DNA of 64,000 nucleotides from Acidicapsa dinghuensis (GTDB lineage Bacteria > Acidobacteriota > Terriglobia > Terriglobales > Acidobacteriaceae): contig NZ_JAGSYH010000013.1 of assembly GCF_025685685.1 (NCBI RefSeq), forward strand, positions 1 to 64,000, given 5' to 3'. The number at the start of each line of letters is the position of its first letter. The stretch's first letter is position 1. Positions 1-64,000 of this stretch are shown piece after piece. Made by a program: the position numbers and the translations under genes. The notes below the pieces were generated by a model. It did no database searches, was not told the DNA's origin, and worked only from the letters and a program-made list of their open reading frames with translations.

Positions 1-72
1 CTCGACTGCGATAGCTCAGTCGGGCATTCTTATGAATGTCCATTCGATCCTCCGAAGATTCCTAGTTGCTCG

Positions 73-642
73 TCACAACCAGCTTCTCCGGTCCAAATCG
101 AATGGACAACCTCCTGAAAGATCACAGGTACCCAGGTCCTCACGAATAGAATCTTCTTTCAAACCAGTTTGGGGGGTGCGCTCTGTCATGGAGACAGGCG
201 CCGGCGCTGCCCCGCCTGCAATTTCGGAAGATTCTGAAGAAGGCTGCGGGCTGACTACAGTAGCATCCTCGCTGGACCAGCAGCCGTTGCCCGAAGGCAT
301 CTCCCGGATAGTAATGATCTTACCGGGGACAGCCCATTGAGTACTCGTTTTCGTCTGGCGGTCTGTAAGAAAATAGCTGGTACGCGCTGGATCCCTACCT
401 GTTGCAACACTGGTCATGATCATTATTCGACGGCCCTGCGAATCCACAGCTTCGATCTTCTGAAACACATGCTTCATGGTCACGCCATTCGCAAGCGTTT
501 GTACATTCGTGGTCGTCAACTTTGCGGTGTACGGATGGGAGACGAACGCGTCCTGAGACTTTTGAGTTGACTGACTCAAAGCGTTTACGGCAAAACCTGC
601 CAGAAGAGTGAGCGCGAGCATTCCCCAGCCTTTTCGCTGCAT
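73..642 (-). CDS. Hypothetical secreted protein, 189 aa
   Basis: I do not recognise a named family. The N-terminus has a basic stretch followed by a hydrophobic segment (about residues 7-23) ending near ALSQ, which reads as a Sec signal peptide, so the protein is probably periplasmic or surface exposed. The middle (residues 35-115) resembles small Acidobacteriota secreted proteins with a beta-rich, PYTA-containing start. The tail is Ser/Pro-rich and ends with three cysteines spread over about 60 residues. The gene lies alone on the minus strand. The IS element inserted only 25 nt upstream of its start, so its native promoter has probably been displaced. Function unknown. Confidence 0.6.
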   Translation of the reverse strand: MQRKGWGMLALTLLAGFAVNALSQSTQKSQDAFVSHPYTAKLTTTNVQTLANGVTMKHVFQKIEAVDSQGRRIMIMTSVATGRDPARTSYFLTDRQTKTSTQWAVPGKIITIREMPSGNGCWSSEDATVVSPQPSSESSEIAGGAAPAPVSMTERTPQTGLKEDSIREDLGTCDLSGGCPFDLDRRSWL

Positions 643-667
643 ATCGGCCTCTGAGACGCTATCGGAG

Positions 668-675
668 ATAGTTTG
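668..675. repeat. Left target-site duplication of the IS element
   Basis: ATAGTTTG directly outside the left inverted repeat. The same eight bases occur directly outside the right inverted repeat at 2535-2542. Eight-bp duplications are typical of the IS1595 family. Confidence 0.9.
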
Positions 676-700
676 GGTAATTATATACTTGACGAATCAA
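676..700 (+). repeat. Left terminal inverted repeat of the IS
   Basis: 25 bp beginning GGTAATTATA. It matches the reverse complement of 2510-2534 at 24 of 25 positions (A versus G at position 10). The transposase start codon lies 23 nt inside it. Confidence 0.9.
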
Positions 701-723
701 TTGGAAGTTAGTATGTTGTATGT

Positions 724-1677
724 ATGAAAGCGCCTCAGACTCTTCAAGAAGCGATAATCCACTTTGCGGACCCCGATAACTGCATTGCCTATATGGTTGC
801 TCACCGCTGGCCGGATGGCGTAGAGTGTCCGATCTGTGGCCGCAAAGATGTAGGCTATCTCGCCAATCAAAAGAAATGGCAGTGCAAGAGCGGTCACGCC
901 AAGCGGCAGTTCACGGCCAAGGTGGGCACGATCTTCGAGGATTCACCGCTGGGTCTCGATAAGTGGTTGCCTGCGGTGTGGCTCATCACTTCAGCAAAGA
1001 ATGGGGTTAGCTCTTGTGAAATTGCCCGCTCTCTGGGCGTCACTCAGAAGACTGCATGGTTCATGCTGCATCGCATCCGCTATGCCATGCAGAACAATTC
1101 TTTTGTGAAGCTAGGCGGCTCAGGCAGCGGCGGAGTTGAGGTTGATGAGACCTTTATCGGCGGCAAGGCGCGTAACATGCATAAGAGCGTAAAAGCGCGC
1201 CGGATCACCGCAACTGGGCCTAGTGATAAAACAGCCGTGCTAGGCATTTTGGAGCGCGGCGGGGAGATTCGAGTAGGTGTTGTCCCGAGCAGAAAGAAAA
1301 AGGTCTTACAGGACGAAGTGAAGAAGCATGTAGAGCCAGGTACCGAGCTGTACACCGATTTTCTGCTCTCCTATGAAGGGCTTGCAGCGGAGTACGGTCA
1401 TAAAGTTGTAGATCACGCAATCGAATACGTGAACGGTCTAGTCCACACCAACGGGCTCGAGAATTTCTGGAGCCTTCTGAAGCGTGGGATCGGCGGAACC
1501 TATGTGAGCGTGGAACCGTTCCATCTCTTCCGCTATTTGGATGAGCAAGCCTTCCGTTACAACAATCGGAAGGATAAGAGTGATGCGGACCGTTTTTCGA
1601 TGGTCCTCTCGCGGGTAGCTGGCAAGCGGCTTACCTATGCCGAAGTCACCGGCAAGGTGGGAGAAACGGCTTTCTAA
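724..1677 (+). CDS. IS1595-family (ISXO2-like) transposase
   Basis: DDE-type transposase of 317 aa that moves the surrounding element. An N-terminal zinc-ribbon-like segment carries CPIC (C35, C38) and C54/H58. An HTH-like region follows (about 95-120, CEIARSLGVTQKTAWFMLHR). The ISXO2-like catalytic core shows D141 (VDETFIGGK), D212 (YTDF) and the HTNGLENFWSLLKR block with E246 and K253. Length is normal for the family and no frameshift is seen. The start ATG lies just inside the left inverted repeat. Its stop overlaps that of the convergent passenger gene. Confidence 0.95.
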   Translation: MKAPQTLQEAIIHFADPDNCIAYMVAHRWPDGVECPICGRKDVGYLANQKKWQCKSGHAKRQFTAKVGTIFEDSPLGLDKWLPAVWLITSAKNGVSSCEIARSLGVTQKTAWFMLHRIRYAMQNNSFVKLGGSGSGGVEVDETFIGGKARNMHKSVKARRITATGPSDKTAVLGILERGGEIRVGVVPSRKKKVLQDEVKKHVEPGTELYTDFLLSYEGLAAEYGHKVVDHAIEYVNGLVHTNGLENFWSLLKRGIGGTYVSVEPFHLFRYLDEQAFRYNNRKDKSDADRFSMVLSRVAGKRLTYAEVTGKVGETAF

Positions 1678-1859
1678 TCCTTTGCGTTTGAAACGCGGTC
1701 GGCGGAAGGCTTCTTAGCCTTCCGCTTCTGTGCCCGCTCTGCCTTATCGATTTCCATCGCACGTTTTACCACTTCAGGTCTGACCCTCAGTATTTGGTCC
1801 ATCGTTCGATTAAATCTTTCGAGTTCTGTGTCCGCTTTCATGCGAAATCCGTGTTGCAT
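1674..1859 (-). CDS. Small basic passenger protein of the IS, 61 aa
   Basis: Short, highly charged protein with a helical look (residues 8-45) and a Lys/Arg-rich C-terminal third (AQKRKAKKP). I recognise no family. Its start lies inside the end of the upstream RusA-like gene (22-nt overlap), which suggests translational coupling, and its stop shares 4 nt with the transposase stop. The basic tail could bind DNA or RNA, but that is inference. It could also be a chance ORF, although the tight packing argues for a real gene. Confidence 0.5.
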   Translation of the reverse strand: MQHGFRMKADTELERFNRTMDQILRVRPEVVKRAMEIDKAERAQKRKAKKPSADRVSNAKD

Positions 1860-2536
1860 TGCAGGGTTTGAATTGGTTTCACTGTAACTCCAATTATCAG
1901 CTTGACATCGTTTCGGCCCGCACCCTCGGTAGGAGTTAAGAGAGTGTCGGCCCGCACTCGGACTTCCGTGATAAGCGCATCATCTTCCAGAAGACAGAAG
2001 AAGGGCTTTTCGGTGTCCAGCAAGGGCAATCCGCCGGTTTCTTCCAGGGTCTTGGGCATCCTGAGCGCATCGAATAAGGTCTTCAGTCGATTGTCTATAT
2101 CGCCACCTTGAACGATGCGTCCGAGCCCAACCTCTCGGCGCAAGAAGAGAATGTTCAGCTTACAGGCCAAAACTAGTTTTTCTGTCACCAGCGGAACAAA
2201 CTGGAATGGACCTCTTTGAAAGTTCCATGCAATTTGCTCCACCATCGGGGGTCCAGCGTTCCATTTCATCACGCTTCCCGAAACCTGATTCGAGGTCATC
2301 CAGTGATTCAGCCGTTGCTCCCAAAGCAAGCGGAGTTGAGGGTGAAATTGCTTTCGGATCGAATGCTTATGAGGCGCTCGATCCTCCTTGTAAGCCAGCA
2401 ATTCTCCTTCATAAACGAGGGTGAATTTCAAATCTTCCTCGCCTCCTAACGGCCAGTCGTCCGCCTTCCAGTCTCTGTCCGCTGCATCCTTAATCTTGCT
2501 CTTTTCTCCTTGATTCGTCAAGTACATAATTACCAT
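1838..2536 (-). CDS. RusA-like nuclease carried as IS passenger, up to 232 aa
   Basis: The C-terminal half shows the pattern of RusA-type Holliday-junction resolvases: GGDIDNRLKTLFDAL (D146, D148), then LEDDALITEVRV (D185, D186), then NDVKLIIGVTV. In E. coli RusA the equivalent acidic residues bind the catalytic metal. The protein is longer than RusA (about 120 aa) because of an extra N-terminal domain with KHSIRKQFHPQLRLLWEQ. Assignment is by motif only. The start is uncertain: the first two Met codons fall inside the right inverted repeat. A TTG at 2431 (LKFTLVYEGE) sits 10 nt after a strong GGAGG and may be the true start. It reads inward from the right IS end. Confidence 0.65.
   Translation of the reverse strand: MVIMYLTNQGEKSKIKDAADRDWKADDWPLGGEEDLKFTLVYEGELLAYKEDRAPHKHSIRKQFHPQLRLLWEQRLNHWMTSNQVSGSVMKWNAGPPMVEQIAWNFQRGPFQFVPLVTEKLVLACKLNILFLRREVGLGRIVQGGDIDNRLKTLFDALRMPKTLEETGGLPLLDTEKPFFCLLEDDALITEVRVRADTLLTPTEGAGRNDVKLIIGVTVKPIQTLQCNTDFA
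2510..2534 (-). repeat. Right terminal inverted repeat of the IS
   Basis: Reverse complement of the left repeat at 24 of 25 positions. It overlaps the first codons of the longest reading of the passenger gene. Confidence 0.9.
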
Positions 2537-2542
2537 AGTTTG
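2535..2542. repeat. Right target-site duplication of the IS element
   Basis: ATAGTTTG, identical to 668-675. Confidence 0.9.
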
Positions 2543-2629
2543 AGGCTAAAATACAGAGAGCGCAAGCATAACTTACTGCAACAGCCGCCTACTGTTACAA
2601 AGCCGAGCTGAGTTACAGCTTATACCGAG

Positions 2630-3577
2630 TTAAGTAAGCTGGGCGCCTGCTATTTTTTCCAGCACAGCAATGGGAGCCGATTCCGGCGTAACCATCGCAT
2701 GTTGATCAACGAGAAACGTCTGTTCGAGGGCGAACTGCCCGGCGAGGACAGCGTGCGGCGTTGTTTCGGTGTAGACCATCCAGCTGGAGCCGGGTGGGAA
2801 GTTGAAATACTCCTTGACGCAATTCTTCTGAAACTCCGCATCTTCCTTCATGGTGTTATGCAGACGCATCATGAAATCGTCATAGGGACCACGCTTCCAT
2901 TGCGGAACCAGTCCGGCAAGGCCGGTAGCCTGCGCGAGTTTCTTCCCGGCGCTGGCGGCTGCGTTGTCTGGCTGCGGCGCAGCGAGTTTGCCCGGCACGA
3001 ATTCGGAAACGACTTTGGCAAACGGCTCGCCGGTCACCCAGTCGCGTGTCTTCGATGGGTGAATATTGTGAAAGAAGCGCAGGATGCGGCGGCCATACGT
3101 TGGGCGAGTCGGAAAGGAATCTGTATGGAGCAGATCGTTGCGCCGGCGTACGGGCAGGTCGCGGCCATCCTCTTCGATGGGCCGGTAACTGGCGTAATCC
3201 AATTGCCACCGCTTCTGATAGGGAGCCAGAAATTCTGAAAGAAACGCCACGATCGAGGCAGAATAGCGGCGCATAACTGCATGTAGCTTTTCAAGTTCAG
3301 CCGCTGGCGTGGTCTTGTCATCGACACCGCTCAACTTATCGACGCCCGGTTTGTAGGCGATATTTTTATGCAAAGCGCTGCCGGTCTGGTGGCCGCTGAG
3401 CAATATTTCGAGATCTTCTGTGGGAATAGGAACCGGCGTCTGGGGAAAATACAGAATTCCGCCGGCTTCCAGCTGAGTGCACCAGGTTCGGATTGTTTCC
3501 AATCCAGTGACTGATCTAGAACTTGTATCGCGCAGCGCGCGGTTCAGGTCTTCGAGGGAGATTGCATGGACAGACAT
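2630..3577 (-). CDS. kdoO: Kdo hydroxylase family protein (Fe(II)/2-oxoglutarate dioxygenase)
   Basis: Proteins of this family hydroxylate C3 of the Kdo sugar in the LPS inner core, making Ko, using Fe(II), O2 and 2-oxoglutarate. The 315-aa sequence has the family block HTDSFPTRPTYGRRILRFF, where H151 and D153 form the HxD iron motif. A distal histidine (H275, TTPHAVLAGQF) completes the facial triad. There is no signal peptide, consistent with cytoplasmic or inner-face action. Length fits the family. No other LPS gene is visible nearby, so the substrate link rests on the family alone. A 9-bp hairpin lies 44 nt upstream of the start. Confidence 0.75.
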   Translation of the reverse strand: MSVHAISLEDLNRALRDTSSRSVTGLETIRTWCTQLEAGGILYFPQTPVPIPTEDLEILLSGHQTGSALHKNIAYKPGVDKLSGVDDKTTPAAELEKLHAVMRRYSASIVAFLSEFLAPYQKRWQLDYASYRPIEEDGRDLPVRRRNDLLHTDSFPTRPTYGRRILRFFHNIHPSKTRDWVTGEPFAKVVSEFVPGKLAAPQPDNAAASAGKKLAQATGLAGLVPQWKRGPYDDFMMRLHNTMKEDAEFQKNCVKEYFNFPPGSSWMVYTETTPHAVLAGQFALEQTFLVDQHAMVTPESAPIAVLEKIAGAQLT

Positions 3578-3620
3578 GGCGCTACAGCTCCGTTGGTACT
3601 CCTCTCATTGTAGGACCGAG

Positions 3621-3649
3621 CGGCGTTGTGCGGCACACAGACAACGCCG
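3621..3649. other. Perfect 9-bp hairpin upstream of the Kdo hydroxylase gene
   Basis: CGGCGTTGT and ACAACGCCG are separated by 11 nt. No T-run follows on either strand, so it is not a clear terminator. It could be an operator or a 5'-UTR structure. Confidence 0.35.
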
Positions 3650-3763
3650 TGACCCAGTCTTATAGAGCACCATGAGCCAGTTGAAGTGAAGATTTATTGT
3701 TAGCGCCCCAACAATATCGAAACCTGTTTCTAGATAAGTCTGTTGGCGGATTCAAAAACTTGC

Positions 3764-4018
3764 TTAACGGTGGGTGTGTGCTTGATGGCTCGCGGACGAC
3801 ATAGCCATTGGGTGAAACGCTTTGCCGACGCGCGGCCGGGCAAAGACTGGTGGCGCAGGATAGCACTGAGAACAGAACGTGCCATATCTGCTGTGCATTG
3901 CATGGTTTTCGCAGACGTAGTTTTCGCAGCCGAAGGAATGTTCGAAGTACCCGGAGCACTTATAAAGCGGGGTACCCTTGGGGCTGCATCCGATTCCGTG
4001 GTACATGCAGGTGGGCAT
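3764..4018 (-). CDS. Cysteine-rich small protein, 84 aa (possible metal binder)
   Basis: The first 50 residues contain eight cysteines and several histidines arranged as CMYHGIGC, CSGYF, GCENYVCENH and CSQC. This looks like one or two zinc-binding knuckles. The rest is a basic tail without recognised features. I know no family by name. Such spacing rarely arises by chance, but the reading frame is short and no strong ribosome binding site is evident. It could be a small zinc-ribbon protein. Function unknown. Confidence 0.45.
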   Translation of the reverse strand: MPTCMYHGIGCSPKGTPLYKCSGYFEHSFGCENYVCENHAMHSRYGTFCSQCYPAPPVFARPRVGKAFHPMAMSSASHQAHTHR

Positions 4019-4147
4019 ATATGCCTCGCTTCCGACTACGTCTGCAGACTAGCACGGAAAGAGGTGGTACGCACACGTTAGTCACATATTTATTTATTAC
4101 CAATCGGGGATTGTCGAAGCTATGTTCGACACCGTACCGACTTTTTC

Positions 4148-5011
4148 TTATCGAATCAAGCTTCTAAGCGTATTGACGTTTCTCTGGTCGTCGCCGGGCT
4201 CATCGACAGGAGTCTCAGCGATGAAGGCCGAATGGCTGAATCTGGGATCATTCAGCAGCCTGCGGAAGGGCTCGATGCCGATCGTTCCTTCGCCGATATT
4301 TTCGTGGCGGTCAAGCTTCGATCCGCGCGCCGCCTTTGCGTCGTTGCAATGCCAGACACGTACCGATGCAAGGCCCATTGTCGCGTCGATCTGTTTCACT
4401 GTCTCTTCGTAACCTTCCGGCGAAACGATGTCATATCCGGCAACATGGGTGTGACAGGTATCGAGGCAAACGGCAACCGGGGCTGACGCGCGGAGGCGTT
4501 CGACCAACTCCGCCACCTGCTCAAAGCTGCCGCCCAAAGAAAACTCGGCCCCGGCCGTGTTCTCGATGAGGATGTGAAAACCTGTACCTTCCCAGGGCAA
4601 TCCGTCGATTGCCATGGATATCGACTCGGCGGCCAGTTTCAACCCTTCTTCGCGCGTAAGCCCTTTCCACGAACCGGGATGAAGCACCAGGTATTCAGAA
4701 CCGAGAGCCAGCGCGCGCTCGATCTCTCCGCGAAAGGCAGCGATGCTCTTCTGACGCACTTCTTCGTTCTGGCTGCAGACATTGACCAGATAGCTGGTAT
4801 GAATCACCAGCGGCCCCACGTCGTATTTCGCACGCAATTCACGCATGCGGTCGCACTGTTCTTTCGGCACTTTGGGAGCCCGCCACATGCGAGGGCTGGA
4901 AGAGAAAATCTGGAAAGTGTTGGCGCCTATCTCACGCGCGCGCTCAACGGCTGTTGATGCACCGCCGCCGGTGCCGAGATGAATGCCGATCCGCTTGACT
5001 GTGGAACTCAT
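4148..5011 (-). CDS. nfo: Endonuclease IV (deoxyribonuclease IV)
   Basis: AP endonuclease that cleaves 5' to abasic sites in base-excision repair. It is a cytoplasmic TIM barrel with three zinc ions. Family blocks visible in order: GIHLGTGGG at the N-terminus, VIHTSYLVN, YLVLHPGSW, IENTAG, VCLDTCHTHVAGYD, WHCNDAKAARGSKLDRHENIGEG and the C-terminal AETP. Metal-binding His, Glu and Asp residues lie within these blocks. At 287 aa it has the usual length. It appears monocistronic. Confidence 0.96.
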   Translation of the reverse strand: MSSTVKRIGIHLGTGGGASTAVERAREIGANTFQIFSSSPRMWRAPKVPKEQCDRMRELRAKYDVGPLVIHTSYLVNVCSQNEEVRQKSIAAFRGEIERALALGSEYLVLHPGSWKGLTREEGLKLAAESISMAIDGLPWEGTGFHILIENTAGAEFSLGGSFEQVAELVERLRASAPVAVCLDTCHTHVAGYDIVSPEGYEETVKQIDATMGLASVRVWHCNDAKAARGSKLDRHENIGEGTIGIEPFRRLLNDPRFSHSAFIAETPVDEPGDDQRNVNTLRSLIR

Positions 5012-5109
5012 GCCCTTCAGTGTAAACGGCGGTCACGATGGGGGTTGTCGTCACTTGGCGCGAGGAGAACCAGGAAATCGCGTTGTGTCCTGTAAAAAGT
5101 ACTGGGTCG

Positions 5110-5125
5110 ATCACATAAATGTGAT
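5110..5125. promoter_or_regulatory. 16-bp palindrome, possible operator
   Basis: ATCACAT-AA-ATGTGAT is an inverted repeat of 7 bp with a 2-bp centre. It lies between the divergent nfo gene and the coiled-coil protein gene, about 50 nt before the latter's likely start. The regulator is unknown. The half-site order is opposite to a CRP/FNR site. Confidence 0.4.
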
Positions 5126-5174
5126 GACTTTCGTAATTTCTCTGTTGGGAGAAGGCCAGCCATACAATCGCAAG

Positions 5175-5459
5175 ATGCAGGATTTACTGTCGCAAATTCA
5201 AAAGGTACTGACGGGAGTCATTCTTCCACATCTCAAAGGCATTCAGGTCAGTCAAACGGAGCAGCGGCTGGAAACGGAGCGCCTCAATCGCAACTTTGAA
5301 GAGTTTCGTGTTGAGATGCAAACACGATTCGCCGAACTGCGTTCAGAACTAGTGGCCTGCCGTCAGGAACTGGAAGACGCCATGGTGACCATTCGGGAGA
5401 TCGATGGCACTGAGTTCCCCGATCATGAACCATCGCATAAGAAACGTCTCATTCACTGA
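5175..5459 (+). CDS. Small coiled-coil protein, 94 aa
   Basis: Cytoplasmic protein without signal peptide. From residue 20 to about 80 it shows heptad-like spacing of hydrophobic and charged residues (QTEQRLETERLNRNFEEFR, then LRSELVACRQELEDAM), so a long coiled coil is likely. It resembles small unnamed proteins that begin MQDLLSQIQK. The reading frame is open further upstream. I chose this Met because the sequence before it is low in protein character and because the palindrome at 5110-5125 would otherwise overlap an earlier start at 5124. Function unknown. Confidence 0.55.
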   Translation: MQDLLSQIQKVLTGVILPHLKGIQVSQTEQRLETERLNRNFEEFRVEMQTRFAELRSELVACRQELEDAMVTIREIDGTEFPDHEPSHKKRLIH

Positions 5460-5524
5460 TCTGCTGGGGCTTCCAGCGTAATTGCGGTTAGACGGGCGTG
5501 CGGCGCACCTGCGATGATGGCCCC

Positions 5525-6688
5525 ATGCGCACTGAAGTATCTGCAGCCTTGCTTTGGGATGGCACCACTCTCACGACCGAACCTGTTATTGAGTTTGAAG
5601 ACGGAAAAGTAACGTCAATTCGTTCGCGTGCAGAAAAGGAACAGTCGGAAGGTGCGCAGCATATCGACTTTCCCGGCGCAGTACTGGCTCCGGCATTTCT
5701 GGACATTCACATCCATGGCGCGGCAGGCCATGACGTAATGGAAGCCACGCCTGAGTCGCTCAGCGCCGTCAGCCGATTTCTCGCCTCCCGCGGAACGGGA
5801 AAGTTCCTGGCTACCACTGTGACGGCTCCGCTCGATACGACGCTTCGTTCGCTCGAGGGTTTGTCGCGACGGCTGGATGAAGCGCAAAAGCCCGATTGGG
5901 CTGGTGCGCGTCCGCTGGGCATTCATCTGGAAGGACCGTTCCTATCGCATTCCAAGCGCGGAGTGCATCCTCCGGAGTATTTGCTGACTCCCGATATTGC
6001 CCTGTTCGACCGCATGTTTGAGGCAGCCGAAGGGAAGATTCGCCTGCTGACGCTTGCACCCGAGCTACCGGGAGCGGAGGAATTTGCGGCGCACGTCGCA
6101 TCGCGTGGAGTACGCGTGTCCGTCGGGCACTCGAATGCCACGGCGGCTGAAACCCATCGCGTCATCGCGGCCGGAGCTACCTCGGCGACTCACACATTCA
6201 ATGCCATGCGTCCTCTCGACCATCGTGAGCCAGGAATTCTCGGAACGGTGCTGTCGACAGACTCACTCTACGCGGAACTGATCTGCGACGGCATTCACGT
6301 AGATCCATCGCTGATTTCGGTATGGTGGCGAAGCAAGGGAGCACATAGAGCGATTCTTGTCACGGACGCCATGTCTGCCGCTGGCATGCCGGATGGCGAG
6401 TACACGCTGGGCGGATTTCCCGTCACCGTAGCCAATGGCCGCGCATCGGCCAATGGAGTACTGGCAGGCAGCGTGCTCACACTCGACCGCGCCGTGAAAA
6501 ATTTTGTCGCATTTACCGGAGTCCCAATCGAGACAGTACTGCCGCTGGTCACGCAAAATCCGGCGGCAATGACCGGGTTGCAGAATGTCGCGGGGGACAT
6601 TCGCACCGGCGGCCCTGCTGATTTTGTTGCGTTAGGGAAAGACGGCCAGCTATTGGCTTCCTTTGTGAGCGGAGAGCGCGCAGCTTAG
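5525..6688 (+). CDS. nagA: N-acetylglucosamine-6-phosphate deacetylase
   Basis: Hydrolyses GlcNAc-6-P to GlcN-6-P and acetate in amino-sugar catabolism and cell-wall recycling. It belongs to the amidohydrolase superfamily. Numbered from the ATG at 5525: metal-site HIHG (H62, H64), GIHLEGPFL (E136), VGHSNA (H202), ATHTFNAM (H223) and catalytic D281 in VTDAMSAAG. Length (387 aa) is typical. A GTG at 5498 would extend it by nine residues, but the ATG fits the family start better. It converges on a GlcNAc-kinase-like gene, so the two ends of the pathway sit side by side on opposite strands. Confidence 0.93.
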   Translation: MRTEVSAALLWDGTTLTTEPVIEFEDGKVTSIRSRAEKEQSEGAQHIDFPGAVLAPAFLDIHIHGAAGHDVMEATPESLSAVSRFLASRGTGKFLATTVTAPLDTTLRSLEGLSRRLDEAQKPDWAGARPLGIHLEGPFLSHSKRGVHPPEYLLTPDIALFDRMFEAAEGKIRLLTLAPELPGAEEFAAHVASRGVRVSVGHSNATAAETHRVIAAGATSATHTFNAMRPLDHREPGILGTVLSTDSLYAELICDGIHVDPSLISVWWRSKGAHRAILVTDAMSAAGMPDGEYTLGGFPVTVANGRASANGVLAGSVLTLDRAVKNFVAFTGVPIETVLPLVTQNPAAMTGLQNVAGDIRTGGPADFVALGKDGQLLASFVSGERAA

Positions 6689-6716
6689 CTGTTCCTTTGC
6701 CGCGATGAGCACGCTG

Positions 6717-7652
6717 TTATCGCTCAGCCAAGCGCTGTGCGCGCCAGATTGCGCCTTCCACACCCGCTACTCCCTGCTGCGCAAAGTTCATGTCCGGGGC
6801 CTCAGCCTTTAGCAGTTCCGTGACCCGGTTGCGCACCAAAGCGATCTTGTCGAGCACACTGCCGATGAACGCGGCTGGCACCTCCTCGGTAAGGCCGTGA
6901 CGTTTACGCAGTTTACGGCGAACAAGCAGGATAAAGTCAGCAAGATCGGCAGCGGCCTGCTGCAGCACTCGCTGCGCCACAGCATCACCGTCTTCGGCGG
7001 CAGCGGCAATCACTGGAGCCAGCGCGGAGAAATCCGGCCCTGGAGTCGTGTTGCCGTAATCGACCAGTTCTGCCAGCGTTTTCGTTCCCCAGACATTTCC
7101 CACGCGGTCGAGGATCGTGCATGGTTCGCAGCGGTCGTGCGCGCGCAGCCCCTGACGGATGCCATGAAGACCTATCCAATAGCCGGAGCCTTCGTCACCG
7201 AGGACAGAACTATATCCCCCAGCGCTTTCGGTTGCTCCTGTCGCAGTGCGGCCGATGCAGTTAGAGCCGGTACCTGCAATCTGCAGAATACCGGGGCCTC
7301 CGTGAAACGCAGCATCGAGTGCGATCACCTCATCGCCCACTACTTCAGAGCGCTGAATGCCGTAATCGCGAAAGACTTCCGTAATCCACTCAGGAACGCC
7401 TGGCATGGATGCGCTGGCGACACCGGCCGAGGCAGCATCGACACGGCTGATGCCTGCCTTGGAGAACACCTCATTGAGTAAGGCGCGAAGATTCTCTTCG
7501 GCAATTTCCGGACCTACTCGCAGACGCTTGATAGAACCGCCCTGTGCACGGCCCACGATATGACCGCTTTTGGCGATGACTGCCCGAGTATGTGTTCCGC
7601 CACCGTCGATTCCTAATACAACTGCTGCAGAATTCACCGATCCCTCATTCAC
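6717..7652 (-). CDS. N-acetylglucosamine kinase-like protein (BadF/BadG family)
   Basis: ASKHA-fold sugar kinase of 311 aa, probably phosphorylating GlcNAc to GlcNAc-6-P, the substrate of the neighbouring NagA. Visible motifs: phosphate-1 loop GIDGGGTHTRAVI (16-28), phosphate-2 region LQIAGTGSNCIG, and VLGDEGSGYWIG, which is characteristic of GlcNAc kinases of this family. Initiation is at GTG, with its ribosome binding site AGGAG formed by the last codons of the upstream phosphodiesterase gene, which stops 6 nt earlier. The two are therefore an operon. Substrate is inferred from family and context; related members act on other sugars. Confidence 0.85.
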   Translation of the reverse strand: MNEGSVNSAAVVLGIDGGGTHTRAVIAKSGHIVGRAQGGSIKRLRVGPEIAEENLRALLNEVFSKAGISRVDAASAGVASASMPGVPEWITEVFRDYGIQRSEVVGDEVIALDAAFHGGPGILQIAGTGSNCIGRTATGATESAGGYSSVLGDEGSGYWIGLHGIRQGLRAHDRCEPCTILDRVGNVWGTKTLAELVDYGNTTPGPDFSALAPVIAAAAEDGDAVAQRVLQQAAADLADFILLVRRKLRKRHGLTEEVPAAFIGSVLDKIALVRNRVTELLKAEAPDMNFAQQGVAGVEGAIWRAQRLAER

Positions 7653-7658
7653 TCCTAC

Positions 7659-9038
7659 TTACTCCTGCGATGATGGCGCTGGCGCATTGACGGTAGCAGC
7701 TTTCGAATCCCCGTTGTCTCGCAAAGTACCGGAGAGGATGTTCAGGTTGCCGTCGGTTTTGGGCGGCTCGAGGCCGAGAATATGCGCAATCCATGGATAT
7801 AGGTTAACGTTCTCAAACGGCTGTACCGTCTTGCCCTCAACTATGTCAGGGCCAGCGGCGAAAAAGCTGGCTTTCATCTCTGGCATGCGGCGAGGATCAA
7901 AGCCATGCGCGCCAACCTCGGGCGCACGGTCTGGGCGCGGCGTTCCATCGGGATTTTTGCCGGGACCATGGGCTCGAATGGCATAGGGCCCGATAGGCAC
8001 AATGACCGGATCGCCTTCGCGCGGATTTTCGTCGTAACGCAGGCCTGCCGGCACATCCTTGCGCCGATAGACCTCAAACTTTTCCGATGCATGTTTGAGC
8101 TGATCGTAGACGCGGGCCCGATCAGCCTCGGAAGCGCCATACAGTAATGGCCCCGCACTTTGAAAACCTTTCAAATCCGCATAATCGTCAAGATTGACCC
8201 ACGGCCCCTGGATCTTGACCATGCCATGGTCGCTTACGACCACCAGATCGATCGGCAAACCTGTTTCTTTCAAAGCATCGTGAAGCTTGGCGACCAGACC
8301 ATCCACCCGCGCCACTGCCGATTTCGTTTGCGGCGAGTCAGGACCGTAGGCATGTCCGGCATGATCGACATCGGAGTAATAGAGCGTGATGAAATGAGGA
8401 CGCTGCTCCGCAGGTTCCTTGAGCCACGCGATCACCTGATCGATACGCGCGGACTCATCCACCTTATCGTCGAAATGCAGATAATCCGTTGGAACTTCGC
8501 CGGCAATTTTCGCCTCCGAACCCGGCCAGAAGAGACACGCTGTGCGCATGCCCTGCTTTTCCGCCAGTGACCAGAGCGGAACCCCTGCGTACCAATGCCC
8601 ATCCGCCACTGGAGCAGGATCAGAAAGACCGTAATGAGCAAACTCGGTGGTATCGAGAAAACTATTGGCGACGAGACCGTTGTGTTCAGGATAAAGGCCG
8701 GTGATGATGGCGTAATGATTCGGAAAAGTCAGTGAAGGATAGCTGGGAATCATACCTTCGGGTGCCCAGACGCCTTCTTTGCCCAGGGCCAGCAGATGCG
8801 CTGCGTTGTATTTCTTTGCGTAATCCCAACGAAATCCATCGAGCGAAACCAACACTACGTAATGCTGCTGCATCGCTTGAGCTGAGTTCGGGCCTTGGTC
8901 GGTATGGATAACAACGATGGGGTGTGCGCCGCTGGAACCGGATGGGTCCTGAGCCGGTACGATCTCACTGGATGCACAAAACCCCGCCAGCAAGGCTGCC
9001 GTAGCGAAGACGGTTTTCAATCTATATGCCGAACGCAA
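7659..9038 (-). CDS. Exported type I phosphodiesterase / nucleotide pyrophosphatase (ENPP-like)
   Basis: Alkaline-phosphatase-superfamily hydrolase of 459 aa that cleaves phosphodiester or pyrophosphate bonds with two zinc ions. An N-terminal signal peptide (about 1-29) points to the periplasm. Motifs: VSLDGFRWDY (metal ligand D67), SYPSLTFPNHYAIITGLYP (nucleophile T104), DVDHAGHAYGP and VVSDHGM, all typical of the family. The start is TTG with GGGAGCAAGG before it. It is the first gene of an operon with the GlcNAc-kinase-like gene. That pairing suggests release of amino-sugar or nucleotide-sugar products before phosphorylation, but the true substrate cannot be read from the sequence. Confidence 0.88.
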   Translation of the reverse strand: MRSAYRLKTVFATAALLAGFCASSEIVPAQDPSGSSGAHPIVVIHTDQGPNSAQAMQQHYVVLVSLDGFRWDYAKKYNAAHLLALGKEGVWAPEGMIPSYPSLTFPNHYAIITGLYPEHNGLVANSFLDTTEFAHYGLSDPAPVADGHWYAGVPLWSLAEKQGMRTACLFWPGSEAKIAGEVPTDYLHFDDKVDESARIDQVIAWLKEPAEQRPHFITLYYSDVDHAGHAYGPDSPQTKSAVARVDGLVAKLHDALKETGLPIDLVVVSDHGMVKIQGPWVNLDDYADLKGFQSAGPLLYGASEADRARVYDQLKHASEKFEVYRRKDVPAGLRYDENPREGDPVIVPIGPYAIRAHGPGKNPDGTPRPDRAPEVGAHGFDPRRMPEMKASFFAAGPDIVEGKTVQPFENVNLYPWIAHILGLEPPKTDGNLNILSGTLRDNGDSKAATVNAPAPSSQE

Positions 9039-9153
9039 TTCCTTGCTCCCGCCTTAGCTTATCGTATGAGTTTCATGAATCAGGTAAAGCTTTGTTAAGT
9101 CAACCGTATGATGAGAGAACGTTTCCCCTCAATGTTGTGATATACGTTCCCAG

Positions 9154-10521
9154 ATGCTTCGAAACTGCATAATTCGCCCTCTGATATTCATCATCGTATT
9201 TGCAGCATCCTTTTCCTTCTGGCCTTGTCTGGGACAGACGTTGGCCCCCACGCCGCCGTTGGGCTGGAATAGCTGGGACTCTTACGGTTTAACGATCGAT
9301 GAGGCACAGTTCAAAGCCAATGTCGAGGTTCTGGCCAGCCTTAAGGAATACGGCTGGCAGTATGCCGTCATCGACGAGGGATGGTACATGCAGGATCCCT
9401 TTGGTGGAGACGTGGCGAAGGAAAAATTCGTTTACGACTCCAATGGCAGGCTGATCCCGGCGCTCAACAGATTCCCAGACGCAGCGAATGGCGCAGGACT
9501 GAAACCTCTGGCGGATTGGGTGCATGCGAAAGGCTTCAAATTTGGCATTCATCTCATTCGCGGCATACCGCGGGAAAGCGTAAACGCTAATATGCCGATT
9601 GCGGGGTCAAGCTTCGCTGCCGGTGAAGCGGCAGACACCACCGATGTTTGCCCGTGGAACCAGGACAACTACGGCATTCGCGATAATGCCGCAGGGCAAG
9701 CCTGGTACGACTCGATGATTGCTCTGTATGCCGGTTGGGGGATCGACTTCCTCAAGGTTGACTGCATCGCAGACCATCCGTACAAAATCAGTGAGATCCA
9801 GCAGATTGCGCGCGCGATCCAGAAAACCGGCAGGCCGATTGTACTGAGCTTGTCTCCTGGGCCTACGCAGCTTTCGCACGCCGAAGAAGTGGGTCAATAT
9901 GCCCAGATGTGGCGTATCTCAGACGACCACTGGGATGTGTGGTCACACGAAGCGAAGCCTGGGCAGAGCGAATTTCCTCTTGGTCTGCGACAGGCCTTTG
10001 ATCGGCTTGCGGAGTGGGAGCGATATGCAAAGCCCGGCAACTGGCCAGACGAAGACATGCTGCCGCTGGGCTATCTGGGACCGCATCCGGGATTGGGCGA
10101 CGCGCGGCAGTCGCGTTTTACCGAAGACGAAGCGCGAAGCGAGTTCACGCTATGGGCTATCGGGCGATCACCGCTGATTCTGGGCGCCAATCTTACAAAG
10201 CTGGACGATTTTACGCGCTCTCTAATTACGAACAGAGACGTGATCGAGATGAATCAAACGGTGACTCAGGCGTCAGAATCGCGATCCCACGGGCCGGATG
10301 TGCGAATATGGACGGCGACAACTGGCGGAGAGCATACAAAAATCTACGTCGCGGTCTTCAACATCAGCGACCACCCGACAGAGCTGACTCTCAACTGGCC
10401 GATTTCTCCAAATCCGCGTGCGCATATTTTGGATCTGTGGAGTCACCAGCCTGTTTCATCCAGAAAGGCGGCGCAGATCAAGCTGGCCCCGCACGCCTGC
10501 CGACTGTTCCGAATGGACTGA
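9154..10521 (+). CDS. GH27 alpha-galactosidase, secreted
   Basis: Glycoside hydrolase family 27 enzyme that releases terminal alpha-linked galactose, as from melibiose or galactomannan. It has a signal peptide (1-28, ending CLGQT), then the family start PPLGWNSWDSYG. Catalytic nucleophile D203 is in IDFLKVDC. The acid/base lies in RISDDHWDVW (D257/D258). A beta-sandwich C-terminal domain follows the barrel from about residue 370. At 455 aa it is typical. Some GH27 members act on other alpha-linked sugars (N-acetylgalactosamine, arabinopyranose), so the exact specificity is open. Confidence 0.9.
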   Translation: MLRNCIIRPLIFIIVFAASFSFWPCLGQTLAPTPPLGWNSWDSYGLTIDEAQFKANVEVLASLKEYGWQYAVIDEGWYMQDPFGGDVAKEKFVYDSNGRLIPALNRFPDAANGAGLKPLADWVHAKGFKFGIHLIRGIPRESVNANMPIAGSSFAAGEAADTTDVCPWNQDNYGIRDNAAGQAWYDSMIALYAGWGIDFLKVDCIADHPYKISEIQQIARAIQKTGRPIVLSLSPGPTQLSHAEEVGQYAQMWRISDDHWDVWSHEAKPGQSEFPLGLRQAFDRLAEWERYAKPGNWPDEDMLPLGYLGPHPGLGDARQSRFTEDEARSEFTLWAIGRSPLILGANLTKLDDFTRSLITNRDVIEMNQTVTQASESRSHGPDVRIWTATTGGEHTKIYVAVFNISDHPTELTLNWPISPNPRAHILDLWSHQPVSSRKAAQIKLAPHACRLFRMD

Positions 10522-10685
10522 AGCACAATCCTCGCAAAGTACAAGGGTACTTCGGACATTCCTGGCACAAAGTGGGGATACACAAATAGATGGCCCAATA
10601 TGCGACACTGAGAGTTCGGACGAAAGCGCCTCTGAGTTGTAACTGAGCGCGTTGGTCTCGTGAGTTTCGAGGAGAGTCCCAGGAA

Positions 10686-11612
10686 ATGCCACTCCTTCGC
10701 TCCGCGTTTATTGCACTATCCACCAACCGCCCATTACGCAGGTTCAGCGAAAGCTCCCGCATAGGACGCAAGCTCAGCTCACGATTCGTCGCCGGGCTGG
10801 AGATTGACGATGCCTTGCGCGCAGCTGAACGACTGAACAAGCAAGGAATGGCCGTCACTCTCGACTCGTTGGGTGAAAGCATCTCGACAGAGGACGAAGC
10901 CAATCAGGCCGCTGAGATCTATCATCAGCTTCTTGATGCAGTTGCCGAACGGAAGTTGAACGCCAATATCAGCGTCAAACTTACACAAATGGGGCTTGAG
11001 CTCTCCCCAGACCTCGCCTATCGGATCGCAGCCGGTTTGACTGAACACGCACGTACAACCGGTAACTTTGTGCGCATCGATATGGAAGGCTCGCCACTGA
11101 CCCAGAAGACTATCGATCTGGTGCGCAGCCTGCATTCACGAGCCGAGTACCGCGAACATATCGGTATTGTCATCCAGGCGTATCTCTTTCGCTCAGAGGC
11201 AGACATCAAACAGCTGATCGAAGATGGTATTCGCGTGCGCCTCTGCAAAGGTGCTTATCAGGAACCACCCTCCATCTCATTCGCCAAGAAGACAGACACT
11301 GATACAAACTACGTTCGGCTGGCTGGAATTCTGCTCTCAAGTCCGATCTATCACGGTATGGCCACTCACGATGAGGCCATGATCGATGCGGTAAAAGCCT
11401 TCACAGGCAACCATCAGATTCCACCCGACCATTACGAATTCCAAATGCTCTACGGAGTGCGTCGAGACCTTCAGCGGCGGCTGGTGCAAGAGGGATATAA
11501 CGTACGGGTCTACCTTCCCTTCGGACATGAATGGTATCCCTACTTCATGCGCCGCCTCGCAGAGCGTCCAGCAAATGTCCTCTTCCTGGCGCGCAATCTA
11601 TTCCGCTCTTAG
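10686..11612 (+). CDS. Proline dehydrogenase
   Basis: FAD-dependent oxidation of proline to 1-pyrroline-5-carboxylate, the first step of proline catabolism. This is the stand-alone PRODH form (308 aa) rather than the bifunctional PutA. Visible blocks: NANISVKLTQMGLELS, VRIDMEGSPLTQKT, GIVIQAYLFRSEAD, RLCKGAYQEP and, near the C-terminus, FQMLYGVRRDLQRRL and VYLPFGHEWYPYFMRRLAERP. The arginine pair in YFMRRLAERP is the proline-carboxylate clamp of the family. No P5C dehydrogenase gene is nearby. A three-armed repeat follows the gene. Confidence 0.93.
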   Translation: MPLLRSAFIALSTNRPLRRFSESSRIGRKLSSRFVAGLEIDDALRAAERLNKQGMAVTLDSLGESISTEDEANQAAEIYHQLLDAVAERKLNANISVKLTQMGLELSPDLAYRIAAGLTEHARTTGNFVRIDMEGSPLTQKTIDLVRSLHSRAEYREHIGIVIQAYLFRSEADIKQLIEDGIRVRLCKGAYQEPPSISFAKKTDTDTNYVRLAGILLSSPIYHGMATHDEAMIDAVKAFTGNHQIPPDHYEFQMLYGVRRDLQRRLVQEGYNVRVYLPFGHEWYPYFMRRLAERPANVLFLARNLFRS

Positions 11613-11674
11613 CGGAGATAGCGTTGCAATGCACGGGACAGATGCTGTGTGCGAAATAGATGCTGCGCTGGACT

Positions 11675-11940
11675 GGGACCTGTTCCCGCTAAGCGGATGG
11701 CGGCGACGGGAACCGATTTTTTCGAGATCAAGGAGTGAGGAGCGACGCATACCGGGTGTCTGCTAGCGACGATCGACGCCTAGATCGGGAAAATCGGTCC
11801 CGTCCCTTCGGGTTGCGGCGAAGATCCTCTCATGCTTCGTTGTCGTCCTTGCCTTGGAATCACCAAAGCCTTCGTCCTCCGCCTCGCCTGAGAGGATCTT
11901 CGCTCGCAACGCCCGCCATTCGGGTAGTGGGAACAGGCCC
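11675..11940. repeat. Three-armed imperfect palindromic element (266 bp)
   Basis: Outer arms 11675-11704 and 11910-11940 pair (GGG-CCTGTTCCC, then about 10 more pairs). They enclose two hairpins: 11705-11729 with 11782-11804 (GACGGGA-CCGATTTT type arms), and 11818-11832 with 11889-11903, which is a perfect 15-bp pair (GCGAAGATCCTCTCA) extended by GTTGCG. Together they could fold as a three-way junction. The right end touches the stop codon of the DUF3106 gene. It fills the space between two convergent genes. It is either an intergenic mobile palindrome (MITE/BIME-like) or a structured terminator. Confidence 0.7.
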
Positions 11941-12728
11941 TAGTGTGCCGGCTGGTAAGGCTCGATGCGCAGCAGATTGGAAAGAATACCGCGTTCCTGA
12001 GGCGAAAAAGTGGCACTATAACGCGCTGAATTCAGAATGATCTGCCTCTGATCCATCGGCACGCCGCGCAAATCCTGAAATGCTCTGCGAATCACGGCTC
12101 GGCGGTCCGGAGACAGGTTCTGCTCTTCACGGGCAGATTGACGGACTTGCATCTGTTCACCGGGCGAGAGCCGTTCAAACGCTTCGGCGCGGCCAAGCCG
12201 TCGCTCTCGTTGCGCTTCAGGCATCTGGTTTAACCGATGCAGCTCCTGTATCTGCCGCTGCTGATCTCCCGGGCTCAACCGGTTGAATCCTGGTTCCTGT
12301 CGTAAAAGTCGATCTTGCTGGCCGATCGGGAGATTTTGATGCTGCGCCATCCACTCCGGTAGATGCCCCGGCACGCGGGGATTCGGCCTGACAGCATACG
12401 GAGAACCGCCATACTCCGGACGTGCCTGGGGCGCACGATTCGCTCCTGCACCTGGGACACCGGGGGCATAATAAGCGCTTCCCGGACGACCCTGTACATT
12501 GCCCGACGGCCTTCCGGATGGCTCTGGACCACGGGTTTGACGGTTTGCCTGAGGTGCTGAGCGAAAACCCGGCTGCATCTGTGGACGCGGCGCCTGCGGC
12601 ATTGCACCATGTGGTGCTCCACCTACGTGTCCTTGTGGATGTTGTCCGAACGCGGCGAGACACAGAACCAGGCTTAGGCAGACAAACTGCGCTGCCTGTC
12701 GAGCTGTTCTGGTACATGCCGTATTCAT
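11940..12728 (-). CDS. DUF3106-containing secreted protein
   Basis: 262 aa from the ATG chosen here. That start gives a signal peptide (hydrophobic stretch FVCLSLVLCLAAFG) and lies 9-18 nt after GGGAAAGAGCGG; an upstream ATG at 12800 would spoil the signal. Residues 30-120 are Gly/Pro/Gln-rich and disordered. The C-terminal half has the repeating helical pattern of DUF3106 (LSPGDQQRQIQELHRLNQ, LSPGEQMQVRQSAREEQ, FSPQERGILSNLL), reminiscent of periplasmic Spy/CpxP-type helical proteins. It is the last gene of an operon with an ECF sigma factor and an anti-sigma factor, so it may be an envelope sensor or a sigma target. That role is inferred. Confidence 0.8.
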   Translation of the reverse strand: MNTACTRTARQAAQFVCLSLVLCLAAFGQHPQGHVGGAPHGAMPQAPRPQMQPGFRSAPQANRQTRGPEPSGRPSGNVQGRPGSAYYAPGVPGAGANRAPQARPEYGGSPYAVRPNPRVPGHLPEWMAQHQNLPIGQQDRLLRQEPGFNRLSPGDQQRQIQELHRLNQMPEAQRERRLGRAEAFERLSPGEQMQVRQSAREEQNLSPDRRAVIRRAFQDLRGVPMDQRQIILNSARYSATFSPQERGILSNLLRIEPYQPAH

Positions 12729-12863
12729 TGCGTCCGCTCTTTCCCGGTGACTATCACTCGGCTTGCTACATTCGGTCCTGGCTGTCTGCACCAGTTCCAA
12801 TCATCAGGCACACCTACGCCGGACCGTCGAAATCACTATCTTTTAGACAGTCCAGCGTGTTCG

Positions 12864-13379
12864 TCAATCGTTGTTCTGGTCCGACAACGCTTCCAACTGG
12901 TCCAGCAATTGGGCGTTGTTGTCCAGAGTTTGCAGATCCTGCACCACCGCAGCAGCCTGCGGCGCTTGGACTGGCGGATTCCAGTCATTCATCCCAAGAT
13001 ACGCACCGCCCCCAAGAAGCACGGCGATTGTCAGAGCCATGGCCGCTACTGGCCGAAGGCTATGTTTCGATCCGTACACCAAACGGGCATGGAGCTTTTC
13101 AAACCAACTCTTCGGCCAGCCGGCTGGCGCAGCTTCACGTTCTTCATCCAGCCGGGCATTAAGCCGAGTTAAAAAGTACGGATTGGGTTCCGGGGCTTTC
13201 CAATCGTCCAGCAGAGCCATCGTCGACCGGAGCTCATCCAGCTCCTGGCGGCACTCCGCACACTCAGCCAGATGCGCCCGCATCACGGTCTGGGGCGTGG
13301 AACTATCCTCGGCAATCAGTACTTCATTCTCGAAGAGCAACTCTGGAATCTTCGATTTCATATCATGGCAGTTCATCAT
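12864..13379 (-). CDS. Zinc-finger anti-sigma factor, membrane anchored
   Basis: 171-aa protein with an N-terminal zf-HC2 anti-sigma motif (H36, C40, C43 in HLAECAECRQELDEL; C4/H5 near the start may complete the site). A single membrane span lies at about residues 107-126 (AAMALTIAVLLGGGAYLG), followed by a short periplasmic tail. It should bind and hold the ECF sigma factor encoded 37 nt upstream until released by an envelope signal. The DUF3106 gene follows. Family and order (sigma, anti-sigma, effector) are the usual ones. Confidence 0.88.
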   Translation of the reverse strand: MMNCHDMKSKIPELLFENEVLIAEDSSTPQTVMRAHLAECAECRQELDELRSTMALLDDWKAPEPNPYFLTRLNARLDEEREAAPAGWPKSWFEKLHARLVYGSKHSLRPVAAMALTIAVLLGGGAYLGMNDWNPPVQAPQAAAVVQDLQTLDNNAQLLDQLEALSDQNND

Positions 13380-13416
13380 TTACTCCCTTCTTCGGCCGGT
13401 GTATCCCGGCTTCTCT

Positions 13417-14316
13417 TTAAACAAATTCCTTCAGACGTTCCCGCAACGTCTGATAAGCCCGAAACAACAGCGACTTGGTCGCCGACTCGCTCAACTTCAG
13501 CACTTCCCCGATCTGGCGATAGTCCATCTCCTGGTACTTGTGCATCAGCACCGCCATTCTTTGCCGCTCTGGCAGAGCCGCCACATGCGCCCGGATTGCC
13601 GCCATTCGTTCCTCACGCAGCAACCGCTGCTCCACATTCGGATCAGAACCCGCTATCTCAGGCAGTGTGCCCGATTCCGGATCGGGCTGGTCAAGCTCCA
13701 ATGTGGGCGCCGTCCGCTCATATTTGGTATCCCGTGCGTGGTTAACCGCAAGGTTAGTCGCGATACGGTATAGCCACGTCGAAAACTTCGCCTCCGCCCG
13801 ATAACTTTCACGCGAGCGGTAAACGCGCAGAAAGACTTCCTGCGCCAATTCCTCTGCCACCGCCTCATTGTGAACCATCCGGTAAAGAAAATGGATGATC
13901 TGACGGTGGTACCTGGTGACCAGATAGTTATAAGCCGCTTCATCTCCGGCTGCGACGGCCAGCATCACATCTGCGTCAGACCGCTCGCCGGCCTCTGCGG
14001 GCCGGGCGATAACGGCGGCCACGCCCGGTACCGAGCGTCCCGAATTCAGCCCCGTATTGTCCAACACGAAGCTAGCCATATCTTCACGGACACCATTCTC
14101 CGCAGAAGGTTGCGCGTACCGATTCGATTCCTGGGCTGTTTTCCCGTCCTGAGCGCTGGTTTTCCCATTCTTGCCGGTAGACGAACTGCGCCCTCCCGAA
14201 AGCGGCTGCGACGATTCAGCGTTCGAATCTGAATCGCCGGAAGGCGCAGAAAATAGACGCATTGGACGGAATCTCAGCCGCATCGCTCTTAAATTACCGA
14301 AGTCCAGGCCGAGCAC
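13417..14316 (-). CDS. ECF-type RNA polymerase sigma factor
   Basis: Sigma region 2 lies at about residues 115-190 (AVAAGDEAAYNYLVTRYHRQ, LAQEVFLRVYRS, FSTWLYRIATNLAVNHARD) and region 4 at about 230-297 (LPERQRMAVLMHKYQEMDYRQIGEVLKLSE). The C-terminus is complete. The first ~110 residues are unusually long for an ECF factor, low in complexity (Ser/Gly/Lys-rich) and perhaps not translated: in-frame ATG codons at 14259 and 14079 are alternatives. It heads the sigma / anti-sigma / DUF3106 operon. It probably directs transcription of envelope-stress genes including its own operon. Confidence 0.9.
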   Translation of the reverse strand: MLGLDFGNLRAMRLRFRPMRLFSAPSGDSDSNAESSQPLSGGRSSSTGKNGKTSAQDGKTAQESNRYAQPSAENGVREDMASFVLDNTGLNSGRSVPGVAAVIARPAEAGERSDADVMLAVAAGDEAAYNYLVTRYHRQIIHFLYRMVHNEAVAEELAQEVFLRVYRSRESYRAEAKFSTWLYRIATNLAVNHARDTKYERTAPTLELDQPDPESGTLPEIAGSDPNVEQRLLREERMAAIRAHVAALPERQRMAVLMHKYQEMDYRQIGEVLKLSESATKSLLFRAYQTLRERLKEFV

Positions 14317-14611
14317 ACCGAAATCCGGATCTGGACTAACGGAAAAACTCGCACACCTGGCCTCGATTCCACTGCCGCATCACGGCCTCAGGATTCACCT
14401 TCCGGCATCCGCTGGAAAGGGGCCGGTTTGAAGCGCGCAGCTTGCTGATGATACTCTACCTTAGTCAGCCGGGTACGATCTCGCAGGACATCGACAGTCC
14501 TGGATCACAGGTTGTAGTTGTTCCCTTCAGAGATAGCAATCGAGACGTAATTTTCCCTCCGAAGCGGGAATTCCGGTAACACAACCCAGACCAGCCAATC
14601 GGCTCGTCTCA

Positions 14612-14686
14612 GGGCGCATAACTCAGCGGTAGAGTGCCACCTTCACACGGTGGAAGTCGTAGGTTCGAATCCTGCTGCGCCCACCA
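14612..14686 (+). tRNA. tRNA-Val (anticodon CAC)
   Basis: 75 nt with encoded CCA. The acceptor stem GGGCGCA/TGCGCCC is perfect. D-arm, anticodon stem CCACC/GGTGG with loop TTCACAC (anticodon CAC), and T-arm GTTCGAATC are all present. Confidence 0.96.
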
Positions 14687-14739
14687 TAGATTCCACAACT
14701 TACAGTAATTTTTGCAGATATGAATCCTGCCATTGAAAG

Positions 14740-15156
14740 CTAAGGAATGATCCGCCCCATTGTCTCCCGCCGGCGTTTTACCGCTTTGCGGATGGTGGCA
14801 TAGACCTCTTTCATTGCCACCGGGTAGCTGAGGAATGCATCGCCCGGATGCCGCGCGCCCGGAACCGAGCCTTGCGCCGTATGAAACACAACCGCAATGG
14901 AAGAGGTCCGAGGGTCGCGACGTAACCGGCGGCAGACTTCAAAGCCATTGATGTCGGGCAGGTTCATGTCGAGCAGCACGGCATCTACGCCGAGGTTGCG
15001 TGCGACCTCAACTCCTTCTTCCCCAGTCAGCACGCATGAGGCCTCGAAACCGGAAAGACTTAACAACTCTGCGAGGCCCTCTGCATGAGCTTTGTTGTCG
15101 TCAATTACCAAGACTTTAAGACGTTCATGTCCAGCAGATTGTGTTCCGTCGTCCAT
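14740..15156 (-). CDS. Stand-alone response-regulator receiver protein
   Basis: Single REC domain of 138 aa with no output domain. The acidic pocket is D19/D20 and the phosphorylation site is D63 (LLDMNLPDINGFEV). T93 is in FHTAQG. The usual conserved lysine of the K-P motif is replaced by tyrosine (Y111 in FLSYPVAMKE), which may weaken or alter the phosphorylation response. No kinase is next to it. It could act as a phosphotransfer intermediate or by protein contact. The last 15 residues are strongly basic. Confidence 0.85.
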   Translation of the reverse strand: MDDGTQSAGHERLKVLVIDDNKAHAEGLAELLSLSGFEASCVLTGEEGVEVARNLGVDAVLLDMNLPDINGFEVCRRLRRDPRTSSIAVVFHTAQGSVPGARHPGDAFLSYPVAMKEVYATIRKAVKRRRETMGRIIP

Positions 15157-15495
15157 CTTTCAACTTCCCGCTATTGAGAGCATACCGCTCTCGCACGGAA
15201 ACTGATACGGACATCCAATCATCTGCTTCAAATAAAAATGTTTTCGATTCAACGACTTAGGTAACCATTACTTTCTGGTTATGCCTCATCGCAGACATCG
15301 CAACCCTGGCAAGATAGTGGCCATCCGATCCCTTCACCGATGCTCAACCATCTGCATAGCCATGCTGACAGGATGTGCAGGCTATAGCGTCAGGCGGGGA
15401 GAGAATTGAACCTCCCAAGGAGGCTCAAAGGCACCCTACGAATCGTGTTGATCCGAGTGTAAGTGCGAGTGTTGCGCTTTCAGAGCACAGCGAAG
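15157..15495. other. Intergenic region, 339 bp, no gene seen
   Basis: It separates the receiver gene from the PI-PLC-like gene, both on the minus strand. A 6-bp hairpin (GAGAGC/GCTCTC) lies at 15176-15192, just upstream of the receiver gene. A CCTCC-CAA-GGAGG hairpin lies at 15411-15423. No ORF or complete RNA gene could be supported. Confidence 0.4.
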
Positions 15496-16533
15496 TTACC
15501 GTGTCCCCGGCTTCTTCAGCGCCAACCCTGCCGCATGCGACTCTGCTCGAATCTCCTTCCCAACCAGTTCATACTGATCTGAGGCCAGATAATCTACATG
15601 CGCATCGATCGCTGCCTTCCAGCGAATGCGAGCCGCCGCCAGCGATCCGAAATTATAGCCATGGAACCATCCATTGCAGCTCAACTCTTTCTCCGTTGCG
15701 CCATCCAGCGTGTAGAAGCGAATCCATAAGCCATTCGCGTGCGCACGGGCAACAAGCGCCTTAAGCCTTGCCATTTTCTCAGGCGTCCATTCGCCCGCAT
15801 GCTGCTGGCCACCTGCTTCAACTACATCCCACGGATTGTTCCACCAGCGTCTGTAGTTGTTGGCCTTCTCTGCGCCAATTACTTCTGGCGAGGCCTGCGG
15901 ATCTTTATCGCCAGTATGAATCGCACCGAACAACAGCACGCGATCCCCCACCGCCAACTGATCGTAGAAGACAGTCTGTTGAGCATCCGGCTCGCCGGTC
16001 AGCACAAGAATAGGCTTCACGTCCAAAGACGCAACTGTGGCAATATCCTCGCCCTTCTGAGCTGTCGTCAGCCATCCCTGATACTTCCGCAGCAAAGCGA
16101 GCACCGCCGCCAGATGCTCCGGCTTGTTGTCCTTGAAGTCGAGGTTCAGTGTGATAAGCGGCCAATCGCCATGATTGCCCTCTCGAAGCGCCTTCTCAAC
16201 GATTGGGCGAACGCGATCGAAAAAGTAGTGTTCCATCGTCGGCTCATTGCCTTCGATCGGGTTTCCATGGGTGACAACAGACCAGCTTTTGCCTGTCTTG
16301 GCATCGGTATACCAGCCAAGATCCTGTTCAATCGATACCGGAGTGCCGGTCGACAGCGCGCGATCAATACGGTCATACCACCACTCGAAATATGGATAGC
16401 AGTTGTGCGCATCTATAATGGTTCGCGAACCGGGGGCAGGCACTTTCTGCGCATACAAGGCTCCCCCAAAGCAGAACAATGCCAGCAATACAAGGCAACC
16501 GGCATGGAAATACCGATATGGCTTACAAGACAT
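15496..16533 (-). CDS. Secreted PI-PLC / GDPD-like phosphodiesterase
   Basis: 345-aa protein with signal peptide (LVLLALFCFGGALYAQ) and a TIM-barrel start typical of PI-PLC-like phosphodiesterases related to Aim6: DAHNCYPYFEWWYDRIDRAL, then VSIEQDLGW (acidic metal or substrate site), THGNP, and LITLNLDFKDNKPEHL. The tail holds WIRFYTLDG and HVDYLASDQYELV, as in glycerophosphodiester phosphodiesterases. It probably cleaves a phosphodiester headgroup outside the inner membrane; substrate unknown. A clear GAGGAG precedes the ATG. It follows the PHP hydrolase gene by 9 nt, so the two form an operon. Confidence 0.72.
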   Translation of the reverse strand: MSCKPYRYFHAGCLVLLALFCFGGALYAQKVPAPGSRTIIDAHNCYPYFEWWYDRIDRALSTGTPVSIEQDLGWYTDAKTGKSWSVVTHGNPIEGNEPTMEHYFFDRVRPIVEKALREGNHGDWPLITLNLDFKDNKPEHLAAVLALLRKYQGWLTTAQKGEDIATVASLDVKPILVLTGEPDAQQTVFYDQLAVGDRVLLFGAIHTGDKDPQASPEVIGAEKANNYRRWWNNPWDVVEAGGQQHAGEWTPEKMARLKALVARAHANGLWIRFYTLDGATEKELSCNGWFHGYNFGSLAAARIRWKAAIDAHVDYLASDQYELVGKEIRAESHAAGLALKKPGTR

Positions 16534-16542
16534 GATGACTCC

Positions 16543-18036
16543 TCAATGAGCTACTGGATGAATGTAAATCGGATTGGATACCAGCATCAGGCTTCCGTTT
16601 GAATCTCGCACTTCGACTCGTATCCAATGTTCTCGGCCATCGGTTTTCCAATGAAATGGCAATTCCTCTTTGTCTTCCCCGGCGTCGAGCGGTGGCAGCA
16701 GTGAATCTTCAATCCCATCCAGAAATAAATACACCTTCGCCTGTGGACATGCCGTCAATCGCACTTGAAAATCCAGAGTATCGCCCGCGAAAGCGTCCAG
16801 TGTCTCACCCATCCGAGCCGTATGATCCGCCGCCGACGAGTGCTGTGTCACGTCACGTGCTTCCAGATCAACCACTTTGTCATGCGACGCCGTGAGATCG
16901 ACAAACACTCGTCCTTTGCGGATGCCTTCGAGTACGGCAGGCACCGAAAGTTCCGTTGCCTCCACAACCGTCGTCGGCCATCCAATAGAGCCTGGGCGTC
17001 CAGCTTCTGACGTTGCGTGGTGATTATCGCTTCCGCCTACAGCTGTGAGCTTCGCACCTGCAGCAATCTGCCGGTCCCAAAAGTCTTCGCTTGAGAGCAC
17101 CTCGCCTCCACCATTGATGACCTCAACGCCGGTGAACAGGCTCATATCCACTTGGGTCTTCGGCGTCCATCCGCAGCCCATGCAAATCTCGCCCGTCGGT
17201 GAATCGGCATGATTCACCGAAGCAATACCGCCTTTGGCACGCACATCACGCAGAATCGCATTCACATCCAGCCCGCCGCTACCTTCTCGATAATCGACAA
17301 ACTGGGTCACGCCAAAGATGTTGAAGTGCCCCCAGAATGTTGTGATCTCGCGTCCCGGAATCAGCAGCAGCTTGTCGAAATATGGTTGCAATTCACGCAT
17401 ATCGTCATACTGCGAGGTTGTGTTGTGATCGGTAATGGCAATGAAATCCAATCCGCGCTGTGCCGCGGTCTCGGCAGTCAGGAATACCGGACAAGGTACG
17501 CGCTTCCCCGACTGGCTCTCGCAGCTTCCGTCGCTGTGCGCCGTATGCATGTGCAGATCGCCTCGATACCAGCGCGTCCCGGTCGCCAAAGGATCAAGTG
17601 TGAAGCCATGCTCCTCAGCGGATGAGTTGAATCGGATTTCCGCATGATATGTGGATGTTTCATGCGCCCGTATATTTGGCACCGAGATTAGTAGCCGCCA
17701 TCGCCCCGCGGGAATTGGCCCCGGCAGATAGGAAGGTGTAGCGTCTGCCTCACCGATCGTAAAGTGGCTCTTGTTTCCCCCGCTATTGCCACGAAATCTA
17801 TCAGGATCAGCGATCCCTAGATCCATGGTTGTTTTCTTATCTCTACCTGTGTAATGAAAGTCAACGCTGATGCGTCGAACACCTTTCGGTACCTCAAATG
17901 GCACCTCAAAGTAAGTCTGATTCTGTAGCCCGGTTACGCTTCCCTCCAATACCAGATCTGGCTGTTTTGTTTGTGCCAAAGCAATTGGAAGAATAAAAAA
18001 GCTCAGTAAGAACGCGAGCCGTTCAGCAACACCCAT
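16543..18036 (-). CDS. CehA/McbA-type PHP-domain metallohydrolase, secreted
   Basis: 497 aa. A signal peptide (LAFLLSFFILPIALAQ) is followed by a beta-rich domain (30-150), then a PHP catalytic domain: WYRGDLHMHTAHSDGSC, DFIAITDHNT, LIPGREITTFWGHFNIFG, VNHADSP and GGSDNHH supply the metal-binding His and Asp residues. Relatives CehA and McbA hydrolyse carbamate esters, but most members have unknown phosphoester or ester substrates. I chose the ATG at 18036, 11 nt after AGGAG; a TTG lies one codon before. It is the first gene of a two-gene operon and lies downstream of the Oar receptor on the same strand. Confidence 0.82.
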   Translation of the reverse strand: MGVAERLAFLLSFFILPIALAQTKQPDLVLEGSVTGLQNQTYFEVPFEVPKGVRRISVDFHYTGRDKKTTMDLGIADPDRFRGNSGGNKSHFTIGEADATPSYLPGPIPAGRWRLLISVPNIRAHETSTYHAEIRFNSSAEEHGFTLDPLATGTRWYRGDLHMHTAHSDGSCESQSGKRVPCPVFLTAETAAQRGLDFIAITDHNTTSQYDDMRELQPYFDKLLLIPGREITTFWGHFNIFGVTQFVDYREGSGGLDVNAILRDVRAKGGIASVNHADSPTGEICMGCGWTPKTQVDMSLFTGVEVINGGGEVLSSEDFWDRQIAAGAKLTAVGGSDNHHATSEAGRPGSIGWPTTVVEATELSVPAVLEGIRKGRVFVDLTASHDKVVDLEARDVTQHSSAADHTARMGETLDAFAGDTLDFQVRLTACPQAKVYLFLDGIEDSLLPPLDAGEDKEELPFHWKTDGREHWIRVEVRDSNGSLMLVSNPIYIHPVAH

Positions 18037-18117
18037 CAATTTACGGTCTCCTGAAAGAAAAGACGCCCGGCGGCTCCATTCAGACTCCGCCGGGCATACT
18101 CTTGTCTTCCAGGCACC

Positions 18118-21100
18118 CTAAAAGCTGATGCGCGCCGCAAATTGCATGACGCGCGGATCAGCTGATAGCGTGGTGATCTGTCCTACGCTGCTGCTGCTCG
18201 CATTACCGCTCGGCTGACCAAACACCGGGTGGTTGAATGCGTTAAAGACTTCCCAGCGAAATTCTGCATTCACTCTTTCGGTGAAGGGGAAGGACTTGAC
18301 GAGGTCGAAATCAAACAGCTGCGTCTCTGGCCCCACTAGCGTATTGCGTCCTACGTTGCCGATGGTGTATTTGCCCGGATCAGCATAAGGCGTGCTTCGT
18401 CCGCTCGCGTATGCCGAGCAACCGCTGTTTGCCGCGTCATAGAACCAGCAAAGCTGCTTCTTAGGATAGGAGATGTTCGCTACCTGATTCGGCACTGCAG
18501 TGGCAAAACCGTAAGCATCGAGCAGGCTGCTCTCGCTGCCCCAGTTCGCCTGAAATGGATGGCCACTATAGAAGGTGTAGACCCCGGACGTACGCCAGTT
18601 ACCTAGAACCCATGCCGCGGGTCCAGTTTGCAACATTGCCTTGCCACGGCCAAAGGGCAGCTCATAGACGTAGTTCGCAGAGACGCGGTTACGAACGTCG
18701 AAATCGCTGCTGCCATACCAGGCTGCGTAGTTGCGGCCGTTCGGTGGATCACCCGAGTTGGTTTCCAGTTCTTCCGGTGAGTTATCGAGTGAATGAGCGT
18801 AGGTGTAAGCTCCACGCACGCTCAACCCATTCTTCATCACGCGCGTGATGCTCGCCTGCAGGCCGTCATAGTTTCCATGGCCCTGGTCATCAAGGTATTC
18901 GACCTGCCCGAAGTTTGCGTACGGCGCGGGACCAGAAACAACTCCACCGCTGATCTGCACCTGGTTGTAGTTGCGCAACGTATCGAGGTTGTCTGAACGC
19001 GTTCCCACATAATCAGCCTCAGCAAGCCACTGAGGCGTGATCTGACGCTGTACGCCAAAGCTCCACTGCTGCACGCGCGGAGCGCTGATCGATGGATTGA
19101 CAGCACGAATGTGGAAATTATTCAGCTGATTCAGATTGATGGTAGAAGGATCGAGGAAGTTCGACGGGAAACCGACCGAAGGCTTAAGCACAGGCGCTGT
19201 ATTGCTCGCGATCGTCTTGTTGATCAGGTTTGGCGGATTCAGAGCAAGCTCGTCTTCACTGCCGATACGCTCAAACTCTGTGTAGTAAATGCCGTAGCCG
19301 CCGCGAACGACCGTCTTATCGTCAAGCGAATAGGACACGCCAATGCGAGGACCGAAGTTGGTTGTCTGCGGATTGACCAGCGCACGGTCTCCCAGGGAAC
19401 CGCTCTTGGCGAAAACGAGTGAACCGTTGCCCGCAGGATCGAAGTTCGCCATGCGATTGCGAGCTTCCACAGCCGGTGTCGCAAAGTCATAACGAAGGCC
19501 AAGATTCAGCGTCAGCCGCGGCGTTACCTTCCAATCGTCTTCCACGAATCCGGAAGCCATCCAAAGCCGCTGATCGACAAAGAAAACGTTGGTCAGCTGC
19601 GTGTATTCCGTTGCGCCGATCAGACCGTCTGCGTATGACAAGCCAGTGAAAACACCGGTGAACGTCAAGTCGCCGCGCGTGCCCGGCTCATCCTGGAAGA
19701 TGTTCCGCATCGGCAGATAGATTGTCGATCCGAACTTAAGGTTGTGATTGCCCTTGGCCCATGACAACGTATCGTTGTATTGATACAGCATTGGAACCTG
19801 CTGTTTGGGCAAGAAGTCGGGCGAGCCAAGAAACGTCTTATTGGTGAAGGTCGTCAGCGGCACGCCTCCGCCAATCGCGGGGTCAGCCGGGATGCCCGGC
19901 ACGAACTGGCCAGCCGACTGCGACAGATTGAAGGGCTGTTGCACTGCCTTCGAGTAGTCACGAACCCAACCAAAGCGGAAATCATTTACAAGACGCGGGC
20001 TGATAACGCGCGTCCATCCAAGTACCACGCTCGCACCCTTCAGCGTCTGATTGCCCCACGCAGATGTGGATGTTCCATCAGCGAGTCCGCCAAAGTAGCC
20101 AGGAATATCGCGAGTGCGATTGAAATAATTGAAGCGCACGAAAGCCGTATCAGCAGAAGTCGGCGTCCAATCCACGCGAGCATCGTAGCTGCCGTTAAAG
20201 TCGGTCAACGCACCTGTCCGGGAATAGTTGTTCAACTCCGGATAGCTGGATCCACCATCTTTGAAATTTGGCTCGGGAAAGAGCGCCATCAACGCACTTA
20301 CACTCGAATCGATCTGGCTGGAAGGAACTTGGTTATTGGTATAAGCCTGGCAACCGCTGCTCGACAGGTTATAGGGCGTGCTGCAGGTTGTTGGATCGTA
20401 GATCGTTGGATATGCAGCTACACCATCTGCCGCCGCTGCTGTATCGCTAAAATCGCCAACGCGTTCATTGTCCAGCGGAACGGTTGAGATGCGGTTTACG
20501 CCCTGCTTGACGCGAGTGTCTTCGTAGTTAAAAAAGAAGAACAAGCGATTGGAGAGAACCGGGCCGCCGATGCTTCCGCCGAACTGATTCTGGTTGTCTT
20601 CTGACTTCGTCGCCTGCGACTGCTTGGAGAAATAATCGAAGGAATCGAAATACTGATTGCGAACATATTCATACGCCGTTCCGTGAAACTTGTTCGTTCC
20701 GCTCTTGGTATCGACGGAAACAACCGCACCAGGAGAACGGCCATACTCAGCCGAATATGGATTTGTGATCACATTAAATTCCGAGATGACATCCACAGAC
20801 GGATGCGCCGCCTCAGTGTTCAGTTCCTGCACGTTTTCTGAAAAAGTGTTGTTATCAATGCCGTCAAGTATGAAGTCGTTCTGAAGCGAGTGGATACCGT
20901 TGACGTTAAAATCGCCGGTACGGCCGGCTGAAGTCGCTCCGCTCTGATTTGTATAGCGGTTAATCTGCACGCCGGGAACAGTGCGCAATAGATCGTCCCA
21001 GTTACGGAGAAAGAGGGGCGTTTCGCTGATAGTCTCCTGTTGAACCAGCGTCCCAAGGGACGCATCATCCCGGGAGAGTTGCGCAGTCGCCGCCTGCACC

Positions 21101-21498
21101 TCAACCGTTTGGTCAGCTCCGCCAACTGCCAAATGCAGGTCGAGCCGTACACGCTCGCCAACGCCTATCGTCACAGCTTCTTCAAGCCGTGAGAAGCCAT
21201 TCGCTGTGGCTGTAACGTTGTAGGTCGCAATGGGAAGGTTGGGCAGAGCATAGGCGCCGTCCGACGCAGAAGTAATCGTACGAGTGTATCCAGTTGCATT
21301 GTCCGTGACCGTCACGGTTGTACCCGCGACACTTGCACCGCTCGGATCAAGAACCAAGCCGGACAACGATCCTGTGTTAACCTGCGCGTCTGATTTCCCT
21401 GTGAGCAAAATGAAAAACAATAGCGTCAACCAGGCAGATATCCGCCAGCCTGGTTGTAGCGAACATAAAATCGAGCACGATCTTCCTCTCGCTCTCAT
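18118..21498 (-). CDS. Oar-like TonB-dependent receptor
   Basis: 1126-aa outer-membrane protein. A long signal region (hydrophobic WLTLLFFILLTGKSDAQ) is followed by a carboxypeptidase-regulatory-like beta-sandwich (about 45-125: LSGLVLDPSGASVAGTTVTV). The plug domain contains DNNTFSENVQELN and the stretch PYSAEYGRSPGAVVSVDTKS. The rest is a long beta-barrel with many aromatic-ending strands, finishing RVMQFAARISF (C-terminal Phe, as for BAM substrates). Oar-type receptors are abundant in Terriglobia and take up or sense large organic substrates. The ATG at 21498 has AGGAGG at good distance; an upstream GTG is too close to it. Regulated probably by the divergent winged-helix protein. Confidence 0.9.
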   Translation of the reverse strand: MRARGRSCSILCSLQPGWRISAWLTLLFFILLTGKSDAQVNTGSLSGLVLDPSGASVAGTTVTVTDNATGYTRTITSASDGAYALPNLPIATYNVTATANGFSRLEEAVTIGVGERVRLDLHLAVGGADQTVEVQAATAQLSRDDASLGTLVQQETISETPLFLRNWDDLLRTVPGVQINRYTNQSGATSAGRTGDFNVNGIHSLQNDFILDGIDNNTFSENVQELNTEAAHPSVDVISEFNVITNPYSAEYGRSPGAVVSVDTKSGTNKFHGTAYEYVRNQYFDSFDYFSKQSQATKSEDNQNQFGGSIGGPVLSNRLFFFFNYEDTRVKQGVNRISTVPLDNERVGDFSDTAAAADGVAAYPTIYDPTTCSTPYNLSSSGCQAYTNNQVPSSQIDSSVSALMALFPEPNFKDGGSSYPELNNYSRTGALTDFNGSYDARVDWTPTSADTAFVRFNYFNRTRDIPGYFGGLADGTSTSAWGNQTLKGASVVLGWTRVISPRLVNDFRFGWVRDYSKAVQQPFNLSQSAGQFVPGIPADPAIGGGVPLTTFTNKTFLGSPDFLPKQQVPMLYQYNDTLSWAKGNHNLKFGSTIYLPMRNIFQDEPGTRGDLTFTGVFTGLSYADGLIGATEYTQLTNVFFVDQRLWMASGFVEDDWKVTPRLTLNLGLRYDFATPAVEARNRMANFDPAGNGSLVFAKSGSLGDRALVNPQTTNFGPRIGVSYSLDDKTVVRGGYGIYYTEFERIGSEDELALNPPNLINKTIASNTAPVLKPSVGFPSNFLDPSTINLNQLNNFHIRAVNPSISAPRVQQWSFGVQRQITPQWLAEADYVGTRSDNLDTLRNYNQVQISGGVVSGPAPYANFGQVEYLDDQGHGNYDGLQASITRVMKNGLSVRGAYTYAHSLDNSPEELETNSGDPPNGRNYAAWYGSSDFDVRNRVSANYVYELPFGRGKAMLQTGPAAWVLGNWRTSGVYTFYSGHPFQANWGSESSLLDAYGFATAVPNQVANISYPKKQLCWFYDAANSGCSAYASGRSTPYADPGKYTIGNVGRNTLVGPETQLFDFDLVKSFPFTERVNAEFRWEVFNAFNHPVFGQPSGNASSSSVGQITTLSADPRVMQFAARISF

Positions 21499-21600
21499 CT
21501 TTTCCGGCACTCCTCCTAAAAATTACGTAAGACCGTTTAGGCCTACATCAATCTAGGAGCGCCGATCATGCATTCGAAAGTCATCGGCTCTGTGAGCACC

Positions 21601-21612
21601 GGGGTATACCCC
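21601..21612. promoter_or_regulatory. 12-bp perfect palindrome between divergent genes
   Basis: GGGGTATACCCC lies in the 264-bp space between the Oar receptor gene and the winged-helix regulator gene. It is a candidate operator for the latter; binding is untested. Confidence 0.4.
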
Positions 21613-21760
21613 TGTGATCTGAGCGCTCAAGTATCTGCAACAAAGCGCCTTAGAGACACTGTTAAAATCAGGCCAACAGCTCAATTGGACACATGTTGCT
21701 GTTTACCTGATATTCATCTCCGCTTCGTATTCTGAGCATGAGCAGACAGGACGAAGGACG

Positions 21761-21778
21761 ATGACACCCCCGAAATGA
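21761..21778 (+). other. Five-codon mini-ORF overlapping the regulator start
   Basis: ATG ACA CCC CCG AAA TGA encodes MTPPK. Its TGA overlaps the regulator ATG (ATGA). GGACGAAGGACG stands directly before the mini-ORF, while the regulator ATG has no closer site. This could couple regulator translation to the leader. Confidence 0.35.
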
Positions 21779-23130
21779 CATCGCAGGCAACTGTCACCGT
21801 TTCAATCGAACCTGATGCGGCTGCATCTTCTGGAGACTGGAGTGAGGATCTTGAACGAGATCCCCGCTGGCTGCTAGCTCTTCGTGTTGTGAGAGGCCGT
21901 CATCTTGCACGCGCACCTCTTCTTTCAAAATTTCTCTTGCACATCGTCACCGAGACTCTGTCTGGAAGACAGGAACAGATCACCGAACATCAGATCGGTG
22001 TACGTGTCTTTGGACGGCCCGATTCATACCGCACCGTTGAAGACAACATTGTCCGCAACTATGCACGGCAACTTCGGCGCAGGCTCGCCGATCACTTTGC
22101 TGCGAATCCCGAAGAAGAGATTCGAATCGACATACCTTTGGGAGCTTACATTCCGGTATTCACAGTTCGGGATGTTCGTGAAAGTGAGACGGACAGTCAG
22201 TGCTCGCCTGATCTGGCACCTGTTATATCGGAAGCCCCCGTCTCTGCGAGACAAGTTCATCTGCCGCAACTCTTCCACAATCCGAAGATTTTCATCTTTG
22301 CATTCGCGATTGCCTTGTACAGTGTGCTGCTGGTGGTCCTTACCTATCTGTTTGTGCGTTCGCCGACGGCTGCTCAAAATCATGACCGCAACAATATCCT
22401 GTGGCAAACACTGCTAAGCAGCACGAGAACTACTTATATCGTTCCCCCTGATGCAGGCTTCAATCTCATAGAAGACCTGACCCACCATCCTGTTTCGCTG
22501 GCAAATTACATCCAAGGAAATTACGCACAAGCTCCGTTATCTCAATTCGATGGCCACAGTGCAGAGGATCTGCGCACGCATGAATTTACAGACTTCGTGG
22601 ATATGCAAATTCTCACGTCACTCATGCGACTCTCTGAATACAATTCCCAGCGACTCTTACTGAGATTCCCGCGCGACCTGAGGCTTGACGATCTCAGGAA
22701 TTCAAATGCTGTGATCCTTGGCTCGGTGTGCAGCAATCCGTGGGCTTCTCTCGCAGATTCAAACACCAACTTCCATATAGTTTGCAGCGAAGACATGCTG
22801 AGTTCATCTATTGTTAACCGCTCTCCACTACCTGGCGAGCAGCCGATATATGTCAGTGAGTGGAATCAGCCAACGCATACGACGTATGCCTTAATAAGGC
22901 TCGTTCCCAACCTCAGCGGCGATGGGCATTTGTTATTGCTGGAGGGCCTCGATATTGCGGGCACACAAGCTGCCGCTGAAGCACTCTTGCATTCAGCAGC
23001 GATTGACAAAGTGCTTCAGCATGCACGCCGTCATGATGGAAGCCTAAGCTCATTTGAAATTTTGTTGCGTGCGACCAGCATTGAATCGAACGCAACCGGC
23101 GCGGAAATCATCGCAACCCGCATTCACTAG
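21775..23130 (+). CDS. Membrane-anchored winged-helix regulator, 451 aa
   Basis: The N-terminal cytoplasmic part (about 25-130) matches the domain seen in Acidobacteriota and adenylate-cyclase-like regulators: LLSKFLLHIVTETLSGRQEQ, EHQIGVRVFGRPDSYRTVED, NYARQLRRRLADHF and a final IDIPLGAYIPVF. This resembles an OmpR-like winged helix with a beta-hairpin end. One membrane helix lies at about 172-194 (IFIFAFAIALYSVLLVVLTY). The ~255-residue C-terminal part is periplasmic and unclassified. The design recalls CadC/SusR-type one-component sensors. It is divergent from the Oar receptor gene, so it probably senses the substrate or state of that system. Confidence 0.72.
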   Translation: MTSQATVTVSIEPDAAASSGDWSEDLERDPRWLLALRVVRGRHLARAPLLSKFLLHIVTETLSGRQEQITEHQIGVRVFGRPDSYRTVEDNIVRNYARQLRRRLADHFAANPEEEIRIDIPLGAYIPVFTVRDVRESETDSQCSPDLAPVISEAPVSARQVHLPQLFHNPKIFIFAFAIALYSVLLVVLTYLFVRSPTAAQNHDRNNILWQTLLSSTRTTYIVPPDAGFNLIEDLTHHPVSLANYIQGNYAQAPLSQFDGHSAEDLRTHEFTDFVDMQILTSLMRLSEYNSQRLLLRFPRDLRLDDLRNSNAVILGSVCSNPWASLADSNTNFHIVCSEDMLSSSIVNRSPLPGEQPIYVSEWNQPTHTTYALIRLVPNLSGDGHLLLLEGLDIAGTQAAAEALLHSAAIDKVLQHARRHDGSLSSFEILLRATSIESNATGAEIIATRIH

Positions 23131-23439
23131 AATTCACTAGATTAGTTAGAACGATATCTGCGAAATGTCTCGCATCATTACTTTGGGTCATTAATTCCTA
23201 CCTTTTCGACTTCAACATGCAGGCGTTATAGGAACAAGCCGCATCTTGTTCATAAAGACACATATCTGCGGTTGGATCGAAGTACATTTCGAGCGCATAT
23301 ACAACTTTGCCTTTGTGCCATCGCATCCACTTTTGAGGCAAGGCGGTTTTACTTACTGTTACTGGTTCTCGAATTCTATTTCGCGTCCATCTTTTCTAAC
23401 GCGGACGAGAACAGCCAACGCTTAAGGAGTGACAAGCAT
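23131..23439. other. Intergenic region, 309 bp
   Basis: It lies between the regulator and the OmpA-family gene. The OmpA reading frame stays open back to 23272, but no ribosome binding site or signal peptide supports that start. The ribosome binding site of the OmpA gene (AAGGAG) is at 23424-23429. Nothing else is seen. Confidence 0.4.
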
Positions 23440-25092
23440 ATGATTCGCATAAAAGGCCAGATTACTTCGTTCGTTTTTTGTTTGGCTGGATCGTTGGTAC
23501 TATGCGCTCAGGTTCCCAATCCAACCACTCAGCAACAACCGGAAAATGGGGTAGGACAGGCGCCATCTGAAATACGTGGCGGAGTGCCCGTGTACAAGAT
23601 GCAGGTAGTCGGGCGTGATATTCCCGCCATTAACTACTTTCATCGCAAAGGTGCGACGAAGATTGGGTTTGAAGGCACAAGTTTACTGCCAACTGCGAAA
23701 GGTACTGCAAAAGTCAATAGTCAGCTCGGACGCACACAGATCGAACTTGATCTCCGAGGTCTAACACCTGCAAACGGCTTCGGGCCGGAATATCTAACCT
23801 ACGTTCTATGGGCGATAACGCCCGAGGGACGTCCCGTCAATCTGGGTGAGGTTTTGCCTACTGGCGGCAAAGATAAGAACACCATGGTCGTGACAACGAA
23901 TCTACAGGTGTTTGGCCTTATCATCACAGCCGAGCCTTATTTTGCCGTCACTATGCCAAGCGATGTAGTGGTCATGCAGAACTTTGTGATCAACGACAAA
24001 ACACAAGGGGTCATTGAGCAAGTGAACGCTCACTACTCTCTCCTGCCGCGCGGCGCTTACACGGAGACCGCTGGCAGACATACGGTACTGCATCCAATCA
24101 CACGCAACGAACGCTCGCCACTCGAATTGTATGAAGCAGACAACGCGGTTGAGATTGCGGAAGCAGAAGGCGCCGATAGATATGCTGCCGATACCCTACA
24201 AAAGGCCAAGGTCGCTTTGCAGAACGCGCAGGACATAGATAACAACAGGCATGATCATGATCGCCGTCAGACGATCACCTATGCACGCGAGGCTGTACAG
24301 GCCGCGGAGGACGCACGCATCATTACTGTTCGAAAGATGAGAGAGGCAGATGAGGCCGCAAATAAGAAAGCAGCCGATGACGCCCAGCTTGCAGCGCAAC
24401 AGTCTGCTCTGGCAGCACAGCAACAAGCAGAGGCACGTGCACGCGCACAGAAGGCCGCTGAGGATGCGGAAGCAAGAGCCGCGGCCGCTCGCTCTGCACA
24501 ACAGGCTGCTGAGCAAAGCGCACAACAGGCAACACAACAGGCAGAGCAGGCTCGCGAACGGCTGAAGCAGCAACTGAGCCAGGTTTTGCAAACGAAAGAA
24601 ACCGCACGCGGCCTGATCATGAATATGTCGGATGTTCTGTTCGATTTCAACAAGTACACTCTCAAGCCGGAAGCTCGCGAAAAGCTTGCCAAAGTATCAG
24701 GCATTCTACTTGCTTATCCCGGTCTCAAGCTCCAGGTCGAAGGCTACACGGACAACATTGGCTCGGACGAATACAACCAGAAACTCTCGGAGCAGAGAGC
24801 CGATAGCGTAAAAGACTATCTTGTTTCGCAGAGCGTTGCTGACTCGGAAATCAGCGCAACAGGCTACGGCAAAAGCGATCCGATTGCCGACAATTCAACT
24901 TCCACCGGACGCTCGCAAAATCGCCGTGTTCAGCTCGTAGTTTCTGGTGAAGGCATCGGCGTTCAGCAGAGCGCACCTGGAAATCAATCAGAAGCTCCGC
25001 CTGCCACGAATCCCGCAACACCTACGCAGCCGGGAGCAGCTTCACCCGCCCCACCAAATCCAAGTGGAACCTCCCAGCCTCCGCAGAGATAA
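23440..25092 (+). CDS. OmpA-family outer-membrane protein with coiled-coil stalk
   Basis: 550 aa from an ATG preceded by AAGGAG at 11 nt. Signal peptide ends at about residue 24 (VLCAQ). Residues 35-230 form an uncharacterised beta-rich domain. Residues 230-390 are an Ala/Gln/Glu-rich helical coiled-coil region with DUF4398-like character (ADRYAADTLQKAKVALQNAQ). The OmpA C-terminal peptidoglycan-binding domain follows (about 400-502: VLFDFNKYTLKPEAREKL, VEGYTDNIGSDEYNQKLSEQ, GYGKSDPIADN, RSQNRRVQL). The tail is Pro-rich. It likely tethers the envelope to the peptidoglycan. A strong terminator follows. Confidence 0.88.
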   Translation: MIRIKGQITSFVFCLAGSLVLCAQVPNPTTQQQPENGVGQAPSEIRGGVPVYKMQVVGRDIPAINYFHRKGATKIGFEGTSLLPTAKGTAKVNSQLGRTQIELDLRGLTPANGFGPEYLTYVLWAITPEGRPVNLGEVLPTGGKDKNTMVVTTNLQVFGLIITAEPYFAVTMPSDVVVMQNFVINDKTQGVIEQVNAHYSLLPRGAYTETAGRHTVLHPITRNERSPLELYEADNAVEIAEAEGADRYAADTLQKAKVALQNAQDIDNNRHDHDRRQTITYAREAVQAAEDARIITVRKMREADEAANKKAADDAQLAAQQSALAAQQQAEARARAQKAAEDAEARAAAARSAQQAAEQSAQQATQQAEQARERLKQQLSQVLQTKETARGLIMNMSDVLFDFNKYTLKPEAREKLAKVSGILLAYPGLKLQVEGYTDNIGSDEYNQKLSEQRADSVKDYLVSQSVADSEISATGYGKSDPIADNSTSTGRSQNRRVQLVVSGEGIGVQQSAPGNQSEAPPATNPATPTQPGAASPAPPNPSGTSQPPQR

Positions 25093-25119
25093 GGTTGCTG
25101 GATTACTCACCAAAACATG

Positions 25120-25150
25120 TGGGCTGCCTGCTTCGGCGGCCCATTTTTTT
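25120..25150 (+). terminator. Rho-independent terminator after the OmpA gene
   Basis: TGGGCTGCC pairs with GGCGGCCCA (one G-T pair) around a 6-nt loop and is followed by seven T. It lies 27 nt after the stop codon. Confidence 0.9.
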
Positions 25151-25154
25151 GAAT

Positions 25155-25979
25155 TTAAACATGCGTTTGACCACCAGCATTTCTTCCAAACAGATCTTCC
25201 CTATCCAAACCGCAAAGCTGGTTAGCCGAACCCAATGCTGCTTTGAGCTTATCGTTTGTCAAACGCTGCAACTGGCCCTTAAACACCCGATCCGAAGGAG
25301 ATCGAAGCACCTCTGTGGCAAGTTTCTCTAGCTCTTGCCAATCATGCCACTCTCCAAGCAAATCCTTAACAGATCCCAGTTTTCTGAGTGTGTCTTTTCT
25401 GGCGTCGTCGCATAAGGCGAGCATATCGCGAAGCTTCTTCGCACGAATGCGGAACTGATGCGCATTTGCCTGTTCGACTTTCTCCACAGATGCCAGCTTT
25501 GAAACCTGCTTATGCAGCGTCCGTTCCCAGTCGGCGGCATATTGATTCAAGGAGTCATCTGTGCCAGCTTCCAGGATTTGATGGCGCTGCCATGTCAGTC
25601 TCCGTACCAGTCGATCTTGATGTTTATGCACTTTGTCATTGAGCGCCGCAACCGCCGCCGGTCGCAACTCCTGGATACTATCCATCAATCGCCCGCAGGA
25701 TACATTTCGTCGTCTCTTTCGAAGGGTTTCTACAAGTTTGGTCAGTACATCGAGATCGCGTGCCTTGCCTGCCGACTTACGCAGGATGTGAGCGGACCGC
25801 CATGTCTTGTACGCCTTTGTCTTGCCTTGCAAACGTAAAAATTTTGTCAACGCTTCAAGCCTGCGCGAGGTAGTCCTCAGTGAATGCACATCGTCAGCGC
25901 TTGGCTTCTTAGGCCAATGCGTGAGTAGCGATTGCATGTGATCGATCGTCTCAACTACTCGCTCTACCCGGATACCCAT
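25155..25979 (-). CDS. CHAD domain protein
   Basis: All-helical, strongly basic protein (274 aa). Conserved histidine and arginine patterns of CHAD are visible: VHSLRTTSRRLEALTKFLR, then ARDLDVLTKLVETLRKRRR, then HQFRIRAKKLRDMLALCDD. CHAD domains bind inorganic polyphosphate, and some associate with polyphosphate granules. There is no signal peptide and no attached CYTH triphosphatase domain. It starts 28 nt after the lipase-maturation-factor-like gene and is probably cotranscribed with it. Confidence 0.87.
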   Translation of the reverse strand: MGIRVERVVETIDHMQSLLTHWPKKPSADDVHSLRTTSRRLEALTKFLRLQGKTKAYKTWRSAHILRKSAGKARDLDVLTKLVETLRKRRRNVSCGRLMDSIQELRPAAVAALNDKVHKHQDRLVRRLTWQRHQILEAGTDDSLNQYAADWERTLHKQVSKLASVEKVEQANAHQFRIRAKKLRDMLALCDDARKDTLRKLGSVKDLLGEWHDWQELEKLATEVLRSPSDRVFKGQLQRLTNDKLKAALGSANQLCGLDREDLFGRNAGGQTHV

Positions 25980-26007
25980 AACTGTCCTCTATCACAACCA
26001 TTGCTGC

Positions 26008-27645
26008 TCAATCATGTGGTGGTAAGTCATCCGCAGGTTGAGCCACACTGAACTTGCCTTCGCTATCGCGGGTCAGCATCGGCGCATACCGGCCTAAGGA
26101 ATCTCGCCTCCACCAGTTTCCTGTGTTGCGCTTCTGCTGCATCGAAGTGAACCAATATTGCCAAAGCACCGCCTGCACATATTTTGGCGGATGCTGCGCA
26201 AACGGATTACTACGAAACAGAGCCAGTACGCTATCGTCATTCTCTAACAAGCGCTCTTCTGTAAGCGCGACCCACTGGTTCTGCTGCCAGTCCCCTAACG
26301 AAGCAAACCAGAGGTTCCACTCAAAACGCGGTTGATACGGCGCATAGATACCAGGAGCTTCATTGATTGATTGCGGCTTGAACCGAAACGGATAGGCAGT
26401 CCAGTGCTCGCCGTCATCTGATCCCTGGAATTCAATCTCATACCGCCCTCGCGTCATTACAGCAAACAAACCATATTGATTTGCAATACGAAATGGTTCA
26501 AGCACCCGCACGGGCCATTGAGGCAATGGCGAACTGGGCACAACCATGCCGATCATCTCCGTCGCCGTTGCATAGCCAATCCAGCACATCACCACAGCAC
26601 TCACAACAATTCCTGCATCTCGCATGATCCTCACAATGCGGTTTCGGTCCTGAACACTTGCGTTCATCGCGTTCTGCAAGAAGAGCTTTGATGGCAGCAG
26701 ACTTCGCAGGAAACGATCATCCAGCAGTAAAAACCCGAGGCATAGAACCAGATAGTTCAGAAACGCGTAATTAGCCGTCACTATGACTCCTATCTGCCAG
26801 GGAGTCACGATGAAAAAGCAAATGATACGTACCCTTCGCGGGAAAAACACCATCAGCACGAGGAGAAATTCCATCACGAGAGTGCTGACAGCCGTCGCCA
26901 CATGGAACCAGTGCGGCAAGTGACTCACATACCAGCCAATCCAACTCGGAAGTGGGAGATTCTGGTAGTAATCGTCCATCGCAGTGAAGTGACGCCACTC
27001 CGGATCACCGCTGAGCCACTTCACCATCCCCGATTCAAAGTAGATCCGAAACCACTCCCACACCAGCAATAGATAGGCCGCACGCATTGGCGGCGACGAG
27101 GCGCCAAGCCCAGGCCTCAACCCGCGAGGAGCAAGAAACAACGCCAGTAAGCCAGCTTCCAGCAACATGCCATCGGACTGATAAGAAGAGAAGTCCTGAG
27201 CTACGCATACAAACGAAAGGAAGCATACAAAACAGATGGCCAGATTCAAGCGTGGCCAGATATTCAGAAGCACCAGCAGCGATGCAATGATTCCTATCCA
27301 CGTTACCCACATCAACATCCCGTCGCCCGACGAGATCCAGAAAAGTGATGGCGCGTACCACAGCCGCATTACTCCATGGGCAATACGCGAGAGTGCTGCA
27401 AGGTAATCATGCGCCGGCAGTACACCGCGCGAACCAATCAATCCCTTGATTTGGAAAAGTAACGATAAGAAGGCAGAGAAATAGATGGCGCCCAACGCAC
27501 GCAGAAAAATCCATCGCGGCAGCAGATGGCCACTCAAGCCACATTGCGAATCAAACAGCCATCGGACACGATTAGGCCGCTGCGAACCATCCTCCAGCGG
27601 CTCAAGCCAGCTCAGCAGCGGTTTTGCGCCCTCGTCTGATTCCAT
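26008..27645 (-). CDS. Lipase maturation factor family membrane protein
   Basis: 545-aa integral membrane protein related to vertebrate LMF1/LMF2. After a short cytoplasmic start come the family-typical FLRALGAIYFSAFLSLLFQI and GSRGVLPAHDYL, several membrane helices, WEWFRIYFESGMVKWLSGDP with WRHFTAMDDYYQNLPLPSW (the most conserved block of the family), further helices, and a soluble C-terminal domain (from about 395) with YEIEFQGSDDGEHWTAYPF and the tail block NPFAQHPPKYVQAVLWQYWF. In animals LMF1 aids folding of secreted lipases. The bacterial role is unknown. No lipase gene is nearby. Confidence 0.9.
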   Translation of the reverse strand: MESDEGAKPLLSWLEPLEDGSQRPNRVRWLFDSQCGLSGHLLPRWIFLRALGAIYFSAFLSLLFQIKGLIGSRGVLPAHDYLAALSRIAHGVMRLWYAPSLFWISSGDGMLMWVTWIGIIASLLVLLNIWPRLNLAICFVCFLSFVCVAQDFSSYQSDGMLLEAGLLALFLAPRGLRPGLGASSPPMRAAYLLLVWEWFRIYFESGMVKWLSGDPEWRHFTAMDDYYQNLPLPSWIGWYVSHLPHWFHVATAVSTLVMEFLLVLMVFFPRRVRIICFFIVTPWQIGVIVTANYAFLNYLVLCLGFLLLDDRFLRSLLPSKLFLQNAMNASVQDRNRIVRIMRDAGIVVSAVVMCWIGYATATEMIGMVVPSSPLPQWPVRVLEPFRIANQYGLFAVMTRGRYEIEFQGSDDGEHWTAYPFRFKPQSINEAPGIYAPYQPRFEWNLWFASLGDWQQNQWVALTEERLLENDDSVLALFRSNPFAQHPPKYVQAVLWQYWFTSMQQKRNTGNWWRRDSLGRYAPMLTRDSEGKFSVAQPADDLPPHD

Positions 27646-27830
27646 CGCGCACCCTTACTCTATCGTAGATGCAGAACATGCAGATATTGCCCTGCACGGC
27701 CACTGAAGAGGCATGCGGAAGAGTTATTGCGTAGACAACAAACGATGGCAGACAACATGATGCTGGTTACATGGAAGCTGCACTGTTAACTGTGGCACGA
27801 CCTTCTGCAGGATGCGACAAGTTCACCCAA

Positions 27831-28625
27831 CTAAGCGCCACTTCCGCCTACGTCTGTGGCAACCTCTGAGGACTGCTGAATCGATACAAACGTCCAGTAG
27901 GTTGAGCCCGTACGAATCTGTGCATAATTACGCAACGGAACGAACTCTTTCTCGACCGGTTCCCCATCTACGTCAGTACCGTTCATGCTCCCTTTGTCTC
28001 CGATGACGAAGCTCTTGCGATAGGTGATGAAGGTGTTGACTGACGAGAGCGTCGCATCCTGCGGAATGCAGATATCACTCTGAGTCGGATCTTTACCGAT
28101 AAGGTTGCGCCCCTCAAGCACTGGAAAAACCTGCCCCGACTCCTGCCAGCTATAAGTGATCAACACACCTACAATCTTGCGCGCTGGATCCACAGCGACG
28201 GTACGTCCACGCGAGCCAGCAGCCAGTGGTGCTGCGGCAGGTTTTGAAGCCGCTGGGGATTGAAAATCCGGCGTCGGCGACACTCCGGCAAAGACGGTTC
28301 GCCTCCGCTGCACCTCTTCGTTAGGAGGTGTGTCGTTCCAGCGCGGCACAGATGGAGGAGTCATCGGAGCATTGGCGCCGCTCGGTGGAGCAACCGAAGG
28401 CTGGGTGTAGATACTGGGATCGGAAGACCGTGGCGAATACGCCGGAGTTGATGAAACTCCCTCTGCGATTGTGGGCCTGCGCATTGGATCAGGAGTTGCC
28501 ATATCTTCGGTTATCGTATCGTTCCGCTTCACAGCCGATGACTGCTCCAGCGGAGACTTGCACTGTACGCAAGTCGTCGCAGTATCCGGATTCCAACCGT
28601 AATTGCACTTGCTGCAATGGATCAT
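27831..28625 (-). CDS. FHA domain protein with N-terminal zinc ribbon
   Basis: 264 aa. A zinc ribbon (CSKCNYGW, CVQC; C5, C8, C19, C22) is followed by a long Pro/Ser/Thr-rich linker with many TP sites that could be kinase targets (about 30-145). The FHA domain is C-terminal (about 170-245: EGRNLIGKDPTQSDICIP, SSVNTFITYRKSFVIGDKGS, MNGTDVDGEPV). The usual S-S-H is altered to S-V-N, so phosphothreonine binding may be weakened. The start has a strong AAGGAGG. It is the last gene of the M48 / VWA-FHA / small ORF / FHA run. It probably reads phosphorylation by the nearby Ser/Thr kinases. Confidence 0.85.
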   Translation of the reverse strand: MIHCSKCNYGWNPDTATTCVQCKSPLEQSSAVKRNDTITEDMATPDPMRRPTIAEGVSSTPAYSPRSSDPSIYTQPSVAPPSGANAPMTPPSVPRWNDTPPNEEVQRRRTVFAGVSPTPDFQSPAASKPAAAPLAAGSRGRTVAVDPARKIVGVLITYSWQESGQVFPVLEGRNLIGKDPTQSDICIPQDATLSSVNTFITYRKSFVIGDKGSMNGTDVDGEPVEKEFVPLRNYAQIRTGSTYWTFVSIQQSSEVATDVGGSGA

Positions 28626-28650
28626 CGTTCCATCCTCCTTGCCGTTCCTC

Positions 28651-28800
28651 TTAGCCGATCAGCGGCAAGAGAATAACCTTCGTCCAATCGTCGTTGTGAT
28701 TCTTGCATTCAATTCCTGAACCGTCCAGTGCGTATCTTCCGCCAAAATCAACCGTCTTAGCACTGATCCTGAAAAATTGTGTATCGAGTTCTTGCGACAT
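28651..28800 (-). CDS. Small protein, 49 aa, coupled to the VWA-FHA gene
   Basis: The ATG overlaps the stop codon of the VWA-FHA gene as TAATG, with AAAAGG 6 nt upstream, so translational coupling is likely. The stop (28651-28653) lies 25 nt before the start of the FHA gene, leaving room only for that gene's ribosome binding site. The protein begins MSQELDTQFFRIS and ends in ILLPLIG, with FGGRYALDGSGIEC in the middle. It has no signal peptide and one cysteine. I recognise no family. Its position filling the gap between two FHA genes is the main evidence that it is real. Confidence 0.55.
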   Translation of the reverse strand: MSQELDTQFFRISAKTVDFGGRYALDGSGIECKNHNDDWTKVILLPLIG

Positions 28801-30503
28801 TACACCTTTTCCAGTACCAGTTTTGTTTGGCCAAGCTGAATCTCATCGCCTGGTCTCAGCAAATGCCGGCCTGATGTTAATTTCGAACCGTTAACGTATG
28901 TGCCATTGAGAGAATTCTGGTCTTCAACCTTGAGAATTGCGCCTTCCCAGAACAATCTCGCGTGATGGCTCGAAACTGTTGGATCGTCGGGCAGAATCAG
29001 TTCGTTTCCCACCACTGCGCCAATGCGAAAGATTCGCGAAGTTATCTTGAAAACCTGCCCAGCAAGTGGCCCGTTTTGCACAGCCAGCCTTCCATACGGC
29101 CCCACATCGGCAGCCTCAAAATATACGGCTAGTTTCGTTCGCGTCCGCTCTGCTCGTTCTTCAAGATCCAGTATTGGAGCCGATTCAACCCGCGTCGGCT
29201 TCGGTTCAATCTCGGTTGAAGACAGACGCTGTACAGGCAGCGACGAGGCAGAAAGAGGCGCAGCTCCTGTTTCCGGTACGGTCGGCGTTCTGCTTCCTGC
29301 GCTGCCCGGCTGCCCAAACGGCCCCGGAAATCCGGATGGAGCAATGGGCGTCGAGGGATAGCTGCCCGGAATCGGAGGCGTTTGCAATTGCGGTCCGGGC
29401 TGCGCGAGGGGCTGTGAAGCGGCAACTCCAACTCTGGTTCCACCACGCGCGCCGAACCAGGAAATCGACAGCAAAATAACACCTGCCAGAAAACAGGCGC
29501 CAAGTCCCCATAACCAGAAGTTCTGAATCGCGGTGCTCTTCGGTGTCCGGATAAAGACCGTCGCCGTCAACTTGCCTGGCATCCAGCGAAGCTGTACCGA
29601 ATGCAGCGAATCATCTGTTGGCAGATGCGATGTTTTGAAGCTCGCCACAGGCGTCATACGGGTTATCTGAATTCCCTGACCGACATAGGTATCCAGATCC
29701 TGGGCATTCAGAGCATGACGATATGTACCGCCGGTCTGATCCGCTAATTGCTGCAGAGTAGAGAGATAAGCACCGTTATCGCGGTTCAAACCTATGCAGT
29801 CAACCACAATTCCCATCGATTTTGCCTTGGCAATCACATCTACCAAAGCATGCTCTGAGCCTTCGTCGTGCCCATCTGAAATCACAGTCAGCAATCGCCG
29901 CACGGGTAGATTGCTGTTGAACTGATCCATCGTCTGCAGCAGCGCATCGTAGAGCCGTGTAAGTTTTCCGCGCGCCTGCACCGTATCCAGTTCTTGCGCC
30001 AGAGCCGACTTGCTAGCCCCAAAGGGCACATCCGTGCGCACATCGTCCGCAAAGGTAACAACCGCGACCTTATCTTGCGGTCGCGCCTGCTGCACAAATT
30101 TAGAGATGGTTGCATGAATCGAGTTGATAGGCGCGCCTCGCATCGACCCACTCGCATCCAGCGCCAGAATCGCAGTCAGGCCGTTGCCCGTTGCCTCGAA
30201 AGAACGAATCGATGTCGCCGTCCCAATCTCCTTACCCTGGGAGTAGAGCTTCAAATCCGCGGGCTTAGGCATAATCGGGTTTCCGTCAGCCCCAGCAAGC
30301 GAGAAAACTACATCCACATTCGGAAATTTGGGAAGCGGTGACTTGCTGTCGCCTCCGGTATACGCTGGGCCGCCAGCCAATCGAGCGGCGGCATTCGCCT
30401 GCGCTTCGACTCTGTATCCCATCCAAAATGCTGACAGCGCCACCACCGCAGCCACTATATATGCATGGCGATTCGCTCTGATTCGATTTCTCAATAACAT
30501 CAT
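28800..30503 (-). CDS. VWA-FHA membrane protein
   Basis: 567 aa. N-terminal signal or anchor helix (14-31), then a von Willebrand A domain (about 105-290) with an intact MIDAS start, ALDASGSM (D116, S118, S120). A membrane helix follows (about 348-370, FWLWGLGACFLAGVILLSIS), then a Pro-rich linker, and a C-terminal FHA domain (about 485-565: FRIGAVVGNELILPDDPTVS, SSHHARLFWEGA, NSLNGTYVNGSKL) with the classic S-S-H and N-G-T residues. With this topology the VWA domain would lie outside and the FHA domain inside, linking an outer contact to kinase signalling. Operon with the M48 protease, the 49-aa ORF and the second FHA protein. Confidence 0.88.
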   Translation of the reverse strand: MMLLRNRIRANRHAYIVAAVVALSAFWMGYRVEAQANAAARLAGGPAYTGGDSKSPLPKFPNVDVVFSLAGADGNPIMPKPADLKLYSQGKEIGTATSIRSFEATGNGLTAILALDASGSMRGAPINSIHATISKFVQQARPQDKVAVVTFADDVRTDVPFGASKSALAQELDTVQARGKLTRLYDALLQTMDQFNSNLPVRRLLTVISDGHDEGSEHALVDVIAKAKSMGIVVDCIGLNRDNGAYLSTLQQLADQTGGTYRHALNAQDLDTYVGQGIQITRMTPVASFKTSHLPTDDSLHSVQLRWMPGKLTATVFIRTPKSTAIQNFWLWGLGACFLAGVILLSISWFGARGGTRVGVAASQPLAQPGPQLQTPPIPGSYPSTPIAPSGFPGPFGQPGSAGSRTPTVPETGAAPLSASSLPVQRLSSTEIEPKPTRVESAPILDLEERAERTRTKLAVYFEAADVGPYGRLAVQNGPLAGQVFKITSRIFRIGAVVGNELILPDDPTVSSHHARLFWEGAILKVEDQNSLNGTYVNGSKLTSGRHLLRPGDEIQLGQTKLVLEKV

Positions 30504-30593
30504 GGATATTCCCTTTATCTATCTGCAGACCTGCTCTTCACCCGGATCTATGTATACAGCCCAGGTCATCATCTCTTTCGGCAACAGCCCAAC

Positions 30594-31478
30594 CTAGCGC
30601 TTATCTGGCTGCGCCTTTTGCGGCTTCGGCGGGGCCGGCAGGAATCGCAGTGCTGCTTTCATTGCATGGAAAGACATTGAGTCGGTCTTCGCATTGGACG
30701 GAATAGAAACTTCCCTGAGTTCACGCTCGATGGCTGCACGCCGCTCCGGTGTAGGAGGATGATCCGACAGAAATCTCGGAGGCGCGCCGCCCGCCTCGCG
30801 CTCTATCTTCTCAAGCATATTGAAGAGCTTGATAAATCCGTGCGGATCCCATCCCGCGCGCAGCATCTCATAAAAACCAAGCATGTCGGCCTGCTCTTCA
30901 TCCGCGCGGCTGAAATGCAGCATTGCAAGCATACCCACTGCGCCACCCAGCTTAAGAATGATCTGCTCTACGATGCCATTGTTTTTGTGCAGGTTATCAA
31001 GCACTGGCTTCAGCAGCGCGCGAGCTTGAAAACTCAGCAGCAGTTGATTGAGGGCGTGTCGCCCTACAACATGGCCAATCTCATGCGATAGCGTCGCCGC
31101 CAGTTCGTCCTCGCTCGTCACCATGGCCAGCAGGCCGCGATTCACATACAGACCGCCTCCGGGAATCGACGCGGCATTGACCTCCATCGTGTTCACCAGC
31201 TTGGCGTGATACGGCATGTTTGGGCGCTGACTCTTCGCTGACAGATCATGCACCATATCGTTCAGATACGCATCGATCACAGGGTTTGAAACGATCGGCT
31301 CTTCCCGCTCCAGCTGCTCGGCGAACTTGTTGCCGAGCGCAATCTCATCATCATCACTGACGCGTGACTGCTGCGCCACAATCGGCTCTTTCGCCAGCAA
31401 GTGAGGCGTAAACGTCAGCACTGCAGCTCCCATGCCTGCCCTGCGCAACCACTCACGTCTGTTCCAAACGGCCGTCAT
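30594..31478 (-). CDS. M48 family metalloprotease, exported
   Basis: Zinc protease of 294 aa. The ATG at 31478 has AGGAG 6 nt before it; an upstream Met at 31502 lacks one. The N-terminus NRREWLRRAGMGAAVLTF looks like a twin-arginine or Sec signal. The catalytic motif is LSHEIGHVVGRHALN (HExxH), and the third ligand lies in RADEEQADMLG. The GGGLYVNRGLL block is typical of periplasmic M48C/BepA-like proteases, which handle misfolded outer-membrane proteins. BepA has a TPR tail, which is missing here. It lies 90 nt before the VWA-FHA gene and is likely cotranscribed. Confidence 0.88.
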   Translation of the reverse strand: MTAVWNRREWLRRAGMGAAVLTFTPHLLAKEPIVAQQSRVSDDDEIALGNKFAEQLEREEPIVSNPVIDAYLNDMVHDLSAKSQRPNMPYHAKLVNTMEVNAASIPGGGLYVNRGLLAMVTSEDELAATLSHEIGHVVGRHALNQLLLSFQARALLKPVLDNLHKNNGIVEQIILKLGGAVGMLAMLHFSRADEEQADMLGFYEMLRAGWDPHGFIKLFNMLEKIEREAGGAPPRFLSDHPPTPERRAAIERELREVSIPSNAKTDSMSFHAMKAALRFLPAPPKPQKAQPDKR

Positions 31479-31801
31479 CGTATTCTCCTGTAAGCAAGTC
31501 AAGTCCCATTTGCGAAAAATTCAGTTGGGCCAATTTTGATGTCGGGTGGGGGAAATCGATTGTAGCCCATTCCCGCGCGAGAGACCATTACCGAAACCAA
31601 CCAAAGCCACTTCGTAACTCATCGGGCCGCATGGGTCGGTAACTCTCCGCTGTAACCTCTTCCCTTACACCAGGAATAGCGCAAAAACTTTGTTCTGGTG
31701 CTCACGACGGCCGCATAATTTCGCTTCCACCTTTGAAAGCTTCGTTAACACAGAATTTCATCGTCCCAGCCATAAACCGATTGCTAATTTAACCGAATCG
31801 C

Positions 31802-34702
31802 GTGCTATCGTTGGTGCAGTTTCTCGACACTCCCATGTCATTCATCCCTAATCTTCCCGTTCAGACCTGGATCATAGGCCGAGCCGAAGACTGCGATCTC
31901 CAGCTTCCACAGCTTGAGATTTCGGGGCATCACGCGCGCCTCATCCGTCAAAGTGATCAATACTGGATCGAGGACACCAACTCCTCCAACGGCGTTTACA
32001 TCAATGGCGTCCGTATTCCAGCCAGCCAGCCAACCCATATCCCTCCCGGAGCGGTGGTGACTCTGGGGCGTCAGATTCCCCTGCTCTGGCCGCAAACCAC
32101 GCCGGTTACCCTACCTGCGCAGCCAAACCGCAGTGGTTCAGCAAGCGCCAGCGCTGGTAACTCCGGATCGGTGCCTAAGCCGTCCATTCCGCCGCCGTTA
32201 CCAGGTTCTCGGGTCATCACTATCGGACGCGCCCCTGGATCGGACAAACAGGTAGATCTGCCCATCGTTTCCTGGGAGCACGCCCGCATCGTATTCGAAA
32301 ACGGCCAGCCGATCCTCGAAGATCTTGGATCGCGCAATCACACCTACATCGACCGCATCGACACCCCTGTTCAGCGTGCGCCACTCGATCCAAACAGCAC
32401 AGTCTATCTCGGCTCCTACAAAATTGCCGTCAAAGAGCTTCTCAATGCCCAGCGAGTCACCGTCGGCGAAGCGGCCTTCAACAAAGTCGAGTTCCGCGGC
32501 AACAGCATGGTTATCGGCCGCGATCCCCAGGCCGATGTACCGCTCGACTTTCCCATGGTCTCCTGGCATCACGCCCGGCTTACCAGAGAGGCAAATGGCA
32601 TCCTCGTTGAAGACCTGGGATCGCGCAACGGAACATTTGTCGGTGGAATCCGTGTCAGCGGCAAAGTCCTCGCCAAGCCCGGTCAGGAAATCGGCCTCGG
32701 CAGCTATCGCTTCCAGCTTCTCGAAGGCGGCCAACTCGCTCAGCGCACCTATCACGGCAACGTTACTATTGAAGCCGCAAATGTTGTTGTGAATGCCCCC
32801 AGCGGCAACCGGCTCATCGAACCGGTCTCGATGACCATCTTCCCCTCGGAACTGGTAGCTCTCATGGGGCCCGCCGGTGCGGGAAAGACTACGCTGCTCA
32901 AAGCGCTCAACGGCTATACCAAGCCCGCCGAGGGCCGCGTTCTCTTCAATGGCGCAAGTCTTTACGACTATTACGACCAGTTCCGCCAGCAACTCGGCTA
33001 CGTTCCTCAGGACGACATCGTCCACTCGCAGCTCACCGTCGGCGAGGCTCTCTATTTCTCTGCCCGCCTGCGCACCGACCTCAGCGACGATGAAATCAGA
33101 GCGCGCACCGTAAAAGTTCTCGATCAGCTCCGCATGCTCGATAAGAAAGACACGCTGATCGGATCGCCAGAGCGCAAAACCCTCTCTGGCGGTCAACGCA
33201 AGCGGGTCAACATCGCCCTCGAGCTCATCAATGACACTCCCGTCCTATTCCTCGACGAGCCCACATCCGGCCTGTCTTCGTACGACGCCGAATCCGTCAT
33301 CGATCTGCTCAAGGAACTGTCCAAACAGGGCAAGACCATCATCACTACCATCCATCAGCCGAGCATTCACATTTATAAGCAGTTTGACGACCTCATCATG
33401 GTCAACCGCGATCCCGGCGGCAAGACCGGCTCCATGGTCTACTTCGGCCCCGCATATCCCGACTCGATCCAATTCCTCAATGGGCTGCCACCCGGACCAG
33501 CAACAAGCGATCTCTCACCTGAAATGCTGCTCTCCGGCCTTGCCAAGAAAAGCTCCACCGAATGGCAGCAGCTATATCAGGGTTCGCGCTATCACCAGGA
33601 TTTCGTCGTAGCCCGTCCCGGCAATCAACCAACACCCACCGCAACCGGAGCACCTGGCGATAAGCCCAGACGGCACTTCGATCTCACCCAGTGGTTTGCT
33701 CTGGTGCGACGCAACACCATCGTCAAGCTGCGCGACAAGACACAGACCGCGATCCTGATGATCCAGGCGCCGCTCTTCGCCACGCTCATCGTTCTCGTCT
33801 ACCACGGTCTGAGCCACGACATGGGCGAGGAGCTGACGAAAAAACTCGTCGGCATTCACTTTCTGATGGTGATTGCGGCCATCTGGTTCGGCTGCAACAA
33901 CGCCGCACGCGACATCGTCGGCGAGTGGACCGTCTATAAGCGCGAGCGCATGGTCACGCTCAGGCTGGGCTCTTACGCGTTCTCAAAGCTGGCCGTTCTG
34001 CTCGGCCTCGCCTTGATTCAATGCTTTTTCCTGCTCGGCATTGTCGATCTTTCACTGAGCCTCAAGAGCAACTTCTTCCTCGTTTATGGGATGCTTGTGC
34101 TCTCGGCTATGGTCGGCACCGGGCTGGGTCTATGTATCTCTGCATTCTCCAAGACGACGGAAAGCGCCATTGCCCTGCTTCCCGTCGTCTTGTTGCCCAT
34201 CATCGCGCTCGGTGGCGGCCTCAGGCCGGCCTATCTGCTTGATGCCAAGTTACGCTGGATCACACTGGCCGTCCCCTCGCAGTGGGCGCTCGAAGCCAAC
34301 CTGCTCCAGGAAACCGGCCCGAATAAATGGCCTTTGCTTTCCCATGCAGCAACATCGCAAAATACACCGGCCGCTGAACAGCCCATGGTGATTACCCAGG
34401 ACAACGGTAAACCCGCCGAATTCTATTGCGATCAACAGGCCAATCTCGCCAAGGGTCAGTACTATGACGTAGCCGACCCCATCATTCCGCACAATCGGAT
34501 AAGCTGCCCCGAACAAGACGGCACGATGAAAGAAAACTTCACCTCAAAACCCATTGAAGTTGTCTACAACTCAAGCACATATAAAGCCGAAAAATTCCGG
34601 CATCGTTTCCGTACCTCGGTCATGATTCTTGCAGGCATGCTTACTGGCCTGATAGCCGCAGTTCTCGGAATTCTTCGCATGCGCGACAACGATCCGCAAT
34701 GA
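31802..34702 (+). CDS. Triple-FHA / ABC ATPase / ABC-2 permease fusion
   Basis: 966 aa in one chain. FHA1 (about 22-90: WIIGRAEDCDLQLP, SGHHARL, SSNGVYINGVRIP), FHA2 (137-205: ITIGRAPGSDKQVDLP, SWEHARI, SRNHTYIDR) and FHA3 (232-300: MVIGRDPQADVPLDFP, SWHHARL, SRNGTFVGG). Then an ABCG-type ATPase with Walker A GPAGAGKTT (356-364), signature LSGGQRKRVN (461-470) and Walker B PVLFLDEPTSG, and a membrane domain of about six helices (from about 640). A soluble loop of about 90 residues precedes the last helix. It starts at GTG 31802 or ATG 31835. It should export something under control of phosphothreonine partners. It is divergent from the M48/VWA-FHA operon. Confidence 0.9.
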   Translation: MLSLVQFLDTPMSFIPNLPVQTWIIGRAEDCDLQLPQLEISGHHARLIRQSDQYWIEDTNSSNGVYINGVRIPASQPTHIPPGAVVTLGRQIPLLWPQTTPVTLPAQPNRSGSASASAGNSGSVPKPSIPPPLPGSRVITIGRAPGSDKQVDLPIVSWEHARIVFENGQPILEDLGSRNHTYIDRIDTPVQRAPLDPNSTVYLGSYKIAVKELLNAQRVTVGEAAFNKVEFRGNSMVIGRDPQADVPLDFPMVSWHHARLTREANGILVEDLGSRNGTFVGGIRVSGKVLAKPGQEIGLGSYRFQLLEGGQLAQRTYHGNVTIEAANVVVNAPSGNRLIEPVSMTIFPSELVALMGPAGAGKTTLLKALNGYTKPAEGRVLFNGASLYDYYDQFRQQLGYVPQDDIVHSQLTVGEALYFSARLRTDLSDDEIRARTVKVLDQLRMLDKKDTLIGSPERKTLSGGQRKRVNIALELINDTPVLFLDEPTSGLSSYDAESVIDLLKELSKQGKTIITTIHQPSIHIYKQFDDLIMVNRDPGGKTGSMVYFGPAYPDSIQFLNGLPPGPATSDLSPEMLLSGLAKKSSTEWQQLYQGSRYHQDFVVARPGNQPTPTATGAPGDKPRRHFDLTQWFALVRRNTIVKLRDKTQTAILMIQAPLFATLIVLVYHGLSHDMGEELTKKLVGIHFLMVIAAIWFGCNNAARDIVGEWTVYKRERMVTLRLGSYAFSKLAVLLGLALIQCFFLLGIVDLSLSLKSNFFLVYGMLVLSAMVGTGLGLCISAFSKTTESAIALLPVVLLPIIALGGGLRPAYLLDAKLRWITLAVPSQWALEANLLQETGPNKWPLLSHAATSQNTPAAEQPMVITQDNGKPAEFYCDQQANLAKGQYYDVADPIIPHNRISCPEQDGTMKENFTSKPIEVVYNSSTYKAEKFRHRFRTSVMILAGMLTGLIAAVLGILRMRDNDPQ

Positions 34703-34924
34703 CAATTCAGGAGAAAGCTAACCACCGGCATCCCGATTCCTTACCCCGCCATGGCGTCAAGCAAACGAATTCATGGCAATCCGGAGATTTGCCAGACAGG
34801 AATCGATATACTTGCACTTCTTGCCGGTCGGTCAAAAAATTTCCACAGAAGCCTTGCGCAGCTTCTCGTATAAATCGCGCTTTAGGATTCTGCAGGCACA
34901 TATTCTCGCCTGCGAGGTAATTGC

Positions 34925-36541
34925 ATGAGCAATATCTCCGCGCACGGCGCCCTGAACATCAGCTTCGGCGAGATTTGCGATCGAGGTAAAGTCAGGGAGG
35001 AAAATCAGGATAGCGTCCGCAACGCCTCCATCCCGTTAGGCGAACTTTTCATTGTGGCCGATGGCATCGGAGGCTATCAGGGTGGGGCAACTGCCTCACG
35101 CATGGTAGTCGAGGGTTTTTACGCTCACCTCGCCTCGCGCCCTGAGGGGTATCCCGCTTCGAACGCGCTCATCGAAGCCTGCACGGCAACGAATGCAGCC
35201 ATCTATGATCGCGCCAATTCCGGTGATCCCGCTTTCCAGCGCATGGGCTCCACGGTAGTACTCGCTCTTGTCCAGCCCGTCCCCAACTCCGGAGCCGAAG
35301 CCTGGATCGGTCACGTGGGCGACAGCCGCGCCTATCTGGTTCACAACGGGCAGATGCACAAGATCACCAACGATCACTCAGCGGTTCAGGCACTGATGAA
35401 CAAGGGCCTTATTACGGAAGAAGAAGCCCGCAATCATCCAGACGCCTCTGTCCTCACGCGCAGCCTCGGTCATCGTCCCGAGGTTGAGATTGAGATCGAT
35501 CACATTCTCTTGCAACCTGGTGATTCACTGCTGCTCTGCTCTGACGGCCTCTGGGGATACGTCCATGACGCGGACTTCGCTACTGTAGCTACCGACCCAA
35601 GCCTGAGCGTCCAGACCGCCGCCCGCCTCATGCTCGATCAGGCTCTCGCTGCTGGAGGTCCCGACAACATCGGCATCGAATTCATCCGCATAGAAGGCGG
35701 AGCTCCAATTTCTCCAGCTCTTCCGCGGCCAATCATTCCCACCACTGCCCCGGCAGGCCCGATAAGTGGTGCAATCCACATCCCGCCTAAAACTTCAAAC
35801 AAACTCCGCACATTGGAATTGATCGCTCTCGCTCTTCTGTTAATCGGGGGCAGCGGATACCTTGTTTTTGCGCATCAGGTCGGTAACTGGCCTTTCAACA
35901 GCCACAAACCGGTCGATACCAAGTCAACAGAAACGCCCACTCAGCCCACGGCCAATCAGCACGTCAAGCCAGATGCGTCGTCTACCAAGTCTTCAAGTAA
36001 ATCCTCCGGCCGACATTCGGACAACGGCCACCCCGCCGTCAATCAGCCGACCGCACAACCCACTTCGGGTCCTGGTTCGCAGCAAGACGACGAACATGCC
36101 GGGCAACCCGCGGCTCGTCCATCCAGCGATGGTGGCAATCACCACGAGACGCTGCCTTCCAATCCGCCTCAAACCCAACCCAATCAGGAACAGCCCAATC
36201 ATTTCCGCCGCTCCGTCGTCATCGTCGGCGATCCGCGTAACCGGCATCTTCCGGAGCCCTCCGGTGATTTAAGTGGAGCCCTGCTCATCATCAAGCATGA
36301 GAGCAGGCCCGAATGCCTTGCGCTGGCAAAGGATCACACCGTGATCTATCACCACAAATCGGGGAATGCCAGTTCGCCTCTCGATCAATATCCGGTCCTC
36401 AAAGGACATCTCGGCGAACACAGCAAAGGTGCGAAAACCGAAGAGCTCACACCCGAGATTAGCCAGGCGTGCGGCCAACAATACGACATCGTCGTAATTC
36501 TCGCTCGCACATCAGGTCAGGACGCGCAGCCTTCCAACTAG
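34925..36541 (+). CDS. PP2C-family protein phosphatase, membrane anchored
   Basis: 538 aa. The N-terminal PP2C domain (about 8-250) carries the metal-binding set: GKVREENQDS, FIVADGIGGYQGG, GHVGDSRAYLV, LLLCSDGLWGYV and GGPDNIG. One membrane helix lies at about 300-320 (LELIALALLLIGGSGYLVFA). A long Ser/Pro/Gln-rich linker leads to a C-terminal extracytoplasmic module (about 456-530). That module, with ESRPEC (C464) and LTPEISQACGQQYDIVVIL (C516), is shared with the kinase at 44159-46312. It should reverse kinase phosphorylation of the FHA partners. It lies 222 nt after the FHA-ABC gene. Confidence 0.92.
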   Translation: MSNISAHGALNISFGEICDRGKVREENQDSVRNASIPLGELFIVADGIGGYQGGATASRMVVEGFYAHLASRPEGYPASNALIEACTATNAAIYDRANSGDPAFQRMGSTVVLALVQPVPNSGAEAWIGHVGDSRAYLVHNGQMHKITNDHSAVQALMNKGLITEEEARNHPDASVLTRSLGHRPEVEIEIDHILLQPGDSLLLCSDGLWGYVHDADFATVATDPSLSVQTAARLMLDQALAAGGPDNIGIEFIRIEGGAPISPALPRPIIPTTAPAGPISGAIHIPPKTSNKLRTLELIALALLLIGGSGYLVFAHQVGNWPFNSHKPVDTKSTETPTQPTANQHVKPDASSTKSSSKSSGRHSDNGHPAVNQPTAQPTSGPGSQQDDEHAGQPAARPSSDGGNHHETLPSNPPQTQPNQEQPNHFRRSVVIVGDPRNRHLPEPSGDLSGALLIIKHESRPECLALAKDHTVIYHHKSGNASSPLDQYPVLKGHLGEHSKGAKTEELTPEISQACGQQYDIVVILARTSGQDAQPSN

Positions 36542-36548
36542 GCGCGCT

Positions 36549-37985
36549 CTATTTACCCGCCCCACTCTGAGAACGAACAGGCACCTCGCTGGCAGCGTTC
36601 GCGATATCCGCCGGCAGAAAAGCCCCGCTCTGCTCATCCTGCACGATCCCCAGCACACCCTCTGGAACAATAATCGGCGACCCATAGAAGGAGGGGTCAA
36701 CCGGCTCGTCCAGATGAATTCCCTGCCCGTCGCGCCGCGCCGAAATCTCAATCACCTCAATCGACGCCTTGTTTTGTGAGTCGATCATCAATCGGTACAG
36801 CGCAACCTTATCCCAGCTATCCTGTTGCACTACCGTTGCGGGAGCCGCATGAAACCCGCCCTGTGTCAGAGGCGTCCGCAGCGTAATAACCGATATCGCA
36901 TTGGGAGAGGCCCGCCGCCGCACCGTCACTTTGGCAAACTGGTCTTTATCATCCTTATCGGCATCCTTCGAGTCCTTCGGCACCTTCTTGATGATCAGAT
37001 CTTCTTTATCCGCATCACCCCGCTCGTCCACCGAAAAATCACCGCGTGTCATCTGCAATGTCGCACCGGACCCCTGCGCGCCCGGAGAGATCAGCTGCAT
37101 CTCCAGGCTCTTCTTATCGAGCTTCACATCGCCTGATTTGATTTTGCCCAGAAACTCGGCATCGTAAGCCCATGGTTCACGCGCCTCTGCCGTCGTAATG
37201 ATCTGTCCCGTAGTCAATCGAAAACCCAACTGATCATTAATCACCGGAAAATCCGTCCCGCGTTGGCGCAGCTTATAGCTCGACTCCACGTGAAACAAAT
37301 TCGTCCGCGCTTCGGATCTCAGCTCGCGCACCCACGGCGACTCCATGTTCCGAATGTCGCCAGCGACCGCCCGGCCGTGCAGCCCAACCTCAACCAGGCT
37401 CAAAATTCCAAGTGCCGCCTGACGCTCAAACGGCGACGAACCCACCGACACAGCCACATCCTGCGATATCGGAAAGGACACGCGCGGATGCTCCGAGTGC
37501 AGCGCCAGCTTCTGCAAAAAACTCATCTTGATCGAAGCAATGACCTGAGCATCCACGTGCACTGACTGATTCTCGATCATCTGCCGCAGCGGGGCCGTCG
37601 TCGTCAGGTCGCGCATACGCGCCGTCACATAAATGGGAGGCAAAGCAGTTTCCTCGCCCTTAACCAGGTCCAGCGGCTGATGCATCGCCTCCGCATACAC
37701 AGGCATCCCATTCAGCTTCAAGCCGGTAAGCCTGACGCTCTCCACCGTCACGTTTCGCGACGGAGTCGTCACCATATCGACCGAGATACGCACGTGCGAT
37801 GAGTCAACCTCCGCCACGCTCGTGTGCTTCACCGTGATCTGACCAAAACTGGCGCCGGTTGCAGCCGCATTGTCTTGAGCACCGGCCTCATCGCCCTGTG
37901 CTCTCATATTTGCGGGAACAAGCAGGAATATGCCCGCCGCTGACGACAAAACTAGCCGGGCGATTGCATGTCGATTCTTTCTCAT
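36549..37985 (-). CDS. Secreted protein of unknown family, 478 aa
   Basis: Signal peptide (LVLSSAAGIFLLVPANMRAQ). Residues 45-160 are beta-rich and look like a Why/LEA-type domain (VTVESVRLTGLKLNGMPVYA, MIENQSVHVDAQV). Residues 170-330 are a second beta-rich part. A Lys/Asp-rich bridge (DSKDADKDDKDQ) separates the C-terminal part. Near the end, SFYGSPIIVPEGVLGIVQDE recalls the oxyanion-side segment of trypsin-like proteases, but the GxSGGP serine is absent. It lies convergent with the PP2C gene (7 nt between stops) and divergent from a kinase gene. GAGGAG precedes its ATG. Function unknown. Confidence 0.7.
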   Translation of the reverse strand: MRKNRHAIARLVLSSAAGIFLLVPANMRAQGDEAGAQDNAAATGASFGQITVKHTSVAEVDSSHVRISVDMVTTPSRNVTVESVRLTGLKLNGMPVYAEAMHQPLDLVKGEETALPPIYVTARMRDLTTTAPLRQMIENQSVHVDAQVIASIKMSFLQKLALHSEHPRVSFPISQDVAVSVGSSPFERQAALGILSLVEVGLHGRAVAGDIRNMESPWVRELRSEARTNLFHVESSYKLRQRGTDFPVINDQLGFRLTTGQIITTAEAREPWAYDAEFLGKIKSGDVKLDKKSLEMQLISPGAQGSGATLQMTRGDFSVDERGDADKEDLIIKKVPKDSKDADKDDKDQFAKVTVRRRASPNAISVITLRTPLTQGGFHAAPATVVQQDSWDKVALYRLMIDSQNKASIEVIEISARRDGQGIHLDEPVDPSFYGSPIIVPEGVLGIVQDEQSGAFLPADIANAASEVPVRSQSGAGK

Positions 37986-38146
37986 GTCCGCTCCTCAACC
38001 AAAATAGCGGTATTCTCCTCATCTGTTGCGCAAATAATTCTTGAGCACAATTCTGGCAGGCTCTCGCTATCCTATTGACGGCATTTTTCCGCATAGCATG
38101 CGCGCCGTCGAGCGGCAATCTGGCCGCGCACTTGGAGGGGACGAGA

Positions 38147-39847
38147 ATGGCCGATAGCACGCAACGACTCATACGCGAGCTCTTCGATGGAGCCAGCGAG
38201 TTGCCGGCTCATCAGCAGCAGGCCTGGGTTGAAGCGCGTGCCGGAGGCAATCCGCAGGTCATCGCAAGTGTCATGCGGTTGCTGAATGCAGCCAGTTCCA
38301 GCGGTCAGGGCTTCCTCGCCGAGCCAGCATTCAAGCGTGAAAAGCCCGCTCTGGAAGAAGGCATGATGATCGGCCCCTACCGCGTATTGCGCGAGTTAGG
38401 CTCCGGCGGCATGGGCGTGGTCTATCTCGCCATGCGCTCCGACGAAGTCTACCGCCGCATGGCCGCCGTCAAAGTAATCCGCCCAGAGTTGCGCGCCAAC
38501 CCCCTCAAGGACCGGTTCCTGCAGGAACGCGACATCCTCGCGCGCCTCGACCACCCCAACATCGCTCGCATCGTCGATGGTGGCGCCACCCCTAACGGCC
38601 TGCCCTACTTCGTCATGGATTACATCGACGGCCAGCCGCTCGATGAGTTTTGCAGGCTCCGCCGCGCTACGCTCGATGAGCGCCTGAACCTCTTTCGCCA
38701 GACCTGCGAAGCCGTCCAGTATCTGCATGACAACAAGGTCCTGCACCGCGACTTGAAACCCGCCAATATCCTCGTTACCCACAACGGCCAGGTCAAGCTG
38801 CTTGACTTCGGCGTCTCCAAGCTGGCCACGGGCGCCATCAGTTCCAACACTACCGCCATGCCCATCGTGACCGCCGGCTACGCAAGCCCCGAGCAGATCA
38901 CTTCCAAAAAAGTCACTGCCGCCACCGACATCTATTCGCTCGGCGTCGTGCTCTACGAATTACTGACCGGCGTACGTCCGTTGAAACTCGACGGTCTAAG
39001 CCTGCCCGAGGTTCTCAACACCATCACCACCCAGGACCCCCTGAAACCAAGCACGCAGCCGGGTCCCCCGGCAGACGCCGACCCTGGACGCCTGCTCGCC
39101 ACCATCCGTCCGCGTCTCGCCGGTGACCTCGATGCCATTCTGCTCATGGCCCTGCGCAAAGAACCTGAGCGCCGTTATAACTCCGCTCGCGAATTCGGAC
39201 AGGACATTGCCAACTTTCAGAACGGCCGCTCCGTGCTTGCCCGCAAGGAAAGCACCGTCTACCGCTTCACCCGCACCATCCGCCGTAACGCCTGGCAAAC
39301 CGCCGCCACGGCGATTCTCATCGTTGGCCTCGGCATCGGCGGCTCTGTCTCATACATCGCCTTGCAATATCGCAATGAAGTCAAATCGCTCCAGCAAGAA
39401 CTCAACGAGGTAAAGAGTCACGAGGCCAGCTATCACACACTCGATCCCGACAAGGCCCACGCCCTGATGCGCACCGATCTCACGCGTATCTCCACCGATC
39501 TGGAATCAAAGACACCGGCATTGCTGCAAAGCAACCTCGCCCCGAAAGGGCTGACAAAGCAACTCGTCCAGCAAAGCCTCACCTACTTCGCCTCTACACA
39601 GCCAACCGCAAGCAACGATCCGGCTACGCTTGCTGCTCTCGGACGCGCCTACCTGGCCGTCGCGCAGACCCAATGGAGCCCGGATCACGCCAGCCTCAAC
39701 GAGCCCTCCGCCGCGGTCGACACCTGCAAGCTCGCCTTGAAATCGCTAACAGCGAAGACCACCATGAGCAACAATCCCGAAATCAAGCAGGTCATCGGCC
39801 AGATCACCAATCAGCTGGAGCAGAACCCGGCAGCGCACCAGTTCTAG
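38147..39847 (+). CDS. Serine/threonine protein kinase, membrane anchored
   Basis: 566 aa from an ATG that follows GGAGGGGACGAG; the reading frame is open 24 codons further back without such a site. An N-terminal helical segment (RLIRELFDGASELP, typical of kinases that work with ECF sigma factors) precedes the kinase domain: GSGGMG (85-90), K109 in AAVKVI, HRDLKPANIL (200-209), DFG (220-222), and the APE-equivalent SPEQ. A membrane helix at about 385-405 is followed by a coiled-coil and helical periplasmic tail. No PASTA repeats. An ECF sigma factor lies 3.7 kb downstream on the other strand. Confidence 0.93.
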   Translation: MADSTQRLIRELFDGASELPAHQQQAWVEARAGGNPQVIASVMRLLNAASSSGQGFLAEPAFKREKPALEEGMMIGPYRVLRELGSGGMGVVYLAMRSDEVYRRMAAVKVIRPELRANPLKDRFLQERDILARLDHPNIARIVDGGATPNGLPYFVMDYIDGQPLDEFCRLRRATLDERLNLFRQTCEAVQYLHDNKVLHRDLKPANILVTHNGQVKLLDFGVSKLATGAISSNTTAMPIVTAGYASPEQITSKKVTAATDIYSLGVVLYELLTGVRPLKLDGLSLPEVLNTITTQDPLKPSTQPGPPADADPGRLLATIRPRLAGDLDAILLMALRKEPERRYNSAREFGQDIANFQNGRSVLARKESTVYRFTRTIRRNAWQTAATAILIVGLGIGGSVSYIALQYRNEVKSLQQELNEVKSHEASYHTLDPDKAHALMRTDLTRISTDLESKTPALLQSNLAPKGLTKQLVQQSLTYFASTQPTASNDPATLAALGRAYLAVAQTQWSPDHASLNEPSAAVDTCKLALKSLTAKTTMSNNPEIKQVIGQITNQLEQNPAAHQF

Positions 39848-39880
39848 ACAATATTGCGAAACAGCGTCCTGGCGACAGAT

Positions 39881-39912
39881 AAAAGAGGCGCGCTGGTTGG
39901 CGCGCCTCTTCG
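39881..39912 (-). terminator. Rho-independent terminator for the beta-propeller gene
   Basis: An AAGAGGCGCGC stem with complementary arm and 6-nt loop is followed on the minus strand by TTTTATCT. It may also act weakly for the kinase gene on the plus strand. End positions may be off by one. Confidence 0.8.
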
Positions 39913-39946
39913 AGAGAACCGGCATTTCAGAACTTTCGAAGTATTG

Positions 39947-41122
39947 TTAGTCCTCAAGTGTCCAGATCGTAATGGTGGCCGTGTTGTCGTCCACTGCTGC
40001 GAGCGTTGCTGTTCCGTTGTCCTTGACCTGAACTGCAAGCCCAAAGGAGCCGCCCAGATTCGGGTCGACCGGAATCTCCTTCACAAAATTGCCGTCTTTA
40101 GTGAACTCGACAATTTCGCTGGGTTGATTTGGATCGGCATTGATCACATCATTATTCGTCACAAGCAGATGCCCGTTGGGAGCCTCAGCCATCGCCAGCG
40201 CGCCATGCAGATGGGTTGGATCGTCGTAGATCACAAATCCTGGCCCATCGCTGCTGTTGCGCTTCACAGCATCCGGCACAGCAAAAATTGCATTGTCCAG
40301 CGTAGAAGCTACATAGAGAGTGTCGTGGTTGGCGTCATACACCAACCCCGTAGGAGCATCAAAGAGCGCTGCAGGATCAGGCTGATGCTGGAACCCTGAA
40401 GCAATGGTGTAATGACCGAGCTTGGTGAGCCCCTTTTCGCTAACGGCAAAGTCGATCCGGCTCACCGTTCCATCAATCGCATTCGCGAAAAAGGCGCTCG
40501 CGCGATCACCGCGGTCGATGACGGTCATATCCCAGGGCCCATTGATCTGCTCACTGGTAATGGTCTGGATCAACTGACCTCGGTTGTTGATAACCAGCAA
40601 CGATCCAGCCTTAGCCGTGTTGGCCGTACCATCCAGTGTTGGCAGGTTGCAAACCAGAACCAGGCCATACTGTAGAGTTGCCAGACCCGTTGACAGACCG
40701 AGCGGTGCGGTTCCCTGGAAAAATACCGACGGAGCAGATCCGCTTGCCGGAATCCGCACGATGGTCGTTCCCGTGCCCTGCAGATTGTTATGGTTGTTGA
40801 AGTTCGAAACCAGAATGTCCCCAGAGCGCAGCGGACCGGCCCCGCTCAGGAAGCTTCTGCTGATAAACGCCACACCATACGGATTGACATCGCCATTCGA
40901 CGGCACGGTGGAAACACTCCGTACCGGGCTGGGAAGGAAATACTGATCAGGATCGGCATATCGGTAATGCTGTGTCTGCGAAAAACCGATTCCGGTGGAA
41001 CAGACCACAAACGAGGCTATCGACAGAGCTGTGTAGATGCCCGAATTCATTTTGAAGCGAACAGCCCGAGTGATCCTGCGAGTGATGTTCGACGCCATAT
41101 CGTATACGCGGAGAGAAGTCAT
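39947..41122 (-). CDS. Secreted beta-propeller (NHL/SMP-30-like) protein
   Basis: 391 aa. A signal-type helix lies at about residues 30-48 (ALSIASFVVCSTGIGFSQ). Repeated blade-like segments follow: NPYGVAFISRSFLS, GDILVSNFNNHNNLQGTG, PTGLVYDANHDTLYVASTLD, LAMAEAPNGHLLVTNNDVIN and GSFGLAVQV. This is the pattern of a six-bladed propeller used for ligand binding or lactone hydrolysis. No catalytic residues can be assigned. GAGGA stands before the ATG at 41122; Met codons at 41098 and 41050 are alternatives, the last giving a shorter signal peptide. It ends at a strong terminator. Confidence 0.75.
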   Translation of the reverse strand: MTSLRVYDMASNITRRITRAVRFKMNSGIYTALSIASFVVCSTGIGFSQTQHYRYADPDQYFLPSPVRSVSTVPSNGDVNPYGVAFISRSFLSGAGPLRSGDILVSNFNNHNNLQGTGTTIVRIPASGSAPSVFFQGTAPLGLSTGLATLQYGLVLVCNLPTLDGTANTAKAGSLLVINNRGQLIQTITSEQINGPWDMTVIDRGDRASAFFANAIDGTVSRIDFAVSEKGLTKLGHYTIASGFQHQPDPAALFDAPTGLVYDANHDTLYVASTLDNAIFAVPDAVKRNSSDGPGFVIYDDPTHLHGALAMAEAPNGHLLVTNNDVINADPNQPSEIVEFTKDGNFVKEIPVDPNLGGSFGLAVQVKDNGTATLAAVDDNTATITIWTLED

Positions 41123-41456
41123 TGGAGTGTCCTCGATTCAGAAGATTCACCTGCGTCGAGCCTCCTGAAGGGAGTGCGTCTCTGCAGCCGTGACTCGACC
41201 GTATCCGGACCCTCCGCGAAAGTCGTTGGAAAGCGTTCAGAGTTTTCTTGCTTTCTTCTAAAGGCAAATCAGCATCGAATCCGAACCATCTGCTGGAACC
41301 TCTCCGAAGCGCGTAACTACCGTATTACCAGACAATTCACCTCCACTCAGGGCACATTCCCAACATCGCTTTTTGGCATCGTAAGAATTCACCTCGATTC
41401 GATTTTCCCGGCGGTATCATTGGGCTGCAGCGTCTTCTTGGAAAAATGTTGGGGAA
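41123..41456. promoter_or_regulatory. Divergent intergenic region with repeated TGTTGG motifs
   Basis: 334 bp between the propeller gene and the CadC-like regulator gene. ATGTTGG occurs at 41446-41452 and again at 41457-41463 (11-bp spacing, the second over the start codon). An inverted copy (CCAACAT) lies at 41360-41366. This may be an autoregulatory site. No ORF is seen. Confidence 0.35.
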
Positions 41457-43478
41457 ATGTTGGAACCCTGTGCGAGGTACCATACGTTGCCGGATTCCCA
41501 TTACGAGTTCGGATGTTTTCATCTGATTCCGTCGGAGCAGCTACTGCTCCGGAGCGGCAGCCCCGTTCCCCTTGCTCCCAAGACATTCGAGATACTCCTG
41601 ACGCTGGTGACGCAGCACGGCCACCTTGTAACTCGCGAAGTATTGATGCAAAAGGTGTGGCCCGACAGCTTCGTCGAGGAAACCAATCTGACGGTCAACA
41701 TATCGTTGCTGCGGAAGATCCTCGGAGATGCTGCCGATCAACGGCCATGGATTGCCACTATACCCAAGCGAGGCTATCGCTTTCATGACGCCGTGACCGT
41801 TCATCCGAGAAATGCTGTATTGGATTCAGAGCCGGCCCCAGCACCCCCTGCGTCGAGCGAAATTGCTTCCTCAATCGAAGAACCTGTTCACGCCGAGGTC
41901 ACCTCCACACCAGATGAACAATATGCTTCAGTCGTTGCCGCTAAGCCTGGACCAGTACTCCGAAACCGCCCTCGCTACTGGATAGTGGCGGCTGCAATTG
42001 TCCTCGTAGCTGGTGGAATTGTTGCCGTTTTGCTCTTCCGCCATCAACAATCCGGCCGTTTGCCGGAGATTCGTTCCCTCGCGGTACTTCCCTTCGAGTC
42101 GACAGGCGCAGGCAGTGACGATCAATACCTCGGCATTGGACTCACGGATGCGCTTATCTCGCGGCTAGGCAGGCTTTCACATCTCGAAGTGCGTCCGATC
42201 GGCGCGGTACGTGATTTCAGCAAAGGCTACGACCCAACCAGCGTCGGCAGACAGCTCAACGTTCAAGCCGTGTTAGCCGGAGTCGTGCAGCGTATTGGCG
42301 ACCGCACCCACGTCGCCGTTCATCTGCAACGCGTTAGCGACGCAAAAGTCTTATGGGCCGATAGTTTTGACGAACACAACACAAGTGATTTCGAGATCGA
42401 AGAATCTATCTCGCAGCGACTGGTGGACGCAATGACCCTTAAGCTGAGCCAGGGTGAAAAACAACAGCTTGCAAAGCCGAATACTCCCAACAATCAGGCC
42501 TACGACCTGTATATTCAAGGCCGGTATTACTGGAATAAGCGCAGCGTAGAGTCTGTCCAGAAAAGCATCGATCTCTTTCGCCAGGCCACCAGCATCGATC
42601 CCAACTACGCTGCTGCCTGGAGCGGGTTGGCGGATGCCTGGATTCTTGCCGGCTCGTATGGAAACAGCTTTATCGCTCCCGCCGACGCCATGCCTCGCGC
42701 CAAGGAAGCCGCGGAAAAAGCACTCGCCCTGGATGACTCCTCAGCCGAAGCGCACACCTCGCTCGCGTACATTCACCTCACCTGGGATTGGGACATGGCC
42801 GGCGCCGAGCGTGAATTCAAGCGGGCTATCGAGCTTAATCCTAACTATGTAAATGCTCATCATTGGTACTCGCATGAGTTGATTGCCCTTGGACGTGTTG
42901 CCGAGTCGCATGAAGAAAGCGAATCTGCGCTCGCCCTGGACCCCACTGACGTAGTCATCAATGAGCACATGGCCTGGCATCACATGATGGCGCGCGAATA
43001 TGATCGTTCGATTCCGCAAGCCAACAAAGCCGTGGAACTCGATCCGAACTTCGTTCAGGCGCATCGGGTGCTGGCCTTGAGTCTGCTCTATTCAGGCCGC
43101 GAAAACGATGCCTGTGCGGAATTCATGAAAGGCGTCGAGCTTTCGCATCATGATCCTGTTGCCAACGCATATCTTGCGCGCTGCTATGCGCTCGACCATC
43201 GCCCAGCTGACGCACGCAAGATTCTGACCAGTCTGGAGCAAGCCGCATCGGAGCGATACATCTCAGCGGCAGAAATTGCAGCAGGCTACGCCGCACTCAA
43301 CGACGCTGAAGCTGCTCTCAAATGGCTCAATAAGGCCTGCGAAGAGCGTTCCGGATCTTTGATCTATCTCAACGCCGATCGAGTCTGGGACCCGCTTCGC
43401 AGCAATCCCGGATTTCAAATATGTGTAAAACGCGTGAATCTGCCCTTGCTGGCCGACGAGTCCGTCAAAAGCAAATAG
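41457..43478 (+). CDS. CadC-like winged-helix / TolB-like / TPR regulator
   Basis: 673 aa. An OmpR-type winged helix (about 15-115: YEFGCFHLIPSEQLLLRSG, LAPKTFEILLTLVTQHGHLV, NISLLRKILGD, IPKRGYRF) is in the cytoplasm. One membrane helix lies at about 175-197 (WIVAAAIVLVAGGIVAVLLF). A TolB-like beta/alpha domain follows (AVLPFESTGAGSDDQYLGIG, ADSFDEHNTSDFEIEESIS). Then come several TPR repeats (ATSIDPNYAAAWSGLADAW, AIELNPNYVNAHHWYSHEL, AVELDPNFVQAHRVLALSL). Such proteins bind promoters directly from the membrane. The target is not visible. It lies inside the kinase/phosphatase island. Confidence 0.9.
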   Translation: MLEPCARYHTLPDSHYEFGCFHLIPSEQLLLRSGSPVPLAPKTFEILLTLVTQHGHLVTREVLMQKVWPDSFVEETNLTVNISLLRKILGDAADQRPWIATIPKRGYRFHDAVTVHPRNAVLDSEPAPAPPASSEIASSIEEPVHAEVTSTPDEQYASVVAAKPGPVLRNRPRYWIVAAAIVLVAGGIVAVLLFRHQQSGRLPEIRSLAVLPFESTGAGSDDQYLGIGLTDALISRLGRLSHLEVRPIGAVRDFSKGYDPTSVGRQLNVQAVLAGVVQRIGDRTHVAVHLQRVSDAKVLWADSFDEHNTSDFEIEESISQRLVDAMTLKLSQGEKQQLAKPNTPNNQAYDLYIQGRYYWNKRSVESVQKSIDLFRQATSIDPNYAAAWSGLADAWILAGSYGNSFIAPADAMPRAKEAAEKALALDDSSAEAHTSLAYIHLTWDWDMAGAEREFKRAIELNPNYVNAHHWYSHELIALGRVAESHEESESALALDPTDVVINEHMAWHHMMAREYDRSIPQANKAVELDPNFVQAHRVLALSLLYSGRENDACAEFMKGVELSHHDPVANAYLARCYALDHRPADARKILTSLEQAASERYISAAEIAAGYAALNDAEAALKWLNKACEERSGSLIYLNADRVWDPLRSNPGFQICVKRVNLPLLADESVKSK

Positions 43479-43506
43479 CCGCGGCAATTAAAAATTCACA
43501 AGCGGT

Positions 43507-44061
43507 CTAACTAGCCGCCAGCTTGTCATACAGCCAGGCTCGTGCAAACTCCCAATCCCGCCGCACCTTCGCCACGCTCTCATCCAGGATCTCCGCAACT
43601 TCCTCATTGGTGTATCCGCCAAAAAAGCGCAACTCCACTACCTTTGCGTTCTCCGGATACGCTTCTTCGAGCGCCTTTAGCGCATCATCCAGCGCCACAA
43701 TCTCCGCATCCTTGCCGCTGGTCACGTGAAACGCCTCATCCAGCTCGATCTGAATGCCGTCACGTTTGCGCGCTCTTCGGCTGCGCGCATCATCCACCAG
43801 AATGCGCCGCATCTGCGTCGCCGCCACGGCAAAGAAATGCGCGCGATTGTTCATCTTCAGCGGTTCGCCGCCAAAGAGCCGGAAGTACGTTTCGTTGACC
43901 AGAGCTGTGGTCTGCAGAATATGACCCGGACGCTCACCGCTCAGGTAGCGCGACGCCAACCGGTGCAGGTCGGCATACACCACTCGGATAAGCCGTTCCG
44001 AAGCCTCTTTGTCGCCTTCGCTCGCGTCCTGCAGCAACTGCGTGATCTGCGCCGAATCCAT
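43507..44061 (-). CDS. ECF sigma factor of the kinase-associated type (TIGR02999-like)
   Basis: 184 aa. Region 2 (RLIRVVYADLHRLASRYLSG, ILQTTALVNETYFRLFGGEP, NRAHFFAVAATQMRRILVDD) and region 4 (YPENAKVVELRFFGGYTNEE, VAEILDESVAKVRRDWEFAR) match the ECF subgroup seen in Acidobacteriota and Planctomycetota, usually beside Ser/Thr kinases and without an anti-sigma factor. Activity in that group can depend on phosphorylation by the partner kinase. Here two kinase genes lie directly upstream on the same strand and one more about 3.7 kb away. No anti-sigma gene is visible. Confidence 0.92.
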   Translation of the reverse strand: MDSAQITQLLQDASEGDKEASERLIRVVYADLHRLASRYLSGERPGHILQTTALVNETYFRLFGGEPLKMNNRAHFFAVAATQMRRILVDDARSRRARKRDGIQIELDEAFHVTSGKDAEIVALDDALKALEEAYPENAKVVELRFFGGYTNEEVAEILDESVAKVRRDWEFARAWLYDKLAAS

Positions 44062-44158
44062 GCTGTTCCTCAGGAATGAAATTCCCTACCACTATAAGTG
44101 AGAAAGCGCAGTTCTCATTTCAATTTGCGTAGCAGATCGCAAACACCTGCGATTTCTG

Positions 44159-46312
44159 TCAGTTCGGTAGTTGCTTCCAATCGATATACACCGTCTGCTG
44201 GCCCATGGTCGCGAAGAACAAATTGAAAGAGTTGTAGTGCGTGGCGGAACTTGGCTGCTGCACCATCGCCTGACTAGGCGCTCGTACGATAAGCTGTACC
44301 GGCGCCGCCGGAAACATCGTCCCGCTCAACTGCCCACCCTGAACCGCAGAATTAGACGACCGGACGATGGTGACAAACTTACCGAACGAAGCGGGATTTC
44401 CCGTCCAGATCAGCGTTCCCTGAGCCAGTCCTTGCTGCGCCGGCTGCTGCGGTATCTGCGGAATCTGAATCTGCTGCGCCGGCAACACCACAACGGCATC
44501 GTATTCCTGGCCGCAGGCAGCCTTTACCTCGGGCGTCATCGTCTGCATCTGCCGCGCCTGCTTCGTGATGGCCGGATAATGCCTGTTCATCCCGGCAGGC
44601 AAGCCATCCGCAGCATTGCCATAAACAACCGGAGTTCCCTGGGACAGCTCAGCGCACGCAGGTTTGCTCTCACGCGAAACCGCAACATATTTCCACGTCG
44701 GCGCACCACCGCTACCCGGAATTGTCTTGCTCTCCGGAGCCGCCCCCACGACCAACAGCTCTTTTTCCCGCAGTACCGGCGGTTTAAGGGCTCCATTGTC
44801 GCCAGTCCCGCCGCTGGTTCCCGCACCACCTGTTCCTGCACCACCAGTTCCGGGGCTTCCATGATTCGGATCTGGCTGCGGAACCACCGTCCCGCCACCT
44901 CCGGAGCCTTGTCCACCGTCGTGCTTCTGGGTGTTGTCATCCGTGTGCATCTTGGAGTAGGCCAGCCAGCCACCACCACCCAGAGCCGCAACCAGCAGCA
45001 CAGCTCCAATAGCCAACAGCGCCTTGGACCCACCCTTCTTTTGTTCCGCTCCCGACGTACCCGCGTTGAAATTTCCAGCGCCAGCATACGGCGTGTTGCC
45101 CACCAGCGGCGGAGGACCGCCCTGGCCTATCCCCGGCTGCGAAACCGACGTAGCCTGCCGGTAAAGCCCTTCATCCGTAACGGTAACGGTTCGCGACCCT
45201 TGGCCAAAGGACGACGGTTGCGCAGGAATTACAGGAGGCGCTACCTGCTGCCATCCCCCTCCTAGACCCGCTCCAGCACCCGATGAGTTTGGCGGCTGAG
45301 CAGGCGGCACATAAACAAGTGGTGGAGGGCCGCCAGGAATAATCGCTTCCGTCTCACGCCGTTGCGTCGGCGTGCCAGGCTGGCTCGTTCCTCCTGTCCC
45401 CGGTTGCGCCAGCTTGCCCACATCCGCAGGCCGGCGAATACTTCGCGTTGACTCCGACGACCCCAGCACTGCGTCGCGATAGGCTACGAGTGCAGTAATA
45501 ATTTCTTCGCAGCTCTGCGGTCTGTCTTCCTGTGCCTTCTCCAGGCACCGCATCGTGATGTCGTTAAGTTCCTGCGGCAGCTTGTCGCGGCGCTCGCGCG
45601 GCGGCGTCGGCGTATGCGACACATGAGCCGTCTTGATCTCGTGCTCCGTCTCATACCCCGCATTGCGGTCAAACGGTGGCCAGCCCGTCAGCAGTTCATA
45701 AAACATGCAGCCAAAGCTGTAGATATCCGATCGGCTATTCACATCCCGCGGATTCCGGATTTGCTCCGGACTCATATAGTCCGGCGTCCCCAACCGCGAA
45801 TTCACCTGCGTCACACTGCGCGTCGCGCCTGCGGCCTTGGCAATGCCAAAGTCCATCAGCTTGGCGTGTCCGTCATTGTCCAGCAGCACGTTCGACGGCT
45901 TGATGTCGCGATGAATGATCCCGTTGGCGTGCGCAAAACCCAGCGCGCCTAGCACCTGCATCCCAATATCCACCGCCTCTGGAATCTTCAACGGCCCCCG
46001 CCGCGAATCCAGAATCTTCTCGAGGTCACGGCCATCCACAAACTCCATCACGAGATAGCTGCTGCCGCTCTCCTGCCCCACCTGAAAAATGCGCACGATA
46101 TTCGGATGGACAAGCTGGCAGTTACCCTCAGTCTGAAACCGCGCTTCCACTTCCGGATAGCCCTGAAACTGCCGATTGAGAAACTTGATGGCGCGCAGTT
46201 CCCCCGTCACGACATGACGCGCAAGCCACACCTCGGCCATGCCACCTTCGCCCAGCTTTCGCGCCAGCAGGTAATCTCCTACCCTGGCTCCAACATTGGC
46301 ATCTATCGCCAT
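44159..46312 (-). CDS. Serine/threonine kinase with shared C-terminal sensor module
   Basis: 717 aa from the ATG after GGAAGG. Kinase domain: GEGGMAEV (21-28), K43 in AIKFLN, HRDIKPSNVLL (134-144), DFG (154-156), SPEQ. A Pro/Gly-rich linker leads to a membrane helix (about 431-451: ALLAIGAVLLVAALGGGGWL) and a Gly-rich spacer. Then comes a module (about 547-612) with ESKPAC (C553) and MTPEVKAACGQEYDAVVVL (C600), paralogous to the tail of the PP2C phosphatase at 34925-36541. The last ~100 residues form a separate beta-rich domain. Between this gene and the ECF sigma gene lie only 97 nt. Confidence 0.93.
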   Translation of the reverse strand: MAIDANVGARVGDYLLARKLGEGGMAEVWLARHVVTGELRAIKFLNRQFQGYPEVEARFQTEGNCQLVHPNIVRIFQVGQESGSSYLVMEFVDGRDLEKILDSRRGPLKIPEAVDIGMQVLGALGFAHANGIIHRDIKPSNVLLDNDGHAKLMDFGIAKAAGATRSVTQVNSRLGTPDYMSPEQIRNPRDVNSRSDIYSFGCMFYELLTGWPPFDRNAGYETEHEIKTAHVSHTPTPPRERRDKLPQELNDITMRCLEKAQEDRPQSCEEIITALVAYRDAVLGSSESTRSIRRPADVGKLAQPGTGGTSQPGTPTQRRETEAIIPGGPPPLVYVPPAQPPNSSGAGAGLGGGWQQVAPPVIPAQPSSFGQGSRTVTVTDEGLYRQATSVSQPGIGQGGPPPLVGNTPYAGAGNFNAGTSGAEQKKGGSKALLAIGAVLLVAALGGGGWLAYSKMHTDDNTQKHDGGQGSGGGGTVVPQPDPNHGSPGTGGAGTGGAGTSGGTGDNGALKPPVLREKELLVVGAAPESKTIPGSGGAPTWKYVAVSRESKPACAELSQGTPVVYGNAADGLPAGMNRHYPAITKQARQMQTMTPEVKAACGQEYDAVVVLPAQQIQIPQIPQQPAQQGLAQGTLIWTGNPASFGKFVTIVRSSNSAVQGGQLSGTMFPAAPVQLIVRAPSQAMVQQPSSATHYNSFNLFFATMGQQTVYIDWKQLPN

Positions 46313-46438
46313 TTCGCCTTCCGGATTAACAGTAGATTGTGAGTCGGAGTACGGAATACGTGGGGGACGCGCCCGTCGCTCCAAAGTATACGGCAGAAAA
46401 AGTGAGTATCAGTACCACACAAACCGCTCGCCGCTCTG

Positions 46439-49105
46439 CTATTTCATGTCCTTCAAACTATCGCAACCCCACTGGCTGCCCAGGTTGCAGCCCTTGGAAA
46501 GAAACTCCCGCGCCTTGACCGGATCTTTCTGAATTCCCTTGCCCTGCCGGTACATGTTTCCCAGATCCGAACAGCCGTTCGGGTTATTCAAATTGCATGC
46601 CTTTTCGTAATAGCTCACAGCCAGGGAATCATTCTCAGTAACTCCCTGGTGCTCCTCATACATCACACCCAGGCTGTTGCAAGAACTCGCTTCATCCGCT
46701 GCACAGGCCCGTGTATACAGCGAGATGGCTTTCTGGTAATCCTGCTGCACCCCATACGCATGCTGATACATGTAGCCGAGGTTGTTGCAGCCCTGCATAT
46801 TGCCGCCGTCGCAGGCCTTTCCGTAAAGCTGAACCGCCCTTGGATAATCCTGGTCAACGCCGAGATGATACTGATACATCCATCCCAGATCTTTGCAGCC
46901 CGCGGCATTGCTGCCATCGCAAGCCTTGCTGTAGTAGTACACCGCCCGCGAATTATCCTGAGCAACTCCTTCATGCGACTGGTACATCGAGCCCAGGCTG
47001 TCGCACCCGATAGCCAGCCCGCCGTCGCATGCCTTGGTGTAGAGAGACAAGGCTCGCTGATAATCCTGCGGAACGCCGGTGTGGTCCTCATACATCACGC
47101 CCTCGTTGTTGCAGGCCGCCATGCTGCCCATCCCGCATCCCTTTTCAAACAGCGTGATCGCTCTCGAATAGTCCTGTTGCACGCCAAGCTGATACTCGTA
47201 CATCCAGCCGAGATAGTCGCAACTATCGGCATGACCGCCGTTGCATGCCTGCTCAAACAACGGCTCTGCTTCGGTGTACTGCTTATTGTCGTAGAGTGCG
47301 ATCGCCCGCTTCGCCGTCGCCGACGCATCGCCTGTCTCGCTCTGAACCGGATTCGCCGTCTGGGGCTGCGAGGGGAAGGAGCTTGGAAATTGCTTGCTTG
47401 CATCAGGCTTCGATATCTGCGGTTGAGAAGTTGCCGTCCCTGTCGAGCTCGACGTCGAATCAGCGGATGAGGCTGAACTGGTCTCGCTCGAAAGGCTCTC
47501 GTTCTTCTTCTTTTGCTCTACGATCGCGAAGACAATTCCAACCACGATTACAAGGGCGCCAGCCACCCCTAAAAACACCCTCATTCCTTTCGAAAGGCCG
47601 CCGGGCTTGATCGGCCCAGATCCCGCCGAAGGAGTGGTATATCCCGCAACGGCGCCATTGCCCTGTGCAAACCCCGGTGCTCCCGGATTACCCATCAACT
47701 GCGGAGCCTGCTGGTAGTTCTGCTGCCCATAAGGAGGTACAAATGGCGGCGGCCCGGAAGAAGCAGGTCCCGACGAGGCAGCTCCCGAATAGACCTGTCC
47801 TGACGCCACTCCCGGCAAGCCCACGTCCAGAATCGTCCTCGCACGCGAGCCGGAATCGAATCCGCCACCCGGCCCGGATACCGGCCCCGACGAAAACCCG
47901 CCTTGAGACCCCGAGGAATAACCCGAGGGAAGTCCCTGCGGAAAACCTGAGATGGCCCCCGTTCCAGCAGGCGCAAATCCAGTAATCCGGTTCAGTTCAA
48001 AAACAAACTCGTGTACATTCGCCGGACGCTGCTCGCGCTCTTTTGCCAGCAGCCGGAACATCAGCGCATCCAGCCCCGCATAGCACGCCAGATCTGGATT
48101 TACCTGGCTCAACGCCGACGGAACAGTATGCACGTGTTGCTCAAACCAGCCTTCGTACGTCTCCGCGTTGAAAGGCAAGCGGCCCGTCAGCGTCTCAAAA
48201 AACATGCAGCCAAGCGCGTAAAGATCAGTCCGTCCATCCAACTCCGACGGCGGAATCACGCCTCGCCACTGCTCCGGAGCCGCATATTGCGCCGTCATCA
48301 GCGGCCGGCCGGTCTGGGTCAACCGGCCCACGCTATCCGACAGCGCCACGATGCCAAAATCCACCACCTTGGCCGTCTCGCTCTCAGGAGTCCACGCCAG
48401 CAGCACATTCTCCGGCTTCACATCGCGATGCACCATCCGCTTCGCGTGCGCTGCACCCAGCGCTTCGGCAACCCCGCGAACGATATTGAACGCGCGCGCT
48501 GGCGGCAACCCCTTGGGCGACTGGTCCAGCAAAGCTCTCAGGCTCGGCCCGTCGACGAACTCCATCGAGATATAAAAACTGCCATCCTCGGCCTGCCCCA
48601 GTTCCAGCGTCTGCGCGATATTCGGATGCCGCAACTTGCTGGCGGCGCGCGCCTCCTGCAAAAACCGCTGAACAAATGTGGGGTTTGAAGCCAGACTGCC
48701 GGAGAGAAACTTCAGCGCCCTCGGCTCACCCAATAGCGTATGTTCGGCAAGATAAACAATGCCCATGCCGCCTTTGCCGATCGTCCGCTCAATCCGGTAG
48801 CAGTCGCGAATCATCGTTCCCGGCGCCAGCTCGGTTGTCTCAATCAATACCGCACCATGCGTCGGGCAAGTGCGGTGACTCGCGGGATACGACGTCGCGC
48901 AGATGGGGCAGAATTTCATTCCGGCGGATGTCCCGATATGCGGGCCGCGATTCGATTCGAGGGAGGAGAACCGTGCGTCTTGGCCTTGAGAAACACCGTC
49001 ATTGTCCCATCTCCCGTTCGAGATGGCAAACAGATTAGAGCACGGGGTAACAGGCTCATTGCTGATGAATTGCCGGCTGGTGAATTGATTGAGTGTCCTA
49101 TCCAT
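46439..49105 (-). CDS. Serine/threonine kinase with zinc ribbon and Sel1 repeats
   Basis: 888 aa from an ATG with AGGAG 5 nt before it; the shorter MKFCPIC start (48919) has no good site. A zinc ribbon (CPIC, C80) precedes the kinase domain: GKGGMG (about 110-115), HRDVKPENVLL (226-236), DFG (249-251), AAPEQ. A Ser/Gly/Pro-rich linker and a membrane helix (about 508-530: VFLGVAGALVIVVGIVFAIV) follow. Outside the membrane lie seven full and one partial 36-residue Sel1-like repeats, each with a C-x7-C pair as in Helicobacter Hcp proteins (ACDGGLAIGCDSLGSMYQ). These should form disulfides. It is first in a run with the other kinase and the sigma gene. Confidence 0.93.
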   Translation of the reverse strand: MDRTLNQFTSRQFISNEPVTPCSNLFAISNGRWDNDGVSQGQDARFSSLESNRGPHIGTSAGMKFCPICATSYPASHRTCPTHGAVLIETTELAPGTMIRDCYRIERTIGKGGMGIVYLAEHTLLGEPRALKFLSGSLASNPTFVQRFLQEARAASKLRHPNIAQTLELGQAEDGSFYISMEFVDGPSLRALLDQSPKGLPPARAFNIVRGVAEALGAAHAKRMVHRDVKPENVLLAWTPESETAKVVDFGIVALSDSVGRLTQTGRPLMTAQYAAPEQWRGVIPPSELDGRTDLYALGCMFFETLTGRLPFNAETYEGWFEQHVHTVPSALSQVNPDLACYAGLDALMFRLLAKEREQRPANVHEFVFELNRITGFAPAGTGAISGFPQGLPSGYSSGSQGGFSSGPVSGPGGGFDSGSRARTILDVGLPGVASGQVYSGAASSGPASSGPPPFVPPYGQQNYQQAPQLMGNPGAPGFAQGNGAVAGYTTPSAGSGPIKPGGLSKGMRVFLGVAGALVIVVGIVFAIVEQKKKNESLSSETSSASSADSTSSSTGTATSQPQISKPDASKQFPSSFPSQPQTANPVQSETGDASATAKRAIALYDNKQYTEAEPLFEQACNGGHADSCDYLGWMYEYQLGVQQDYSRAITLFEKGCGMGSMAACNNEGVMYEDHTGVPQDYQRALSLYTKACDGGLAIGCDSLGSMYQSHEGVAQDNSRAVYYYSKACDGSNAAGCKDLGWMYQYHLGVDQDYPRAVQLYGKACDGGNMQGCNNLGYMYQHAYGVQQDYQKAISLYTRACAADEASSCNSLGVMYEEHQGVTENDSLAVSYYEKACNLNNPNGCSDLGNMYRQGKGIQKDPVKAREFLSKGCNLGSQWGCDSLKDMK

Positions 49106-49597
49106 CGGATCTCCTAGCTGCGCACCCTTCACAACTTTGCTGACTCATCTATAAGAGCGCAAAACAGAAATGCTTCTGCTCACTTCCCTTCCGCTGTCAT
49201 TACCCGCAAATCTTCGCCACGGCGAAAATTGCAGATATTTCCTGCGGAAAGCAGAGACGATTCACACCGATCCAACACTTTCCTTATAGGAAGGCAGGGA
49301 TTTAGAGGGATTTGCCGATTTCATCGCATCACAAGGCCTAAGTACAAACGAGAGTTTTCAAAATCCTTCTACAGACTCCGTGTTACGATGAATTCCCGCC
49401 CCCGTGTTGATGTAATTGCCATCCCTTTTTTTGAAAGGCGTGAGCAAGATCGCCGCCGTTCTCCGCTCTTTATGGTAGGAAGAGCGCAAAACCGGTCCGA
49501 GGATCAAATGAGTGAGCCGGCTCCGGAAGTGCAGTGCGGACGTACCTTCAGGTTCAACTTCGCATCTACCGCTCGACTGAATTTGGAGGAGCTCGTT
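49106..49597. promoter_or_regulatory. Divergent intergenic region, 492 bp
   Basis: It separates the Sel1 kinase gene from a secreted-protein gene. The plus-strand frame of the latter is open back to 49229 (encoding MNSRPRVDVIAIPFFERRE and so on), but a good ribosome binding site and signal peptide appear only at 49598. I treat the stretch as promoters plus a long 5' leader. Confidence 0.4.
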
Positions 49598-51187
49598 ATG
49601 AATAAGCTCAGAATTCCATCCTTCGGCGCCGGACCCCTGATGGCAGCAGTAGTCGCCGCGTTTCTAGCATTCAGCGCTGCGGCGAGCGCCCGTGCCTTCG
49701 CCGGCCCTACAAAACCTGCGCCCGCCCCAAAACCTACTGCGCGCCCAGCCACACCGGCAGTCAAACCGCAACAACCGGCCGCCAAGCCGGCCAATCCGAA
49801 TGTGCGTCCTGGTATGCCTGCCCGCCCGAGCATGCCGGTCCGGCCCGGTCAGCCGGGCTACCCTCAAACGCGCCCCAGCAACTTACCAGGCACGCAGCAT
49901 CCACTCCCCGGCAACGACCGTGGAGCTCTCCCAGGTGGTGACCACCGCGCCATCCCCATGGGTGACGGTCATCCCGCTCCCGGCAACTTACCGCATACCA
50001 TGCCTGCTCATACGGGTCCGGCTTTTCATCCCGACGCCAGAGGCCACTTCGTAGGCCCACACGGCGAGGCCGGCTCATCGGACCCTCGCACTGGCCGCGT
50101 CATAACCATGTCGCGTGTTAATCCAGACGGAAGCCGTCTCGTCGTTCACAACTCACCCACAGGCGTTCCACGCTACGAGCAGACGCGCATGGAGTTCGGC
50201 CACCCGGTTCACACCGTTACCAACGGACACACCGGCTTCGTAGAGCGCGATCTTCGCCGTCCCGGATTCCATGAGCGCACGTATTACGATCATGGCCACG
50301 TCCGCGCTTTCGTCTATCGCGATCATCTATATCGATATGGCCGTTACCCGGTGTACGTTCCGGCCTACTATTACCACCCTGCTTTCTACGGAGTCTTTAT
50401 AGGCGGCTGGGCCGGTCCCGCGTTCGCCTTCTCCTGGGGATCATCGCCGGGCTACGCAGGTTACGGCGCCTACTTCGCCCCGCAACCGACATATGCATCG
50501 CCAAATGCCTGGATGGCTGACTACATCATCAACTCCAACCTGCAGGCAAACTACCAGGCTCAGCAGGACGCAGGTGCCGACGCAGTCACCAACGGCACCG
50601 CCGGACAAGACGAGCAGCAGGACGCAACGCCGCAGCCCATTCCTCAGGATGTTCGCGACTCCTATGCGCAACAGGTCCAGGCTACTGCCGCTGAGCAACA
50701 GGCCGAAGCATCCGGACAGCAACCGCCGGATGATGCAACCGGCGCTATGAGCCCGAACTTCAGCGTCTTCCAGAGCTACTCCGATGTGGAAGCCGACAAT
50801 GGTGGTCATCCGTGCGCGCTGGTCGGCGGTGACTTCGTACGCCGCGAAGAAACTACCCCGGACGGCAATAAGACAGTAGCCGTCACCGTCGTTACCATCG
50901 CCGTGCCTTCGCAAAGCCACTGCCCCATGAACGCAAGGGTCCGGCTCTCTGTCGATACATTGCAGGACTGGTATAACAACTTCCTGCAGGCACAGCAGGC
51001 AGGCATGGACGCCATGGCAGCCAATCAGGGCCAGAACGGCTTCCCGGCCATTGCCGACACCGGACGGACTGCCAACGCACTCGGTCAGGCAACACCGGAT
51101 GACCCGAACGCTGTAGCCGGCGCGATTCAACAACAGTCTGACGCTGCAAAGAGCATGCAGGCTTCAGCTACTGGAGGCGGTGAATAG
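49598..51187 (+). CDS. Pro-rich secreted protein of unknown family, 529 aa
   Basis: The start follows TTGGAGGAG and gives a clear signal peptide (LMAAVVAAFLAFSAAASARAF). Residues 35-160 are a Pro/Ala/Lys/Arg repeat-like region (KPAPAPKPTARPATPAVKP), likely an extended wall-spanning stalk. Residues 160-290 hold a His/Gly/Tyr-rich domain (RGHFVGPHGEAGSSDPRTGR, YYDHGHVRAFVYRDHLYRYG) ending in a Tyr/Gly-rich part. The C-terminal third is Gln/Ala-rich with a short beta domain (CALVGGDFVRREETTPDGNK, VPSQSHCPMNARVRLSV). I recognise no named family. A strong terminator follows. It is divergent from the Sel1 kinase. Confidence 0.7.
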   Translation: MNKLRIPSFGAGPLMAAVVAAFLAFSAAASARAFAGPTKPAPAPKPTARPATPAVKPQQPAAKPANPNVRPGMPARPSMPVRPGQPGYPQTRPSNLPGTQHPLPGNDRGALPGGDHRAIPMGDGHPAPGNLPHTMPAHTGPAFHPDARGHFVGPHGEAGSSDPRTGRVITMSRVNPDGSRLVVHNSPTGVPRYEQTRMEFGHPVHTVTNGHTGFVERDLRRPGFHERTYYDHGHVRAFVYRDHLYRYGRYPVYVPAYYYHPAFYGVFIGGWAGPAFAFSWGSSPGYAGYGAYFAPQPTYASPNAWMADYIINSNLQANYQAQQDAGADAVTNGTAGQDEQQDATPQPIPQDVRDSYAQQVQATAAEQQAEASGQQPPDDATGAMSPNFSVFQSYSDVEADNGGHPCALVGGDFVRREETTPDGNKTVAVTVVTIAVPSQSHCPMNARVRLSVDTLQDWYNNFLQAQQAGMDAMAANQGQNGFPAIADTGRTANALGQATPDDPNAVAGAIQQQSDAAKSMQASATGGGE

Positions 51188-51218
51188 CTCCCTCCGCAAC
51201 ATCTCGTTCGTTTAGACC

Positions 51219-51266
51219 AGGCATGCGGGAGACACCGCTCGGTTTCTCCCGCGTGGCCTTTTATAT
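51219..51266 (+). terminator. Rho-independent terminator after the Pro-rich protein gene
   Basis: AGGCATGCGGGAGA pairs with TCTCCCGCGTGGCCT (one bulge) around a 12-nt loop, followed by TTTTATAT. It lies 31 nt after the stop codon. Confidence 0.88.
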
Positions 51267-51329
51267 CTTCCATTCCACAACGCTACCGGCGCTATCGCCA
51301 GCCAGCAATTTCACACTAGAGATATTGGG

Positions 51330-51884
51330 ATGAACAGGATTAAGCTTCGCACTGCTGCTGTACTAATCGTCTTGGCCGCCATCGCAAACTCAGCCTTCAC
51401 GCAGGACCAGTCCCAACCCTCCCTCCAGGATCAACTCCAGACCATGTACAAGGTTTCCCGCGCAGGCGTTGATTCGGGCGGCTTCAAAATTCTTGAGGCT
51501 GGCACCGTCGTCGTTCTCAAGAAAACCGGCATCATGGCCACGGAGCCTCCTGGCGCTCATAAATTCATGATCAAGCTGCCCAAAGCCTGCGACAACACCT
51601 TCAAAAACGGCAACCTTAGTGTTTCTCGTACCTGCTCCACCACAACCATTGGCTCACGCTTCCTCAATCAGGGCGAAAAGATGTACATCACCAAGTTCGA
51701 AGTGAATCAGAAGTCGGACAAAGTCACCTTCGACCTTGTGGAGTGCGATCAGTGCAACGGCGCTTCAAAACCAAGCTCTATGAAAGCAATTGTTGTGTTC
51801 GATTTTGCCAATAAGTTCCTGGACACCGCCGAACCAGGTCAGGTAGTCGATGTCATCAACCAGGTCTTTCAACCGCAACATTAG
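51330..51884 (+). CDS. Small secreted protein, 184 aa, unknown family
   Basis: Signal peptide (AAVLIVLAAIANSAFTQ), then a beta-rich domain with four cysteines (KACDNTF, RTCSTTT, VECDQC) that could form two disulfides or a metal site. The pattern YKVSRAGVDSGGFKILEAGTV followed by VLKKTGI resembles other small Acidobacteriota exported proteins. It has its own promoter region after the terminator at 51219. The calpain-like gene follows by 78 nt, so the two may be cotranscribed. Function unknown. Confidence 0.65.
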   Translation: MNRIKLRTAAVLIVLAAIANSAFTQDQSQPSLQDQLQTMYKVSRAGVDSGGFKILEAGTVVVLKKTGIMATEPPGAHKFMIKLPKACDNTFKNGNLSVSRTCSTTTIGSRFLNQGEKMYITKFEVNQKSDKVTFDLVECDQCNGASKPSSMKAIVVFDFANKFLDTAEPGQVVDVINQVFQPQH

Positions 51885-51962
51885 CGCGCATGCTTCTGCC
51901 CCGCCGAAGCGGCTGGCGCTCTCAACAACAGCGTTGCCATCCATGCAGGCCGGGAGTTCCCA

Positions 51963-53018
51963 TTGCGCCAGCCATCTCTTTCCGTCTCAGGTCCGATTTC
52001 ACAAATCGCTTGCTTTCTCTTTGCTTTCTTCCTTGCGTCCATAACGGTTGTCTCATCCGCAGCGCAGGCAGATACAAGCCTTTACGGCCCCAGCGGAGTA
52101 AGCCCAACCGCGGTTCGTCAAGGTACGTTGGGAAGCTGCTTCTTTCACGCCTCACTCGCTGCCGTCGCCAGATCCAATCCCGATGCAATTCGCCGTGCGA
52201 TCTCTGGCGATTTCCAGCGCGGCTTTCAGGTTCACTTCGTCGATGGACCGCAGGAGCTTGTCTACCGCAGCGATGTCGAATACGCTCGCAGCCATAATTA
52301 CGATCGCTCCGAAGGTGTCTGGGTAACGGTCCTGATGCGAGGCTACGCCCAGCGCGAATTACGTCATAGCATGATCGAAGCGGTCCAGCACTCTACCTCG
52401 ATCCCTTCTTTCGCCAAGCCCGTGGCTCTCTCGATGCTGCAGCAGTCAGGCCCTCTGCTGCTCGCCTACGACCGCGCAGTTCGCTCCGTTGTCGGCCAGA
52501 ATGGACAGATTGATCTCGCCAGCTTTGACGCGAATCTAACCCGCGAGATCCACGCACTGGGCATACCCGCAGCGCAGGCTCAGGTCATCGGCGGCCTGCT
52601 CGATCGTGGTGGGCTCTACAACGCCATTGAAGCTACCGTGCAGAAAAACGGCGAAGTCTTCGGAGCCTATCGCGGCCTCGGCCAGGGAGGCATTCCTATC
52701 AGTGTTCTGCAAGCCTTGCTCGGCAGTGCAAACTCTTCAGCCGTCACAGACTATAACCTGATGCATATTCTCCAAGCCGTACATACCAATCGCGCCGCAG
52801 CGGTTGCCGGTACACGCGCATCCAGTTCGTTCAATGGATCGGACTGGTTCGTGGCCTCTCATGCCTACACCGTGCTCGACTACGACTTCTCGCGCGGCGC
52901 GATTGAGCTACGCAATCCGTGGGCTTTTCGTCCCGGCCCCGATGGGGTTTTCTGGCTTCCTCTTTCCAGCTTCCGCTCGGCCTTCGATTTCGTCTCGTAT
53001 CACGATGCCGCCAACTGA
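51963..53018 (+). CDS. Secreted calpain-like (C2 family) cysteine protease
   Basis: 351 aa, starting at TTG after GGGAG. A signal peptide covers about residues 1-36 (CFLFAFFLASITVVSSAAQA). The calpain catalytic triad is recognisable: C59 in RQGTLGSCFFHASLAAVA, H300 in SHAYTVLDYD, and N318 in IELRNPWAF. The region between shows further calpain-like segments (FVDGPQELVYRSDVEYAR). No C2-like or calcium-binding domain is attached. Bacterial secreted calpain homologues have been little studied. Its 3' end overlaps the convergent sensor kinase gene by 19 nt. Confidence 0.8.
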   Translation: MRQPSLSVSGPISQIACFLFAFFLASITVVSSAAQADTSLYGPSGVSPTAVRQGTLGSCFFHASLAAVARSNPDAIRRAISGDFQRGFQVHFVDGPQELVYRSDVEYARSHNYDRSEGVWVTVLMRGYAQRELRHSMIEAVQHSTSIPSFAKPVALSMLQQSGPLLLAYDRAVRSVVGQNGQIDLASFDANLTREIHALGIPAAQAQVIGGLLDRGGLYNAIEATVQKNGEVFGAYRGLGQGGIPISVLQALLGSANSSAVTDYNLMHILQAVHTNRAAAVAGTRASSSFNGSDWFVASHAYTVLDYDFSRGAIELRNPWAFRPGPDGVFWLPLSSFRSAFDFVSYHDAAN

Positions 53019-54478
53019 GCCTGCTCGGCAACAGAAGCAATCTGACGATCAATTGGAAGCCGAATCGAAAAACAACTGCCTGCGCCTTCGCTGAACACCG
53101 CAATGGTGCCGTCGTTCACCTCAACGGCCCACTTCGCAATCGCCAGCCCCAGTCCAGCGCCGCCGTGATCGCGCGAACGGCCCGAATCGATGCGATAGAA
53201 ACGGTCAAAAATGTGCGTTTGTTCTGTCTCGGGAATACCAGGGCCCTGATCTGTTACCGAAATCACAGCCCGCTCAGGAGATCCTTGTGATTCCGCCTCT
53301 AAAGCAATCGTAATTTCGCTTCCCTCCGGCGAATACTTGATCGCGTTGTCCACCACATTCAACACTGCCTGCCGCAGAATGCCCCGGTCTGCATGCACAA
53401 CGATATCCTCATTCCCGGCTATGCGGATCGTTTGATGCTTATCTTCGGCAAGAATCCCTACCAGCGCCTCAACCTCATGCACAAGATCGAGAAGCGGAAA
53501 AGAAATCGTCTTTAATTGAATCTGCCCGCTATCGGCGCGTGAAATCGCCAGCAGGCTATCCACCAGCTGCGTCAGCCTGCGCACCTCCTCCAGCATGCTT
53601 GCGATCACTTCGCGATACTCTTCCGGCGAGTGCTGCGTCTGAAGGCTGACTTCTCCAATGCTGCGTAGCGACGCCAGCGGTGTGCGCAGCTCATGCGAAG
53701 CATCGGAAGTAAATCTCTTCAATTGCCGGAACGAGTCTTCCAGCCGCTGCAGTAGTTCGTTAAACACCCTCGCCGCGTGACCCAGGTCGTCCTTTGGATT
53801 GTGCACAGGTAGCCGCTCACTGAGCCGCTCAGCCGTAATCCACTCTGCGCGCCTCACCATTCTGCTTAGCGGCGACAACGCTCTGCCCGTGACGGTAAAC
53901 ACTACCCACATCGCGAGAATCACTGCCAAGGGAGCCAGCAGCGCAAGCACCTCAACGAACTGGGTAATGCTCGAGATTATCGGAGCCTCGTCATACGCCA
54001 GCCGCAGGATCAAGGGTTGTCCATGGAACCGGTGGTAATGGCTCACCACGAGCACTCGCCGCCCATCCTCCAGCCGGACAATCCGCTCGTTGTATGTGCC
54101 CCTGCCTTCGTTCGGCAGCGGTGGCCCTCCCAGGTCTTCATCGTGCAGCTTCTTGTTGCGGTAAAGCACCCTGCCATCGACAGTCAGCACTTCCAGCAGG
54201 CGTTCCAGCCGCAATCGCATCTGTGGATTGTTAAAGTAATCCTCGTTCAGGGTCACTAGCCCATCAGGCGCCGGTACGAGCAGGCCTTCCGCGGTTTCCA
54301 GCTCTTGAGTCGCGCTGTGATACACCTGCTTGACAAGCTGCTGGTAATGCACAAAGGTAGCAACGCCGATAAAAACTACGAGAAGCGCGGCAAAAGCGCC
54401 GCCATACCACAGCGTCAGCCGCATTCGCAGGCTTACCGAGCTGCGTCTAAAGCGAATTTCTCTTCCCGCAAAGCGCAT
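53000..54478 (-). CDS. Heavy-metal-type sensor histidine kinase (CusS-like)
   Basis: 492 aa. Membrane helix 1 (about 22-44), a periplasmic sensor region (45-175), helix 2 (about 180-203) and HAMP (about 200-255) precede HisKA (FTSDASHELRTPLASLRSIG, phospho-His in HELRTP) and HATPase (NVVDNAIKYSPEG, VTDQGPGIPETE, GGAGLGLAIAKW). The layout matches the metal-sensor kinase group (TIGR01386-like). It lies 48 nt after its response regulator gene and divergent from an RND efflux operon that it probably controls. The ligand cannot be read from the sequence. Confidence 0.93.
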   Translation of the reverse strand: MRFAGREIRFRRSSVSLRMRLTLWYGGAFAALLVVFIGVATFVHYQQLVKQVYHSATQELETAEGLLVPAPDGLVTLNEDYFNNPQMRLRLERLLEVLTVDGRVLYRNKKLHDEDLGGPPLPNEGRGTYNERIVRLEDGRRVLVVSHYHRFHGQPLILRLAYDEAPIISSITQFVEVLALLAPLAVILAMWVVFTVTGRALSPLSRMVRRAEWITAERLSERLPVHNPKDDLGHAARVFNELLQRLEDSFRQLKRFTSDASHELRTPLASLRSIGEVSLQTQHSPEEYREVIASMLEEVRRLTQLVDSLLAISRADSGQIQLKTISFPLLDLVHEVEALVGILAEDKHQTIRIAGNEDIVVHADRGILRQAVLNVVDNAIKYSPEGSEITIALEAESQGSPERAVISVTDQGPGIPETEQTHIFDRFYRIDSGRSRDHGGAGLGLAIAKWAVEVNDGTIAVFSEGAGSCFSIRLPIDRQIASVAEQAQLAAS

Positions 54479-54526
54479 CTTTCTCTCTCGCAGAGAAAAG
54501 CCTTCCGTTGCTCTCAGAGAAAGGCA

Positions 54527-55204
54527 TCACTCTTCCCGCAAAACGAATCCTACTCCCCGGACCGTGTGCAACAGCTTCTTCTCGAATGGATCGTCGATCT
54601 TTCGCCGTAGCCGGGCTATCTGCACATCAATCACGTTATCCAGCGACGTGTAGCGCAGCATTTCCTTCCACACATCGCGGGTCAACATTTCGCGCGACAC
54701 CACACGTCCGCGATTGACCATCAAATATTCCAACAGGTCAAACTCCCGGCTCGTCAATTCCAGAGGCGAACCACTGCGCGCTGCCGTGCGCCCTGCAAGA
54801 TTCATGTGCAGATCGCCAAGATCCAGCGATGTCTGCGGCGTTGAACTGGTCCGGCGCAGCAGCGCCCGCACACGCGCCACGAGTTCAGGAAACGCAAACG
54901 GCTTGACCAGATAATCATCCGCTCCGGCATCCAGCCCCAGCACACGGTCTTCCACCGAGTCCAGCGCTGTCAACAACAGCACCGGCATCTTAAAGCCGTC
55001 CCGCCGAAACTCGCGCAGTACGCTTATTCCGTTTCGCTTGGTCAGCATTACATCCAGCAGCACAAGGTCAGGGGTATTGCGCTCAAGCCACTTGAGAGCA
55101 TCCTCACCGGAAAGCTCTACATGGGCCGCGTACCCTTCCTCCTGCAGGCCTTGCTGCAACGCATTAGCCAGCTTGCTTTCATCTTCGACGATCAGTATCA
55201 GCAT
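54527..55204 (-). CDS. OmpR-family response regulator (CusR-like)
   Basis: 225 aa. Receiver domain with VEDE (D8/E9 pocket), D51 in LLDVML, T80 and K102 in YLVKPFAF. The C-terminal winged helix is intact (LELTSREFDLLEYLMVNRGR, VSREMLTRDVWKEM, LDNVIDVQIARLRRKID, VRGVGFVLREE). It should activate the divergent RND operon when phosphorylated by the downstream sensor kinase. The start follows GAGGCGGACG. Confidence 0.95.
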   Translation of the reverse strand: MLILIVEDESKLANALQQGLQEEGYAAHVELSGEDALKWLERNTPDLVLLDVMLTKRNGISVLREFRRDGFKMPVLLLTALDSVEDRVLGLDAGADDYLVKPFAFPELVARVRALLRRTSSTPQTSLDLGDLHMNLAGRTAARSGSPLELTSREFDLLEYLMVNRGRVVSREMLTRDVWKEMLRYTSLDNVIDVQIARLRRKIDDPFEKKLLHTVRGVGFVLREE

Positions 55205-55294
55205 CGTCCGCCTCAGCGTTTATCCTCTTTCCATATTTGAATTTACCCTAGCTTCGACCATCGCACTCCCGTAGTTCTTATTTGTAACTAAAAC

Positions 55295-55311
55295 GTCAGG
55301 CTCTTGTCAGG
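55295..55311. promoter_or_regulatory. Direct-repeat candidate site for the response regulator
   Basis: GTCAGG at 55295-55300 and again at 55306-55311, an 11-bp repeat spacing as used by OmpR-type dimers. It lies between the divergent regulator and RND genes. Confidence 0.4.
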
Positions 55312-55459
55312 ATCGATGATGTTCTCCTAAAACTGGCATCTCTGGGCTCGACGGCTTAAAGTTGAGTATCTGAATGAGACTGCGCAAACGCAGTCCCCGG
55401 AATAGCCCCTTTCGCGCTGGCACTCCAATGCCTGGCTGACGTAGGAGACAAAAACCCAG

Positions 55460-58400
55460 ATGTGGATCGTCAGAATTGCTCTGGACCGGCCATACACCTT
55501 CATTGTGTTGGCCTTACTTATTCTTATCCTGAGCCCTGTAATCATCATGCGAACGCCGGTCGACATGTTTCCGGCCATCGACATTCCGGTTATCTCCTTG
55601 GGCTGGCAATACACCGGACTTAATCCGGAAGAACTCGAAGGCCGCCTTACCACCCCATTTGAGAAGTCTCTCAGCAACTTTATCGACAACGTAGAGCACA
55701 TTGAATCCACCACGTACAACGGATTCGTTGTCGTACGCGTCTATCTCCAGCCCGGCGCTAATATCGCTGCCGCGACAGCCGAAGCTTCCGCGGCTTCCGA
55801 ATATCTGCTCAAGCAGCTTCCTCCCGGCATCCTCCCTCCGGAAATCATCACGTACAGCGCATCAAGCGTGCCCATCCTGCAGCTCGGCATCTCCGGCAGA
55901 GGCTTGAGCGAACAAAGCCTGAACGACTACGCGCAGAATTTCATTCATCCGCAGATCATCACTGTTCCCGGATCTGTCGTCCCGTCCGCCTATGGCGGAA
56001 AAGAACGCCAGATCACCATCAATCTCGACCAGGCCGCCATGCAGTCGCGAAAGATTGCACCCGGCGACTTGCTCAACGCTCTCGCGACCCAGAACGTCGT
56101 CACTCCTTCCGGAACCATCAAGATCGGTTCGAAAGAATACGACGTGCGGGCCAACAGCGCGCCGCGTACCATTCAGGAGCTTAACGATCTTCCCATCAAG
56201 CAGCAGAATGGTGTGACCACATACCTGCGCGACATCGCGGAAGTAAGCGATGGCTTCCAGGTGCAAACCAACATTGTGCGTCACAACGGCCAACGCGGCG
56301 TCATGATGTCTATTCTTAAAAATGGACAGGCATCCACCATCAGCGTTGTCAAAGGTGTACGTGCGATATTGCCACGCATTGCCCAGCTTTTGCCTCCTCA
56401 GCTTCAAATGACTCCCATCGGAGACCAATCAGTCTTCGTCAGCGGAGCCGTGAATGGTGTCGTTCGCGAAGCGATTCTGGCTGCCGCGCTTACCGGCCTG
56501 ATGATTCTGCTCTTCCTTGGCAGCTGGCGCAGCACCCTCATCATCGCCGTCTCTATTCCGCTATCTATCCTCACCTCGGTTATCGTCCTCAGCTTCCTGG
56601 GTGAAACCATCAACACGATGACCCTCGGCGGCCTCGCTCTCGCCGTCGGTATCCTCGTGGACGACGCCACGGTCACCATCGAAAACATCGAGCGCTTCCT
56701 TGAAGAAGGTCATCCTCTCCGCGAAGCAATCCTTGAAGGCGCTGCACAGATCGCCGTACCTGCATTCGTCTCCACACTCTGTATCTGCATTGTGTTCCTG
56801 CCCATGTTCTTCCTCGATGGTGTGGCGCGATACCTCTTCGTTCCACTGGCCGAAGCGGTCATCTTTGCCATGTTGGCGTCTTACTTTCTTTCGCGAACGC
56901 TTGTGCCCACGCTTGCTGTCTACCTGCTCAGCGTCAAGGAACACCATAAGCGCAGCACAAGTATCTTCGCGCGCTTCCAGCGGGGCTTCGAACGCGGATT
57001 TCTCGCCCTTCGCAACTCCTATGAAGGGCTGCTGACAAGACTCGTCCACGCCCGTGTCCTCTTCATTCCCTGCTTCCTTGCCGTCTGCCTCCTAACCTTC
57101 TTACTTCTCCCATGGCTGGGACAGGACTTCTTCCCTGCCGTTGACAGCGGTCAGTTCACGCTGCACATGCGCGCTCCTACAGGAACACGTATCGAAGAAA
57201 CGGCGCGCCTTTGCGATGAAGTCGAAAACTTCATCCGTCAGACTGTGCCGCCTTCCGAGATGCGTGGCATCCTCGACAATATCGGCATGCCTTACAGCGC
57301 AATGAATACGCAGCTCATGAACTCCGGCACCGTTGGAGCAGCGGACGCAGATATCATGGTCAGCCTGCAGGAGGATCATCACCCAACCGCCGATTACGTG
57401 CGCAAGCTGCGGCTCGAGCTTCCACGGCGTTTTCCGCAGGCCACCTTTTACTTCCTGCCGGCCGATATCACCGCACAGATCCTCAACTTCGGTCTGCCGG
57501 CTCCTATCGACATTCGCTTTGAAGGCAATGACGTCAAGACCAGCGAACAGCTCGCGAATCAGATACTGCCTCAGCTTCAGCGCGTGCCCGGCCTCGCGGA
57601 TATCCGCATACAGCAGCCCTTTGATTACCCAACACTCGATATCGATGTCGAACGCACCAAGGCGGCGCAGGGTGGCTATACAGAGCGCGATGTTACAACC
57701 AGCGTCCTCAACACCCTCAGCGGCAGCTTCCAGCTTTCCCCTATGTTCTTCCTCAACTGGCACAATCATGTGAACTACAACATGGTTGCCCAGACACCGC
57801 AATACAAGATGGACTCGCTCTCGGATCTCCAGAATATTCCCATCAATCGCGCCTCAGAAACCAGTCCTGCCAATCCGCAGGGTGATGAAGGAAGCGAAGC
57901 ATCGCGGCCATCCGAGATGCTCGGCGACGTAGCCCAGATTCATCGCAATGAAGAGATGGCCGTCGTCTCTCACTACAACACCCGTCGCGTCGTCGACATC
58001 TACGCCTCCGTGCAGGATCGCGGACTCGGCGCAGCCGCAAACGATGTTCAGAAGATCGTCGACTCGATCCGCAAGCATTTGCCGCGTGGCACCTTTGTCG
58101 ACCTTCGTGGCCAGGTGGAAACCATGCGCCACTCCTACACCGAACTCGTCGGAGGCCTGGTCTTTTCCATCGTTCTCATCTACATGCTGATCGTTGTCAA
58201 CTTTCAGTCATGGCTCGATCCGTTCGTTATCATCACTGCTCTGCCCGCGGCATTGGCGGGCATCGTTGTCTTTCTCTTCTTCACCCATACCCGCTTGAGC
58301 GTTCCGGCCCTGATGGGAGCCATTATGTGTATGGGTGTAGCCACGGCAAACAGCATTCTGGTTGTCTCGTTTGCCAAAACCAAGTTGCAGGAGCATGGTG

Positions 58401-58675
58401 ATGCTGTTCGCGCCGCCATCGAAGCAGGCGCAACACGCTTCCGTCCCGTCATCATGACGGCTCTCGCCATGATCATCGGCATGGTGCCCATGTCTCTCGG
58501 TCTTGGTGACGGCGGCGAACAGAATGCTCCATTGGGCCGCGCTGTTATCGGTGGTCTGATCTGCGCAACCATAGCAACCCTTAACTTTGTTCCGGCGGTC
58601 TTTGCCTTGGTTCATCACGGCAAATCACACCGTGCCGCGCAGCCGTCGGTAGAAACTGACACACAATTTGCCTGA
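55460..58675 (+). CDS. RND efflux pump, inner-membrane permease
   Basis: 1071 aa, the usual RND length, with 12 membrane helices and two large periplasmic loops. The N-terminus MWIVRIALDRPYTFIVLALL and the first loop with PVDMFPAIDIPVISLGWQY are typical. The proton-relay aspartates are in TM4 (GILVDDATVTIENIERFLEE). The second half repeats the fold (VVNFQSWLDPFVIITALPAA, MCMGVATANSILVVSFAKT, GDGGEQNAPLGRAVIGGL). It exports a substrate with proton entry, through the adaptor and outer-membrane factor encoded next. The metal-type two-component system suggests metal or drug export; the substrate is unknown. Confidence 0.95.
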   Translation: MWIVRIALDRPYTFIVLALLILILSPVIIMRTPVDMFPAIDIPVISLGWQYTGLNPEELEGRLTTPFEKSLSNFIDNVEHIESTTYNGFVVVRVYLQPGANIAAATAEASAASEYLLKQLPPGILPPEIITYSASSVPILQLGISGRGLSEQSLNDYAQNFIHPQIITVPGSVVPSAYGGKERQITINLDQAAMQSRKIAPGDLLNALATQNVVTPSGTIKIGSKEYDVRANSAPRTIQELNDLPIKQQNGVTTYLRDIAEVSDGFQVQTNIVRHNGQRGVMMSILKNGQASTISVVKGVRAILPRIAQLLPPQLQMTPIGDQSVFVSGAVNGVVREAILAAALTGLMILLFLGSWRSTLIIAVSIPLSILTSVIVLSFLGETINTMTLGGLALAVGILVDDATVTIENIERFLEEGHPLREAILEGAAQIAVPAFVSTLCICIVFLPMFFLDGVARYLFVPLAEAVIFAMLASYFLSRTLVPTLAVYLLSVKEHHKRSTSIFARFQRGFERGFLALRNSYEGLLTRLVHARVLFIPCFLAVCLLTFLLLPWLGQDFFPAVDSGQFTLHMRAPTGTRIEETARLCDEVENFIRQTVPPSEMRGILDNIGMPYSAMNTQLMNSGTVGAADADIMVSLQEDHHPTADYVRKLRLELPRRFPQATFYFLPADITAQILNFGLPAPIDIRFEGNDVKTSEQLANQILPQLQRVPGLADIRIQQPFDYPTLDIDVERTKAAQGGYTERDVTTSVLNTLSGSFQLSPMFFLNWHNHVNYNMVAQTPQYKMDSLSDLQNIPINRASETSPANPQGDEGSEASRPSEMLGDVAQIHRNEEMAVVSHYNTRRVVDIYASVQDRGLGAAANDVQKIVDSIRKHLPRGTFVDLRGQVETMRHSYTELVGGLVFSIVLIYMLIVVNFQSWLDPFVIITALPAALAGIVVFLFFTHTRLSVPALMGAIMCMGVATANSILVVSFAKTKLQEHGDAVRAAIEAGATRFRPVIMTALAMIIGMVPMSLGLGDGGEQNAPLGRAVIGGLICATIATLNFVPAVFALVHHGKSHRAAQPSVETDTQFA

Positions 58676-58695
58676 GGCGGGAAGCTAACTTAGGA

Positions 58696-59946
58696 ATGCG
58701 AGAAACAATGGAACAGGAAAACATACCAGTAGAAAGCCAACCGGCAAACGCTCCACATGAGGCCCCGGCGCCGCCCGCACCGACAGGTTCACCCCGTCCA
58801 TCCGGTTCGCGCGCACTGGCCATTTGGATCATCTGCATCGTCGTTATTCTGCTGGCCCTCGGCATCACCGTAGGCATCCGCTCCCGCATCGCCGCTGACA
58901 ACAAACTGGAAAAAACAGCAGATGCAACTTCCATCCCTTCCGTCCGTGTAACCTACCCCAAATCCGGAGACAAGGTGCAGACCATCGACCTGCCCGGCAA
59001 CGTTCAGCCTTATCTGGACACGCCAATCTACGCCCGTACCAGCGGCTATATCAAGCAGTGGTATGTCGATATCGGAGCCCGCGTACACGCTGGCCAGCTC
59101 ATGGCCGAGATCGAGACTCCTGAACTCGACCAGCAGTTGCAACAGGCTCAAGCTGATCTCAAGACCGCGCAGGCGAATCTCAACATCGCCGAAATCACCA
59201 GCAAACGCTGGCAAAATCTTCTTGCCAAGAATGCTGTCTCGAAGCAGGAAACCGATCAGGCCATCAGCGATATGGCCGCGCGCCAGTCCGCCGTCTCTGC
59301 CAGCGAAGCGAACGTTCGTCGTCTGCAACAGATGCAGGACTTTGAAAAAGTTGTCGCTCCTTTTGACGGCGTCGTCACCGCGCGCAACATCGATGTAGGC
59401 TCGCTCATCGAAGCAGGCGCCAACACCACGACCAAGGAGCTCTTTCATCTCGGCTCCATCCACACCCTGCGCGTCTATGTTGCCGTACCGGAAGCCTACG
59501 TAAGCACGGTGTCAGACGGAGCAAACGTAGCTCTGACAGAAACCGACCGCCCCGGCGAAGCATTCAAAGGCAGGGTCGTCCGCAACAGCAGCGCTATCGA
59601 TCCCATCTCCCGCACACTCAATGTTGAAGTAGACGTAAATAATGCCAACGGCCATCTGCTCCCAGGCGCCTATGTTTTTGTGCACCTCGATCTGCCGGGA
59701 AGTCCGCACTCTGTAACACTTCCTTCGAATGCAATCCTCTTCCGCGCCGAGGGTCTGCGCGCCGCTGTCGTTCGCCAGAACCATGTAGTGCTTGTGCCCA
59801 TCACTATCGGCCGCGATTACGGGAGCTCTGTCGAAGTCACCTCGGGCCTCACGCCGCAGGATGCCGTCGTTCTCGATCCTCCTGACTCCATTGCCCAAGG
59901 TGAGGAAGTTCAGATTATGGAGCCCGGAAAGCAGGGTGGCGAATGA
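58696..59946 (+). CDS. RND efflux adaptor (membrane fusion protein)
   Basis: 416 aa. A Pro-rich cytoplasmic start is followed by a membrane anchor (about 36-57: ALAIWIICIVVILLALGITV). Then come the lipoyl/barrel-sandwich half (VQTIDLPGNVQPYLDTPIYA), an alpha-hairpin (QQLQQAQADLKTAQANLN) and the returning half (FEKVVAPFDGVVTARNIDVG). Beta-barrel and membrane-proximal domains follow to the end. It joins the pump to the outer-membrane channel. An ATG 12 nt later (58708) could also be the start. Its stop overlaps the next gene by 4 nt (ATGA). Confidence 0.94.
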   Translation: MRETMEQENIPVESQPANAPHEAPAPPAPTGSPRPSGSRALAIWIICIVVILLALGITVGIRSRIAADNKLEKTADATSIPSVRVTYPKSGDKVQTIDLPGNVQPYLDTPIYARTSGYIKQWYVDIGARVHAGQLMAEIETPELDQQLQQAQADLKTAQANLNIAEITSKRWQNLLAKNAVSKQETDQAISDMAARQSAVSASEANVRRLQQMQDFEKVVAPFDGVVTARNIDVGSLIEAGANTTTKELFHLGSIHTLRVYVAVPEAYVSTVSDGANVALTETDRPGEAFKGRVVRNSSAIDPISRTLNVEVDVNNANGHLLPGAYVFVHLDLPGSPHSVTLPSNAILFRAEGLRAAVVRQNHVVLVPITIGRDYGSSVEVTSGLTPQDAVVLDPPDSIAQGEEVQIMEPGKQGGE

Positions 59947-61418
59947 GACCGCAACGACTCATTCCGCTCACGCTTCTCTCTCTGGCAGCAATCTTCACCG
60001 GATGCAAGGTTGGTCCCAACTACGTCCGTCCGCAGGCCGCAGCACCGCCTGCCTATCAGGAAGCTCCACCCTCAGCCGATTCGTCCAGCCCGGATGCGGG
60101 CCAATGGAAAACAGCAACCCCTTCCGATGCAGACCTCAAAGGAGACTGGTGGCAGCTTTTCTCCGATCCTGTGCTAGGTCATCTTGAAGAGCAGGTGGCC
60201 ACAGCCAACCAGACGCTAAAGGCAGCGGAGGCCAACTTCCGCGCCGCGCGCTCTGCCATTGGCGTCAGCAAATCCTATCTTGCGCCTACCATTTCCGTTG
60301 CGCCCTCGATCGGTGCCGTTCGTGAATCTGCCAATCAACCCTATGTCAGTCAGAACAACATCAATGGAGGCGAGGGCAGCTTCGAACTTCCGGTCGACCT
60401 TAGCTACGAAGTCGATCTCTGGGGACGTATCCGTCGCGGCATAACCGCAGCTCGCGAACAGGCACAGGCTGCCTCAGCCGATCTCGCCACAGCCCGTCTC
60501 AGTCTTCAGGCCGAGCTGGCCCTCGATTACTTCAACCTCCGCGCCACCGATGCGCAGATTCAACTCCTCAACGACACTGTAAAAGCCTATTCCGAGGCGC
60601 TCAAACTCACCAAAGACCGCTATGACGAAGGCGTTGCGCCGCTCTCCGATGTCTCCCAGGCGCAGACCCAGCTCGACGCCGCGCAGGTCACTCTGACCGA
60701 TCTCGCCAACGACCGTGCCGCGGCACAGCACGCCATTGCCGTACTGATCGGCCAGCCACCCGCTGACTTCCATCTCGATCCTCTGCCGCACGGCAACGAC
60801 TCTTCGATCCTGCCTGCAATTCCAGTCGGTATTCCCTCGCAGCTTCTCGAACGCCGCCCTGACATCGCATCCATGGAGCGCCACATGGCCTCAGCGAATG
60901 AACAGATTGGCATCGCGCAGGCTGCCTACTATCCCACGCTGAGCCTCTCTGCCACCGCTGGATTCCTCGGCACTTCCGCTCTCAACTGGTTCACCTGGCC
61001 TAGCCGCTTGTGGGCCGTCGGCCCCACGCTCACGCAGACGCTCTTCGACGCAGGCCGCCGCAAATCCAACGTAGCCATCGTTCGTGCCCAATATGACGAA
61101 ACCGTGGCCAACTACCGGCAGACCGTTCTCACCAGCTTCCAGCAGGTAGAAGACAACCTGGCGGCTCTCCGCGTCCTTCAGCAGGAAGCTGCGCAGCAAC
61201 ATGCTGCTACCAAGTCAGCCGAGCAGACCCTCGACCTTTTCACCACGCGTTATGAAGGCGGCGTCGACACCTACCTGCAGGTCATCACATCGCAAACTGT
61301 TGCCCTGCAGAACGAGCGCAATGACATCGCCATCCAGCTCCGCCGACAGCAGGCCAGCGTTCTGCTCATTAAAGCCCTCGGCGGCGGCTGGACCACGCAA
61401 CAACTCCCGCCAGTTTAA
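59943..61418 (+). CDS. Outer-membrane efflux lipoprotein (NodT/OprM-type)
   Basis: 491 aa. The signal peptide ends in a lipobox (LAAIFTGC, C21), so it is a lipoprotein. The family start KVGPNYVRP and GDWWQLFSDPVLGHLEEQV, two long coiled-coil halves (EAQVATANQ-like and DRYDEGVAPLSDVSQAQTQL) and the loop LLERRPDIASMERHMASANE are present. It forms the trimeric channel of the RND pump. It overlaps the adaptor gene by 4 nt, so the three genes are one operon. A terminator-like hairpin follows. Confidence 0.95.
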   Translation: MRPQRLIPLTLLSLAAIFTGCKVGPNYVRPQAAAPPAYQEAPPSADSSSPDAGQWKTATPSDADLKGDWWQLFSDPVLGHLEEQVATANQTLKAAEANFRAARSAIGVSKSYLAPTISVAPSIGAVRESANQPYVSQNNINGGEGSFELPVDLSYEVDLWGRIRRGITAAREQAQAASADLATARLSLQAELALDYFNLRATDAQIQLLNDTVKAYSEALKLTKDRYDEGVAPLSDVSQAQTQLDAAQVTLTDLANDRAAAQHAIAVLIGQPPADFHLDPLPHGNDSSILPAIPVGIPSQLLERRPDIASMERHMASANEQIGIAQAAYYPTLSLSATAGFLGTSALNWFTWPSRLWAVGPTLTQTLFDAGRRKSNVAIVRAQYDETVANYRQTVLTSFQQVEDNLAALRVLQQEAAQQHAATKSAEQTLDLFTTRYEGGVDTYLQVITSQTVALQNERNDIAIQLRRQQASVLLIKALGGGWTTQQLPPV

Positions 61419-61428
61419 TATCTCCGAA

Positions 61429-61460
61429 GGGAAGACTGCAGTCCATCGCAGCCTTCCTTT
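61429..61460 (+). terminator. Probable terminator of the RND operon
   Basis: GGAAGACTGC pairs with GCAGCCTTCC (one mismatch) around an 8-nt loop and is followed by TTTC. It lies between convergent genes and touches the stop of the minus-strand gene. Confidence 0.55.
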
Positions 61461-62257
61461 CAGAAGTGCCGCAATGGTTCGACAGGCGCCGCCACCGTCT
61501 CGGTCGATGACGCCACCGGCCGCTCTGCTGTCCTCTCCACATGGCTTTCCAGTGACCGGCTCACCAGACCACGCGAACCAAGCCCAACCGCAAGAGCCAG
61601 TGTGAGCACAATGCCTCCGAACAAAATGCTGAATGCCAGCTCCACAATCCTGCCGCCGATCTGCAAGTGATCCAGCGCCATCGCTGCCGCCAGCACCAGC
61701 ACCAGCCACTTCACTCCCAGTGAGAGAAAACGCGCATATTGCAACTGCGCGTTCACCGCTCCAATCAGCACAGAACGCGCCAGGAACCTCGCCACAAGAT
61801 TGCCGAAAAACAGCAGCAGAATCGCACCAATCGCTTGAGTCAGATACGGCAGCAGTGACATTGGCAGCACCGCCGCCGTCGCGTAGGACGCATCAAATGC
61901 CGACACCCCTATAATCAGCCCCAACAGCACACACGCCCAGAACGACGCACGCGCAACCAGCTCTGTCGGCGAACTCGATGGCGTCCAATCCGCGCCGCGC
62001 TCGTGAAACAGTCTGTCGTCAAACTTTGTCACCTTCAACAACCGGCGAAGCAACGCCGAAATGGCCATGCCAATCGCGGTAAACAAGCCAAGCGCAACAA
62101 AAAATGCGAGAATCCCAGGCAGTACCGCGATAAACAGCGTCAACACACGATATAGCGATTGGAACAGTGCATCCGACATGTGCTGCCACACTGGCGGGTT
62201 TCCGCTCGTCGCAGCCTGCGTATCCGTCTGCAAAATCATGGCGTATACGTTCGTCAT
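61460..62257 (-). CDS. MscS-related membrane protein (conserved TM-helix type)
   Basis: 265 aa from an ATG preceded by AAAGGAG. It has four or five membrane helices: LFIAVLPGILAFFVALGLFT, FWACVLLGLIIGVSAF, LPYLTQAIGAILLLFFGNLV, LGVKWLVLVLAAAMAL and LAFSILFGGIVLTLALAVGL. The last with GSRGLVSRSLESH resembles the start of an MscS pore. No MscS beta domain follows, so it is a short form with only the conserved TM-helix domain. In the group with trehalose synthase it likely takes part in the osmotic response. Confidence 0.75.
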   Translation of the reverse strand: MTNVYAMILQTDTQAATSGNPPVWQHMSDALFQSLYRVLTLFIAVLPGILAFFVALGLFTAIGMAISALLRRLLKVTKFDDRLFHERGADWTPSSSPTELVARASFWACVLLGLIIGVSAFDASYATAAVLPMSLLPYLTQAIGAILLLFFGNLVARFLARSVLIGAVNAQLQYARFLSLGVKWLVLVLAAAMALDHLQIGGRIVELAFSILFGGIVLTLALAVGLGSRGLVSRSLESHVERTAERPVASSTETVAAPVEPLRHF

Positions 62258-62324
62258 TCGGCTTACTCCTTTCCCCACCAACAGCGCTTCGTTATGAGCA
62301 GGCATATCTGCTTGCGCTTCGTCA

Positions 62325-63512
62325 TCATGGGTTAAACCGGTCTGGCCATCGCCACCGCGAAACCAGGTAAGGCTTATCAACTTCAAAAGCAGAGGCCACC
62401 GCCTCTACATGTGTCTCTGCATCTTCACCGGAAGCAGTCAGGTTAATGTGACTCGCCACCCACGCCAGATACAGAGGAATCAGCGCGCCTAAAAGATGGC
62501 CGCGGTTGATCGTCCGCAATCGGTATGCCACCACGAAGTCATAGACGATACGCACCCACAAACTATCCGGCATCCGGAACGCCGCTGCATCCACGATCGA
62601 CAGCCGCTTCAACCCCAGCAATGACTGCGGTGGCAGCACCAGTGACCATATCTCTTGCAGATTGCTATACGCAGACCGGAATTGCTCCACCATTGGCGTC
62701 ACGTCCACCGGTTCGCTCACCGCATACGTAGTTGCCCGCTGTATTGGTGGTGGAATCGGCCGCGACCGCTGCCAGTGCGCCGCCTTCGCCTCTATGTCCG
62801 CGAACAGTGACCCCGCGATCTGCGTCAGGATGGCATTTACATCCGATTGCGCCGGCTGTGGCAGCTCACGCGTCCCCACCTCCACCTCTGTGGTCTTGCA
62901 TCCAGCAATGACAGCCTCATGTGTCGGCCAGAGAATCGTCTCTGGCTGATTGGACGCCGCATACCGCTGGCCTACAATAGCCAGTTGCTGCACCATGCGT
63001 TCCGACATGCCAAGATCTACCGCCAGTGGAAATCGAACCCCAGACGCAAAAAGAGCACGCGTCATCGGATATAGAATCGCCGAGTTCATTAGGCCGGACC
63101 GCGGTGGCAGATCATACCAGGGAACCGCCAGATCGGTTTGGTTCACAAGCACAGCTTCCGCCATTGCCCGGATTACCTCTGGACGCAATCCCCATGCGCC
63201 CTGCCCAAGCAGCAAAACACCGCGTGCCTCATGGTCTGCGGCGAGTTGACTCGCATTAACAAAATCAGAAGCCGTCAGTATCCATGATGGTGTCGAGGCT
63301 GCGGCAGCTACCAGGCGTATTCCATGAATCGACTCCACGGGTGGCATATCCGGAGCCGCAATCAGCACATCCTGCTCACCAACACCTTCCGCAACAACGG
63401 CGGCAAGCTGCTCCAGTTGCTCCGGATCCATTACACCGGCCACCACCAGTAGCGCGGCAGTCTTGCGCTCGCTCGCAGAATTCACATCCGGAATGGGATT
63501 TGCTGCCGCCAT
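62325..63512 (-). CDS. Degenerate glucosylglycerate-synthase-like protein
   Basis: 395 aa. From residue 125 on it follows the pattern of GT81 / glucosylglycerate synthase proteins: LAVPWYDLPPRSGLMNSAIL, YPMTRALFASGVRFPLAVDL (family: NQIVYPLTRALYG-type), GMSERM, WPTHEAVIAGCKTTEVEVG and ILTQIAGSLFADIEA. The segment expected to hold the nucleotide-sugar DxD reads LLLGQGAWG (GQG at 103-105), so catalysis may be lost. The N-terminal 90 residues also do not match a normal GT-A Rossmann start. The ATG at 63512 follows GGGAAAG; an earlier Met at 63536 lacks one. It lies 62 nt after the trehalose synthase stop and before the MscS-like gene. Confidence 0.6.
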   Translation of the reverse strand: MAAANPIPDVNSASERKTAALLVVAGVMDPEQLEQLAAVVAEGVGEQDVLIAAPDMPPVESIHGIRLVAAAASTPSWILTASDFVNASQLAADHEARGVLLLGQGAWGLRPEVIRAMAEAVLVNQTDLAVPWYDLPPRSGLMNSAILYPMTRALFASGVRFPLAVDLGMSERMVQQLAIVGQRYAASNQPETILWPTHEAVIAGCKTTEVEVGTRELPQPAQSDVNAILTQIAGSLFADIEAKAAHWQRSRPIPPPIQRATTYAVSEPVDVTPMVEQFRSAYSNLQEIWSLVLPPQSLLGLKRLSIVDAAAFRMPDSLWVRIVYDFVVAYRLRTINRGHLLGALIPLYLAWVASHINLTASGEDAETHVEAVASAFEVDKPYLVSRWRWPDRFNP

Positions 63513-63574
63513 CAGTCTTTCCCGTTCGCCATCCAATTACGTTGCCACGCAACCAATAACGTCAATAGTTCAAC

Positions 63575-64000
63575 TTAAGCTAACCCTTCACCCGAGACCT
63601 CAGTTACGCCATCGTTCGGATGTAGTTCCAGCCACAAAAACGAATACTGCGCCAGTGTGAGCACATAAGGCGTTTTCGTAATCTTTGGAAACGGCACATA
63701 CCCGAGCATCTCCACCGGCTCATATCCTGCATAATCCGAAAGATCCAGCGCCACTGGCTGCGCAAACCTGCTCAGGTTTGCCACACACAACACCGTTTCA
63801 TGCGACCCATCACCCCGGTCAAGATCACGCAGGTACGCAAGAATCTTCCGGTTCGCAGGGCTCAAAAAACGCAATGTTCCCCGCCCGAACACCTGAAACA
63901 GCTTGCGCAGCGCAATCATGTTCCGCGTCCAGTGCAGCAAACTCGACTGGTCGCTCAACTGCGCTTCGACATTGATCGCCGTGTATCCGTAGATCGGGTC
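63575..64000 (-). CDS. treS: Trehalose synthase (maltose alpha-D-glucosyltransferase), C-terminal part
   Basis: Only the last 141 codons lie in the window; the gene runs off the right edge. The visible sequence starts DPIYGYTAINVEAQ and continues with LSDQSSLLHWTRNMIALRK, ILAYLRDLD, VLCVANLSRFAQPVALDLSD and the final LTLAQYSFLWLELHP. This is the GH13 C-terminal barrel end and the beta-sandwich domain typical of TreS, which interconverts maltose and trehalose. No maltokinase fusion is seen: the protein ends shortly after the sandwich domain. It leads the osmotic-stress group on the minus strand. Confidence 0.9.
   Translation of the reverse strand, partial: DPIYGYTAINVEAQLSDQSSLLHWTRNMIALRKLFQVFGRGTLRFLSPANRKILAYLRDLDRGDGSHETVLCVANLSRFAQPVALDLSDYAGYEPVEMLGYVPFPKITKTPYVLTLAQYSFLWLELHPNDGVTEVSGEGLA

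Follow-up and report, generated by a model that had tools for sequence, protein, structure and literature searches.

A RusA-fold nuclease gene as likely passive cargo of a transporter-type IS1595 element in Acidicapsa dinghuensis

The window, the whole 64,000-nucleotide stretch of Acidicapsa dinghuensis DNA that was analysed, contains at positions 676–2534 an IS1595-family element that has paired ends, encodes an intact transposase as well as two genes on the minus strand, and is flanked by an exact target duplication of 8 bp. Its features are these:

668–675, unstranded: left copy of the target-site duplication, ATAGTTTG, identical to 2535–2542
676–700, unstranded: left terminal inverted repeat, transposase side, complementary to 2510–2534 at 24 of 25 positions and containing TTGAC (start 689)
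689–717, plus strand: predicted transposase promoter, with a -35 TTGACG within the repeat, a -10 TATGTT and 6 bases to the ATG
724–1677, plus strand: IS1595-family (ISXO2-like) DDE transposase, 317 aa, with Pfam and NCBIfam matches
1674–1841 (longer frame to 1859), minus strand: small basic protein of about 55 aa whose stop shares 4 bp with that of the transposase
1838–2431, minus strand: RusA-fold nuclease cargo, 197 aa, TTG start, assigned by start-codon column, predicted fold and catalytic residues
2442–2446, minus strand: GGAGG ahead of the TTG start, a likely ribosome-binding site for the nuclease
2510–2534, unstranded: right terminal inverted repeat, cargo side, matching 676–700 at 24 of 25 positions
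2535–2542, unstranded: right copy of the target-site duplication, ATAGTTTG, identical to 668–675

Arms of 25 bp (at most five mismatches) with an identical 8-bp flank occurred in none of 200 mononucleotide shuffles of positions 301–3000 and once in the real sequence. The transposase scores over the cut-offs of Pfam DDE_Tnp_IS1595 (PF12762, 2.4e-37) and Zn_ribbon_IS1595 (PF12760, 1.9e-8; an N-terminal zinc ribbon) and of NCBIfam IS1595 (NF033547, 1.1e-51). The element thus combines the features by which the IS1595 family is recognised, namely a DDE domain of the ISXO2 type with a zinc ribbon, inverted repeats and an 8-bp duplication, and it has passenger genes within its ends, as transporter insertion sequences (tIS) do. 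The small gene is convergent with the transposase, the two sharing the stop bases CTAA at 1674–1677, and its ATG at 1841 can start in an ATGA overlap (1838–1841) with the nuclease stop. A preliminary description of this DNA, made from the sequence alone, had reported the 24-of-25 repeats with their duplication, the intact ISXO2-like transposase and two minus-strand passengers packed tail to tail with it, and all of this held up. One full copy of the element is present in the 17 contigs of its own genome, so that a multicopy element there was rejected. An empty site was sought with the right flank across 41 genomes; apart from the own genome, the best match was 69% identical and started at query base 104, leaving the junction uncovered.

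The nuclease gene was delimited by comparison with its family. In 87 aligned frames, two of which (L005 and L018) represent one place, a single column holds 81 start codons (63 ATG, 14 GTG and 4 TTG), the remaining rows being four gaps, a GCG and an ATT that stems from misalignment of L025. Wherever V or L stands at this column (18 rows) the codon is GTG or TTG, and the column stands directly ahead of the conserved first strand of the protein. Because start codons pile up at this one position, we place the start of the window nuclease at TTG 2431–2429, with a GGAGG at 2446–2442 before it, which gives a protein of 197 aa. The same column led us to reject a longer reading frame, which begins at the terminal repeat, as the real gene. 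The preliminary description had assigned to RusA a longer protein bearing GDIDN and EDD motifs. Both motifs are present and the kinship stands, as set out below, but the supposed extra N-terminal domain is, judging by the alignment, upstream DNA read in frame.

Sequence searches alone brought little. The window nuclease by itself had no match in Pfam, PHROGs, NCBIfam or the PDB sequences, and a profile of its family retrieved only chance matches from the PDB sequences. An hhalign comparison with E. coli RusA alone gave a probability of 8.6, the 18 aligned columns being the motif. On the profile check that had been proposed for the RusA assignment, the window protein has no match to PF05866 (RusA), 35 of 65 relatives match that model weakly (best E 0.022), and the fold agrees. 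An AlphaFold model built from 65 aligned sequences, out of 76 usable members, had a pLDDT of 88.7 and a pTM of 0.85. Among solved structures its closest match was E. coli RusA, entry 1q8r, where 108 of 118 residues aligned at an rmsd of 2.8 A (Z 8.7), followed by the other RusA entries 2h8c (Z 8.4) and 2h8e (Z 8.1), and the next unrelated row had a Z of 4.5; Foldseek likewise placed RusA first, at a modest E of 3.8e-3.

The E. coli protein, the Holliday junction resolvase of prophage DLP12 (PF05866), has D70, D72, D91 and K76 as its essential residues. In the K-12 numbering D70, D72, N73, K76, D80 and D91 correspond to D111, D113, N114, K117, D121 and D151 of the window nuclease. All 65 family members share D111, D113, K117, D121 and D151, and 61 of them N114, counts that are inflated at the motif by the patterns used for retrieval (GDIDN..K and P.FCL.ED). 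The predicted catalytic set of the cargo nuclease would be D111, D113, K117 and D151, that is, a D-x-D-N-x-x-K motif plus a second aspartate. The window nuclease thus shares with E. coli RusA a predicted fold and the equivalents of D70-x-D72-N-x-x-K76 and D91, but at 197 aa it exceeds the 120 aa of RusA, its first helix being longer and a further stretch, modelled with low confidence, lying at about residues 45–75. It is also missed by the Pfam model, and its gene is borne by a DDE transposon instead of a cluster of phage genes. Predicted fold and catalytic aspartates plus lysine are those of RusA, and no sequence match over the curated cut-off was obtained; the predicted structure and the catalytic residues together support a relationship of the cargo gene product to RusA, the sequence searches being weak. 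A separate Pfam RusA match over the cut-off, distinct from the element, was seen elsewhere in the own genome (contig C12, 334827–335093), and a PF05866 search meant to assemble a RusA set gave matches in 3 of 60 genomes, not enough for the purpose.

We then consider the group of elements to which this one belongs. Ends with exact 8-bp duplications, sought around the transposases of the collected loci, gave 49 listed elements. Two of these, L125 and L150, were dropped as repeat artefacts and 47 were left; the 46 relatives of the window element among them were thus selected for having an 8-bp duplication. The nuclease is present in 16 of the 47, namely the window element and 15 that had been found through the nuclease. 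The other 31 come from 39 loci chosen among transposase matches in 297 genomes (36 whose transposase has a similarity of about 47% or higher, together with three weaker matches from the own genome), and in none of these 31 was the nuclease found. In every one of the 47 a further 844–3588 bp lies past the transposase and contains an ORF of 95 aa or more; no bare IS without cargo room was seen among these bounded elements, loci without clean ends having been left out.

What fills this space varies. Pfam was searched with 30 cargo proteins from 28 of the elements reached by way of the transposase (27 of the 31, plus L160), and 11 of the 28 elements have a cargo match over the cut-off while 17 have none. 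DUF3800 recurs in five (L136, L139, L140, L141 and L152), and the remaining matches occur in one element each: AIPR, an N6_N4 methylase with Mrr, SLFN_AlbA_2, GmrSD, HTH_3 and an SDH protease. By eye the cargo of L121, L128 and L129 also resembles DUF3800, although Pfam did not report it there. The own genome has five IS1595 loci, whose cargo ORFs are mutually dissimilar at E 0.01. One 4.3-kb element type is found at two unrelated sites (L029 2045–6319 and L030 4721–8974), with similarity ending at the repeats, an indirect hint of transposition. Its cargo block is 98–100% alike between the two and its transposase and nuclease regions 80–100% (in 150-base steps), an unevenness that looks like patchwork exchange. 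Two nuclease-bearing elements have a second cargo protein of 134–142 aa that appears related by eye (L025 6929–7333 and L036 6787–7215).

The small gene behaves differently from the cargo. With the two nearest frames taken per transposase stop, an exact 4-bp stop overlap with a convergent frame of 40–130 codons was found at 25 of 62 transposase stops, and the next commonest offset occurs 3 times. A profile of those 25 small genes matched within 38 of the 47 elements, including 18 of the 27 outside the seed, L152 weakly. The misses are L012, L014, L015, L020 and L022, whose transposases are only 37–40% like that of the window, and L038, L158, L159 and one of the two elements in L132. In 61 genomes, 21 of 28 matches to an 11-row alignment of the small gene (the window included) had an IS1595 transposase within the 1.5 kb of sequence retrieved. 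The 4-bp stop overlap is seen with different cargo, in L122, L029, L032, L127, L144, L145, L149, L154 and L143 as well as at 1674–1677 of the window. The small gene therefore appears, in most elements, to be the steadier partner of the transposase, present whatever the cargo, and the nuclease to come and go; the idea that the two passengers travel as a pair is not supported in that form. The protein has no name in Pfam or NCBIfam and one chance-level match in PHROGs, and its model, two helices and a tail, has a low pTM of 0.37. We infer that the transposition module includes it, perhaps in a regulatory role or as a DNA-binding accessory.

The two ends of these elements are not equivalent. In the set of 47 elements, to which L012 and L141 belong, TTGAC is present in the transposase-side end of 46, at bases 14–18 (13–17 in two), and in the cargo-side end of 19. 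Where the ends differ in those five bases (27 elements), TTGAC is without exception retained by the transposase side (27 to 0, p 1.5e-8); the window element keeps it in both ends. In the window a TTGACG-17-TATGTT arrangement precedes the transposase ATG, one site against a shuffle mean of 1.3 and so alone no better than chance. We suggest from the comparison of ends that the -35 box of this promoter lies within the terminal repeat, the cargo end being free to lose it. Between the end of the predicted -10 box and the ATG of the transposase (window 712–724) there are 6 bases, and a transposase mRNA made from this promoter would be leaderless.

The nuclease family was also followed beyond IS1595 elements. 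A scan of genome contigs confirmed 147 nuclease relatives, of which 80 were kept; together with three further genome loci, one viral contig and two plasmid loci these make 86 loci, one place being counted twice. The phage records searched for the family yielded none. An IS1595 transposase matched within 22 of the 86 loci; we count as IS-borne 20 of those 22 plus the window, and L034 and L037, with a distant or fragmentary transposase, are counted as not IS-borne. The nuclease tree of 81 members accordingly has 21 IS-borne rows and 60 without an adjacent IS1595 transposase. On this tree the IS-borne label needs 14 changes, at least 4 of them forced by starred branches; the tree was made by a quick method, with 35 of its 77 inner branches open and long branches for L025 (frame mis-set), L070 and L006. 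Downstream sequence of at least 2 kb and upstream sequence of at least 0.3 kb were available for 48 of the 60 non-IS rows, and 12 have shorter flanks. In L011 and L065, counted as not IS-borne, a small gene adjoins the nuclease. These two are probably cut-off or decayed elements, and with the 12 short flanks they mean that some of the 60 rows may be such remnants.

These data bear on the proposal, made in the preliminary description, that the nuclease might help to resolve branched intermediates formed by the IS1595 transposase. Its recurrent linkage to such transposases, in 16 target-duplicated elements spread over several phyla, confirms that a passenger nuclease in an IS1595 element is no isolated case and speaks for a transposition factor, as does the overlap of the nuclease with the small gene in the window. 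In L012, L015, L022, L014 and L020, moreover, nuclease and transposase distances are similar, an agreement that a functional tie would also be expected to produce, and over 19 IS-borne elements there is a weak overall correlation of the two sets of identities (Mantel r 0.23, a value reached in 59 of 5000 permutations). But the mismatches are strong: transposases 72% alike accompany nucleases 34% alike (L027/L038), 66% goes with 28% (L006/L070), and in L038/L046 the nucleases are 56% and the transposases 34% alike. Nuclease and transposase similarities thus appear largely to disagree, and the Mantel result is compatible with partial co-inheritance. Against this role there also stand the 31 of 31 other bounded elements found through the transposase that do without the nuclease, and the 60 of 81 tree rows, 48 of them with the longer flanks, that have it without an adjacent IS1595 transposase. 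We therefore regard a role as transposition factor as quite improbable, and an action on host or phage DNA, the other suggestion made at the outset, is compatible with the data. It had also been considered that the family might occur mostly outside insertion sequences with only this copy inside one; the first half of that describes the tree, and the second is contradicted by the 16 elements.

We consider it likely that the element in the window is an IS1595 element of the transporter type, with a slot whose cargo can be exchanged, and that the RusA-like nuclease is its passive cargo, probably directed at the host or at phages and not a factor in transposition. In such an element the DDE transposase, judging from its family, would bind the 25-bp ends and insert the whole unit, making the 8-bp duplication; the TTGAC of the transposase-side end would serve as the -35 element of the transposase promoter; and the small protein would act in the transposition module. 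The cargo protein is predicted to be a metal-dependent endonuclease acting, as RusA does, on branched (Holliday-like) DNA, and it would work for the host or against phages or other mobile DNA, being carried passively like the cargo of the sister elements.

What the cargo nuclease does for its carrier can be narrowed in two directions. That it serves specifically in defence against phages or plasmids, and is not a general repair enzyme, seems to us an open contender that falls somewhat short of probable. The sister elements carry AIPR, a methylase with Mrr, and GmrSD, and PADLOC, run on 35 cargo proteins, named one of them AbiU at 6.5e-155, methylase models being matched as well. AIPR/AbiU, GmrSD and restriction-modification genes occupy the same slot as the nuclease, yet the nuclease, unlike them, matches no defence model: PADLOC models found none of 7 family members at E 1. 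A choice of 110 out of 180 neighbours, from 43 free-standing loci, includes three TIR proteins, a type IIG enzyme (L031), HamB, NgoMIV, AbiU2 and a CAP12-type TIR, but these are uncontrolled tallies pooled over loci, among the first 25 families listed; three neighbours are phage integrases, others are metabolic, and 3 of 23 Burkholderiales copies were sampled. The free-standing copies L005, L009 and L024 have in their vicinity proteins that resemble TIR by eye.

Prophage RusA can replace RuvC, and the nuclease could in the same way aid DNA repair or recombination in the host and so favour its carrier. The RusA fold and catalytic residues fit this role, and so does the purifying selection on free-standing copies, for which dN/dS is 0.06–0.19 in five pairs (0.17 in the IS-borne pair L029/L030; in three further IS-borne pairs dS was saturated). 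The family is, however, as patchily spread as accessory genes are: it was found by profile in 2 of 61 genomes of relatives and in 4 of 396 of the phylum sample, the own genome included, or 1 of 60 and 3 of 395 besides it. On balance we think a repair role rather less likely than not.

The type of element is a known one. Insertion sequences with passenger genes are termed transporter IS (tIS) in the excerpts of PMC9330008 and PMC7986276, and the excerpt of PMC5704250 names MTnSag1 and tISCpe8 as IS1595 elements with passengers and describes both as integrative mobilizable elements, tISCpe8 being a lincomycin-resistance element according to a reference title. As far as those excerpts describe them, the window element is like tISCpe8 and MTnSag1 in having an IS1595 transposase, 25-bp ends and non-transposase genes inside, and unlike them in that its cargo is a RusA-fold nuclease and a small gene is convergent with the transposase. 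A literature search on IS1595 passengers, tIS and RusA gave no RusA-type passenger in the titles and abstract starts of the matches listed, a set that does not cover the founding IS1595 paper. The RusA-fold cargo and the swappable-slot layout look new. We also put forward, tentatively and with rather more doubt than belief, a bolder picture in which this IS1595 group is a gene-shuttling platform with a fixed module of transposase and small gene and a slot repeatedly refilled with accessory genes, among them many nucleases or conflict genes, single insertion sequences thereby serving as short carriers of defence, the small protein taking part in the exchange or transposition machinery and the RusA-fold family being a new branched-DNA defence nuclease.

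Insertion sequences are usually read as a transposase only. Here, all 47 bounded elements of one IS1595 group have room and reading frames for cargo, and the cargo differs between elements while the small gene beside the transposase is largely retained. If most of that cargo serves defence, single defence genes would cross between phyla on short elements such as these, where surveys based on islands would overlook them. The element ends offer a simple handle for mining new accessory genes, and an uncharacterised RusA-fold family has been gained that is ready for assay.
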